A DNA stretch of 64,000 bases, taken from contig NC_041009.1 of NCBI RefSeq assembly GCF_004193775.1, positions 42,835,534-42,899,533 on the forward strand, written 5' to 3'. Below the pieces are notes generated by a model. That model had not been told where the DNA came from. It worked only from the letters and a program-made list of their open reading frames with translations, and did not search any database. Positions within the stretch are counted from its first letter, which is position 1; each line of letters begins with the position of its first letter. The translations under genes and the position numbers were made by a program. Positions 1 to 64,000 of this stretch are shown one piece after another. Source of the stretch: Glycine soja (taxonomy: Eukaryota; Streptophyta; Magnoliopsida; Fabales; Fabaceae).

Positions 1-2345
1 TGAATGAACTTCCGGTAAAAACTGGTAAGACCCAGGAATGCGCGAAGCTCTTTGGCGGATGTCGGAATCGGCCATTGCGTGATAGCTTGGAGTTTGGAGG
101 GTTCAGGGGTTACACCCTTGCCGAAAACTATGTGTCCAAGATATTCTAATTGATTCTGGGCAAACAAGCATTTCGTCTTCTTCAAAAAATACTGGCCGTG
201 AAGGAGAGCCTGGAAGATTAACTCCAAGTGTTGAATGGGAGCAGATAAAGAACTGTTGTAGACGAGTATATTGTCGAAAAATACTGCCGCGAAACGTCGC
301 AGGAACGGTGCTAGGAGAAGGTTCATTGCTGCCTGGAACGTGGAAGGCGCATTACACAAACCGAAGGGCATAACGAGGTATTCGTAGTGCCCTTGGTGCG
401 TTCGAAAAGTTGTCTTCTCAATATCAGCTTCGTGCATAAGGATTTGGTGGAATCCTTGCTTGAGACCAAGCTTGGAAAACCATGAGGCGTTACCTAACTC
501 GTCCAACAACTCGTCAATGGTGGGGATTAGGAAGCGGTCACGAACCGTTACAGCGTTAAGGGATCTGTAATCCACGCACATCCGCCAAGTTCCGTCCTTC
601 CTCTTCACCAAGAGGACTGGGGACGAGTATGGGCTAGTGCTCATTCGAATCAGGCCGGCGGAGAGCAATTCGGAGACTTGCTTCTCTATTTCTGTCTTCT
701 GAAAGTACGGGTACCGGTATGGCCGTACATTTACCGGTGCGGTTGAGGGTAAGAGGGTGATGTGGTGGGTAACCTCATGCAAGGGTGGTAAGCGCGTTGG
801 GGTCTGGAAGAGCCTCTCGTATTGAGTGATGAGTCTTGCAACAGGTTCCGGTAAAGGGGAAGGATGGCCTACGGTGTGGTTTGGTGAAGTATCAGGAAAA
901 ACACATAGATGAAATAGGGCAGAAGTGGAACCTGTGCGAACCAAGCGCTTTACTTGGGTTGTGGAGGCAGGTTCAAGTCCAGATGCTACGTCTGCTTGCA
1001 AAGAGACGTCCTGGCCCAAGTGCGAAAACCTCATTATGAAGGAGGAATAATCAGTGGTGATCGGCCCAAACTGCTTTAACCAGTCAATGCCGAGCACAAC
1101 ATCCGCCCCACTGATCTGAAGTAGGTGGAAAGTAACTGGAAAAGAATGGCCCTGTATGGTCAATAGAGTGTCAACACAACGTTGATTGCAATCTAGCATG
1201 GACCCGTTACCAACTAAGACTCGGAGGGGTGGTGTGTTTTCGACGGGGAGGTGGAGGAACTGCGCAATCCTTGTTTGAAGGAAGTTGTGAGTGCTTCGAC
1301 TGTCAATGAGCACGGTGATACGAGCGTTCCTTACGGTGCCGTAAACTCTAAATGTTTCCGATGATGAGAGGCCGGACATGGCATGGAGGCTAACGTGAGG
1401 GAAGCTTGTATTGGGAACCTTCTCTGGCTCGCCTTCGTTAGCTTCTAGAATGGAAATAGTTGTATCTAAGCTCGGGTCACCGTCATCTGAAGGAGAGGTA
1501 TCCGCCACGAGTAAGAGAATGCGTCCCTTACATCGGTGGTTAGGACTCCATTTGTCATCACAATTGTAGCAAAGTCCTTTTTCCCGGCGAAACGCCATGT
1601 CTTCCGGCGTGCGTTGAACATAAGGAGTCTTAGATTTAGGGTTGAGGTTAGTGGAAGAGTTGGATGGAAGTGGTTGGGACGATTGTGGAGGTGGAGTGCG
1701 CTTGTCACGAAGCTTCTCCTCTTGGAGCTTAGCAAGAGCAGTGGCCTGTAATAAGGAGATTGGCTGGAGAGCCAATACCTCGCGGCGGAGCTCTGGATTT
1801 AATCCAGAGATGAAACAGCTAAGTAGAAATGGTGGAGGGAGACCTATCACACGATTCGCCAACCTCTCAAATTCGGTTAAGTAATCATTCACCGAACCTC
1901 GTTGAACGAGTTTGAACAAAGCCCCCTTGGGATCGTTGTAGAACGTAGGTGCAAATCGTGACTCGAGCGCTTAAAGAAATCCTTGCCACGACGTGATGAG
2001 GCCGTTGGTAAACATCCATTGATACCAACTAAGGGCTGCACCGTCAAGAGGATACGACGTGTTCTGATACTGGAAGAGCTGATTCATCTTGAATATCCAT
2101 CCAAGAGGATCACGGCCATCGAAACGTGGAATATCAAGTTTAACAGAGTTACGGTGGTGGTTAGAGCTGTTTGAAGGAGGTTGGTTTTGGTGATGATCTC
2201 GAAGTTTGAGGTGGTCTAAGATTGAATCTACCTTCCTTGAAAGGTCTGTGTATCGCTCATTGAGGTTGGCTTGGCTGTTGGTGAGGCGCGCAATGGCATC
2301 TTCAAGACGGTCTGTGGTAGTTTTCCGTGTTCCATGATCAGCCAT
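1..2345 (-). pseudogene. Ty3/gypsy gag-pol polyprotein, partial and inactivated
   Basis: The ATG at 2345 opens a gag domain with the conserved DPLGWIFKMNQ and LSWYQWM stretches. A TAA codon at 1971-1973 interrupts it, but the same frame then stays open to the window edge. That frame carries gag C-terminal LFKLVQRGSV and ISGLNPELR motifs, a zinc knuckle CYNCDDKW..NHRC near 1530-1575, the retropepsin site near 1295-1310, and RT blocks (VDYRSLN, MPFGLCNAP, FFDNILVY) between 780 and 1. Two catalytic motifs are altered: the retropepsin DSG reads DSR, and the RT F-x-DD box reads FFDN. Gag also looks internally shortened before ALSWYQW compared with relatives I know. The copy is therefore inactive despite a nearly open frame. 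Confidence 0.9.
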
Positions 2346-2359
2346 GGCAATGGCTTCAA

Positions 2360-2373
2360 CGGAGGTCGGACCA
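2360..2373 (-). other. primer-binding site of the gypsy element
   Basis: The plus strand reads CGGAGGTCGGACCA, which ends in CCA like a tRNA 3' end, and it sits 3 nt inside the LTR edge. This is the expected position for a minus-strand DNA primer site. I did not assign the priming tRNA; the sequence is not the usual initiator-methionine type TGGTATCAGAGC. Confidence 0.6.
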
Positions 2374-2376
2374 ATT

Positions 2377-2794
2377 TGTTAGGGTTCGCGACGGCGCTGC
2401 AAGAGTGAGGTTAGTGAGTGAGAGAAAAGAGAGAGAGAATGAGGAAAGAATAATGGCCCAAATTCGAGGAAGGGCTTCCTCCTGAGTTCCTCAGAACTAT
2501 ATGAGATTATTCTTATCCTATAACAAGACTTTAGCAGCTTTATATACTGCTATGATACAAGCATGAATTAACTAACGATCCTAACGGATTCGCGTAAACG
2601 TAACTGCCCTAACTAACTAATACGCACGTGCTATATAGCTGTTTAATGGGCACATGTTATTTGTGGGTTACAAGCTACTCTGTTGCAGTTACTAACTAAC
2701 ATAATCCTGCAAATATCTGGGTTTGGTTGTTACGTGGACTGGCCTTATCGTGGTGCGAGGTTCGTCTTCAATGGAGGTAGCATGGTTGCTAACA
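2377..2794 (-). repeat. 5' LTR of the gypsy element
   Basis: The segment has canonical TG...CA ends with a short terminal inverted repeat (TGTTAG at one end, CTAACA at the other). It lies directly beside the primer-binding site and the gag start. The partner LTR is outside the window, so the boundaries rest on the terminal repeat and the primer site only. Confidence 0.8.
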
Positions 2795-3382
2795 TCAAGA
2801 GAGATAATTTATTTAAAAAATAAAATTAATAATTATTATAACGAAAAGTTAAAAAAATTAAAGACAGAGAATTCAAATATATAAATTAGGGAGAATAAAA
2901 TATACACATTAAAGATATTTAATGTAATTTTTTTAAACGAGGGATGTAAGTACACTTCCTCATTCATATATGGATCCGGCACAATATGATGGTTAAAATC
3001 CTTAGAAAGTGTTAGTGTCATTTGAAATTTAATGAAGATATAACAGGAGACAAAATTCTAGATTTTTAAAAGTTGGAATAAAATGTGTCCAAAAATTCGT
3101 TGTAGGCATGAATTGTGAAGTTCGAATGAGCGATCAAGAATAATTGATTAGTGAACTGCTGAATACAATAGAATCACCCAAGAAAATTTTCCAAGTCACT
3201 CTTATGTAATCATATAAAATAATTACGTACATATGCCATTATTATTTTCCATATATTGTTGTATTGACGCCACTTCGACGACATACAATGTTATATACTT
3301 AGTATATCAATGTTTACATGATTATGTTTTGCCATTTGCTAGATAAAATCACACAGCAGAGTTACTATACTATAATATTCAA
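2795..3382. other. AT-rich intergenic spacer
   Basis: The spacer lies between the gypsy LTR and the 3' end of the GDSL gene. Its right part should hold the 3' UTR and polyadenylation region of that gene. No other coding or structural signal was recognised. Confidence 0.5.
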
Positions 3383-6300
3383 TCAACGAAACTTTGCTAG
3401 ATATTTTTCAATTAAATGACTTGAGACTATCTGACTTGTTTTTTCTGATGGATGGAATGCATCCCAAAATACATACTTATTTGCATCTTCACATGTAAAT
3501 TTTGGATCGCACAGGAAACCCATCTCAAATCTCCCTGTTCCACAGCATCCCGTATCTGCTACCTCAAAACCTGCAAATTAAAAAATAATGTGCATAGTGA
3601 TAAATTATTAAGATTGATACTCCTTTTATTAAGTATTATTCTAACTTTTTTACCCAACTTAAAAAAAATTACTAATAAATAAATGAAAAGAACAATAATT
3701 CTGTAAAATTGATCTTATCATTATTAATTTGTTTATGAATCAATAATATTATTAAAAATATAAAAAATAATTAATATTACACTAAAAGATAAAACGATAC
3801 TCATTTTAGAAGTTAATTTTATTTTTTACATGATATTTATCATGAGTATTTCTTTTAGCATTACAACAACTCCACCTAATTGAATGCTCAATTTGAAATA
3901 TGCTTCAGCTCAAACTATGAGTATAAGGATTAAATGGAGGTGAATTTAGGTTATAGATGTTGTTCTTGTATCTTAGTTTAAGTCAAATTAGATTTTGAAA
4001 TACTTGGTAATTAATAAAGTACCCGTCGAGGATGAACGGACATCTAACATGTTCAAATCAAAACATATTCTTTGGACATATTCACATATGTCGAACAGTA
4101 CATCTCGACTTTCAGCATATGCAAACAATGAACATCATTCGATCATAATTATCATCACTAAATCCACTTAATGTTAATCACTCAATTAGAGGTATTTAAA
4201 TAGGATTAATAAGAATATTATTTAACTGGTAATCATGATATGATATAACCATAGACCTTACACCCAACAATGTTAGTATAAAAGGGGTGAACTCCTCCCC
4301 CCCCACACACACTAAAAGGGCTGATTCATTTTCACATATTCATTACATATCATTGATAGTTTTCCTAGTCGAACCCTCATTTGAGCATTGAAATATTTTT
4401 TGCAAGTACTCTTTTCTTCGCTTTGCCGAATACTCACGCACTCGAGACTTTGACAAGAAACATCAAACAGATGATCCTTCGACTCAATAAATCTTTCGGC
4501 ATAATAAGAGATCCTTTGGCAAAAGAACATATTTGTGACTAGAACATATATAATATCTATAGTTTGATATAGCTTTTCAAGAAAAATAACTTTGCTTTTT
4601 CACTCTCTTAAAATAATCACTATGTGAGGAGTAACTATTTCGTTAATGTTATGCTTCTCTCGAGTGTTAATGAAATAGTTAAATCTTACATTTTTCATGA
4701 TTTGTTTATTTTATTATTCTGTCGAAAAATTCTGTGAAAAGTGATTAAAAGAATAAAAAAATAAGCATAAGTACAAAATCTAAATGTATTGCATTAAAAC
4801 GACACTGCAAACAATAACTTTCCTTCAATATAGCTATTAGGGGGTGATGATAATTGATAGGTGGGTCAATTGGACCACCTCAATCCAGCTCAAGTAAAAA
4901 TATGCATGTTGGAATGTGTTGATGAACTTGATTGGGTAGGATTTATATTAACACAATTCATTTGGGTCAAGTATGAGTTTAACAATCTCATATGCGACTC
5001 AAGTTGACTATAAAAAAATTTAAAAATAAAATCAACACTCAATATTACCCGATAAAAATAGAAATACTTTATGTGATTTAGAAGATGTACTTCATTTTTT
5101 TTAAAAATGTGCTTCGTAGAGTATTTTTAACTTTTGAAACATGGTATCAATTGTTTTTCAATTTCATAATGCTTGGAGAAACCCAATTTCCATCATAACC
5201 AGCATTCTTGACAAGACTAATAATAATAAATGCTTGAGATAACCAAACCATCGATTGCCTTTTTTTCTTTTTTACTTTCACAAATTTACAATAGTGGGAT
5301 GGAAATTATATGATCTCCATTAACTTCTAATTATTAAATTCCTATCCATAAAATAGTTTATTTTTCATAAGAAATTATTATTAACTTTTTTTTTTACATT
5401 TTTAAATATTAAAAAAAATCTTCCCTAAAAAATGTTTTAAAATTTAAATATACATTAGATGTTTAAAAAATGTAAATTTTACTAATAATTGTTTATTGGA
5501 CAAGATAACTATTTTTAAACAAGCAGGTTAAAGTTTTTAAAAAATTTTACCAAACAACTTTTTTCTTAAAAGGTTCTTTTAATTTATGTTAAAAAAAATT
5601 ATATTTTTATAAACTCTTATTTTTAATTTTAACTTAAAAAAACCTTTAAGTAAAAAAAAGGTAAAGAGAACTATATAATAGATGAAATTGCTTTTACTTT
5701 TAATTTTTGCACGACAATTATTAAGAAATGGAGGGAGTAATAAATTGCTTTGCATTATTTGTGCTATTGCTATTAGAAGTTAAAGAGAACTATATAATAA
5801 ATGAAATTTCAAGCAAGGGGAAAGGAATCTACTACTACTTGAGTGGAAAAAAATCAGATATTACTAGTATATAGTATGAGCAATTAATGGACATATATAA
5901 ACTTACCAAAACGAGAAGGGTGTTTAACGATTTGCAGTATGATATCATAAGCATTTGCATCAACCAATTGAAGTCCAGGGAGGTCCTTGTTGAGCTTTGT
6001 CACCAACCACCCCAACTTTCCATTGAACTCCAAGGCCAAATTATTGTATTCCTCAACACAATTATGGTACTCCAAAATGTTTGTTGCTCTCTCCAGTGGC
6101 AGACACCCCATAGGAGGCAACCCAGTCAGAGAAATTTTCCTTGCCCCAAGGCCATAAATTTCCTTGAAGAAGCTCTCAGCAAGCCCTAGGAGGAAGTCCT
6201 CATATTGCTGAACAATAGGGAATTCACACCTTCTTTCAGGGAGTGTGTAGTAGTTCTCAAGGAAGTCATTGGTCCCTATGCTGACCAAATATAAAGCCTC

Positions 6301-7843
6301 TCTTATTATTTCATTGGCCTTCTCATCCCCAAGATGTGCCCTCAGTTTCTTTTGGTACTCCTTGTAGTACTCAATTTCTTTCCATAGAGGTATCACATCC
6401 TGCAAAATTCAAATTGAGGATATTAATTGGATGAGGACTTGTGGTCCTTGAGGATATATAATAATTTTAGCTGAGCTTATTAGCATATTAATTAGCTAAT
6501 GTCAGTTAAAGAAAAAAGTATACTTGCACTAAAATACTTTTTACCTGTCAGTATTTGTTTATATTAATTAGTTTGTTATCTTGATTATTTCAATTATCTC
6601 CATTACTTTAAATTGATTCTTAATTCCGTACGTCAATTATGTGTACGACTATGTTAATTTTGATAAACATTCATCTAGTCTAATGTGACATATCTTTCAC
6701 AGTTTGAGGCATGTTATAAGTTAGTCAAACTAGTATAGTAAACTAATGAATGGCTCAACAATTGATCTAATATAAACACTTTTAAAAAATTAAAGTGAAA
6801 ATTTTAAACTTAAAAAATAAATTAAAACCCAAAAAATATAATAAAAAATCAAAAATATATTTTAGTGCCAAATTAATATATTATCTCTGTACAAGTACCT
6901 TTATGTAGGCAGTCAGATAATATCTTGGACTTAATTCAACACTTATCAGAAAAGGTAAGTTTTGTCTTGTTTATGAAAATATTTCCTTTTTTGTTTTTCC
7001 AAATAATTATAAAAATATCATATATATTTTTTTACTTTATTTTTATTTTCAAATGCTTATACACACAGACAAAAATAAAATCTAACAAAATCTTATTTTC
7101 AACATTTTTAATATATCTTTAAAAATAATATAAATTGACATTTTTTTATAGTAGCTTGTAAAATTAGGAAATAGAAAAATAAAAAATCATTTTTTGCAAT
7201 CCAAGTAGATCCTAAAGTCTTTTTGGAAAGAAAAAAAACTATGATACTGTTCACCCCTAAAAAAACCTTAAAATGAAATGGATTGAGACAGAGTCAAGAG
7301 AGATAGGATGAAAGAAATTAAGAAAAATATAGAAAGTAATAAATGTGAATTGCATAGAAAGTAAATAGAATGAAAAGGAAACAAAAGAGAAATAAATGTA
7401 TGTTTATAATTTTTTCATAAAAGAAAAATGCATCTCAAGATGGAGTGACTACTTGAAATTAAAATACTTACAGCAACCCTTGCAGTAGCATTGTCAAATC
7501 CAGTTCCAGCAGAAGCAAAGCACACCCCAGAGGCAAAATCAGATATGTTATAAGCTGGATCCAAGTATGCAGGAACTGATTGCTTAATGCCAAAGGCCTC
7601 AGAGATGAAGTCAGGGGCAATGCGTCCATTGGAGAATCTCCCAGTAGGGTTTCCATTGAAAAAGTCACGACCATAAGGCTCAAAGTTGCTCCTTGCAATG
7701 GTTGGAATGAAGTTGTTGTTACCTGAGTCCACAGAGGAGTCTCCAAACACTATTATTGAAGGAACTTTGGCACTTCTTGATGTGGAAAAATGCACCAAGA
7801 TTTCAATAATGAAGAGCCATAGAGCATACCCTTTTCCTCCCAT
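3383..7843 (-). CDS. GDSL esterase/lipase, three exons
   Basis: Exons on the minus strand are 7843-7472, 6399-5907 and 3570-3383, joined by GT/AG introns (donors GTAAGT, acceptors TTTTGCAG and TTTGCAG). The exons total 1053 nt and give an uninterrupted 350-residue protein, the usual size for plant GDSL lipases. The ATG at 7843 is used because the longer upstream frame starts with TTG. An N-terminal hydrophobic segment (about residues 6-22) looks like a signal peptide, so the enzyme is probably secreted. Block I FGDSSVDSGNNN carries the nucleophile Ser36, GTNDF is the oxyanion block, and DAFHP near residues 325-329 supplies the catalytic Asp and His. GTGFDNATARVA joins VIPLWKEIEYY across intron 1, as in relatives. 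Family members hydrolyse acyl or acetyl esters, often in cell wall or cuticle; the substrate cannot be read from sequence. Intron 2 is unusually long at 2336 nt. Confidence 0.95.
5662..5808. repeat. 28-bp direct repeats around a possible Stowaway-type terminus
   Basis: Near-identical 28-nt copies at 5662-5689 and 5781-5808 (27 of 28 bases) flank a 91-bp segment in GDSL intron 2. The segment contains TGGAGGGAGTA at about 5733, which resembles the end of a mariner/Stowaway MITE. No matching opposite end was found. Confidence 0.45.
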
Positions 7844-7919
7844 ATTATTCTTTCTAGCTATCAATTGGGTATTATTGGGTGGTGAAGATGGCTAGAGGGC
7901 ATGTGATAGATACCAGTGC

Positions 7920-7928
7920 TATTTATGG
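7920..7928 (-). promoter_or_regulatory. TATA box of the GDSL gene
   Basis: On the minus strand the sequence reads CCATAAATA about 80 nt upstream of the ATG at 7843. This spacing gives a leader of roughly 50 nt, which is plausible for a plant gene. Confidence 0.6.
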
Positions 7929-7929
7929 G

Positions 7930-9046
7930 AAGAAGCTGTTGTGTGTTTAGTGTGCACTTTTTGGTCAGCTCATGTTACTTTGAAAGTGATCAATAACAAA
8001 AATGGAGATAAAAATTAATTAATTAGGTGGCAGCTAGGTTTAGCAATTAAGGATATTTGTAGTGCATTATAGTAGTGGTACCTTGCAACCTCCAAGCATT
8101 ATTAAGCCGTTGAGTGAAAAGGAACATGTTCCCTGCTTTATTCATTCTAGATATTTTATTGGAATAGAAAATAAATAAATAAAATGTTACAAAAAAAGAC
8201 AGATGTTAGTATACTCAAAAGATCACTTAAAAAAAAGTACTCAAAAGATTCCAATTAAGAAATCAAGATTGAAAAGTTTTTATAAAAAAATATATTATTA
8301 ATATATGAATACAAGTGTTATATGTATTGAGAATATAATTTTTTTCCACACATATCCAGTTTCAAATCACTAGAGTTGTCAAAATTATCCAACTCAATGA
8401 GTTAGTTTGATGGGCTGAGTGGAACTAAACTTTTTAATTTACATCTAAAAATAGAATCAGACGAATTTGGTCCGGACTAAATGGACAAGAATGGGTTGTA
8501 AATATAAACCCAAAAATCAATATTAATCCTATTTTGGTCCAAGATTCTTGTATTTTAATTTTTTTATGACATACATATAATTTAAAATAAAAAGAAAAGA
8601 AGACCAATTTGACTTGATTAGACTCGGCGAATCAAGCTAACGTATATGAAAATCGTGCCAACACAATCCAACCTACTTTTCATGCTTTGGTCAGATAATT
8701 CATTTTGATAGTTGTACAAATTATTATATATAATAAATTTGTTTATTTTTATAATCTTTATCTTAAATTTTATATTAAAGATAAATTTTAATTGGCTCAC
8801 AATAAAAATAATATATTAATAGAACATATATGTTAAACTATGTATAATCAATAAGTCATTAGTTTGAGTGATATGGATGCAGTCTTTTTTAAACAAAATA
8901 TTGAATTTGAGACTTGCTAATAAAAAAAACCTAATTGAAACCAAAGGTGATCGTTTCATAATGAAAATTAGTCACCCGCTTTACCCGTGTATACTTTTGG
9001 AATATATATATATATATAGTCACCCGCTTTACCGTGTATACTTTTG

Positions 9047-9084
<38 letters not shown>

Positions 9085-11149
9085 TGATTTTCAGTGCAAT
9101 TAAAAAGAATTGTTATTGATTTATAAATTATTTCCCTTGATAAGACCAAAAATAAAAATTTACTAATAAAATTGGAGAGAATGATAATAGAATCAAGAAG
9201 ACAGTTACGTGGAACGAATAAGATTTTATGTTTATGAAAGCACCCTATTACCTGCGACCTGTAATGGGGGAAATATAAATACACGATAATGCAGTTAAGA
9301 ATTAAAGGAATGTTTCTTTTTAATAGTATTGCTTCAATCTCAAAATTAAATTTAAGTCCATATATATTAAACTCCTTTTAATAGAAACACAAGTTGGTGT
9401 ATTACAGATTTTTTTCATGCTACTGTTTTTGAATTTTTTTTTTTGATTCTCTATGAGGGAGGGAGGGAGCAACAGAGTCTATGCCCTGTACTATTGATCG
9501 ATTTTACTTGTGTATTAAACACTGCCTTATAAAATAAACTAGGATGAGTTTTTAAATTTGATTATGAAGGAAAGTGACAGATCAACCAAAGTTTGTTCAG
9601 TGAATTAAATTCTTATGGGACCCAAGAAGGTAAAAGGCAGGTCAAGGTAAGGGTCATGCAATCATGGGTTGATGTAGATAGTATGGGCCAGCTCTGAGTT
9701 GAGGTTGTTCTAGTTTACAGCTAATATCTTCTTAAATTTCTCTATGTATTTATTAGGACCTTTTGGCATTAAATACTTAACCAACAGATTACAAGAAGAA
9801 AAGTTAGATAATGCATTGTAAAAAAACTTGAAAGAGATCAACAAAAATCTACCAAAAAACAATAGTAAAAGTTTTTTTTTATCAGATTATACAGAAATTC
9901 TTTGTTATTTAATTGATATTTAAGTTGAAAATGTCGTTATACATATTTGTTTGAAAAAATGAAATAAATTAAATTAAATTCAAATTCTTTGTAACTTAAT
10001 TAGAATTTCTGCAGGTTAATGTTTGTAAAAGTTCACTTGCTTAATTTCTTGAAAATTTGACACATATAACTTGATCTTAATTTATAAAAAAAGTTTAATT
10101 CATTTTTATTTTTTTCTATAAATAATTATTAAGGAACTTATCTAAATAAGGTCAAATCACATACAAAGATATTTCTCACTCTATTAATTGAAGTACAGAA
10201 TATCAAAATTGGTAGAATATTAATTTAGTGTTTATACTCTAAAAGACACTACATGTAGGAAACTTAAAAAATATTACTAAAATTATAATTTTTAAGTAAT
10301 AACATAAAATATTATAACCATTAATCATTGTTAAAATGTTCTTAATTTTTTTATAAGGTCAATTTTAATATATTTAAAGCACAAAAATTATACAGTATAA
10401 TTTAATGATGTTTTGCTATATTATATTTAATAAATTTATTCATAATTGAACTCAAAGAAATATTATTAGATAATAATATAAAAAAAATTACATCCACTTT
10501 AATTTATATACAAGAAGGATTTTCACTCTATATATATGCAATCTTGGATTTATATAATTTTATTATTTAAAAATAAAAAATTTGAAATTATATATAATTA
10601 TTTTTATCGTTTTTATATTTTATTTTACATGCATGTATTAAAAAAATCTCTAATAAATGAAATAAAAAAAGAATTATCCCATAAAAATATATCATGCATT
10701 TAGATATATCATCACACACTTAAAATAATTTCTATCAATACTTTTTCTTTTAGAATAATCTCTATCACTACTTATGATACTAGCTAGTATCATATATTTT
10801 GATGTGCCATGCCATGCATGTATCTCATACACACACCCAACTAAAGATCAAAACTAACGACACATTAGGATTAAAATAAAATTTAGTCATGTGTATAAAA
10901 ACTTAAAAAATAAATTTAATCCTATTTTAAAATTCACGTACGACACTCTACAGAAGATCAAAAGTAATAAAAATTTAAGATTAAAACAAATTTAGCAGTA
11001 TGTTTAAAAACTAAAAATATAATTATTTAATTTATTTTAAAATTCATGTAGACACGTACATAGCATTAAAGATAAAAGTAATAAAGAAGTAGGATTAAAA
11101 TTAAATTTAGTCGTATGTATAGAAGATAGTGGTGGAGTTAATCTAATTC
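7930..11149. other. AT-rich intergenic region
   Basis: There is no convincing gene. The only structured sequence is the duplicated AT-microsatellite block at 8971-9082. Short open frames here are AT-rich and have no recognisable domain. Confidence 0.5.
8971..9082. repeat. tandem duplication with (AT)n tracts
   Basis: A unit of about 48 bp beginning GTCACCCGCTTTAC and ending in an (AT)n run occurs at 8971-9018. It is repeated from 9019 with one base missing and a longer AT run. Confidence 0.85.
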
Positions 11150-11510
11150 AAAGAGTGCAATATGCTTCTTACAGAACGGATGTAGCTCTCATCATCCTGT
11201 GGAGCATGTGGTCGACTCTATTTGGAGAACTCCTTCCTCTGATGTGGAAATAACTTGGCAGCATTATTGCTTCAGGGAAGCAAATACCGTTGTGGATTCG
11301 TTAGCATATTTTGCTAAATCCTTTAATTTGTTTCTGGTTGCATGTTATTTTAATATCCCCCTACCTTGTGTTGGGTGTTGCAGCTGCAGGCTGATTCTGC
11401 GGCTATTTCTTTCTGTAGGTACGTAGTCTAGTCTGTGTGTTTGGCCTTTTGTCCCTTCTTGTAAAACTCAAATACTTTGAGAATTATAAGTGTATGTGTT
11501 GTCCATAATC
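11150..11510 (+). pseudogene. LINE relic: C-terminal RNase H-like domain and 3' end
   Basis: A frame from about 11199 reads EHVVDSIWRTPSS, then WQHYCFREANTVVDSLAYFAK. This matches the WxHxxREAN..AD.LA signature at the C-terminus of the RNase H-like domain (RVT_3 type) in plant non-LTR retrotransposons. It is followed by LINE-tail-like sequence. Upstream RT is absent, so this is a 5'-truncated copy. It reads toward the plus strand. Confidence 0.7.
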
Positions 11511-13505
11511 CTAATAAGTTTTTCAGACTATAAAAACAAAGATGAGATCAACATAAAATAATTTAAGCATGTTTATATCATTTGACCATAAGTCGATATC
11601 ATATTATCTTTCGTCTTATGGCCTAAAGACACAAAATAAGGGTATTATTGATTTGATATATGAACTAACAATTTCTTCTTTTTTATGATGTCAAATAAAT
11701 TCAAATTTTTATAATAAGCATATTAGAGTAAACAAAAGACAATTCAAAGTAAAAGCTTAACAGATTAGGGGGGTTTCAATTGTTGGGTGAAATGGGTTAA
11801 CAGATTAAGGGGGGTTTCAATTGTTGGGTGAAATGGGTGTTGTTTGTAACACCCTACACGAATTACACTCGAATTAGAAGAATTTAAAGGTTGTACAAGT
11901 ATAAAATTATACAATTAAGGATGACTTGAAAAGAATTAATTGATAATATATATATCAATAATATATATATATTTTTCGATAACCTATCACTTAAGAACTT
12001 CATAGTTAAACATGTTTGATTTAAATTAGTTATGTGATAAGTGACATTTTGGAAAGCTTTTCAGCAAACATATGAGTAAAGATAAAACACATCAAAAAAA
12101 ATTGTATTGATATGTGAAAACAATTATTGATCCTAAAAGTAACAGAAATAAATTATTGAAGTATAAAAAATGACTACATACAGAAAATACTACTGTTTCA
12201 GAAGTCAAAAATAAAAAAAGTTACCTTGTTAGGAAGAGATTTAATTTTGGGTTTACGCCAGGGATTTCAATTCCAAAGAATCCATGATCCCAAATTACTT
12301 ATTCTAGTGATTATTTAAAGATATGAAAATCAAATTTAGACGATAAAAAATTGTTACAAATTGTATGTTGTTTGTCATCTTTTAATGCACCAACAAAAAA
12401 GAACTATACATAATTTTTTAAAAAATTGAGGGATTAAAACAAAAAAAATATTTTAGAGAACTAAACATAGGATCCAAATTTAGAAATTAAAAACATATTT
12501 AAATTTTTTTTAACAGCAACTATTTCATCTGTTATTTTATAACCAAGGTAAGACAACACTACTTTTTACATCGACTGCGAAACAACCAGAGTAGAATCTG
12601 ACTACTATTTACTACAACAAATCTACATAAGTCTTAGAACCAATATAAAAAAGAAGTCCATTTTAACTCGAGTAAAATGGCCTCTTGGTACTAGCAGTAC
12701 CAGTACCAGTTGCTATACTTTTTTTCTATATATTCATTAAATTTTGCTATAATTTAATCTCACTCTATTCATTAGTCTTTAATTTTTTTTTACATCATTA
12801 GTTTTTAATGTTATTGTACTTGATCTTTTCTCCACGTCATTCATACTTAAATTCTCGTCGTTTAAGGCTGTTGTTTCTAAGTTTACACCAACTTTCAGCA
12901 AAAAAGTGAAAAGGTTGGATGATAACATTTATGTTATTAAATATTGGACCTTTTATTTACATGATTTTTCACAATATTCATTCTTTAATTTTTTTTTTTG
13001 AAGATTCATTATTCTTTAATGTTATTATGGTCTCTTCGTTTCTATTTATAAGCTAGATATCCTAACCGCTAGACAACAACAGATTATTGATCAAAATATC
13101 ATACACGGAATATATATTACTTTTAGTGTGTTAAAATGTTCATAATTGTTTCCTGCGCGTTACATAGTTGATCCCAATAATTGGCTTATGTATGAAAAGA
13201 CAAATGAAGCAGGATTTGGTATGCAATTATTAACTTTGTATAAATTTCTTATTAGTTCTCTTATTATTTAATGCGCTATTTTTATTAGTCAAATATTTAT
13301 TATTTAGGAATATTAAGAAAGTATTAATTACTTTATAATAATATATGTATTTATTGATATTGCAACGTATAACACATTAATTAATTCATAAATATATATA
13401 CTTAGTACTTGATTATGTAATTTCTTCTAAAAAAAAACTTCTCCTTTAATTTGTTTATTAGTCTAAATATATTATAGTAAGATAATATTATATTTTATTA
13501 TTTTT
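11511..13505. other. AT-rich intergenic region
   Basis: The only feature recognised is the 40-bp tandem duplication at 11759-11838. No gene was recognised. Confidence 0.5.
11759..11838. repeat. two-copy 40-bp tandem duplication
   Basis: The unit starting AACAGATTA with a G6 run and ending GGTGAAATGGG appears twice in a row. The copies differ by a single A beside the G run. Confidence 0.9.
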
Positions 13506-13708
13506 AGACTTAAATATGTTTTTGTTTTATGATATATATTGGTTTTTGACATTTAGTTTCTAATAATTTTTTCCTTCGAATCCAATTCATAATATTTAAA
13601 AAAATTTGTCTGAGGTTTTTGTCGTTAGTTGAAATCTGTTATCTGTTCATGTGGCCATTAACTGGATACGTAGACACGTGACATAATATTTGTCTAAGTG
13701 AAATTACA
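13506..13708 (+). repeat. left terminal inverted repeat
   Basis: It aligns with the reverse complement of 17018-17226 over its whole length, with scattered substitutions and small indels. Confidence 0.75.
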
Positions 13709-14117
13709 TTTTGGAAAGATGAATGGTGATGACCCTTTTCCACTTCCTCCTCACTTTCTCTCTCCTCTTCTCCCTCTCCTCTCCGCACCCCTTCTTCTCC
13801 TTCCCCCACCCATTTCCACGTTCCCAATGCCGAAACCTCATTCATGGCCTCCCTCGACCACTTCTTCGCCTAGGCTCAAACGTCCCGCGCTCAAAGGCCA
13901 CACAACACGCGACGTCACAAAGCTTAACGGCACCATTTTTTGCTCAAGACGGATAGGTTGTACTCAAAGACGACAAAGTCATCACCACCCCTCCAACCCA
14001 TTTCTTCCACCACCACTCCTATTCTTCTTCACCATCACCACCACCTCCAAAACCCTATATCACAACCCCACTGAAAACCTTCCTATCAAATCCGTAGTCA
14101 AGCGTCATGAAACCTAA
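13698..14117 (+). other. Pro/Ser/Leu-rich open segment inside the TIR element
   Basis: A 139-codon frame begins just inside the left TIR, and an overlapping second frame is open at 13723-13956. Both are driven by CT- and CCA-rich DNA. The base composition is clearly less AT-rich than the surroundings, which would fit a captured host-gene fragment. I recognise no domain in either frame, so it may simply be low-complexity DNA. Confidence 0.3.
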
Positions 14118-14289
14118 TGAATGTGATCTCCACCGCCATCGCCGCTACGAAATTGATAACGGCTAATTATGAGTATATTTTGAAATTAAATTATATAGGA
14201 ATTTGTAACTTCTCTTTCCTAATTCTTCCTTTTTGAGAAAATAATTGTTAAATTAATATAATTTAAATTTTTGTGCAGAGAATATTAAA

Positions 14290-15375
14290 AGTGATGAATT
14301 TATGATGCTTAGTAAGTAAAATAAAGCCCAAAAAGCAGGATAATTAAGAAAAACATGACTAATTAAGGAAAATATGACTAATTAATGAAAACAAACTAAT
14401 TAAAGAAAACAGACTAATTCAGGAAAGTAAAGACGAACTTAGCGTAAGAAGTTTGCTTAACGCTAAACTAATCTGCACCTATAAAAGAAGAAGAGATAAG
14501 AAAGAAAAACACACAAAAATTCCAAGAGAACATAATTCCGTATAGAAGACAAAGATTAAAAGAAGGAGAATCAATCATTGGGAGTCATTACTTCCTTCCA
14601 TTTCCTTTCTTATTTTCCTCCCCTTTACTAAATATTATCCTCTTGCAATTATAAAGCCTCCATGACAATGAGAAGCTAAACCCCCTTTGTTGGGAACTTG
14701 ACAGTCAACTACTCTTGATATAATTTCTCTTTCAATCTATTTATGAATATTGCATTTGCATTATCTTTTCTTGTATTTAATATTATTGCTTGTGGCTTAA
14801 TTACCCATTTGCATGGTAAGTTTTAAGTGTAGCATTGGAAAACATTATTTTCTAATAGAACTGAGAAATAGTATCTAAATAAAGTCATCACTAGGGATAG
14901 GTTGATATTTGTTTAGCTATAGTTATACATCTTTATTCATAATGCAATTTCCTATTTTACTTTGCAAATGGATTTGAGAGAGAAAATATATAAATCAGAC
15001 TCTTTCATGCGGGAGACCAAAGTTAGAGTATATTAGTAGATGTAGGTGTAAATTAGAATTATAAATAAAGAAAAATCATTAACATTACATCAAGGAATAA
15101 CTTTGATAGGCTAAATTTTCGACATTCTCATCTTCTAAATTTAACTTCTATAATAATTGACTTTTCTTATCCTTTTGTTTGATTTAATTTTCTGCTAATT
15201 TAAATTATTGTTTTCTTATAATCTTTTCAAATTAATTTTCTTTAACCTTTTTTATTAATAAAATAGTCATCTACCTAAGTACAAAGAATGTCCTTGTGGA
15301 TTTGACACTCGGACTTCTATTTTAACTTTACTATTTGGGACGAATTGGTGTACTTGTCAATCTATCAACAAAAAC
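14290..15375 (+). repeat. retrotransposon-type noncoding segment, copy 1
   Basis: The segment has a TATA-like CCTATAAAAG, pyrimidine-rich DNA, CATGACAATGAGAAGCTAAACCC, and ends near GTGGATTTGACACTCGGAC then GGTGTACTTGTCAA. This motif order is typical of the long noncoding region of plant Tat/Athila-like gypsy elements (recalled, not searched). A second version follows at 15590-16700. Near the start there is a minisatellite of about 18-nt units (14346-14425). Confidence 0.45.
14346..14425. repeat. degenerate 18-19 bp minisatellite
   Basis: About four units of the form AAGAAAAACATGACTAATT follow each other, with variants such as AAGGAAAATATGACTAATT and AATGAAAACAAACTAATT. Confidence 0.8.
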
Positions 15376-15589
15376 CCAACGAGCCCCGCCATGAACTCAC
15401 AACAAACCCCATCATGAAACCCCCCCATGATTTTGCTTTTCTTGCTTTCATATTTAGATTTGTTGTTACCATTGTTGTGGTTTGATGTTTTGATAATTGC
15501 TAAATATGAGCTATTTTTTATAATAAAAATATATTGAAAAGATCTTTAAAAAATTTAGTAGCAGTTATTTTTGGCTTAAATATTAGAAA

Positions 15590-16700
15590 TTGATATTTTT
15601 CTTATTTAAGACTTGCAGATATGAAAAGGAGTAATTAAAAGTAAAAAAAATCCAAAAAATATCAAAAATATAAATAAGGAAGATTTTTTTGGCATCAGGC
15701 CCAAGTTCACTCCAGCAATTATAAAAAGGGAGTCAGACCCAAGTCCACTCTAGCAGTTATAAAAAGGAGTCAACCCAAGGAGAAAAGACACACTGAGTCA
15801 AAGCACTGTAATACATACCTAAAGCCTGAGAACTCTTTCTTCTCTTTCATCATTTTCTATTTTCTTTTTCCATCCCTTCTCCTCCATCAGTTCATATACC
15901 TCTTTTCTATTGTAAGGCCCCTTATGACTACGAAAGGCTAAACCCTTAGTTAGGGTCTCACAGACCTAACAAGCCAAAAGATGTATTGTACACTTCATAT
16001 TTATTAATGCAAACAAGTGTTTTTTTTCCTATTATCCTTTCTTACTTTTATTTTCATGCATTATTCATCTTTGCATCATCTTTGGGGGTTAGGTGCTCAA
16101 TAGAGGGTAATCCTTAATAGAAAAACAAGGAAGGTTTTGCATTCATCTGTTTTAGGAATTAGTCGCTTGAGAGAGGGTAATTTCTAATAGAACTAAAAGA
16201 AAGGGGTATCTTAATAAAATCATTGCTAAACATAGTGATTGCATTATGCTCATGCATCAAAGCAAACATCTAGAATTAGAACTTCATGCATTTTATCTAT
16301 TGACTCTTTGCAAAAACATTTGGGAGATAGATAGGTAAAAGAAGCTTGTCATCGTGAGATATCAGGGACAAGTAATTTAATAAATGTAGGTAGGATAAAT
16401 TCACCTGATTGATAGAGAAAAAAACACAAATAATACATCTTAGGCAAATAAGGCATGCTAGGTCCTAACATTCTCAATCCATTGAATTCCCTATTATTTC
16501 TTTTGGTTTCTATTAATAGTTATTATTTTATACTTTGTTCTTTTAAATTTATCTTTTGTACCCCATTTTATCTTTTTCTCTTATAAATTGGAAATTATCC
16601 AACACAAGTATAAACAAAGTTCCTGTGGAAATTGACACTCGAATTTCCGAGTCTTTATTGCTTGGACATTTGATACACTTGCCAACGAGTCAATATGTTT
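15590..16700 (+). repeat. retrotransposon-type noncoding segment, copy 2
   Basis: It has the same ordered motifs as 14290-15375: TTATAAAAAG, a pyrimidine-rich run, TATGACTACGAAAGGCTAAACCC, GGGTAATTTCTAATAGAACT, then GTGGAAATTGACACTCG and GATACACTTGCCAA. It contains its own 38-bp tandem duplication at 15700-15775, each unit carrying TTATAAAAAG. The two segments are diverged direct repeats. Confidence 0.45.
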
Positions 16701-17017
16701 TTTTTTTTTGGATTTTGGGTTTTTTTAGACATGTTCAAATCAGTGTTTTTGTTTTCTTGATTTTGTGGTTTGATGTTTTCTCGATGTTGTTCACCATTAG
16801 TGGCACAGTGGTGGGATATGAGGAAGATGAAGGATGATGGAGACAAATAGGAGAAAGAAGAAAGGGGTAAAACATAAAAAGAAGGAAAAAAATAAGAAAA
16901 AGAAAAAGAAAGAATCTTAACCGTTGTTTTAAAAAATAAAAAATCTAACAATGGAGAAACACAAAAATAATACGATGTCGTTTTTATTTTCTTAAAAGAA
17001 AATTCATACACGTAATC

Positions 17018-17226
17018 CTACTTGGACAAAGATTACACGTGACACTGCATGTTGAATGCCTATGTGTCTGGTTAATGATCACATAAACAGATAACAAATT
17101 TCGATTAACGACAGGAATCTTAGAAAAAAGTTTTCAAATATTTGGGACCCAATTCGAAGGAAAAATTAATTAACAATCAGATGTCAAAAACAAATATGTC
17201 AGGGACCAAAATTCCCAAATAAGCTC
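17018..17226 (-). repeat. right terminal inverted repeat
   Basis: This is the inverted partner of 13506-13708. It contains CCAATTCGAAGG, GATAACAAATTTCGATTAACGA and the outer GGGACCAAAATTCCC. Confidence 0.75.
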
Positions 17227-17753
17227 AAAATTTGCATTCCCTCAATCTTCTCATAAACCCAACACTGCCAACCACACATTCGTTCTTGCTTAATGTTTTG
17301 GTTATTGGTTGCCTAAATATCCCTACAACTATTATATCATTTCAGCGAGCATATTTTGCACCTTTTATATTTCTTAACAGACCCTTTAGCAGCAACCTGC
17401 AAGTTAAATTCAATGCTAAATTTGCATAAACCTATATCTGCAAGTTTTTTTATAAGAATAATTTACATTTTAACCTAGTCTTTGACACGAGTGCTCTCTC
17501 TACTTTTTGACTTTGTGCCCTATGGTGGAGTAACATGTTCTATATATTAGACTATTACCGGTGAAATTGATCATGAAATAACTGCATCCTAAATATTAAC
17601 ATAGATGTTTTGTAGCTGGCAACATACGAAAAAAATAGCATATATAAACATTATTCATTCATGCAATGACTTCATCAAGTCTTCTGGTTCAACTGAAAGC
17701 TTAAATAATTATTTGAAACATTTTGTGAAAGCTATCACACAACATTGACCAAA
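17227..17753. other. intergenic, 3' flank of the first receptor kinase
   Basis: No gene was recognised. The right half probably contains the 3' UTR of the minus-strand receptor kinase that stops at 17754. Confidence 0.5.
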
Positions 17754-20114
17754 CTACAAGCCCTGATCTTCCATCATCTGATCATAAACCAAAGGAGGAA
17801 TCCCAACTTCCACAGTTCCATTTAGCATCTGCATCACATGCTTCATTGAAGGTCTAAGAGCCGGATTCGGATGAACACACCATAGTCCAACCAATGCCAT
17901 TTCTTCAAACCTCTTGAAATCATTCAGCACTTCTGAGTCGTGTCTCACCACTACCTCTAGCTTCCTAGACACCACACTCCTTAAAACCAAATTTGAAAGA
18001 ACCAAATCATCATCTTCGCTGTCGTTTGCATCGTGAGGAGACTCGAAGTGCCTCCTGCAACAAATAATCTCCAATAACATAACCCCAAAACTGTATATAT
18101 CAACTTTGGCAGTTATTGGTGCGCTCTTTAGCCATTCAGGTGCCATATAACCTATTGTCCCTCTTAAATTGGTGCTTGTTCTAGTTTGATCTTTGAGCAA
18201 AAGCTTGGAAAGCCCAAAATCTGCTATCTTTGCTGTGTGATTGGAATCAAGTAACACATTTTGGGGCTTGATATCACAATGTATGATTTGGGTGTGGCAC
18301 TCTTCGTGCAGGTATAGTAAGCCTCGTGCGACTCCAAGAGCCATTTCGATCCTCTGACCCCATTGAGGCCTTTCTCCCTCTCCAAACAAAAAGCTTGACA
18401 ATGCTCCGTTCGTCATCAACTCATACACAAGAACTCGATGGCTACTCTCAATGCAAAAGCCCAAAAGCCTCACCAAATTTCTGTGATGGGTACGGCCAAT
18501 AATTTTGAGCTCAGTCATGAATTCACTCTCACTTTTCTCAATTTTCTTTTCCAGTTTCTTTACTGCAATACCAATCACTGCATCGTCTATTATTAAAGTT
18601 CCGTGATAGACTTTACCCGAAGAACCCCTTCCAAGAATCCTAGTGAATCCATCTGTTGCTTCATGCAGCTCCTGGAAGGTGAATTCTCTGAAGTTGATTC
18701 CAATAGCGCTTGCATTCAAATACCGCTTTCTTCTTGCTAGTCTCTGAGTGAAAGGGTGATAGTAGACAACAAGGGCACCAAAGAAACATGCAAGAGTGGC
18801 AGTAACTGCAAGCATAACCTTCAAAAATATTCTTACATTAAAGCTCTTTTTGTTGGTAGCTTTATTAGATCTCCCATCATCAACACTGTTAGGAACTTTA
18901 AGCAGTGCTTTCTGTCCCTTCGAAGAAGAGCTATTTCTAGCATTCAGCAAAGGCAACCTCTTCTTGGCACATGTGCGGGTGGAGGTGTTATAAGTTGCAG
19001 CAATGACATTACAATCATCCATTAAAGACTTCTTACAACCTTCCAAATCAACATCATATACGCGAACAAAATTATTATCGAATTGGAAATCAGTGTCCCC
19101 AAACACCTCTACCTTGAACTTCTTCTCTGCACAGTAATTGATTGTATCTGGTGGGTGACACCCTTTGGACACATCTTGATGATCCAATGGGATATAACCC
19201 GGAATACACTCACACTTGACTGATTCATTGTCAGGAGAAGTGCACAAACCATAAACACCACAAACAAGATTCACTCTGCAGGGATCTTCCACAGCTCTCC
19301 AAACCCTCCTCCACCCAGTGGTGTCATTCTCGTTTCGTCTGGGATATGCATATTGCTGAAAATTTCCATTCTCATCTATTGTAGCGCGGTGATAGTAATC
19401 TTCCACGGGGGTTGAAGTGCTTTTTGTTAAGGTGTAGATGCTCCTAGAGCCGTTAACAAAGTGCATGAGAGCACTGGTAGCATTAAACTCCAAATTCACA
19501 TTGGGGGTGTTGGTTGAATTGTACCAGTATGCAGGGCCAGACCATTGGTACGCTTTTAGCACCAAGTTTCCATCGTCTTGCATTTGTAACATGAATTTTC
19601 CCAATGAGTAGTTTGAATCTCCTCTCTCCTTGGAATAGAGAACTTTGGTACTCTGCAACGTTTGTCCTGGTAACATTGTGTTGGAAGGAGAATTGAAACT
19701 CTGCCAGACAGATTCCGAGTTGGAGTCCTTCATGACAAAATTTCCGTCATCTTGCATGTAGGAAGAAGTTGCAGCACCACCACTGTATATGGTTTGAGCA
19801 ATAGTCTGGTTCGGGTATGCAACCACAAGGTTTCCTGCAGAAGTGAATTGGATTTGGGAATTTGCTTCCACAGGGGGACTCTGGAAGTACCATGCCAAAG
19901 TTCTGTCTGGGATTTTTCCAAACCATATTCCCACAAGAAAGAGACCAGTGCGAAGATCATAGAATCCGAATTCAAAATCGCCCGAGGGTGACTTCCAGGT
20001 AGAATTTGAACCGGCAGTGATGTTTGTGTTTAATTGTATGACATCTAAGCCATTCAGAAGTGAAAGTGAAAGTGAAAGTGAAAGTATGAAAGGAAGAAAG
20101 ATAGCTGAAGACAT
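17754..20114 (-). CDS. G-type lectin receptor-like Ser/Thr kinase (LECRK/RLK1-like), copy 1
   Basis: A single exon encodes 786 residues from the ATG at 20114; the in-frame codon further upstream is TTG. Order: signal peptide (1-24), B-type mannose-binding lectin (about 25-145), glycoprotein and Cys-rich EGF/PAN-like region (about 275-390), transmembrane segment (about 432-452), kinase (about 494-770). Kinase motifs are complete: GRGSSG loop, Lys519, [18 protein letters not shown] in place of HRD marks a non-RD kinase, as usual in immune-type receptors. Oddities are LAWYFQSPP where the sister gene has LVWSANRDN, and DDCNVIAAT where it has DDCLCMAAV, losing one PAN-region cysteine. The protein should sit in the plasma membrane and sense extracellular ligands; the ligand is unknown. 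It is a tandem duplicate of 22687-25168. Confidence 0.95.
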   Translation of the reverse strand: MSSAIFLPFILSLSLSLSLLNGLDVIQLNTNITAGSNSTWKSPSGDFEFGFYDLRTGLFLVGIWFGKIPDRTLAWYFQSPPVEANSQIQFTSAGNLVVAYPNQTIAQTIYSGGAATSSYMQDDGNFVMKDSNSESVWQSFNSPSNTMLPGQTLQSTKVLYSKERGDSNYSLGKFMLQMQDDGNLVLKAYQWSGPAYWYNSTNTPNVNLEFNATSALMHFVNGSRSIYTLTKSTSTPVEDYYHRATIDENGNFQQYAYPRRNENDTTGWRRVWRAVEDPCRVNLVCGVYGLCTSPDNESVKCECIPGYIPLDHQDVSKGCHPPDTINYCAEKKFKVEVFGDTDFQFDNNFVRVYDVDLEGCKKSLMDDCNVIAATYNTSTRTCAKKRLPLLNARNSSSSKGQKALLKVPNSVDDGRSNKATNKKSFNVRIFLKVMLAVTATLACFFGALVVYYHPFTQRLARRKRYLNASAIGINFREFTFQELHEATDGFTRILGRGSSGKVYHGTLIIDDAVIGIAVKKLEKKIEKSESEFMTELKIIGRTHHRNLVRLLGFCIESSHRVLVYELMTNGALSSFLFGEGERPQWGQRIEMALGVARGLLYLHEECHTQIIHCDIKPQNVLLDSNHTAKIADFGLSKLLLKDQTRTSTNLRGTIGYMAPEWLKSAPITAKVDIYSFGVMLLEIICCRRHFESPHDANDSEDDDLVLSNLVLRSVVSRKLEVVVRHDSEVLNDFKRFEEMALVGLWCVHPNPALRPSMKHVMQMLNGTVEVGIPPLVYDQMMEDQGL
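20060..20083 (-). repeat. hexanucleotide repeat coding the signal-peptide core
   Basis: (GTGAAA)4 on the plus strand reads as alternating Leu-Ser codons on the coding strand and forms the hydrophobic core LSLSLSLSLL of the signal peptide. Confidence 0.85.
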
Positions 20115-20344
20115 TGCATTCGATGCGGAGCCAGGGAAGAGCAATGTGAAGGTGTATAAAATAACAACACAAGAATCTGAAGCTGAACAATGAAGCGGCT
20201 AACTTTGCTACAACTTAAGTTTGTTCAAGCCTGCGGATTATCTTGTCCAAGAAATTGGATGAAAATGATTATAGAGCTTGGTATTATGCATTTTAATGCT
20301 AAAGGATAGCAATGTCATAAACAGTATGCTATAGGAAATTTATG

Positions 20345-20540
20345 GCAACTATGTTGTTGAAGACTTTTGGCAGCAGAACATCCCATCAAACACAGGATTG
20401 TCTGATTGACTTCAATAGCTACCACGAATAAGCTGATGATAAACTTTGAAACAATCAAATTGCTTTGCAAGAAGTATTGTCACTCACGGAACATGGAAGA
20501 ATTGTCTTATGCAAATTTAGTCCTACAGCTACAGCATGAT
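20345..20540. repeat. promoter block shared with the second receptor kinase
   Basis: Blocks such as GAAGACTTTTGG, AACACAGGATT, CTTTGAAAC.ATCAAAT, TTGTCACTC and TATGCAAATTTAGTCCTAC occur in the same order at 25265-25485 upstream of copy 2. The tandem duplication therefore included promoter DNA. Confidence 0.8.
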
Positions 20541-20553
20541 ATATATGCTGCGA

Positions 20554-20564
20554 GTCCCACATCG
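20554..20564 (+). promoter_or_regulatory. snRNA-type upstream sequence element (USE)
   Basis: GTCCCACATCG matches the plant snRNA promoter USE consensus RTCCCACATCG exactly. A TATA-like TTATATGAAT starts at 20590, 25 nt after the USE. This is the shorter spacing known for Pol III plant snRNA genes rather than the roughly 34-nt Pol II spacing. Confidence 0.55.
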
Positions 20565-20613
20565 GGTGACTAACAAGCATAGTAAATACTTATATGAATG
20601 GGTAGGCCGCTCA

Positions 20614-20681
20614 CCTGTGGCTTGTTACCACAAAGCGACGACTAACAGCACTATCTATGCCACCGGACAGAACCGGCTTTT
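20614..20681 (+). ncRNA. candidate Pol III small RNA
   Basis: A transcript starting about 23 nt after the TATA would run from about 20614 to the T4 at 20678-20681. It would contain the hairpin TGTGG-CTTGTTA-CCACA (20616-20632) and a 3' hairpin CCGG-ACAGAA-CCGG just before the T run. I do not recognise it as U6, U3, 7SL, MRP or another known RNA. The whole cassette could instead be a dispersed repeat with a fossil promoter. Confidence 0.35.
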
Positions 20682-22686
20682 AATGGCCTAACTTTAACCC
20701 AATGTATATTTGAAAGTTGAAAATTCATAAGTGGACTTTTGCACAAAAAATAAGAATATTAAGAATAGGAGTTGCTGACCTTTTTCCATTTTTATGCTTC
20801 AATTAGATAAGTGTTCCCATAATATAACTTTCAAAGAAGCAGTTAACTTGCCCACAACTCTACTTTGAACTTTCTTCAAGTAATAATTGGATGGAAACGA
20901 TTGCAGACCAAATCAAAAGACTAGTCCTCACTCAGCTAAGTCAATTATGGGTTCTCTTACTTTTTCGCATTCGATAGTAGTGTCGTATGGATATGGAACA
21001 AGACACATGTATTTCACTTTTGAGTTAACATGTAACACGCAGGAAAATGAATGGAAGACACCATGAAAATGCCTACTGCGTACACATAGGGACAAATAAT
21101 GGATCTTAAATATGACTTTAAAATTTTGATTTTTGATATACTATATACTAGTCGTCTTGATTTTAATATTTTTTTCATAGGGACAAAAGTCTTATTATTT
21201 CTTTAAATTTTTTATTTAATGTCATAGAATATTAATTATTAATAATGAAAGTATTTATTGTTATCTTTAATTTATTTTTATTTGTAAATTTTATTTAATT
21301 TAAAAATATACTTATAATGTAAAATAAATTTTTTAGTATATTATATATTTATATATCATGTATTTTATTATACTCTCTTTCTCATTGAGAGATACAATTT
21401 CACTGTTATTTAATGAACAAAAAAAGGTTATGGTGACAATGTAAAGCAGAACATTAAAAAATTATTTAATAATTTTTATATATCATAAAATTCTAAATTT
21501 ATTAATTATTTTCAAAATTTTCTGTTATATAAGAATTTCATATTCTCAAATGTCAACTTAAATCACTTTAATTTTTAATTAATCTCAAATGGTAACTACC
21601 TAATTTAAAACCATTTTTTAAAACTTTCCTTTTTTCAACAAATGTAAGTAACACATTTTTCAACATATAAATTATATTTTAATTTTTTTATAATTAAATA
21701 ACTATATTATGATACAAGATTATTTTTAACTAATGAAAATTTATTTTTTGAAAACATTAAAATTCTTTAGAAATAAAGATGAAAACAATACATTAAAAAA
21801 AGATAAGAAGTTAAGAAAAATTTCTAAAAGCGTTTTCATTGAATAAAACTCTTAAAATTGTTCTCGCTATAGAATAACTCCAACAAGTATAAACTCAATT
21901 TGAAAAATAAATATATATTTTAAGAATATAAGTAAATGTCAATATTATAAGATAATTACACATGTCTGATTTTAAATTTAGTATACTTGACGGTTGAAAT
22001 AATATCAAAATACACAACACAATTGATGAATTAATAAAAAAAATTATATATATATAATAGTTAAATAAAACAATTTTATAAAGAGTTGCTTTTAAAATAA
22101 CTCAATCCTCTAATTTTATTTAATTTATATATTAATCATATTTTTTTTTATCTATACGTCGTTGTCTCAATTCACAAATGACAATGGGATTGAGGAGTAT
22201 TTCTATTCATACACTGATACACGGTAAACCATTCCAATTTAGAGCATTAATTAATAGTTTTTCTGTATATCTAGAATAACAATCACATTAAACTATTATA
22301 TTTAACTGGAAGAAGAAATTATTAGATAGTTCTAAAATATAAATCACACCCTAGATTTTGAGTAATTTTTACATGATCACACAAAATTAAATATTATTAT
22401 TTTTCTTATAAATTAAAAAGCTTAAATTCTGACACAGAGATTGATTGACACCATAGATCGATAATGATTAAAGATTGCTTAATAATTTCTCTTTGCTGAA
22501 AAACAGGAATCTCGACCAAACCCACGCTTAACACTTATAAGTATTTAAACGTGATTATACAAGAAAACAAATTATACTAGGTTTGTTTAACGAAATTAAG
22601 TTTTGTTACAAAATTGCATCTAGGAAAAACTAAAAAATAGGATTTTTTATTTTATTTTAAATGACATAAGGTGAATCAATCAATAC

Positions 22687-25168
22687 TTAGTTGAGTGGGG
22701 GAACACCCACTTCTATATTTCCTTCCAACATCTGTGCCACCACTTTCATAGATGGTCGAAGAGTTGAATTCGGATACACGCACCACAATCCAACCATTAC
22801 CATTCTTTCAAACCGTTTGAAATCACTTTCAACTTCAAGATCATCAACCACAGCTGCTCTTAAACTGTTTTCTTTTGCCAGATACAGAACCCAATCTATG
22901 AGTATCATGTCATCACCACCCGTTGTTTCGTCATTGATTCGGTGTAACTCGATGTGCCTTCTGCAAAATATGGTTTCCAACAACACAACGCCAAAGCTGT
23001 AGATATCAACCTTTGTAGTAACAGGTGCATTTTTTAGCCATTCTGGTGCCATATAACCCACTGTCCCTCTAGCATTGGTGCTTGTTCGAGTCTTGTCTTT
23101 CATTAGAAGCTTTGCCAGTCCAAAATCTGAAATCTTTGCGGTGTAACTCGAGTCGAGAAGAACATTCTGAGGCTTTATGTCGCAATGGATGATTTGTTGG
23201 TCACACTCCTCATGCAGATACAATAAGCCTCTTGCAATCTCAATCACAATTCTTACTCTACTCTCCCAACTGGGTCTATGATCCCCTTCTCCAAAAAGAA
23301 AGTTGGAGAGTGTCCCATTTTCCATTTTCTCATAAACCAAAAGCCTGTGATTTTGTTCATTGCAATAGCCCAATAGCCCAACGAGATTTCTATGATGAGT
23401 ATGAGCAATAACTTGAACTTCTGTAACAAATTCTTTCTCACCTTGCTCTTCTACTTGCTCCAGTTGTTTGACCGCAACCTCAACCTGTTGACAGAGATAT
23501 AAAGTAGTTGGATGGTTAAAGGAAAAAGAAAGAGGGAAAAGGTCATGGGTTCAATCCTCTCTACTAACAAAATCTAACATTTGCCAATTAAAAAAAAAAC
23601 AAAAAAAACTCAACCTGTTGACCCTCCAAGTTTAGAACCCCGCTATACACTGTACCATAGGCACCTCGACCGAGTTTGTCCTTGAATCCATTTGTTGCTT
23701 CTCTCAGCTGCTGGAATGAGAATGCCTTTAGGTTGATATCCATAGGCTTTGGCTTTGGTGGCTCCCCTTTGTGTATGAGATGTTGACAAATGATGGGGTG
23801 ATGATAAATAAAAGTAGCAGCAAACAATACAGCAAGTAGGGAACAAGAGACAAGAGCCACTATCAAAACAACCAAAGATTGTGAATCCTTTTCATTTTCC
23901 ATATCATTGTCAAGAAGAGGAACTTTAATCAGCATCACCCGATTGCTAGTGTCAGGGAAGATTTTTATGGCGTTTATAACTGGCCACGTTTTCTTGTGGC
24001 AATCTGAGCCATAAAAAACAGCAGCCATGCAGAGACAGTCATCCATCAGTTCCCTCTTGCAACTTTCCAGATCCATGTTGTTTATAACTTGTAGATCAAA
24101 ATAAAAATAATCATTATTGGGTATATCAGCATCTTGAATTGCTTTCACTTCAACCTTAGAGGAATTTGCAGCACACAAGCCATTGGCCTCCGTACTAAGA
24201 TAACACCCTTTGGAAGGTACATTTGGATCCAAATGTGTATAGCCAGGCAAGCATTCACAGCTATATGCTTGGTTGTCAGATGAATTGCAAAAGCCATACA
24301 CCCCACAAAGCGCGGTCACTCTGCAGGGCAGTTCTATGGCGTTCCAGACAGATGTCCAATCGCTTCCATTTTCTTTTGGGTGAATCAACTTCTGCAAGTT
24401 TCCCCGATCATCGATCAGCACGCGATGATAATAGTCTTCGATCGCGCCCGTTAAAGGATCGACTGTCATGTTATGGATGGTTTGGTTGGTTCCATTGACC
24501 GCGTAAAGAAAAGCTGTTGTGCTGTTGAAAACAATTCTCACATCTGTGTTTTGGTTAGTTCCACTGGACCAATAACCAGCATCGGTGAACCGAAAAGCTT
24601 TGAGAACAATGTTTCCATCAGATTGTTGGATCTCCAAACTGTATTGCCCTTTTGAGTAGTCCACTGATCCATTGGCATTGGAATAGAGCTTCTGACCCAT
24701 CTTCAAAGTTTGGCCTAATAGAAGAGTATCCGTGGGAGAATCAAAGCTCTGCCATATAAATTCAGAAAGTGAATTCCTCAACACCAAATTCCCATTATCC
24801 TCCATTTTTGCAGTTGCAGCAGGAGTGTTTGTTCCTTTGTAGATTTGAAATGTAGCCCCTTTGACAGGTTGGAGCAGAAATTCGCCACTTGATGTGAGAT
24901 TGATGGTTGATCCAATTTCAACCGGATTGTCGCGATTTGCTGACCAAACCAGTGTTTTGTTTGGAACCTTGTCAAACCAAATTCCAACAAGATAGTGGTC
25001 ACTAAGAAGGTGGTAGAAGCCAAAGGCATAATCACCATTTGATGATCTCCAAGATGAATTATTGGTGCCAGCCACAATGCTGGAACCTAGTTCAATTGAG
25101 TTAGCATTTCTTAGAACACTGGAACATAGAAAGAAAGAAACAAAGAGAACAAGGGGTTTTGTAACCAT
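22687..25168 (-). CDS. G-type lectin receptor-like kinase, copy 2, interrupted by a SINE
   Basis: Two coding blocks, 25168-23615 (518 codons) and 23484-22687 (266 codons), are separated by 130 nt. Joined, they give a complete 783-residue protein: signal peptide (1-24), B-lectin, EGF/PAN-like Cys region (about 288-390), transmembrane segment (about 431-454), kinase from about 498. Kinase motifs are GRGAYG (loop), Lys524, [11 protein letters not shown] and APEW, again a non-RD kinase. The break falls between the glycine loop and the invariant lysine. Without splicing, the frame runs into SINE sequence and stops after eight more codons, giving a receptor without a kinase. The gap is bounded by CAG|GT on both sides (see SINE entry), so exact splicing is possible. 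Neighbour copy 1 has no intron there. Annotated as a spliced gene; the alternative is a disrupted gene. Confidence 0.8.
23479..23622 (+). mobile_element. tRNA-derived SINE with 14-bp target-site duplication
   Basis: The 14-bp direct repeats CTCAACCTGTTGAC at 23479-23492 and 23609-23622 flank a 116-bp body (23493-23608). The body carries an A-box-like TAGTTGGATGG (23505-23515), a B box GGTTCAATCC (23548-23557) and an A-rich tail at 23589-23608. These are the hallmarks of a Pol III-derived retroposon. It lies antisense to the receptor kinase exon and shifts the frame because 130 nt were added. Confidence 0.88.
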
Positions 25169-25264
25169 TTTTGGTAGGAAAGATTAATGCGATAAAAAAT
25201 CAAGTCCCGTCCCTATAATACATATACCTGCATATGCTCAACGAACATCATAAATAATTGGCTT

Positions 25265-25485
25265 GGAAATTTCTTGGTAACTGTGCAGTGGAAGACTTTT
25301 GGAATCCAACACAGGATTAATTGCATGACTGGCTTCAAAGGGTCATCCACAAAGCTGATGGTACACTTTGAAACGATCAAATATGTTTACATGTAGATAA
25401 TGATGTAATGTTGTCACTCTCAGAACATGGAAAATTTGTCTCATGTTTCTCAGACCCTTTATTATGCAAATTTAGTCCTACGTTT
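25265..25485. repeat. promoter block shared with the first receptor kinase
   Basis: This is the homologous partner of 20345-20540. After TATGCAAATTTAGTCCTAC the two copies part. Copy 2 continues almost at once into AAAATGGACTTTTTTC, whereas copy 1 has the USE cassette before a similar AAGTGGACTTTT. Confidence 0.8.
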
Positions 25486-25728
25486 CAAGCATCCAAAATG
25501 GACTTTTTTCTTAGAATATTAAGCAAAAAGAAGTGTTGGCTTTATAAAGGATTAGAAAAAAAATTAAAAGGAGGAAAAAGTAATATCACAATTGATCATA
25601 AAAAAATGGATATTTATCTAAAATATTGATAACAACACATTATCCAATATTTTTTATTATTAAATAAATTTCTCTTTTTAGAATTTTTTTTATTATATAT
25701 GATCGTGGTAAAGCAAAAAAGACTTGTC

Positions 25729-26240
25729 ACTCGTCAAAGTTTCTTTGTGGTATATGTTTTGATCACAAACCAGAGTCTAATAGGTTCAGAAAAGGTAGGC
25801 GCAACCACTTTTTTTGAAATTTTTAACTCACTGCATGTCCACATATGTGGCTACATAAATACACCAAAATGTTTTCGAGCTGATTTGTCCGGACCCTAAC
25901 TGTTCTATCGAATTGAAGCCTGAATATTTGCATACCCGTTTTGCCTAACGAAGTTGGCAAAAGGGAAAAAGTGGCAGAAATGTCCCAAATGTTCTATGTT
26001 TGTCCATAGACTCGGTGGGTGTGAACACATTTCTTGCAGGTTGTGTTATGTATTGTTGATCTTTTTCACGAATTTTGACTTAAGGCAATGTAATTCATTG
26101 TTACATCATAATAATGGAAGTACAGAAAGTAATTGTATATAAATATTGGCTTCAATTATTGTCTTTTCAGGTGTCGATGCCGACTTCTGCTACAAGTGTG
26201 GGCAGAAATGGTAGTCTGGACATTTATGCAAGTAGTGTTG
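25729..26240 (+). pseudogene. RBR (RING-IBR-RING) E3 ubiquitin ligase fragment
   Basis: Three-frame reading recovers RING1 (FLCGICFDHKPES near 25735; then CMSTYVAT, a stop, IHQNVFELICPDPNCS at 25832-25910). After ELKPEYLHTRF it passes directly to RING2 (KWQKCPKCSMFVHRLGGCEH at about 25967). A GT...AG interval at 26041-26170 separates HISCR from DADFCYKCGQKW. The IBR domain expected between the RINGs is missing. There is an in-frame stop in RING1, a frame change between the domains, a one-base shift after the intron, and a stop after GQKW. Family members transfer ubiquitin through a RING2 cysteine. This copy is not functional. The retained intron points to DNA-level duplication rather than retroposition. 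Confidence 0.75.
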
Positions 26241-28135
26241 ATTCACATGAAACTCAGTTTTATCCTTAAAGTATTACACTCTCTTTTAAATGGTCCCTAA
26301 ATAAGAAAATTATATGAGTAATCATTCTAGTATTAGAAATCATAACTATTGGTGCTCCAAATATTGAAAAATCTATCAAATTGGTCTATAAATGTTAGTA
26401 AAATATACTAACTTAAAGACTAAATTGATGAATATTAAATACTTGAAGGATTACTTGTATATATAATGTTATTGCTTTAAGGACTATATAGAAGAGAAGG
26501 TAACAACATTTCATGGAATAAATGTTGGTTTACTCATTAATTGTAAATTTTAGGATATCTGGTTCATCACTTTTATGTGTTTCTAGCCTATAGGTCGACA
26601 TCATTATGTTTTCGAACCTCTTATAGATAACTTCCAACTTCCAAGCATAATCATAAGATGTTTGTGTCTTGAATTTAACAAGTTTAAATTACTGCATTGC
26701 TAGAAGTATAAAACTATGGTTTTATTGTTTCATTAAGTATTATTATATTTCAATTTTAGCTTCTAAGTTTCTGATTACATAAAAATAACCACTTGGCTTG
26801 GTAATTTGATGATGTTAGAAAATAGTTAGTATGTGATCAGTTAGATGGTTAAGAGATAAACACAACCAGCTAGCCATTTGTTTGGCAACAGCAGACAGCA
26901 TTTGCATGGAAACCAGCACCTTGTTTTGAAAGTCAAATCAAATTATAAGAATGCATCTAAACATACATAATAAAAACCAACACATTAAAATTAACATTTA
27001 TCATTAAAAAAAATAAACATATATAGCAAAACACCTTAAACACGCTCACTCTAATAAACCGTACTACTTTCATCTTCCTTTACTCAGCCTTCAGGCCGGA
27101 CAAAAGTTAGATTAAAATTCATGGCTATTTATAAAATGAAAGATGCTATACTTTTACATCCAATACATTTCATTAAAGGTAAAAACGAACATTATTAGTC
27201 TATCTTAATTCTTTTCCACTAATTGACAGATCTTCTCGTATATAGTATATCACAGCTTCTCATGCGATTGCAGAACCTACCAATATATTATCATCATCAA
27301 ATCAAATTGGTCTGGTAATTCAGTTGGTTAGAGTGCTGGTCTTATGAGCTGGAGGTTGCGAGTTCAAGCCTCGCCGAGATGAATTTCTTATTAAATTTTG
27401 GAGATATAAGATTGACTCAAAAAACTTTTATTACAGTAAGTTCAAGAAACAGTATCTCAGCAGTCAGCACTTGAAAATCTTGTTGATTCAATTAGGCTGA
27501 TCAATAAATGCTGGTGGTTGCTAAATGTTGCAGAAGTGATGAGAATGAAGAGGTTCAAATAAGTAGAAGAAGGAATACGCTAATTTGTCACAATATTAAG
27601 TAAGTATTTATTACATATATTGTCACTCTAATAAAATTGCTATTGGTGTAAGTGACGAAGTGTCTTTTGCAGCTGTAACTCACCTCTGTTCATATCATCT
27701 CAACATTGGTGAAGTCCATCATCATCATCTTTACACTTTGAATATCAAATAATGTAAATTAAAACACTCTTTAATCAAAACAATTCAACGTTAAACCAAG
27801 ATTAACAGTCCAACCTGAGACTCAACAAAATGAATAGTCCTAAATACAATGCTTGATACTCATGACTCAGGCACCTGCTGCATAAACTATTCATTGCCAA
27901 GATACAATCTACATGCTTTAATTAAGCTAATTAGAAGGGAAGAAGATCGCATAAATAAGTCAAACAAAATTCATTGAAGGATTATTATTCTTTTTGGAAA
28001 GTAAAAAAAAGTTATTACAAGACAAATGTAATAACACCCTAATTTTTCTAATAAATCAGAATATTCTATTTTCAATTAAATTTAATTATCTTTTATTAAA
28101 ATTGAATTCTGTGAAATTTTATTCTCTGCATTTTC
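26241..28135. other. AT-rich intergenic region
   Basis: No gene was recognised apart from the tRNA-like sequence at 27309-27382. Confidence 0.5.
27309..27382 (+). tRNA. tRNA-like sequence, probably a degenerate tRNA (anticodon TAT)
   Basis: A cloverleaf can be drawn. The acceptor GGTCTGG pairs with CGAGATG (5 of 7 pairs), and the D stem is ATTC/GAGT with loop AGTTGGTTA. The anticodon stem CTGGT/GCTGG has three wobbles and loop CTTATGA, placing TAT (Ile) at 27343-27345. The T arm is GCGAG-TTCAAGC-CTCGC. The two acceptor mismatches and the wobbles suggest a decayed tRNA gene or a SINE head rather than an active tRNA. Confidence 0.5.
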
Positions 28136-28741
28136 CTTAAGCAAATTATGTCTTTTTACATACTTTTAAAATTAATCAAATTTCTTTATATTATTAATAT
28201 TCTTTTAAATAAAATATAATTAAATTCTCATTATTTTCTATTTTAAATCTTCTGAAATTAAACTATATTAGTTTTTCTTTAAAATTACCAACATCGAATT
28301 TCAACAAAAATGAAAAAATCCTAATTTTTTTCTCCTCAAACCCAACATCATACTCCATAAAATCTTTCAAATTTTATCAATTGTTTTTTTTTTTAACTTT
28401 TAAAATTATTATCTAAACCTAGTATAAACTCTTAAATATTTTTTTTGTTTCCCAAATATATAATAATCTTGTGAAACACTGGCAAACACTGAATGTTAAA
28501 ATTTTCTTTGATTAAAAAGATCTTAATTTATCATGTTGTGGAAGAGTAACTCTTTTCATCAAACTCAGTTCCCATTAGTGAACAAAATCTTAAATATTTA
28601 AGATTAAAACATAGTTAAATGGTTTTAGATAGAAAAGTATTAACAACATGACCAAAATTATACAATATACATGTTAAAGGAATCAAAAGTAATATTATTT
28701 ATGTATTTCTAAAATTTAAAATGTCATTGTCTTCATTCATA
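28136..28741. repeat. direct repeat unit 1, left part
   Basis: It is homologous to 34297-34855, from CTTAAGCAAATTATGT through TTAAAGGAATCAAAAGTAA to TCTAAAATTTAAAA. Its expected continuation is found not here but at 34132-34296, beyond the CACTA-like element. Confidence 0.85.
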
Positions 28742-29490
28742 CACTATTATAAAAATGTTATTTACGACACATCAACAATGACGGTTGTCAGAAACCTTCT
28801 TAAAAACATCATGGTGGTAGTCTTGTAATTATTGGAAATGACAAGTATCTATATGATTTTCAAATAACCGTCTTTGAATCGTGAGTTTAACGACGGTTAT
28901 TCAAAAAATCATCGTTAAAGAGAGAGTACAAACACCTAGGATCAACTTATTTCTCGCACCTCATTATTCTCTCAGTACGTCTCTCACACAGCTCTCTGTC
29001 ACTAACCCTCCTCTCACCCACGCTTAAGCTTCTTCTCTCCTTTTGTTCGTCGTTGTCGTGTCGTTGTGGAGACCCTCGAAGGTAAGAATTAAACTCCCTC
29101 GAAGTCCCTTAGTTTTTTGTTTTTGTTCGAGTTTGTCTCACCCACGAATTTTTTCTCTCTCACTCAAGTATTTGTTTTCGTGTTTACATTTTTTACCCTC
29201 GCTCGAACCTCCACGCCCTCTCTCACTCAAGCTTTCATTGCACCCTCTCTCTGGTGAACCTCTGCAAAGCTATGCCGTCGCAGTTGCTCCCTCAACTCTC
29301 TCCGCCAAAGCTCTATGTGGAGGTAAGAACCTCTGTCCGTACATGAAGTGTTTCTTTTCTTTTCGTGTGGGTACTGCGGTTGAATCCATGGCCCCTTTGG
29401 TTGCGTTGTGTGTGGCTAAGGCCACAATGATTAATTAATTTATTTTCTTGATTAGTCAATTGTTTATTCATCTATGAACTTAGTATTCTT

Positions 29491-31650
29491 AGTTCTAAAC
29501 CTCATAGAAAGGATGACCCTGCTTGGAAAGCTATCCAGAAGGTATTAAAACTTTCGTATTTGAGAATGTGTCATGTTTACCCAATTTATTAATTTTTTTT
29601 TCTATTAATTTCTTAATGATTTTGGAATTTCTTTTCCACTGTATACAACTATAAATTACAAACGATAGGAAGGTATGGTAAATACTTCAGTTCTCATTTG
29701 AAAGTTGTACTAACTTGTCTATTTGTTCTTTTGTCTTTCTGTAATTTCTTTATATTTTAATGTAGGAAGTGATCATAATTTTCTCTTAAATTATATGTTA
29801 CATTGAAGATTATCTTATTGAGTAATGAGTTGGTAAACATGCCACGATACCATTATAGTTCCTTTTGTATTCCATAGGATACTTTGGGATTTCTTAGTCA
29901 CTTCTTGAATGTTTTATGCAATTTATGTTAATTTTGCAAATTGTTCCGTGACCTTGGTTTTGCATGCAGGTCCTAGAAAGTGGAGAACAGATAGGCTTAA
30001 AGCACTTTAGACCAATTAAACCATTGGGATCAGGAGATACGTACTGGCAGGTTTTTTTTACCCCTATTTCTCTATTGCATTTCCCTGTTTCTCAATTGCT
30101 TGTACTGGTAGCATAATTAATTGTCGAGTGTGAAACAAATTGTAATCACACGATTATAATGTTGTATACAGACACATATGACTGACATATTATTTTAAGG
30201 TTTCGTCATTTCAAAAAATAATTCTAGCTTTTATTTAATGGAGCTTCTGCATATACAAGAACCTTATAGATGAATTAGTCTTTCTAGTTAACTGAAAATT
30301 CAAAGTGAGCTCAATTAAAATTTCTTCATTGATTTGGGAGATAGACAGTTTCTTTCTGTTTCATTATTTTCAAAAGCAAAGCTTCTGTGGCAGTGATATT
30401 GATTTATTATTGGTTTGTATGTGCATCTGGTGGAGCTACGTGGAACTGGTCAATATTTTGCATGAAGGCTATGGATAAGGGTGTTATGCTTAATCGTAAT
30501 AAGGTGATTTAATTAACATGACTTTTTTTTTTTCCTCAGGTTTTCATTACATATTGTATTCTCAATTTCTCAACATGGAAATATTAGTTCACTTGAAAGA
30601 CTATATTTACATAGCCGGGTTTGGTGTTTCTATAAGTAGCTTAAAGTAACAAAATTATTATTATTCTAATTTTAATTGCGTAAATCAAGTTATAGCAACA
30701 TTTACCACTTGTTGTAATAGGATGGCCTTTATACACTTTCCACAGGTGCATAGAGCTTGCGCAGAGAGAGAAATTCTTGACAAGTTGGACCACCCTTTTC
30801 TACCTGCATTATATGCTTCCTTTTAGGTTTGTAACTCGAATACTACTTTTAAATAAGTTACACAATGATTATTATTTATCAATTAGAATAACTAGTAGGA
30901 ACATTAGAATCTTTTTAGCGATCACAGAGTTCCAATATGTCTCATCACAACCTTCTTATCATAGATATCCTTGTTTTATAGATAATGATTTCACAAATTA
31001 AATTATATTGTTTTGAGCTGGATTAATGCCTTTATTACATTTAATTCTGAAGCTAAATAGTAGCAAGGATTTTCACGTGGCTCCTTTACTATTTAATTTA
31101 CTGAATTTGTTAAATATTTGGAACTTGCGAACCAAAACACACGTTTGTTTGATTACTGATTATATTGTCCTGGGGGAGAACTATTCCTGCTTCTTGATCT
31201 GCAGCCAACTAAGGTTCTCAAGGAAGATGCCGTGAGGTATATTATCCTACTGCATATATATAATGACAGATTCAGAATTTCTCTTTGGTGGGAGAAAAAA
31301 ACAGTCTAATATTTTATCAGACAAAAAATTATAAATTTCATTAAAAGGATAAAATGGATAATATTAGTATTAAATTATTTTCTCTTTTATCTTTTATAAT
31401 TTTTCAGATTCATCTTTTAAAAAAATTATCTTATGAAATAAACATCTATTTTTTATGAGAAAAAAATATTTATTTAGTAATTTCAAGTATATAATTTTTG
31501 CATGTTTAAATTCTTTAGGTTATCCACCCCAATAGTAATAAATTAAGTCCCGTAACACTATTTTTCTTTAACTGACATTAAGTTCTTAATATTGATAGAT
31601 TTTATGCAGCAGAGGTAGTGATCGCATTGGAGTACCTTCATTGCCAAGGT
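29491..31650 (+). pseudogene. phototropin blue-light receptor kinase fragment
   Basis: Separate exon-like pieces spell the start of the phototropin AGC-kinase domain: KPHRKDDPAWKAIQK (29491-29540), GEQIGLKHFRPIKPLGSGDT (29983-30042), LVELRGTGQYFA then AMDKGVMLNRNK (30430-30503), VHRACAEREILDKLDHPFLP then ALYASF (30747-30822), THVCLITDY (from 31134) with LQPTKVLKEDAVR after a frame change, and FYAAEVVIALEYLHCQG (31599-31648). Introns separate the pieces, so it is a genomic rather than a processed copy. Lesions are a 4-bp insertion in the glycine loop, a one-base deletion at the VAIK-lysine region, a TAG after ALYASF and a 2-bp insertion after ITDY. LOV domains and the catalytic and activation loops are absent. 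It lies within the CACTA-like element. Confidence 0.85.
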
Positions 31651-31664
31651 AGACTCTTATTTGG

Positions 31665-31667
<3 letters not shown>

Positions 31668-31747
<80 letters not shown>
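31668..31747. repeat. (TA)n microsatellite
   Basis: An uninterrupted run of about 40 TA units lies immediately after the last phototropin exon piece. Confidence 0.97.
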
Positions 31748-31750
<3 letters not shown>

Positions 31751-34131
31751 TCACCACCATAACCATGGTTCTCTGCTTCTCTTTTAACTCATGAAACTTC
31801 TTGCAACTTGGGAAATGTTTATTGACAAAATATGTCGGAATCTCTGGGAAGAGCAAAAATTACGGTTCAATATGCATAGTTCAAATACGTATTTTATTGT
31901 GTTGAATGTATTAATTATTATACACACAATGCATTTGCGCGTATTATACACATAATGTCTGTGGGCACGTTCATTTTGATCGTCTCTCAATCCTTTATGA
32001 TCAAATTTCAGATTTTCTTGAGAGAAACGGGTATGGAATTTTTTATAATTTAGCTATTAGATATTTCCTTTCTTGAGGATTAGTTAATAATTTGATTCGT
32101 GCTTACATCTATTGGTTTCATGCTGGGAGCTTTGTATGAACTGTTAATCTTTGAACAAATTGATGGAAAAATAAGTCAACACAATAACAAATTCTATAAT
32201 AGAATAATAGACCGCTGAAATAAATTCTCCCAAAGCAAAAGTATGTGAGGAACACCAATAAAGTAGAGCCCAAAATAGAAATTAAAGAAAACGGAAACAC
32301 AATTTGTTTAACATAGAGAACCACTCAATGCAAGAGTAAAAATCACATATTGTTCAGACTAAAGAAATAATTCTATTATAATTAATAAAGATACAAGAGA
32401 ATCCCCAATAAATGCATTGAAACGTGCTACAAACAATCAAATCAAAACAGACCCTCAATTGATACAATAGATACAAGAAGATGAAATCCCAAAATATAAA
32501 ACAGAAAATATGAAATATTTAGCTCTCTCTCCATATATCTTTTTCACGATCTAACTAAACAATTCGAAATATTACGTGTGTAAAATCTGTTGTCCAAAAA
32601 TCATTCTGATCCAATGATGAACAAATTTACGGTTGCAATCTAAAAAATGCTATTTAGTGGGTATGTGAAAATCACAATAATTTTTCTTCTCCTTTGTCTC
32701 AATGATTTGTAATTGTTTTTTACTTTCAAATGAGTCACTCTCTGTCTATCTATCTTTATAATCTGACCTCTCTCCACTTAAATAAGTGAGACAAAATGGA
32801 TCTTCTCATCTGGACATTTATTTCACATAGGAAGGGAGTAAAAAAAATCCAACACAAATACCAATAATTTATATTACTATGTTTGTTATTTTTCTTCTTA
32901 ATCTGGAACCATCTGCTATAATAACTTGGGCACTTTTCAAGCATAATTTTATGAGTTGTCTAACAAATATATGAAGCTTTTTTTCCTGGGAAATTACCTT
33001 AACCCATTAATTCTTTTTTATAATAAATTTTTACATTTAAATCTAATTGGGACGTTTAAAAATAAAAATCTGACCCCTGGGTTACATTTCTATTTTAGAA
33101 GTATAGATATCTTCTGTTGAAGGAAAAGGGAGAGAAAATGAAGGAGCAACTTGGAGTTGTTAGGGCCAATTGTATTGATTGTTTACAAATGTAACTCAAG
33201 GTTGGTTGATTCACTTAGCTATGTGTATGTCTCTGTTCATGACATCATTTTCCTGCTAGTTATGTTGAAATATTTATGCAGAGCATGATAGGCCAAAATA
33301 TGGGAATGCCAACTTAGAAGGTTTGGTGTCTTTGGTGCTAAAGAAACCATTAGTACACATCCAAATCTGGATGAAAACTTTAAGATCTGTAACTTATAAT
33401 TAATTTTATGATTATGTACTTTGAAATATAGATATATCTAATATTATGTAGTTATCTTCATTTAATATATTCAGTTTTTCATTGTTACATAGCACTTGAA
33501 ACATAGTTTTTCGAAAGTTCACAATTTATAAATATATTTTAACTTGTATGATGTATGGCTAAATCATATATTTAATTAAAATCTAATTTATGTAAATATG
33601 GCCTATGTTTCAAAAGAAAAAAAATAAAATACTTAATTAAATGACTTTGAATTTATATGATGTCTCCTTGTTTTGCTTAATTAGTGATGTTTGTCTTACT
33701 GATTCCTAATTCTGTTATTTGTGTAGTTATACTTGATAGAGATGCATTTAGGTTGCATCAACAGACTTAAAATGGTTCTTTCAAAAAATTATCTCAAAAA
33801 ATTCATTTTATGAGATGATTCTTTTAATAAAAAAAAACAACTCTTAAAAAGTGGATTTTTTAAGATAATTTTTTAAAAAAAGTTTTCATAATATTATTTT
33901 CTAAGGTGATTTTTTTGAAATAATCGTTTAGAAATGTCAAATTTTTACAAAACAAAAAAACATATTCTAAAACAGTTTCAAAGAGATTTGATATAGAAAT
34001 CAAGATTTTAAAATAATTTAAAAATCATAATAAAAAGTGTTAATTTTTCACCACGACAATTTCAAAGATGATTAAAAATCATCATAAAAAGTCATAAAGA
34101 ATCATCTTTAAAATCGATTTTTGTAATAATA

Positions 34132-35015
34132 ATATTTTAAGAGAATCAAGATTTGAGTTCACCTTAATAAAAAATATGTTGGACATTTTGTCTAAAAGAA
34201 ACTTCTATTAGACACACTACATGAAATGGCTTTCACTTATTTTAGTAGATCTTATGTGTACTTCAATAGACCATATTAAAAAATATTTTAAATTGTCTTA
34301 AGCAAATTATGTACTTTTTATATATTTTAAAATTAATCAAATTAATTTATATTATTAATATTTTTTTTTAATAAAAACATATAAATCTCATTTTCTATTT
34401 TTAATTTTCTGAAATAAAATAAAATAAATTATTTTAGTTTTTCTTTAAAATTACCAATATCAAATTTCAACAAAAATGAAAAAATCTCAAATTTTTTTCT
34501 CTTTAAACTCTAGCCTTGTATTTCATAAAATCTTTAAAATTTTATCAACTATATTTTTTAAAAAAACTTATAAAATTATTTTATATATCTGTAAATCTAG
34601 TATAAACTCTTAAATATTAAAATATTTTTTCATTTTAAATATTTAGAAATGAAACAATATATTTAAATCGTTTTAGATATATAAAAACTTATTAATAACA
34701 TGACCGAATTTAATTACTTAATTTGAAATAGGACTTAATTGGTATCAAAAATAACTTGAGATCAAAATTATACACAATACACGTTAAAGGAATCAAAAGT
34801 AAAATTAATTAATTAGTATTTCTAAAATTTAAAACTTTACTGTCATGATAATCATGATTTGACTTTACCTTCTAAAAAAATTAATGTCTTTTAACATTTT
34901 GTGTCCAAAAGAAACTTCTGTTAGACACACTATATGAAATGTCTTTCACACTTATAAATTTTAGTAGATCTTTTGTGTAATTTAGTACATTTAAAAATAA
35001 TGTATTAAAAAATAT
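34132..35015. repeat. direct repeat unit 1 right part, and unit 2
   Basis: 34132-34296 completes unit 1, and 34297-35015 is an uninterrupted second unit. The part TTCTATTAGACACACTACATG near 34204 recurs as TTCTGTTAGACACACTATATG near 34915, giving a tandem period of about 715-720 bp. Confidence 0.75.
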
Positions 35016-37172
35016 GTTTTTTTTATCTTTTTAATTTCTCTCTAACGTCTAATAAAAGACGTAATTGGCCTTTTCTTAATTTTACAGTGGAAACGAAAAA
35101 GCAGCTTTTGGTGATAGTTAAAGGTCATTTAACCATATCTATTTGCTCCACACATCCTCTTGCAATTTTTCTTTCAGTATTTTGTTTCTGATCTTGATCC
35201 TTATTATGCCGTAATATTCAATATGACATATGATAAATTGACTCAAAGGGTACCCAAATAAACCAAAAGACATTTCCTCCATATCCATCTTTAAATCAAA
35301 AAGCTGCGGACGGCGGTGCAAGGTTCCAATCTAATACTCTCTTTTATAATTGTTATGTTAATGAGTTCTTAGTTGAATATTAGATTTTGGATAAGCAAAT
35401 TATCTGTTGCTTTTCTTTTTTGTTTTAGTTTTTTTAAAATTCAGACACAAGATATAACAAGTTAACATTCAAGAGTGCGTGAGAACTTAAATTATCTTTA
35501 CCTTCCGGCTGGTGCATATGCATGGCATACAGACATAATATAATTCTTAAGATTCAAAGGGTTCATTGCAAATAAAATAAAAGATATTTCAGGGATGATT
35601 TCATTAAAAATAGTGAAACTAATTAAAATGAATTATCTTATATTTTGAATCATTGTACATGAGTTGTTTTAGGTCTATATTTGAGTTTGTATATATGGAG
35701 TAAATTTTAATAGCCTTACACATCATCGAAAACAATTTGAAGTAAAGAACATAAATATTTAACTAGAACCAAAGTGCGTAGTTAATTAATACAAATAGCA
35801 AGTGCAAAGATATTCAAGCTGTCATTATAAATGCTCAAGTTTTCAATGCAAATATGAAAATAAAACTAGTAATTTGGCTGACGTAATCCATATCATCATC
35901 TTATCATCGTGGTGTCAACATTGCCAGTAGGTGCAAAGCTATGCAGGACAAACAATAAATGGTCCATTACCTAACAGAAGACTTTGAAGCCCTCTTCTCA
36001 CATTTTTGATTTATATCCTTAGTTGGTTTTAACCATTATTGTTATTCTTTGTTTGAACCTCAGCATGATATTATGGTTTTCATTGTAGCAATCTCTTCCA
36101 ATGTTATGATATATAACTTGAAAGAAGTGGAGTAGAACGATGTTATTAGTAGCCTGTGAAAAATGGATGAGACCGAGAGTGGCACCCTCTAATTCTATGT
36201 CTAACAATGCCAGGCATCTTAGTTGAGTCGATGTTATTGAAGAATAAAAGATTTTGCAACTGTAGCATTGGAACATGTGAAAATAATACATATTTCGATG
36301 GAACATCTCTATCCTTACAATCTTTAGTGATGATTTTATAAGACTATCGTGGCGGCAAAATATACATTTGACGAAATTCCCTAAACTATATATCCAACCC
36401 TAAACTATGAATCCAACTGCTTCATATATAGTAAGAAGATCATTTGACGGGTTGTGATAATTATTTAATGAAGTTACCAATTCATTAACATCTGTTCATA
36501 TAGTTTTTCTAGTTATAATTTCAAAGGTTTGGACGATTTATATTTTCTCGTTTAAGTTTTTGTGTACTCATATAGTTTAGTCAAGGATCGGACCTTGAGG
36601 TACCCTTTTCATATATACAAGTTAATGCCTAGCTAAAATGATTCAAAGATTCATACTTATCGCTATACCTTACCATTCATAAAGTCAATGCAATTATACA
36701 TATGGTAAACCACTTACACTAGCTTTATGCACCACTTGCACTTGAAAATGACTGAATGATCGATACTGTTTTCAACATATTTTTGTTATTAATTGAAATT
36801 TCTTGAAAACACAGTATTGTGACTCATTTGAAATATCTTTAGACCCACATTATCACACACATATATAAATCTTATAGGAAATACTTATTTATATATTTTA
36901 GAAAAGATATATAATATATATTAAAATAAAATATTTATTTTTAAAATTTGTATAAAATAAATTATAAACTTAATCTACTAAATATGAACTATATATCAAC
37001 CCAAACAGTAAAATTTATAAAATTCAATATCCATAAAAATAAAAATAAAACTTTGACCAAAATTTGTTTAACAATTAATATTTAATATTTCTAGGGCAAG
37101 TGGATCTATGCAAACACATTGATCAAATAAAGCCCTAAAAGTCTTTTTTCTGTGTTCCCACGAAAAAACTTC
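35016..37172. other. AT-rich intergenic region
   Basis: No recognisable gene or element was found. The right end is the promoter of the SAUR gene. Confidence 0.5.
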
Positions 37173-37180
37173 TATAAATA
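37173..37180 (+). promoter_or_regulatory. TATA box of the SAUR gene
   Basis: TATAAATA lies 62 nt before the ATG, a usual distance for SAUR genes, which have short leaders and no introns. Confidence 0.75.
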
Positions 37181-37242
37181 TTGCTTCCAGAGATTAATTA
37201 AGTAGAAAGCAGGATAAAAAGAGATCAAATAGCAGCAAGGAG

Positions 37243-37470
37243 ATGGAAGAAGCTCGAAGTCGCAGAGGGTACGTTCCAGTGCTTGTGGGCACAGGGAAAG
37301 AAGGCATGGATGAGAAGATTTGGGTAACCATCAAAGCAATTCAGCATCTCACCATTGTTGAGTTACTGGAGCAGTCTGCAAAGGAGTATGGATACCAAAA
37401 TGGCTTGCTCAAAATCTCATGTGATGCTGACAAATTCAAGGTCATACTTCACAACATATGCAAGAAATAG
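37243..37470 (+). CDS. SAUR-like auxin-responsive small protein
   Basis: An intronless 75-residue frame begins with ATG after a good TATA box. The core matches the SAUR domain: RRGYVPVLVGTG near the start, then HLTIVELLEQSAKEYGYQNG, LLKISCDADKFKVIL, and a short C-terminus. In the family the equivalents are GYVPVLVG, LL..A.EEFGY, and L.IPCD...F. SAURs are induced by auxin; many inhibit PP2C-D phosphatases and so activate plasma-membrane H+-ATPase and cell expansion. At 75 residues it is a short SAUR (most are 80-150) with a reduced N-terminus. No auxin-response element was checked beyond the TATA box. Confidence 0.85.
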   Translation: MEEARSRRGYVPVLVGTGKEGMDEKIWVTIKAIQHLTIVELLEQSAKEYGYQNGLLKISCDADKFKVILHNICKK

Positions 37471-39568
37471 TGCTCTCTCTCACACACACACTTGTGCATC
37501 TATGTATGTGTGTAAGTCAGAACAACATTTCTCAGTATATATGTACATATATAATGTTTTGTTTTGGAAAATTGAAACATATAAATATATATGGATACAA
37601 ATGTGGAATTTCTAGAAACTACACTTGAGATTTTGTTTACAACTGCAAGTTTGAGCACAATATTAAAATTCTAGAAGTCTGTTTATCTATCTCTATCTAT
37701 AATACTAGATCGTTTAGCCTTAATTATTACCGGCTAGCTAGCTAGTTTATGTTTTGTATCTGTGTTTAGCAGTGTTCACATACGATTTTTTGGTCATGGG
37801 AGATGGGATGTGTATACCTTAATTTCAGTTGAAGATGGAAATAGGCAATTAAGTCTCTTTGGATTCCAAGTCAATTGATTAAAAGGAAAAATGAAAAAAC
37901 AAAAACAACCATTCGGCCGCCACATCCTTATTTTTAATAAACCACTATTTTTTTGCTGTAACAAATGTTTAACTTTGGATAGAAAACATTATCCGCAAAT
38001 ATTCCTGGTATTTACGATTCCACTGTGATTGAAACAAACAATGTTTTTTATTTTGAAATTTAAACCTCCGTTTTGTAAATCAGTTGATGTCATGCTTGAA
38101 CATTTCAGCCGATTGGTGACTAGATTTCCTAAGCCAAATATTATCCCAACAGGTCTACTTTTCACCCTTCTTAACATTGTACATATTTGGTAGAGAGGAA
38201 TGTAAACGAATGAGAATGTAACGAAGTCAAAGTAAGGCGAAAATGAGATTGTTTGATAGAGATAAATGAGAGTGAAATAAAGTTAAAATATTTAAATTAA
38301 AGTGATTAAATAAGTAATAATAGAAAAATCCAATTAATATCCAATGGTTTTAAACTATCACAAGTCATTTTTAAAGAAATTAAATTAAAAAATATTTTTT
38401 ATAAAAAAAATTTCACAATGATACCAACGCAAAGAAAGTGAGGGAAAAAAAGTAACTTTTTAAAAATTTGAGGTAATAATAAAAATAAATTTTTTTAAGG
38501 ACTAAAAAATAATCACTCAATTTTAAAGAATAAAAAAATATTTAAATCAAAAAATAAATGAGTTGATCATATTTATTTCTTGAAACTTAAATCATGCAAG
38601 ATTTTTTAATTTAAGTATGCTTTAAATTATTTATCGTAATATATAAAATCAAAATCTACAAAATATTTAATGATTTAATCAGTATATTTAATTGTTATAT
38701 TCAGCTAGGTTATTATAATTATATACTTTTATCAATTAATAAATAAAATAAAAAAATTAAATGCATTTTAACGAGAAATAAATCAATGAGCTGAGGTACC
38801 GTCACACATGACATCTGCCTAGTGGCAAAATCACCATTTATAATAATATATTTGATAATTGGCGTAATATAATAATTTACTGTCAAGATTATCATTATAA
38901 TACATATAAATATTATAAATTAGTATAAATTAATGAGATAACGATAATAAATATAAAAAATGACCATAAAGTCTATTATTTTTTTTATTATTCGTTACGT
39001 TAGTATTTAAGGTAACATAAAAAAACCGTTATTACAAAACCAGACAAGTTAATATGCTTAATTAAAAAATACCTCTTATTAAAACCTAGCCTAAATCCAT
39101 TATTCAAAAGAAGGAAATAGGAAGCAGATACGGAAAATTAAGCCATAGGAATCAACATTTATTTATTCACCATTTTAGGATACAAAAGTCTGGACAAGCT
39201 TATATAAGATGTGCACACTATGCAACAGTAGAAGTAGAAACGGTGCTTGGCAGCAAAGCTTAAAGGCCTTCAAATTTAAACTACGTATACATTTGCTGCT
39301 TTGGATATTTCATTGCTGTAAGAAAAGATGCAGAAAGTTGCATCTGAAACAAGGTATTTTGTTTGCAGCGGGAAGGAGAATTTGTAAGGTGCTGATGATG
39401 TAAAACTAAACTAATTTAGTTTTGGTTTCTAATTATAATAAATCCAGTATCGGGCAGTAAAAAAAAAATCAATATTTGCTTATAAAAAAGAAGAAGAAAA
39501 AAAGAATCCGAATATCAGTATTCTCAATATTTCGAATTCTATTCCCTGAACAAATATAAATTAACTTA
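37471..39568. other. AT-rich intergenic region
   Basis: No recognisable gene was found. The first 200 nt are likely the SAUR 3' UTR. Confidence 0.5.
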
Positions 39569-40205
39569 ATGCCACATTCTAAAGAGAGTGAATTTCTTTT
39601 CTTTTGCCCTATATTGTGGTTCTTCTTTTTGTTCCCAACTCAGATACATATTTTATTTACTTACCCGATTCCCATGTGTCGTGTTGTTACCTCATATCTG
39701 CTTTTGTTCTTAGCTACGTGCATGCTTGCTCTTCTAAACACGATATGGCTTGCCTTACCGAAACCTTTTACAATTTTCGGTTGCATAATGGGAATTTGCT
39801 TATGGTTTTGCATAACAATGCTTGCATTACATGATGAGAGGAGAGGGGGAGAATCTCAAAGTACACGAGTGGAAGACATTGAGTCTGATAATATACAAAA
39901 TTTTCTCCCAACATTTCAAAACACACGAATTCGAGACATTGAATTTGGTGATACAGTACTTTCTTTTGCCCCTAGAGCACATATTGCTAGGCTGGCCATT
40001 AGAACCTTGCCCCTGTTATATGCTTTCCTGGCGATGAAACCAATGGATCATGATATGATTGTCCTATTTGTATAGAAGAATTAATTCAACCATTTGGAGT
40101 GTGTCCTTGAATTTCATTTGTCCCGCTTTAATTTTTTTTGGTTACTTGGTGGAAAAACTAGTTGTCCAATTTGTCGTAAGGAATTGTCTACTACTATCAA
40201 CTAGA
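39569..40205 (+). pseudogene. membrane-anchored RING-H2 type gene, frameshifted
   Basis: The ATG frame (168 codons, to 40075) has two or three hydrophobic N-terminal segments (about residues 8-32, 38-60, 68-86) and a soluble part ending in LLYAFLAMKPMDHD. In another frame, starting at the same place, the sequence reads DCPICIEELIQPFGVCP. After one more frame change it continues EFHLSRF..W, then GGKTSCPICRKELSTTIN and a stop at about 40205. CPIC...CPIC is a RING finger; the expected middle Cys/His (C-x-H-x2-H/C) is only partly kept (FHLSRF instead of FHLSC). At least two frameshifts separate the membrane part from the zinc finger. RING-H2 proteins of this layout are usually ubiquitin ligases. 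An undetected intron or sequencing error is the alternative. Confidence 0.7.
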
Positions 40206-40512
40206 GGCACATGGTAAGATATCATCATCTTTCATGTTCATGTTGTTTCATTGTTGTCATTAATCTGTCGAGGATTTCGGAGGAACGTGAAGCCTATATA
40301 TAATGTTTTTATGCATATGTAATCTCAAAAGAGTTCCTAGCTGCATGGATTTTATGCATTCCAATTTTCACTTTGGCATTATTATGTGAGAATCAATCTT
40401 TCCTTGTAGTTGGAATATTGTGGTGTGTTTGATTTAAGGTTAAGTTGAACCAGCACACATTCACATTACATTTTGTAAGAAGTGAAAATTCGTAGCTTTT
40501 AATGGCATCTCC

Positions 40513-40684
40513 TTAATTACTCTGCCTAATTCCCATACAATCAGCCCATAAATGGTAAAAACACTCTAAGGGAGGCACTTCCAGCAAATGAAGGCCTAAT
40601 TCGAAATTATGCGCCTTTACTGCTAACCATTCTGCAACTACATTATGCATCCTAGGGCTAGGCATTAACCATACATAGAGCTAC
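40513..40684 (-). pseudogene. LINE relic: C-terminal end of the RNase H-like domain
   Basis: The minus strand reads LYVWLMPSPRMHNVVAEWLA, then VKAHNFELGLHLLEVPP, then LECFYHLWADCMGIRQSN and a stop. The pattern V(A)EWLA ... GLHLLEVPP ... W.D.MG is the usual C-terminus of plant LINE RNase H-like domains. Upstream sequence is degraded. Confidence 0.55.
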
Positions 40685-41206
40685 AAAAATTTATATCAAG
40701 CAATCACCCCGAAAATCCAATCAGAAAGTATTTCATCTTTTACGTGTGGGTTCCATTGGGAGAAATATTCATATTGAGTAACAACTATTCTTTCAGTGAA
40801 CATTGTGAATAATGTGCACCAATGTCCCTTGTCACCAATAATCCAATCATATGCTTACATGTACCTCATTTGAAAATTGAATTAATTTAATCTTATCAAA
40901 TCTTTTTTGGGGAATTATTCTAATTAAATCTAATAAAATATTATCTAATTAATTCTAAATTAATCCAATCAAATCTAATAAAATGATATCACTAAATATA
41001 GAGACATACTTATTTCTAAAATATATTAGTGTATTAAGTATTAACTCATGTATTGTGCAAGGCTAAAATTATATCTTATGTTTTAATGTATTAATTTCTC
41101 AATTATTTTTAAATATAAATATTAATAACCAAAAAAATATTATATTTTACAATTATTGGTTTGTTTAAAAAGAATATGTTCCCATCATAAAGAAAAAATG
41201 ACTGAC

Positions 41207-41339
<133 letters not shown>

Positions 41340-43679
41340 GTGTATTTGAATTTACAATAAGTAAGTCCTTTATTTAAACATCGATCTTAATTAGTATTCA
41401 GTTCTTAATAATATGCCTAACAGTGAAACTCGGTAAACACACTCAGACACACTCGATACATTTCTATAGGAAGATGCCAAAGTGATAGTAAAGGTGGCCA
41501 TTTTACTCAATATAGTGTTTGATGTTTTTAACATGAATTCTCTATACGCTTTGACTGTCTTTATTTTTTAAAAAGGCTACTCCTTCGATGCACGTTGTGA
41601 ATAACGTCCATCCAGCAACCCAATACAAATGAAAGCAAGAGTTCGTTCTTGTTCCGTAGTCAAATTCTTGTATAAGGGTGGAATATTCAGTCATTACATT
41701 ATAGATATAAAATATATTCATCAATTGTTAATTAATCTTTAGAAGAAAAAAAAAGGTTATAACTGACCATTTTTAGTACACTTCCAAATTCCAACATTTT
41801 TTACATGTAATCAAATAATGGTATCAAAAGTGTTAAGATATTAACATTTTTCAGAATTTTCAGAATTAATATTTTAATATTTCCAAAATTATATTTTGAA
41901 AAGGAGTATTTTTTTAGAAAATAAATAAAAATTCAGGATGTATTTAACAATTACCACCCGCGAAACCAATTTAATCGCTCAATTTTTTTTCTCACATGTA
42001 GGAGCCCAAAATATGACCGGGAGTTGCTATCTTCATTCACAAAATTTCTATTCTCACTACCTAGACAGGTGACTTTTTATAAAAATCCAAAAATACCCTT
42101 CTAAGTAAGTATGATTCCATTGTACATTTGCGCAATGAAAAGATACTCCTGTTGCAATGTACGTGGTGCCAAAAAATAGACAACAAAAATGTGATTTGTG
42201 TATTTTGTTAACAAAATAATATTTTCGTTGTGTAAGTTTTTTTTACCTCCACTTATATAATGGAAATATGTTTCCATTTTTTTTAATTTTAAAAAAATAT
42301 TATTAATTATAGATATAAGTTAGCTTTTTAATATCTCTTGAATCAATTATGATACATATTGTCTTAATAATGACACACATTACCTTTTTAATAATAATAG
42401 AATTAATTTTTGTATAAATTACCTTTTTAATTTAAATTTGAATTAATGATGACACAAATTATCTTTTTTAATTTTAATCAAATTAATTAAAATACAAATT
42501 GGTATAATAATTAGCATCATAACTAATTTGATTATTATTAATAGAATCAATCAATTGTTCTTAATAAAAGTATTTCACTTTATAATTAATTTGATTATTT
42601 TTATAAATAGTAACTTTTATCTAATTATTTCAATTTTAATTAGAAACGATAATTTATATCATCATTAATTTGATTTCTTAAAAAAAGTAACTTAAATCTA
42701 TAATTAATATAAAAAAATATTAATAAAGACCAAATGATATAAGAAGTCTCAAAATTTGGCCAAACAAATACGAGAACATACAGAAACATGAAAGCGTCAC
42801 TTCCTAAATCCATTCGTAATATTCTACAGACACAACACAAGGCATCCCCTCTATTCATATTTCCTTGAGTCTCTTGAGTTTATCCTTTTTTCTTTTTCTT
42901 TGTCTTCTTCACGTATAGCTTCGACTTGTTGGAGATAGTCGCTTCACGTATGTCACGCTCGTTGCTGATTCGTTGTGATGTTGGACAATGTGATGTGTGT
43001 CAATTTTTTTTTAAAAATTATTGGTATCTAAATATTATATAATTGGTATCTAAAACTTTTAAGTAGATTTAATGTTGATGATTCATGGATTCAGCGAATT
43101 CACTAGATTCTCTAATTTCTACATATGAATTTGTATGCCAGTTGGGTTTCAGTTTTAATGATAAATTTTAATTACCTTATTCCACTTACAACACCGTGCC
43201 TAGTATCAACCAAGTATAAAGAAGAGAATTCAATATGACATGGTTCTGCAATCTGCATATTGCATGAAGGAGTCAAATGAATTTTATGTGAAGAATAGAC
43301 TCTTATGTAGGAGCTCTCTTCATAGTTTCTAGTATAACATGTACAGGATTTAATTTTGTTCGTAGACCTGGTTCCTATCCCTTTTTATTTTAATGAATAA
43401 TTGGTGCTTTGTACTTTCATGGAAAAAAAAATGCTCCAATCTCAACAGCATAAACCACTGCTTTATCAGTAAGGCCTAGGATCAGTTCTACTATTTTTAT
43501 CAATAAGGACTAGTATCTGTTCTATTCTCTTTAGATCACTAAAATGGAATGTCACCACAGTAAGGTATAAACTGAGTCACTGAATTTTATAGCATATGTC
43601 ATTGATTATATGTATTTTTCTGTTCTTCATCTTTTCATTTTTATTTTCTGTATTTAGTTGCCTAGTTTAACTCTATGTT

Positions 43680-45290
43680 GGCTTCGAATTGTCTACTATC
43701 ATCAAACGTGGTTATCCTTTTTCTTTTGTTGAACATGAAATAGTTAGGGATTTGTTTTGTTTTTTCAACCCACGTGCTAAAACAATATGTAGAAACACAT
43801 CAAAGTCAAAGGTTTTGAAGAGATATAGGAAAGAAAAAAAATTCTCAAATGTCACTTACAATATATTCTAGACAAATTTGTATAACTTTTGACCAGTGGT
43901 CATCAATCACTACCAATTAGTATATGGTATTGGTTGCACACTATAATATTACTAAGGGTTGGGAGTTGCAAAAAAAGGTGTTAGTTTTCTTTCACTTTCC
44001 TCCACTTCATTGTGGTGCTAATTTGGGCGAGAAGCTATTGAGTCTTTGAAAAGAGTGGGGTATTGATAAAAAAAATATTCACAATTACTTTAGATGATGC
44101 TTCTAACAATGACACAATGGTAAAAATATTGAAGAAACATCCATCATTTGGGTTAGGATTGGTAGCTATATAATGGAGATTATTTTCATATTAAGTGTGG
44201 GGCACGTATTCAAAATTTTATTGTTCACGAGGATCTGAAGGTGATCAACGACTCTTTGATAAAAATTTGAGAGTGTGAAATATATTAGGGGTTCAAATGC
44301 ACCAAAGTCAAAGTTTGCATCATTTTTAGGACAACTTTCACATATGATGACATCTAAGCAAGTTCATCAAGATGTGCCTAAAGATGAAATTCCACATATT
44401 TCATGCTTGAAAGTGCTATAGATTTTTGATCATGAAGCCTTTACCCTCCTAAAAAATATGGATCCCTATTTTGATAATGGTTTATTAGAAAAGGAGTGGG
44501 TGGAGGTAGAAAAATTAGCAAAGTTTTTGAAACCATTTTATGATATCACCACTCTTTTCTTAGGTGGCACTTATCCAACCGCTGACCTCCATTTTTATAG
44601 TGTGTGGAGTATACAAATTAATATTAAGGAAGTTTTGCATGCTTTTTTCATGATGAGTTTGAAAATGCAAATCAAATATGTTGCATGAGTAGAAAAATAA
44701 AGATAAAATTTGAAAAATATTGGGATTCCTATAGTGATATAAGTTGCAATTTATTGAATACTGTTATGTGAAGTTTTGTAAGGAAGTCAAGAGGGTGTGA
44801 GATTGGCCAAAAAGGTTTATGATAAGTAAGGTTTTTTTTCTTTCAAAAGTATCTTAATTTCTCACCAAATGAGGCAAATTTTTCATGCTCACATTGATCT
44901 AGTTGAGGTAGTCCAAGCATTATATCATCAAGCCATTTGGAGAGTTTTGGAAGCTTTCAAAGCAAGTCATGTGCATCATCAAGGAAAGAAACTGATTTGG
45001 AAGCTTATTTGCTTGAAGATAAACTTGATCATAAGCAGTATGTTGATTTGGATGTTTTGGAGTATTAGAAATCAAATGAAAGGAAATATCCTAAACTTTC
45101 TTTGATTGCACGAGATGTTTTAAGTATACTGATTAATTACCACAGTTGCGTCACAATCAACATTTAGCATTGGTAGACATATACTTAACAAGTATCGAAG
45201 TTTTGTTTTGCCTGAAAATGTTGAAGCATTAGTATGTTTAAATGATTGGTTTCATGGAACTCCAAGCTAGTATCCACCAACTTTGATAAG
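43680..45290 (+). pseudogene. hAT-family transposase relic (RICESLEEPER/DAYSLEEPER-like)
   Basis: Pieces in several frames give ordered hAT transposase segments: IIKRGYPFSFVEHEIVRDLF (43694), a TKGWELQKKVL region (about 43950), TLDDASNNDTM-like sequence (about 44092), EWVEVEKLAKFLKPFYDITT and GGTYPTADLHF (44494-44600), DLEAYLLEDKLDH (about 44995), ERKYPKLSLIARDVLS (about 45079), and the dimerisation region [28 protein letters not shown] (about 45157-45245). Many stops and frameshifts are present, and the zinc-finger BED N-terminus is missing. Terminal inverted repeats and an 8-bp duplication were not found. Confidence 0.8.
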
Positions 45291-45329
45291 AGATTACTTA
45301 GATCGTTTTCAAAACAGGTAAAAAAAAAA

Positions 45330-45560
45330 AAAAAGAACTTGACCTTAACTGTAAAATGTTAATAGAACCAAAATTATCAAAAAGAGTGTGACCCTAATTG
45401 TAATATGCCGATAGAACCAAGTTCTTAACCCAAGAATAAAAGAAAAACTCTCACAGGAGAGGAACTCTCAAATTTCACTAATCTCCAAACTCTACCTTTG
45501 GAGAGAGTACAAGAGTTTCATATTTATAGGCTAATCTTAAAATGCTAGAATAAATCTCCA
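45330..45560 (-). other. possible LTR fragment
   Basis: On the minus strand, CCTATAAATATGAAACTCTT is followed by CT-rich leader-like DNA. It ends in a diverged direct repeat (GACC.TAA.TGTAA.ATG...ATAGAACCAA at about 45342 and 45390). This layout resembles LTR U3/R sequence. Ends, primer site and partner were not found. Confidence 0.3.
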
Positions 45561-48500
45561 CTAACATGCATTTACCAAATGCATCGATAATTGCATGCCC
45601 ACTACTTAGGAAAATGACAATAAACATGAAAATAAATTCACACTAGCCACTAAATGACTTGAAACACTTCTAGGAAATATTTAGTAAGGCTAAGAGAAAA
45701 TAAAAAATTACCAAAAAATTTAGCCTAAAAATAATACGAAAGTTACAAATAATATGACAAAAATTAGACTTGATTATTATTTAATCAACCCAATATTAAT
45801 AGTCCACCAAAGACTATCAACTTAACCTATAGATCATTCTTGTCTTGTAAATTGGACTTCCCAGAGTTATTATTCAAGTTGGACTTAAAGTATTTTCATC
45901 AATGCGTAGGAAAGTGACCTAACTAGGTGCAACACTTAATCTTTATTTTTTTAAAAAAATTAATATTATTTTTTCAAAATTCAAATGCAAATAAAATAAT
46001 ATTTTGAGCTGAAATATAATAAAAATATTACTATTAATATTAATATGTAGAGTATATTATAGGATCCACAAAATTAAGTTAATAACTCAATTAAGATCTT
46101 TAGTATTAGAGTTCATAAATACGGTATGATATTCCTCTTAAAAAAAATAATATGGTATGATATTGTTGGACCCGTAGAAATAATTTTTTAAAAAAAACTC
46201 ATTTAATTAAGCAATCAAATATTGGAGATGTTGTTAATGAAATCTCCGGCTGTAATTATTCATGAATTAGATAATATGCTTTGATTGTTAGAAAAAAATG
46301 AGAATTAAAATTGAGTTAATGGCATATTAATTTTTATACCAAAGGACCACTTGCTCAGAGTCTCGGATGTGAAAGTCATTTGATTTAAAAGGTAGAGAAG
46401 GCGATAAACCTCATGCTATAGATTATTTTTTGCTTATTCAGTAGGTGATGGAATAAAAGAAAGAAGGGCAATTAAAAAAAAAAAACAATAGCGTGTCAGT
46501 TTTTACTAATCCCTTAGTATCCAAATTAATAACCTACTTAATTAATTAGGATTGTCAATCCTTTAAGTTTTTAAATTCAAAAGGTTGACGGAAAGTAATA
46601 TAATTAGTCAAACAGACTTGAGATTTGACAATAATAACTAGCAACTCTACTTGATAACGTTAGACTAATTGGATCGATGTGCCAAGTGATGTGAAGGGAG
46701 AAGTGGAAATGTAGGATATAGTTTTATATATTTTTTCATTATTCGTAAGAAAGCAAAGAAAATATCAAACGGTGCATATTTAATTAAGTGAGTTAAACTT
46801 CTCTCCATATAGCAGTAGAGAAAAGAAAAAAAGAAACATGTAAGAAATAGAAAATCAAGAAAAGAACATAAGTATGGTGGCGGTGTGGTGGTTTTGTGGT
46901 GGTTGCCTTCGTGTTGCGGTGGTTTCGTGTAGTAGTGTGCGTACTAATAAAAGTTTTCAATGTGAAGAAAAAAAAACACCAAATAGAAAGGGATTGCCTT
47001 GTTTATTTAAAGACCTATACATTTTTTTTGAAAGCAAAGTTCTACACATTTATAATACTCAATCACGTATTTTCTAAAATAGCAATGCTGATGAGAGGGG
47101 AAATCAAACACAAATGATAACTAATGTTGAAGTTAGGTATACCGTATACATACTAATAGGAGATAAAAATTAATATTCAAACTTTAAACCAATGAAAATC
47201 TTCTTTCGTGCTCTATAATCTATATAATATGACAACGATAATTAATTTTGAACTTTTGTTTGGTCGCGTGGGGCATGGCACGGCTGCGTACGTAACTTGA
47301 GAATTGTCAAATTATCGTTTGGCACATAATTAAATTCAAGGATAATATATTATTTGCACGTGTTTATTTGTTTACATATATATCCCACACCTTCATCAAA
47401 ACTAGTCACTACCATTAGTAGTGGGATATGGGAAACCCAAGGTAAAATTCAAAGGCATGTGTGAAGAAATGAAAATGCTACATGGTAACATTCTTCTAAT
47501 TTTCATACTAGGATTCAAATTTTAAATGTGAATCAAGAATGTGTTTAGTAAGGTAAATAAACTAGTATTTGACTGAAATTTTTATTTGAGCAAAATAGAG
47601 CTATATATTAAAGGAGTATATTTTTCTAACTTGTAATACTTTTTTGAAACTTCTTTATTTGAACTTATAAGCTTCTAATTTATTTATTTTTAAATTTTAT
47701 TCTCATTATCTTATTGAAATTTCTCATTTATCTTTTAAAAGTCTCACTCTCTTTCGCTTGTAATTATTTCTAACTCAAACAAAATTATCTTTGTGAGACT
47801 CATCCATTCATTTTGTTAAATACACCCTCACAAGAAGTTTTATTATTTTGAATTTTTTTACACAATTTCATTAGTACAACTATGCGTGCGTGAATGTATC
47901 AATTTTTAGTCCTCGGGTTTGATCTTCTTTTCACTAATTTCAAAAATCTAATAAAACCCTTTTAATTAAGTATAATTTTATTTGAAGTAGACATTATCGT
48001 ATTGTGACTAAAAATTGGTTTAAATAATTTACTCTAGATATAAATTAAAATAGGTATCTTAAAAAGAACATTTCTAAGAATTATTTTTCAGCAACAGTTT
48101 TATTTTTCTAAAAAATGAAATTTTTATTCCTCTTATGAAATTTTAATTTCTTTATTTTTTAATTAAGATATTTTATTCTTTATTTAAAAAAATTGATTTT
48201 AGTATCTTATTTTTTAATTAAGCATCTAGTCTCTCACTTTAAATAAATTTAGAATTTTAGTATACCTAATCAATTTCAAATGTTAAGCATATACTTTTTT
48301 AATTCTTTTTTTTAACTTAAGCTTATCAGCAATTAAATAATTAAACAGAATATTTGTCACATAATTAACAAATAAACATGAATCAATTAAAATTAATAAA
48401 ATATAAGTTAATGTTTGAAATTGATCATACAGTAATGAGTAAAAAAAATTTATAATATTTTTATTTATGAAAATATTATAAATTTATAAAAATTACATTA

Positions 48501-50468
48501 AGTTCATTGAAAAATTAAAATTAAAATATTTAAGATTCTAAAAATTACACAATTATGTTATATGTGTTTTCATATTTTGAAAATGTTATATAATCCTTTT
48601 ATTGTTCATATTCTAAAAAATATTTCTCTCTATAAATATAACTAAACAATAATTTTACATTCATCTCTTATTGTTGCACATTCCATTTTTTAGAGATTTA
48701 GAGGAGCAAATCTGCTTTTAAAAAAAATAGGAAAATAAAATGGTAAAAATAAATATCATTTTATTCTTTCTTTTATCTCTCATCACTTTTAACTTTCATT
48801 TTTTTTAAAAAAAAAAGTTTAGAGAGATGACTTATATTTTTTTTTATGGGAGCAAGTTTTTTGTTATGTATAAGAAATTACTACAGGAGCAACTGCCTCC
48901 ACACCCCTCTGCATGGATCCGCCCCTATATAAAGGTGGTTAAGTTTCCTAGCTAGATAGATCATCACATTTGGAATAAGATCATCAAACAAGATTATATA
49001 TATATATAATAAATTAGAATACACATCTTAAAAGATAAGAGTGATCTCAGTCTTCCTAATTTTAATTAAAAGTTATTAATATTTTTTTTCTTTTATTTGT
49101 TTTGATAAAGAACATATATATCTTTTACACTACAGACAACTATACTTGAGTTTTGATAATATTATTGTAGGTGTTAAAATTTTTATTCAAATATTTAATG
49201 TAAATACCTATGTATTCAAAGCTCAAACTTAAAATTACTTGTTAAATTAAAACAATTCAATATAAGTTGATTAGAACAATTCAATATAAGTTTATTCACA
49301 TGGCGAATGATCTCTCTTCTTTCCTTTAGATGTGTATTTCACACACTACTCTTATAACAAGACAAAACTTTATCCCTATAACTAAAATGACCTTTTTATT
49401 TTTTATATATTTAATTATCTGTATACCCTTTTTAATTTATTTTATTTTATCTCTATTTTTAAATTGAATTTAAAGAAATTGTTAAAAGTTAAAAATATGT
49501 ATTTTGCAACTATTTAAAAAGGCATAGTAGTCGAGCATGCATTATAAATAGTATTTTGCAAAATAATTTTTTTTTTATCATTTTATACTGTTATGTTTAG
49601 TTTTCTTCTTCTTCTTCATATTTTGGATCGGATTGTTTTAGTTTTATAAAATAAAGAATATTTTTGATAAAATTATTTTTCAAAATATTCAGAAGTTAAA
49701 AATAATGTAAACTTTATTAAAATAAAATTTATTTTGAATAGTTTCTCATAAAGTCAGGTTTTTCTGAAAAAGTGTTTTCTCTAATATATATATTTTTTTC
49801 TCAAAATCTTTAAAAATTAATCATTAAATTATTTTATATCAAAGACAATTTTTTACTTTTTAATCTGTAAATTTTTTTTACATACAACGTTAATAAAATA
49901 TTTATTATAACTAATTTGTAATAATTAATCAAATATCACATTACACTATTGAAATCATCTTCTTTGTTCAAAGATATATAGTGTTTTTCTTTACAAGTAT
50001 CACTCTCTAATAATCACCTTAGTACGATTGTATTTAATAATTCCACTGTCAAACTAGATCACGGATTTAGACTGATTTAGATTAATTATACTAGTTGGCC
50101 ATAAATATGTTTGAATGACAAACAAGTTTCATATTATTAATCATCATTAAAATAATAATTTATAACTAAATTAATTTTATTGATATTTTAAAATTAATAT
50201 TTTAGACATGTATATCGTAATGTTTTAATTTATATTGTTTATTATAAAAAATATAATTCATTTTAATAATTTAAAATTTATTAATTTTTTAGAAAAACAA
50301 ATAAAATTGATTTAAAATTATTATTTTTTAAAAAATATATTTGATATCTTGGAATAATTTTATTTTATTGTTTAAATAAAAATAATTCGTCTAAATCCAT
50401 ATTAAAATAAAAATAAATTATTTTGATATTAGTTACTCCACACAATTATTTAGAAATTAGTTCTATTA

Positions 50469-50473
50469 TTATA

Positions 50474-50547
<74 letters not shown>
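50469..50547. repeat. (TA)n microsatellite
   Basis: About 79 bp of TA repeats with a single GT interruption near the left end. Confidence 0.96.
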
Positions 50548-50548
<1 letters not shown>

Positions 50549-51809
50549 CGAAGCCTCGTGTTTATGGAATAATTGAAAACCGGATAAGAAAGAATTTAAA
50601 TTTGTTGCATAAGTCGTGTAAAGATTTTTACACTATTAATTACCAAAAAAATATTTTAAAATTATATAAAAATAATTAAAATTAATTTTGCTGGTGTGTA
50701 AACTGTAAAGTGAATAAAAAGTCTGATCCAGTTTTAAGAGTGTAAACGTGGGTTCCCTCGAAATCTAAGCCACAATGTCACAGAGTGACAAAGATGGATT
50801 TGTTTTTCTCTCTCTCTTCCATATTAAGTCGTGGGACAGGGACAGGTTCACAAACTCTGACCAAAGACCAGAGAGAGTTTCGATTCCAAACTTCTAATAC
50901 TGGAAAAGTGGAAATGCTTTAGAAAAATCCATTTCTTTATTTTGACTTTTGAAGTTGCAGGCTTGCAGCCCATATTGGTAACACTTACGTTAAAGACCCA
51001 GAGTTTTCATCAGTATTTGTCACAAGATAAAGTTGTATATATAAATTATTTTGAGAAAAATTTAGTGCAATTCATGTATGAAACTGTTATTGTAAACCAT
51101 TTTTTTATGTATTTTTTCCATATGCTTTTTATTATTTACTTAAATTCATATATACTTAAAAAATGATGAGTCTCAATAGGGTTGATTGAGTTGCATAATC
51201 CTTAAAATGGGATGCCATCACCTTTTTCTAAAATTTAGTTATAAATAAATTATTTTATATTGTGAATCTTATTTGTCATTTAGTAAATTTGAATGATAAA
51301 TCATAGTATTAAAAAGCATATTACAAATAAATTTAATTAATAATGATAATATTAAAAGAATTTTATACCAACATCTAATTTTAAGTTACTTCATAATTAA
51401 AAGTAGTTGTTTTTTTAATTGCAAATTCACAATAAATTAAAGTCTATTTTTTTCACTGATTTTTCTCTATTCAGACTTCAGAGTCTGAAAAATTATTTTC
51501 CAATTGTAACATATTCCATACGGTATTAAATACGTGACATGGGTCTGGTCCAATACTATAGTCCATCCATACCTTACAAGCAATACAAAAACATGCCAAC
51601 GAAGCAGGAAACTGAGAGGAAAATACCCTGCAAGAAGAGGAACACCATTTAATAGTATATATATTCTCATTAAAAATTGATTTTTCGTTGTGTGTACCTT
51701 GAAACTGAAGAGTTTTAATTAAACTATGCTATGGTAATGAAACCGCGTTTTTGGTGTTTCACACTTTGTTCTTGACAGAGTCACCCCCAAAACAAGCCTA
51801 AATCGCCTT

Positions 51810-51856
51810 CTTCCTCTTTCCTTCTTCTCTTTTTTTTTTTCTCTCTCTCTCTCTCA
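51810..51856 (+). promoter_or_regulatory. pyrimidine-rich (CT)n tract upstream of the protease gene
   Basis: A TTC/T-run/(CT)n stretch lies about 310-355 nt before the ATG at 52165. Such Y-patch or CT-rich leader sequences are common at plant core promoters and 5' UTRs. I could not place the transcription start. Confidence 0.45.
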
Positions 51857-52164
51857 TTCTTTTGGCCTTCAAAGTTCGAAGCACCCATTTTTTGTATTTT
51901 CATTTCCCTAGGAGTTTGATTCTTTGTGGAGATTTTGCATTTATTCACTTTCCTTAAAGTTTGTTTCCCTGTTTGCTTTTTCGGATTGGTTTTGAGATTG
52001 AATTCTGAATTCTCGCAAATTCTCGCACCACCTACCCTTTATTCTCCTCTTTTGTAACATCAGAGATTGTTGTAAAGTTTTGCTCTTTCTGGGTTTTGAA
52101 TTTTGTCACTTCCACCCTGAAATTCTACAAGGTGTTTGATGTTGGTATCATAATAAGTCAAACT

Positions 52165-53838
52165 ATGGTTTTGAGGGTTTCTCTGATTCTGGTTCTCCTT
52201 GTGTTACACTGTTCCTGCACTGTGGAATCCATTTGGGGGCATCACAATGATCTCAACAAGAATGGATCTTCTCTTGCTGCAGTCAAGTTTCCTGATCATG
52301 CACACTTCAATGCTGTTTCTTCTTCCACAGAAACTGGGTGTAGTTTCTCCAAGTCAGAGAAATTTGAGCCTTCAGTTGCTACCATGGCATCAAATGAAGA
52401 CACTGATGGTAAAGAGGGAGAGGCTTTTGTGGCAGCAAAACAGCACAAGCAATCTGTGAAACTCAATTTGAGACACCACTCAGTGAGCAAAGATTCGGAG
52501 CCTAAAAAATCTGTGGTTGATTCCACAGGGAGAGACTTGAAGAGAATTCAGACCCTTCACAGAAGGGTCATAGAGAAGAAGAACCAAAACACAATTTCAA
52601 GGTTGGAGAAAGCACAGGAGCACTCAAAGAAGTCCTATAAGCCACCGACAGTGGCTGCGGCGGCCCCGCCGGAGTATTTATCCGGTCAGCTTATGGCAAC
52701 CTTGGAGTCAGGGGTCAGTCTTGGCTCTGGTGAGTACTTCATGGATGTGTTTGTTGGCACACCCCCTAAGCATTTTTCTCTAATTCTTGATACTGGTAGT
52801 GACCTTAATTGGATTCAATGTGTTCCTTGTTATGCTTGTTTTGAGCAAAATGGACCATATTATGATCCCAAAGATTCTAGTTCTTTTAAGAATATAACTT
52901 GCCGTGATCCAAGGTGCCAATTGGTGTCATCCCCAGACCCTCCTCAGCCTTGCAAAGGTGAGACTCAAAGCTGTCCATATTTCTATTGGTATGGAGATAG
53001 TTCCAACACAACGGGTGATTTTGCACTTGAAACATTCACTGTGAATCTCACCACACCTGAGGGAAAGCCTGAACTCAAGATTGTTGAGAATGTTATGTTT
53101 GGTTGTGGTCATTGGAATAGAGGACTTTTTCATGGTGCTGCTGGATTGCTAGGGTTGGGGAGAGGCCCATTGTCATTTGCTACTCAGCTTCAATCTCTCT
53201 ATGGTCACTCCTTTTCCTATTGCCTTGTGGATAGGAACAGCAATTCAAGTGTTAGTAGCAAGTTGATATTTGGTGAGGACAAGGAGCTTCTCAGCCACCC
53301 CAATTTGAATTTCACTTCTTTTGTTGGTGGCAAAGAGAACCCTGTTGACACATTTTACTATGTCCAGATAAAGTCCATCATGGTTGGTGGTGAGGTGCTG
53401 AAGATTCCAGAGGAGACTTGGCATTTGTCAGCACAAGGTGGTGGTGGGGGTACAATCATTGATTCTGGCACCACTTTGACCTACTTTGCTGAACCTGCTT
53501 ATGAGATTATCAAGGAGGCATTCATGAGGAAAATTAAAGGTTTTCCACTAGTGGAAACCTTTCCCCCTCTAAAGCCATGCTATAATGTGTCTGGTGTTGA
53601 GAAAATGGAGCTTCCTGAGTTTGCAATCTTGTTTGCTGATGGAGCTGTGTGGAATTTTCCTGTGGAGAATTACTTCATCCAGATTGAACCTGAAGATGTT
53701 GTTTGCTTGGCTGTTTTGGGGACTCCTATGTCTGCACTTTCAATAATTGGAAACTACCAGCAGCAGAATTTTCACATCTTGTATGATGTGAAGAAATCAA
53801 GGATTGGATATGCACCGATGAATTGTGCTGATGTTTAA
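52165..53838 (+). CDS. nepenthesin-type aspartic protease (A1 family), intronless
   Basis: The ATG at 52165 gives 557 residues; the frame is open further upstream but from a TTG. Residues 1-20 form a signal peptide (LRVSLILVLLVLHCSC). Residues about 21-190 are a Ser/Lys-rich propeptide with RDLKRIQTLHRRVIEKKN, typical of this family. The mature enzyme starts near GSGEYFMDVFVGTPP. Catalytic motifs are DTGSD (209-213) and DSGTT (433-437), with the conserved downstream GN and Cys residues. The Cys-rich insert after the first motif (CVPCYACFEQ...C...C) is the nepenthesin insert, and no plant-specific saposin-like insert is present. The protein should be secreted or apoplastic; the substrate is unknown. 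Several plant relatives act in stress responses, which is family knowledge only. Confidence 0.95.
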   Translation: MVLRVSLILVLLVLHCSCTVESIWGHHNDLNKNGSSLAAVKFPDHAHFNAVSSSTETGCSFSKSEKFEPSVATMASNEDTDGKEGEAFVAAKQHKQSVKLNLRHHSVSKDSEPKKSVVDSTGRDLKRIQTLHRRVIEKKNQNTISRLEKAQEHSKKSYKPPTVAAAAPPEYLSGQLMATLESGVSLGSGEYFMDVFVGTPPKHFSLILDTGSDLNWIQCVPCYACFEQNGPYYDPKDSSSFKNITCRDPRCQLVSSPDPPQPCKGETQSCPYFYWYGDSSNTTGDFALETFTVNLTTPEGKPELKIVENVMFGCGHWNRGLFHGAAGLLGLGRGPLSFATQLQSLYGHSFSYCLVDRNSNSSVSSKLIFGEDKELLSHPNLNFTSFVGGKENPVDTFYYVQIKSIMVGGEVLKIPEETWHLSAQGGGGGTIIDSGTTLTYFAEPAYEIIKEAFMRKIKGFPLVETFPPLKPCYNVSGVEKMELPEFAILFADGAVWNFPVENYFIQIEPEDVVCLAVLGTPMSALSIIGNYQQQNFHILYDVKKSRIGYAPMNCADV

Positions 53839-56800
53839 CTTCTTGTTAGGGGGGTGAAAGGTGTGTATAGGATAAAAACTATAAGCATGGCAATTCTTGA
53901 GGTTGATTTTTTTCTTTTTTGGGGATTGATGGTAAGTGATATACACAGAAGAAAGGAAAAAGGAAATCAGAATTTGTTTCTTCAGGTGGTATAGAACTAG
54001 GCCTAGGTAAATTATAGGGAAAAGGTCATTTACAATTACAAATACAAACATTTCATTGTTTTGTACACATTTATTAACTGCTTCAATTTTGAGTTCATTG
54101 TCACTTTCAATTCAATTTGTTATTGCCTCTTACTGTCATGCTTGGTTGATTTCCATGTTCTGTCTATATTCTCAAAATTAAACGTTACGATTTGCTGTAA
54201 TATTTGCTAGTATTCTATTTTCTTGTGGACCATTTACTTTAATCTATACATTTCTTTTTTCTATAATCTCTGTTTTAAATCTCGGTTTTTTTTTTCTCGA
54301 ATAACTGGTCAAATGCAATACGGTTGTTTTGCATATAAGCCTCCAATATATTATTTCAATGGCTCATCTGTTAGGTATGTGGCACAAATTTTAAAAAAAA
54401 AAACAAAGAAAATGAGCATGCAAACAAAGACTGGGTCAGCTTTATTGTTAGGTGTCTCTGTATCAAGCATTTTGCCATCTTCCTTTATTTATTGTCTTTG
54501 GGAATTTCGGGCTACTCTAAAATAATAACACATACCTATTTTAAAATTTTCTAATGTAATCTTTCTCTCGCCCTTTTCTTTCCCTCTCTTTCTTCGTAGG
54601 CCTTTCTTCTTGTTAAATGATTCTGATTTCTGAATACCAGTATCCAATAGAAAATAGCTCCACCTGTATAAAGTTTGAATGTGAACCTCAATTTATATGG
54701 TTGATTAAAAGTAGAGTTTAATTTTGATACTTTGTTCATTATTACAAAAGTTAATACTTTTTATATGACAAATTATATGAGAACGATTAATAAGTACTAA
54801 TGATTTTAGTTTTCTTAAATAAGATCTTAATTTAAACTTTTTAGATAAAAAATGTGATTGGAATTTTTTTTCACTAAAGTGATCAAGGGGACAGACTTAT
54901 GTATTGAGGAGGGGTCAAGGCCCCCTTGATTTTTTCAGAAAATTTTTAATATATAATATAATATTTTAATATTAAATTAGTTATTTTATTTGAAGACTTT
55001 TATTATATAAATATTAGTATTAATTATTTATTTTTTGATAAAATATTTTATTTTCTTTTTATAGTATTCATTATAAAAAATAATGACATTTCCCCTCTCT
55101 TTTTAGATAAATATTTTATTTTTTTATAATTTTTTATAGTCTTCATAATTCCAATAATTACATTTATTTCTTTTTTAAAATAAAATATTTGACGTTATTT
55201 ATTTCCTTTATTAATATATTTTTAATAATATATTATTGTTAATTTAAAGGCCATAAATATTTTAAAAATAGATTTTTGAGGCATACTGATAATTATATGT
55301 TATTCATTTTTATTACTATTATTCATATATTTTTTTAATTTATTTTTCTTATATATTTCATCATTATTCTTATCATTGTTAGGCTCCAATCTATTTTTCG
55401 CTTAAGTGTATGAGTCTAATTTTGACTTTATGAATCTAAATATCATTATATAAACTTTTGAAAAAGCAAATCAACTATTAAGTAGTATACTAACAAATCA
55501 TTGATCCACATAATAATAAGTTTGATTCTCTTAAATAAGATTTTAGGTTTGAATTTTTTGTGTGAAGAAAACATATTTGTGATAAAAAAAAAATTTCGTT
55601 AAAGGTAATCAGTTAAGTTTTTTGACAAATATTAATCATTGATAAAGACGATAAATATTTTATACCAATAACATGATATAATAAAAAATATGAAGTTGTA
55701 TAAGACATTGGTTCAAATTGATTTCAATATTTTTAGATTTTTTCTTATATAAAATAAATAGTTAATGTAAATTTTTGTTATAATAAATTATATTTGATAC
55801 CCCTAATTACTTTTAGGGAGTCCGTTTCTCATGATTAGTTAGATATCTTAGTAGAGATTAATCATTATTAATAAAGTTAGTAAATATTTTCCATAAATAT
55901 CACGGTAACAAAATTTTCTTTATGACAACATAAAAATTATACCTATTTCAATTAAATTCTCCAACGTATGTGAATGTTGTCCTTAGGTGGTGGGTACGGG
56001 TCCTTGGCTCCTCCATTTTCCTTTTGCTATTATTTTTCTCCCCTCACACCAAAGACGTATTATTTGTCAACTTTGTAAAAGAAAATTTTATACTACAAAA
56101 AATCCACTTCTATTTGAAAACAGAGTTGTGATAATAACGTGGAAATGTGATTCTTTACTAGTCACCTATACTATTTGTTGGACATTTAATTGGTCGTGTT
56201 TTATGTGGAGAATAATCTTCTTTGACTACTAGGCAGCATGAGCATAGGCATAATTTCCTCCGCCAAACAACACTACTATGGTTTTGATTGCGAGGCATAG
56301 AGGTAAGCAAATAGTACTATTTTTCAACGCCTGATCACACGTTTAACAGTTGAGTGAGTCATCAATCAAATCAGTTTGGTGAACTGAATTTAATGTAAAA
56401 TAAATATGTATCTCACTCATAAAAAAGTAAATGGTATGTTATCGGAAAAAGAATAGCATGTATCTTAATTTATACCCTTTTATGGTGGGATACACGTGAG
56501 AGGACATACCACATGCATCAAAGAATATGCTACAGTGTATTTTGATTTATTTTATGAACATCGGTTTGAACAAAATTTATAAGAAATAAGTTTTTACCTG
56601 AATTATAATTTTGAAATTTTTAAACAAAAATTCAAACATATACACCACGGTCTTTGGGTAGTGTTTGATTGTTTTCATCTTTGGTGTATTTAATATGAAA
56701 ATTTTAAAAATTAATATGAATCTCACTTTTACATTCTATTTTATTTTTCTTTTATTTTTACATTTTTTTTTCTTTAAACCAAACATACTTAGGTTTGACA

Positions 56801-57363
56801 GACATGAAATGCTTATGAGAAAACACGAATTAAAATTGACATTGTGTTATGAGAAAAATGCTTTCCTTTCTTCCTCTTTTTTTTTTTTGTTGGTTTGCCT
56901 TGACAAGAAACACCGCAAGCAAAAATTAATTAATTCCCAATTGGGAATTGATTGCATCCTCCTCCTTCACACGAGTTTATATATATATAAAAAAGAATTG
57001 TTAGAATATAAGTAAAATAAGATTGGAAAGGTTGAACACTATACAAATGAGAAAAAAATTCATAATTTGATCTTAATTTAAAGTATGATGTTAAATTTAA
57101 TTATATGATTGTTGATGATTTATTTGTATAAATTTTTTCGATTTACCCCTCCTTGCATAATATAAATATTATTATAAAAATAAAACATTTAAAAATATTA
57201 CATTTATGACAGGTTATTTAGGACGGATTTGAAGAATCGATTTAGAATATGATGTAATAATAATTTTGTAATTAAAGAAATAAAAATTTATTTTTATGTC
57301 ATATATTATAAGACGATTGTAAATAAATGTGGAATGTGACATTGTGACATTTCTTCGTTATCA
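53839..57363. other. AT-rich intergenic region
   Basis: The first 250 nt are the likely 3' UTR of the protease gene. No other gene or element was recognised. Short open frames (for example near 56000 and 56700) show only AT-driven Phe/Leu/Ile composition. Confidence 0.5.
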
Positions 57364-57791
57364 AAAGCTTACCTTGGAATATGAACCAAATGACACAGTT
57401 GAAACTGTCCCTTCACACTCCAAATCTCAGTGAGGAGTTCTAGAAACTGATTGCCATCAAGTTTCTTATCATCCAAGAGCTTAACAACCTCAAGACAATC
57501 TGATTCTACTATCAACTTGGTTACTCTAGAATTACGACCCATGAACATCCCATAAAGAATAGCCATAAAGCTTCGCTTCCAATATAGATCAATGTTCGAG
57601 CCTTCTAGAATAAGCTTGAATAATTTTGCCTTCACTGTTGTGAATAACAGCACCACAAGATGTCCAGATTCCTGAAGTTATCAGTCATGAATCCAAACCT
57701 GTCGGGATGAAGGGTATTTTGCATTTCCTTGCTTCTGCAAATGTCATGAACTAGGGCCCAAATGTTTGACAATAAGCCAGTTGTGGTTATC
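57364..57791 (-). pseudogene. LINE relic, C-terminal part (RNase H-like), left of the copia insertion
   Basis: On the minus strand the sequence reads SGIWTSCGAVIHNSEGKIIQ, then a stop and frame change, GILYGMFMGRNSRVTKLIVE then SDCLEVVKLL, and finally LCHLVHIPR. These are the G-A-V, ESD and H-x-PR motifs of the RNase H-like domain (RVT_3) of plant LINEs. It continues the LINE to the right of the copia element (61925-63105). Stops and frameshifts show it is dead. Confidence 0.8.
57787..57791. repeat. target-site duplication of the copia element, left copy
   Basis: TTATC abuts the left LTR; the second copy is at 61925-61929. Confidence 0.85.
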
Positions 57792-57989
57792 TATAGAGGA
57801 ATAAGTTTGTAACTTTTATTGATGAATTTGATATTAGTTTACAGTGATATATATACAAGTGAACAGCCCTAATATGTAGTGAATCAAGCTACCAATCTCC
57901 TAATAATTCTCAACAAATCAGAATTGGAAATAATAGATTTGCACGGCTAAATAATTAAAGGAATTGAAAACTAATTATTATGATTGATA
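57792..57989 (-). repeat. 3' LTR of the copia element
   Basis: 198 bp, plus strand TATAGAGG...GATTGATA, 195/198 identical to the 5' LTR. Confidence 0.95.
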
Positions 57990-60900
57990 TCCTCCCGCAA
58001 GTTGTATAATCTGGATGAGAGATGCAACTTGGACAGTAGCGATTCGAACCGAGGGCGAAGTAGAGGCTTTGTTAGAATATCAGCAAGTTGATCATCGGTA
58101 GACACAAAAGACACTCAAAACTTGCCATGTTGAACATGTTCTCGGACAAAGTGGTAGGCTAAGGCTATATGTTTCATCCGAGAGTGGAAGACAGGATTAG
58201 CATTGAGATTTGTGGCACCAAGATTGTCACAGTATATGATTGGATTGGCAGTGGGCATGTGACCAAGTTCTGTGAACAAGGAAAGAAACCATAATAGTTC
58301 ACTAGCCGTGTCAGCCAAGGCTTTGTATTCTGCTTCAGTTGATGATCGAGCAACAGAGCGTTGTTTGCGGGAGCTCCAGGAGATGTGAGTGTTACCGAGA
58401 TACAACAAGTAACCAGTGGTTGAAACATAATCATCCTTGTCACCAGCTCAATCAGCATCCGAGTAGGCATGAAAGGTCAAAGGAGCAGTCGCTGAGATGA
58501 AGACTCCTTTGTCACAAGAGCCCGCCAAATATCGGAGCACTCGTTTGAGTGCAGACCAATGCGCCGTTCTTGGATTTTGCATGAACTGTGCGAGTTTGTT
58601 AGTGCTGAAGGCGATATCTGGACGTGTAAGACTCAAGTATTGAAGGCTTCCAACCAGTGTGCGGTACTCCTTTGGAGAGGGTAGGAGATCACCAGAATCC
58701 TTAAGTAATTGAACACTCGCTGACAAAGGAGTGGATGTTGGTTTTGTATTTATCATGCCTGATTTATGTAGCAGATCAATGATATATTTCCTTTGTGAAA
58801 GAAACATTCCTGCAGCGGAAGGAATTACTTCGACACCCAAGAAATAACTGAGACATCCAAGATCTTTTAACGAAAACCGAGCAGCAAGTGTGGCAATGAG
58901 TTTGGACAGCTCTACAGATGAATTTCCAGTGATAATTATATCATCAACATATACTAATAAGTAAAGTGTAACCTCTGGTTTTTGGTAGATGAAAAGAGAT
59001 GCATCTGCAGTGGAATTGACAAAACCAAGGGAGAGCAGGAATACGCGAAGCTCCGTATACCAGGCGCGGGGTCCTTGCTTCAGCCCATAGAGTGCCTTTT
59101 TGAGGCGACAAACATGATCAGGAAAGTTTTTGTTGACAAAACCAGGTGGTTGTATCATGAAGACTTCCTCCTTAAGTGTCCCTTGAAGAAATGCATTGTT
59201 GACATCAAGCTGACGTATGGGCCACCCTTGATGAACTGCAAGAGTTAAGACAATGCGAATGGTCAACGGTTTAACAACGGGGCTAAAAGTTTCTGTATAG
59301 TCCCAACCAGAGCGTTGGTGAAACCCTTTGGCGACTAACCGAGCCTTGTAACGATCAATTGATCCGTCTGGATTTCGTTTGATTCGAAATACCCATTTAC
59401 AGCCAACCAAATTTTGATCAGAGGACCGACTGACAAGATCCCAAGTGTTGTTGTGGTGTAAGGCATCAAATTCGGCTTGCATGGCTGAGCGCCAATCAGG
59501 GTCGCGAAGGGCCTGGGTGATGGTGTTGGGTTCAATGGGAGAGGAGGCTTGGACATGGAGATTAAGCTTTTGGATGGATTTGATAATGTTGTTTTTAGAC
59601 CGAGTGATGATCCCACCTCCATTTGGGTTGACAATGGTTTGGAGTGGTGGAGTAGAGAGTTACGGGGATGATTGTGAGGTTGGAGGAGGAGATTGAGTGG
59701 GGTTTGTGGGTTCGGTGGAGGACTGGGCCATATATGGGGAGTTGGTGATGGATGGGGAGGAAGGGGCAGGAGATGAATCTTCCGGTGGGTTCATGGGTTG
59801 TAAGATGGAGAGTTGAAGTGGGCCTGTTTGTTGCTCCGGACTTGGACTAACGTGAGTTACTAGGGAGTTGAACGGGAATTCAGATTTAACGAACTTCACA
59901 TGCCGAGAGGTGTAGATCCTTCCTGTTGTGGGATCGAGACACAAATATGCATGTTGATCAGCCGAGTAACCTACAAAAACACACATAGCAGACTTTGGTG
60001 CAAGTTTATGGTTAGCATATGGTTTAGTCCAGGGAAAACACAAACATCCAAAACACTTTAACTTATGATAATCCGGACTAATGTTGAGCAATTTAGAATA
60101 GGGTGATTGGTACCCAAGAATTGGAGTTGGGAGGCGATTTATGAGATAAGCGGCGGTGGTCATGGCGTGAGGCCAATAGGTGAGGGGCAAGCCCGAGTGA
60201 TGGAGAAGAGAGAGACCGGTTTCAGCAATGTGACAATTTCGGCGTTCTGAAATTCCATTATGTTTAGGTGTATGAGGTGGCGTTGTATGATGACTTATAC
60301 CATGATTTAGTAAAAAAGGGCGAAGACCAATATATTCGCCACCATTGTCTGTGTAAAGAATTTTTATTTTGTGATGATAGAAATTTTCAACTAGCGATTT
60401 AAATTTGGGAAATATAGTTTGCACATCAGATTTTTGTTTCATTGGATATAGCCAAATATAACGAGTAAAATGATCAACAAACATGCAATAATAGCGAAGA
60501 CCTCAATTGATAAAATAGGAGAAGTCCAGACATCAGAGAAAATTATTTCTAATGGATAACAAGATTGAAGAGTGGATTCATGGAATGGAAGTTTATGACT
60601 TTTGTTAATTTGACACGAGTGACAATCGGATTGCGCAAATTTATTTGAGCCTAAGGAAAAATGTTTCTGAACAAATTTGAAAATAGAGGATGAAGGGTGC
60701 CCAAGCCTATGATGCCATGATGCAGAGGATTCTGTTCGAACCGTGTGGACGGAGGGTGAGGTGGCGGGCCAGAGATAGAGTCCATCCACACATGAGCCTT
60801 TATGGGTTGTGTGACCCGTCTGTAAGTCCTTCACATAAAAAGAGTTTGGCAGGAAAACAACAACAGAGTTGGTTTGTTGGGTAAGTTTAGAGACAGAGAT

Positions 60901-61653
60901 TATTTTTTGTTTCATGGAAGGAACACACAGAGCATTAGACAAGGATAAATCATTAAGTAAAAGTGTTCCAGAATGAGTGATGTTTAAACCTGAACCATTA
61001 CCCATAAACAGTGAGTCAGGACCAGTGTACGGATGATGAAGCGCTAGATTATCGAGATCATTGGTTACGTGATGTGTCGCTCCACTGTCAAACAGAAAAT
61101 CATGTTGCGATGGGCCGGCAGTTGCAGTATTGACCTGAACCTGTCCAGTGTGAGCCGGAGAGTTACGAGGTGGCGGTGGGACACTAGGATGCTGCTGCTG
61201 GAAGGTTTTGAACTGAGAGAGAACATGACCTTTGATGTTGCACCACTGACAGCGGCCGAGAAAAGGTTTGCGAGATGCTTTGGCATAGGTGTTTTTGAGA
61301 AGGATCCAGAGATCATGCGAGGTCTTGGTGTAAGACACCAAGGAGGCCACTTCATTAGAGAGAGTGGTGAGGAGAGCACCATATATAAGGCGGTCTTGTC
61401 GACGCCAGGTTTGGTAAGCAGGATTCTGAGTTGTTACCGGAAGTGATGCAGTGGTGGGGGTCGTTTCCGACGGCGCAGGAAAAGATCCATCTGGATATTG
61501 AAGGAGATCATAGCCATCAAGGAGAGCTTCAACTTGTTGTTTCCAATTAGGATAATTGTTGGGAAGAAGTTTGGTGACATTGGTGAAAGTGATGCAAGCA
61601 AGGGGTTTGGATGGCTCATGGGGGTTGGGAATGAAGGAGTTGTTGTCGGCCAT
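57971..61653 (-). pseudogene. copia gag-pol polyprotein, inactivated
   Basis: Translation starts at the ATG at 61653 (the codon three before it is TTG) and ends inside the 3' LTR. Order: gag start (PNWKQQVEALLDGYDL), zinc knuckle, protease DSGATHHVT, integrase HHxx...CxxC (WHHRLGHPSS; CHSCQINK) and VDHFTRYIW, RT (QLDVNNAFLQG, YVDDIIITG), RNase H ([10 protein letters not shown]). Lesions are several. Gag loses most of its central UBN2 region, passing from LLKNTYAKASR directly to the knuckle. The knuckle CQWCNIKGHVLSQF lacks its last Cys. A frame change falls near 60505. There are stops at about 59660 (TAA), 58448 (TGA, within DAD..AGD) and about 58112 (TGA). Confidence 0.93.
57990..57998 (-). 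other. polypurine tract
   Basis: On the coding strand GCGGGAGGA ends exactly where the 3' LTR begins (TATCAATC). This is the expected plus-strand primer site. Confidence 0.85.
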
Positions 61654-61717
61654 GGGAGGCAAGGGTGGGGAACGACGTCCTTAATTGAAGAAATAGGGAA
61701 TGGATGGATCGTTTAGG

Positions 61718-61726
61718 CTGATACCA
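61718..61726 (-). other. primer-binding site, tRNA-iMet type
   Basis: The coding strand reads TGGTATCAG with no spacer after the 5' LTR end CTATA. It matches the 3' end complement of plant initiator-methionine tRNA. Confidence 0.85.
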
Positions 61727-61924
61727 TATAGAGGAATAAGTTTGTAACTTTTATTGATGAATTTGATATTAGTTTACAGTGATATATATACAAGTGAACA
61801 ACCCTAATATGTAGTGAATCAAGCTACCAATCTCCTAATAATTCTCAACAAATCAGAATTGGAAATAACATATTTGCACGGCTAAATAATTAAAGGAATT
61901 GAAAACTAATTATTATGATTGATA
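61727..61924 (-). repeat. 5' LTR of the copia element
   Basis: 198 bp; it differs from the 3' LTR at one position near the middle and at two positions in the sequence AATAA.A.ATTTGC. Confidence 0.95.
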
Positions 61925-61929
61925 TTATC
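61925..61929. repeat. target-site duplication of the copia element, right copy
   Basis: TTATC, identical to 57787-57791. Confidence 0.85.
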
Positions 61930-63105
61930 CACTTGTTGCGGAAAATCATTTGATTCCTACGCTGCATATTTGATCCAAAATCGTACTCATTTTATTCTCC
62001 TCATCAACTTTTTTGCTTCGGATATTTGAGTTCATCCAATCAATAATCTGTTGTTGGAAAACACAAAGACTCTTCTTGAATGTTGAAAGAGAGTGATACC
62101 TGTTTCGCCCACATGCATGCAACCCCTAATATCGCATGCTCCAAAGGTTTTTGCATGGTCGTTGCACAAAGGACAATTAATTAATATCAGTAATAATATG
62201 TCTACAACCTCTCAAATCATTTGTTGGTTACACTCCATGGCCAATCTTTCAAAGATGAAATTTAATACGTTCAGGTCCTTCCCAAGTCCAGATATTTCTA
62301 AAATGCTGATTACCTTAAAGATTTTGCGAGTTAGATAATCTAATGTAAGCTTGACGAGTTGAAAATTGACCATCATCTAAGTGGTCCCACTCCAAAAAAT
62401 CTCGTCTACTAAAGGTTTCAAACGTTAAATACTATGAGCAATATTCAATGGAAGTTCATTTGATATTCTCCTCATATCCCATGCGGCATTAGCATTGACA
62501 TAGAAGCACACCAAGATATTATCCTCATGGTTGGATTGAATAAGCCAACCTGAAACCCAATAATCCTTTCAGAAGTGGATTCGTCTGCCATTACCCACTC
62601 TCCAAATCTAGTTTGGACATAAACTATCCCAAACTTTCACTATTTCGTGCCTTAAATTACTTCCAGGTCTACGTTGATCAACAACAGGAAAAATATCATT
62701 ATCGCATTGGTATTTTGCACAAACTTCTTTAACCCATATGTCATTGGGTTTCGTACAGAGGTTCCACCCAGCCTTCATAAGGAGAGGTATTGGTTCACCA
62801 AACTCGCTTTTCTGAGACCAAATCCTCCTTTCCTCTTTGGGGTGTACAATGAATCCCATTTCCTCCAATGGACTTTGTTTGAAGTTGTTGTGTACATGAC
62901 CCCAAACAAAGTTCCTACACTTCTAGTCAATTTCCTCACAAACCGCAGAGGGAAGGAGGGGTAGTTTGCATCACATGAGTAGGTAATGCTTGAATAACTG
63001 CTTTTGTCGAAGTAACTCTATCTGCTATTGATAGTTGGGAAACTTTAAACTTACTCAATCTTTGAGTAACTTTGTCAAGCAAATATGTTTTCGTTGTTCA
63101 TATGC
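61925..63105 (-). pseudogene. LINE relic, RT C-terminus and zinc-knuckle region, right of the copia insertion
   Basis: Minus strand, in coding order: TKTYLLDKVTQRLSKFKVSQ, SIADRVTSTKAVIQALPTHV and MQTTPPS (63100-62960), then KVHWRKWDSL and KEKGGFGLRKA (about 62890-62800). These are followed by CTKPNDIWVKEVCAKYQC and RRPGSNLRHEIVKVWDSL (62760-62615) and a CPLCNDHAK zf-RVT motif near 62165. Just before the copia LTR comes RRNQMIFRNKWI. These are the end of a plant L1-type RT, the linker and the zf-RVT domain. Frameshifts and stops are frequent. Confidence 0.85.
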
Positions 63106-63196
63106 AAATGTTATATAATGAAAATACAATTTTATTGTGTTTTTTTATCCATAAATATTAGTTATTGATTTGTTAGTGAAAGGGATTTGAACCTAC

Positions 63197-63429
63197 TGTT
63201 AGATATTAATTAGAAAAATAATAATAACAAGTTTTATGAGCCTTAAATTGTGGAAGATGAAAGTTGTAAGGTTGTGAGTTACAAAGTCTTGAATAAGCAA
63301 TTATGTGAGCATTTAGTATTCTTGAATAAGCAAATTATGTGAGTGGTCACTCTATTTTAGTATAAATAGGGGATCATACTCTTGTATTTAGTGTGCCAAA
63401 TGAAATAAAATCTTCTTCTTCTTCCAACA
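63197..63429 (+). repeat. 5' LTR of the second copia element
   Basis: 233 bp, TG...CA ends. A TATA box TATAAATA lies at 63361-63368. U3 contains a 33-bp tandem duplication (CTTGAATAAGCAA...TTATGTGAG at 63288-63320 and 63321-63350). Confidence 0.75.
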
Positions 63430-63432
63430 AAG

Positions 63433-63444
63433 TGGTATCAGAGC
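63433..63444 (+). other. primer-binding site, tRNA-iMet type
   Basis: TGGTATCAGAGC, the standard plant iMet primer site, located 3 nt after the LTR. Confidence 0.92.
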
Positions 63445-63489
63445 TTGAGTTCTAGAGTGTTGAGAGAGAAACACTTTGTGAGTTGAGAG

Positions 63490-64000
63490 ATGGCAAACAA
63501 TGGCTTGAGTATGTTTCAATTCCCTCGTCTTACCAAAGAGAATTATGATAATTGGTGTCGTCGCATGAAAGCCTTGTTAGGTTCTCAAGATGCATGGGAG
63601 ATTGTAGAGAAAGGTTATGCCCAACCTCAAAATGAGGCTATTTTGTCACCAAATGAGAAGGAGACTTTGTTGAAGTCGAAGAAGAAGGATCAACAAGCAC
63701 TTACTTTCATTCATCAAGGTTTGGATGAAGCTATGTTCGAGTTGGTGTCAAATGCAACCACATCCAAAGAAGCATGGGAGATTTTGAAAACCTCCCTTGA
63801 AGGTGTTGATAAGGTAAAAAAGGTGCGCCTACAAACTCTACGTAGAGAGTTTGAATCATTGCATATGAAGGAATCTGAATCTATCTTAGATTTTGGCAAC
63901 AAGGTGTTGGCTATTGTGAACCAAATGAAGCGTTATGGAGAAAATATGGAAGATGTTCGTGTGGTGGAAAAGATCCTTCGCTCCTTAATCGCTAAATTTG
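63490..64000 (+). CDS. copia gag (DUF4219 and UBN2 domains), partial
   Basis: The ATG at 63490 is followed by an uninterrupted frame to the window edge (170 codons). It starts [20 protein letters not shown], where the N-terminal DUF4219-type motif is [16 protein letters not shown]. Then come the UBN2 motifs [31 protein letters not shown] and VEKILRSL. Gag packages the element RNA into virus-like particles. No stop or frameshift is visible, so this copy may be young. The zinc knuckle and pol lie outside the window. Confidence 0.88.

Follow-up and report, generated by a model that had tools for sequence, protein, structure and literature searches.

A SINE inserted antisense into the kinase exon of a Glycine soja lectin receptor kinase gene as a probable newborn intron

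The window analysed here is a stretch of 64,000 nucleotides of Glycine soja, and it carries, on its minus strand, two tandemly arranged lectin receptor kinase genes, one of which is interrupted within its kinase exon by a short insertion (Table 1; in splice-site notation throughout, a slash marks the cleavage point). The interrupted host is the G-type lectin receptor kinase Glyma.08G307400. In the part upstream of the insertion, Pfam assigns a B_lectin domain (PF01453) and an S-locus glycoprotein domain (PF00954), and the signal region, the transmembrane segment and the first kinase strands were recognised by eye; the part downstream matches PF00069/PF07714 and keeps the kinase motifs searched for, including VAVK with the catalytic lysine and APEWL. 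When both parts are joined across the insertion, the conceptual product of 783 aa agrees with Glycine max GLYMA_08G307400v4 at 780/783 positions, three residues being different. The neighbouring gene, which had been called intronless in the preliminary description and is indeed a single uninterrupted frame, matches Glyma.08G307300 in its span of 2361 bp, equal to both published Wm82 spans. Elsewhere in the window, the minus strand at 58448-61662 carries pieces of a Ty1/copia-like retrotransposon, spread over three open frames and recognised by eye in their translations.

Table 1. Positions of the features discussed in the text, numbered from the first letter of the window unless a contig is given.
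Feature	Position	Strand	Remark
Window	C8 contig 42,835,534-42,899,533
Exon 1	23615..25168	-	signal region, B_lectin, S-locus glycoprotein domain, transmembrane segment, first kinase strands
14-bp TSD, exon-1 side	23609..23622		provides candidate donor CAG/GTTGAG
Predicted intron, 130 nt, GT-AG	23485..23614	-	46.9% U, 68.5% A+U
U-tract (antisense SINE A-tail)	23590..23608	-	begins at intron position 7
Premature stop if intron retained	23588..23590	-
SINE copy, 116 bp, antisense to gene	23493..23608	+	inside kinase exon
Box-B-like motif GTTCRA (GTTCAA)	23549..23554	+
Candidate branch site UUAAC	23515..23519	-	A at -32 from acceptor
Box-A-like motif RVTGG (GATGG)	23511..23515	+
14-bp TSD, exon-2 side	23479..23492		coding strand GTCAACAG/GTTGAG; provides candidate acceptor CAG/
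Exon 2	22687..23484	-	rest of kinase domain
Neighbouring tandem LecRK	17754..20114	-	one uninterrupted frame, without insertion, 48% identical to interrupted gene

The proposal that the interruption is a SINE flanked by 14-bp target-site duplications (TSDs) was borne out. The direct repeats, CTCAACCTGTTGAC, are identical at 14/14 positions and occur exactly twice in the window when both strands are searched, and copies of the element are found elsewhere in the genome. The sequence between the repeats contains box-A-like and box-B-like motifs. Their distance falls within the 25-50 nt expected of a plant SINE by published spacing rules (PMC8825457), and a 3' A-tail (A10 C A8) follows. The complete pattern of box A, box B, A-tail and a TSD of 10 bp or longer is present a single time in the window, against none in 60 dinucleotide shuffles, and on this ground, together with the TSD-bearing family copies described below, a chance repeat was rejected. 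ARAGORN reported 0 tRNAs in the window, and Rfam gave four matches over 23400-23700, none reaching its gathering score; the label 'tRNA-derived', as far as it may be applied, comes solely from the box motifs. How unusual was the target? In three coding sequences taken from the window, 3.5-4.5% of positions would give a random 14-bp target with AGGT inside it, and the presence of AGGT is, by itself, uncommon and not extraordinary.

The element belongs to a multi-copy family, of which a genome search yielded 178 first-look candidates and at least 40 scored places, the copy in Glyma.08G307400 included. The other 39 places are 74-87% identical to it over the matched part. Examined together with some 100 bp of flanking sequence at either end, 17/39 have a TSD of 9 bp or longer near the expected edges, against 6/400 chimeric controls; 9/39 have a TSD of 7-8 bp and 13/39 none of at least 7 bp. 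Both the dispersal of the copies and the TSDs around them are what membership in a plant SINE family entails. The copy in Glyma.08G307400 departs from a leave-one-out family consensus at 13/92 sites, which makes it 28th of 40 when the copies are ordered by increasing distance, and it has 0 transversions in these 92 compared sites, as do 5/39 of the other copies. All of its differences (13/13) are C:G to T:A changes, compared with 303/470 among the 39 others (post hoc Fisher p 0.006), and 11 of the 13 are C to U when read along the host transcript. The imbalance of G>A versus C>T relative to those copies does not reach significance (p 0.24), a similar pattern (11/11 C:G to T:A) is seen in another copy (L009), and methylation decay fits the all-C:G-to-T:A pattern as well. 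Strand-biased decay as an adaptation to life in an intron was considered and left as a weak idea.

Is the insertion derived, as had been supposed, or has the interval always been there? The same genome contains a homeologous, broken piece of the gene on contig C18 (12,974,784-12,975,455), which has stops and 83% protein identity to the interrupted gene. At the DNA level it is 88.7% identical over 805 columns, and the alignment passes the insertion point without an insert, a 9-nt gap lying about 20 nt beyond it; the sole SINE match in 5.5 kb of C18 is a 21-nt A-rich stretch more than 2 kb off. Since the homeologous site is empty, the insertion is derived and younger than the split of the homeologues. 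Divergence from the chromosome 8 gene amounts to a dS of 0.17 (dN/dS 0.275), which, on a rate that we assume to be 6.1e-9, corresponds to about 14 My and fits the Glycine genome duplication at 13 My. Of the 120 best-matching homologous proteins out of 1322, 118 are aligned across the site, with gaps of at most two positions in 113, of 3-5 in four and of 26 in one; homeologue and proteins alike display the insertion-free state expected of the ancestor when an element has landed in AGGT. The protein with the 26-position gap, Abrus precatorius LECRK4 (P0018, 720 aa), lacks, at this site, residues around the segment with the catalytic lysine, which represents a deletion or possibly a mis-called intron. 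The divergence of the SINE copy itself (13/92) would translate into about 26 My on an assumed rate and, because this exceeds the bracket of about 14 My set by the homeologue, the SINE clock is unreliable here. In the wider C18 fragment (12972500-12978000), the ectodomain portion does not align within the 5.5 kb, stops and deletions disrupt the kinase portion, and sequence flanking the gene on its far side can still be aligned at 72-79%. The insertion target reads CACGTT in C18 and CAGGTT in the chromosome 8 gene.

The length of the predicted intron equals that of the 116-bp insert plus one 14-bp repeat copy, and its removal joins 25168-23615 to 23484-22687 in a reading frame of 2352 nt, i.e. 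783 codons and a stop, leaving the original codons ...GQQ/VEVAVK. This agrees with the earlier reading that the TSDs would supply both splice sites and that the cut would restore the pre-insertion codons exactly: AGGT is doubled in the TSD, a candidate splice site lies in each copy, and the full 783-aa frame is recovered. Among the GT-AG pairs tested around the insert (donors from -90, acceptors to +120), no other returns all 783 aa; the remaining frame-keeping pairs were rejected, as they yield 740-781 aa with a loss of 2-43 residues. If the interval were retained, as had also been foreseen, the conceptual product of 526 aa would end in ...VEFFLFFF and lose the kinase, and the message would run on for 904 nt, counted from the premature stop codon to the end of the regular one.

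How strong are the signals on offer? The donor CAG/GUUGAG had been described as weak, a judgement that holds by one measure and fails by another. On a plant position weight matrix it scores 0.66 against 8.2 bits for the consensus, ranking 15th of 128 GTs in the gene in a tie with its TSD twin, and UGAG at positions +3 to +6 is a poor fit to the consensus; by U1 duplex energy, in contrast, it is 2nd of the 128. Among the gene's 142 AGs, the acceptor ranks 2nd by its score. With respect to the signals attributed to the SINE, the candidate branch-site A was found where it had been placed and is separated from the acceptor by a stretch without AG, no full CURAY match being present in the intron, whereas the T-rich stretch from the A-tail lies at the donor end and not beside the acceptor. 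Of the 25 nt that follow GTTGAG, 20 are U, and the U content of the predicted intron exceeds that of every 130-nt window of coding sequence (maximum 43.8%). Pyrimidines reach 90% at -60 and again at -50, in windows of 20 nt, and 67-70% nearer the acceptor. In Arabidopsis, RBP45d binds U-rich RNA 3' of the 5' splice site and promotes the use of that site with U1, and site strength is, in the part of that report considered here, a poor predictor where U-rich sequence follows (PMC9813592). It is by likeness to this effect that a role for the antisense A-tail as a U-tract is proposed.

In the protein database the gene is represented by its spliced form of 783 aa, under annotation-derived sources and one further tag, lgn, which presumably stands for assembled sequencing reads, of RNA or of DNA. 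A search with the 526-aa retained product (7994 candidates scored) gave 18 proteins at E <= 1e-200, none of them named as a truncated soybean form, and the second half, used as a query in its turn, matched 15 proteins at E <= 1e-100 with 78% as the highest identity and no separate soybean half among them; by length, the latter search could not return full-length proteins, and clustering at 90% together with the candidate limit could hide truncated or half forms from soybean. For the cultivar Williams 82, a QTL study from 2025 equates Gm_Wm82_23352 with Glyma.08G307400 and, in the portion used here, places it in Wm82.a5 at 44,994,964-44,997,445, a span of 2482 bp (PMC11788231). From start to stop the gene in the window has the same length, 2482 = 2352 + 130, and the neighbouring gene, taken as a control, agrees exactly with its Wm82 span. 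As 2482 is not a multiple of 3, a start-to-stop model must drop something, and this match of gene spans makes it very probable that Williams 82 carries the insertion and that its model removes the 130 nt. The same portion of the study lists a longer Wm82.a2 model of 2837 bp (PMC11788231), a span that suggests annotated UTRs and hence transcript evidence. The spacing between the two genes differs by 67 bp between the window and Wm82.a5, and with the three residue differences this shows that the window is more than a mere copy of the Wm82 sequence.

If splicing keeps the receptor whole, is the kinase half treated as functional sequence? At columns invariant in other homologues (16 compared, with a residue in at least 13), the window protein departs at 4/146 after the site and 6/168 before it; after the site, 14/16 of the other homologues show 0-5 departures, P0017 shows 10 and P0018 17. 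Measured against the C18 pseudogene, Glyma.08G307400 has 3/138 departures versus 9/138 after the site, and 0/18 versus 2/18 before it. The kinase half thus still looks constrained, and these counts are support and not proof, because they include time before the insertion.

Taken together, the TSDs, the empty homeologous site, the recovered frame and the match of gene spans make it probable that the interval is a SINE-born intron spliced at sites supplied by the TSDs. That the SINE inserted here is plain from the DNA; that it very likely became a functional new intron, with whatever efficiency and whatever help from the U-tract, is what we infer from sequence. According to the mechanism that we favour, a SINE of a multi-copy family would have retrotransposed in antisense into the kinase exon at a target containing CAG/GT, and the 14-bp duplication would have placed a proto-splice site at both ends. 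The spliceosome could then take the upstream copy as donor and the downstream one (...CAACAG/G) as acceptor, removing the 130 nt with the original codons kept. The weak donor would probably be rescued by the U-tract, through which U1 might be recruited by RBP45/47-UBP1-type proteins, and the U-rich, pyrimidine-rich body of the SINE may also give the branch site and the 3' end.

The insertion might instead go unspliced, or negligibly spliced, in which case the gene would be a recently broken allele encoding a receptor of at most 526 aa without a kinase, and the 130-nt intron would be an artefact of prediction. Gene predictors routinely bridge frameshifts with any GT-AG pair, and neither the gene models nor the database protein are independent proof of splicing; the read-derived tag on the latter could stem from an insertion-free allele. 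Moreover, a very young insertion would show an intact frame and identical TSDs even without splicing, and the 14/14 identity of the repeats and the lack of transversions allow a young age, just as the weak donor would accord with a lack of splicing. We nevertheless regard this reading as quite improbable: the insertion is apparently common to two haplotypes that are three residues and 67 bp of spacing apart, each with a full-length product, the kinase half is conserved, donor (by U1 pairing) and acceptor each rank second among their kind in the gene, and the SINE copy, which differs from its family consensus at 13/92 sites, is 28th of 40 in closeness to it. A milder variant, which overlaps with the SINE-born intron preferred here, holds that splicing is partial and that the retained form matters, yielding, beside the full kinase, a kinase-less lectin receptor that is secreted or membrane-bound, perhaps under tissue or stress regulation. 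It seems doubtful, albeit a good deal less so than a complete lack of splicing. Retention would leave 518 N-terminal residues, and in them both lectin-type domains, whole before the early stop, and a weak donor commonly leads to partial retention; yet the truncated form was not met with among soybean proteins, within the limits of the search given above, and a retained message with its long stretch beyond the early stop would be a likely target of decay.

There is, finally, the idea that the gene family has long had an intron in the form of the 130-nt interval and that nothing was newly inserted. Some soybean lectin genes do have introns, as exemplified by a two-exon gene in the part of a survey that bears on them, where a soybean lectin retrogene, Glyma08g46960, is also named (PMC2846932). 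Nothing was found in favour of an old intron at this particular site, and it is contradicted by the exact TSDs, the membership in a SINE family, the empty homeologous DNA and the uninterrupted neighbour. With a probability that we consider close to nil, it was rejected on the empty homeologue and the TSDs.

The origin of introns is an old question, and few cases have been caught early enough for their mechanism to be read. In plants, Iwamoto et al. reportedly described, in 1998 and 1999, a p-SINE1-like intron in the rice catalase gene CatA, and Giroux et al. are said to have reported in 1994 that Ds is spliced as an intron in maize. Going by these titles alone, the rice example likewise involves a plant SINE-like sequence that forms an intron of a protein-coding gene, and differs from Glyma.08G307400 in gene, family and lineage; the maize example shares the making of an intron by an inserted plant transposon, Ds being, however, a DNA transposon and not a SINE. 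The closest parallel is the AGGT model of intron gain by transposon insertion, in which an element enters AGGT and the duplicate gives an AG/GT donor and an AG/G acceptor, so that the coding sequence is exactly restored; the entry consulted in a review of this model lists 35 events from Oryza, Drosophila, Oikopleura and Zea, with soybean unnamed there (PMC3443670). Glyma.08G307400 does not depart from this model in principle. What sets it apart from the cases listed is that the element is an antisense SINE and that an empty homeologous site is available in the same genome. The preliminary description had drawn a comparison with introners, some families of which, in algae, fungi and protists, take both splice sites from the TSD or the insertion site (PMC9860276). 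Introners are families found repeatedly as introns, whereas we deal with one exonic copy of a SINE family and no demonstrated introner family, and this copy fits the long-described AGGT model. The introner survey, in the part relevant here, found none in land plants by a method that needs at least four similar introns (PMC9860276). Among the matches listed by a literature search on SINEs, intron gain and soybean or Glycine, the event is undescribed, the matches being gene-family surveys and other papers.

What is the significance of one more intron whose mechanism was already known? Perhaps it lies in the fact that element, duplications, empty homeologue (about 14 My by the assumed rate) and a host gene of functional appearance are all present together, which makes this a young and time-bracketed example. 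It is also one in which splicing, how efficient it is and what the U-tract contributes are open to direct testing, since the public RNA data for this crop are very large. One may go further and suppose that the antisense insertion of a poly(A)-tailed SINE is an intron-ready configuration in plants, in which the TSD copies a proto-splice site, the U-tract of the tail sits where RBP45/47-UBP1 proteins boost weak donors, ordinary SINEs repeatedly give birth to introns in exons, and later C-to-U decay renders them more intron-like; as a generalisation from this locus, we hold it to be unlikely, if worth stating. A more practical consequence is that Glyma.08G307400 is among the sucrose candidates of the 2025 QTL study, so that the right gene structure matters for interpreting its variants (PMC11788231). 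That study is the sole main text found to name the gene, and it gives no expression value in the parts covered. Its residue 495 is F, as in the spliced product, at a position upstream of the insertion site, and in the accession PI 506593 the gene, lying within a sucrose QTL, is listed with F495S and an unspecified indel (PMC11788231).
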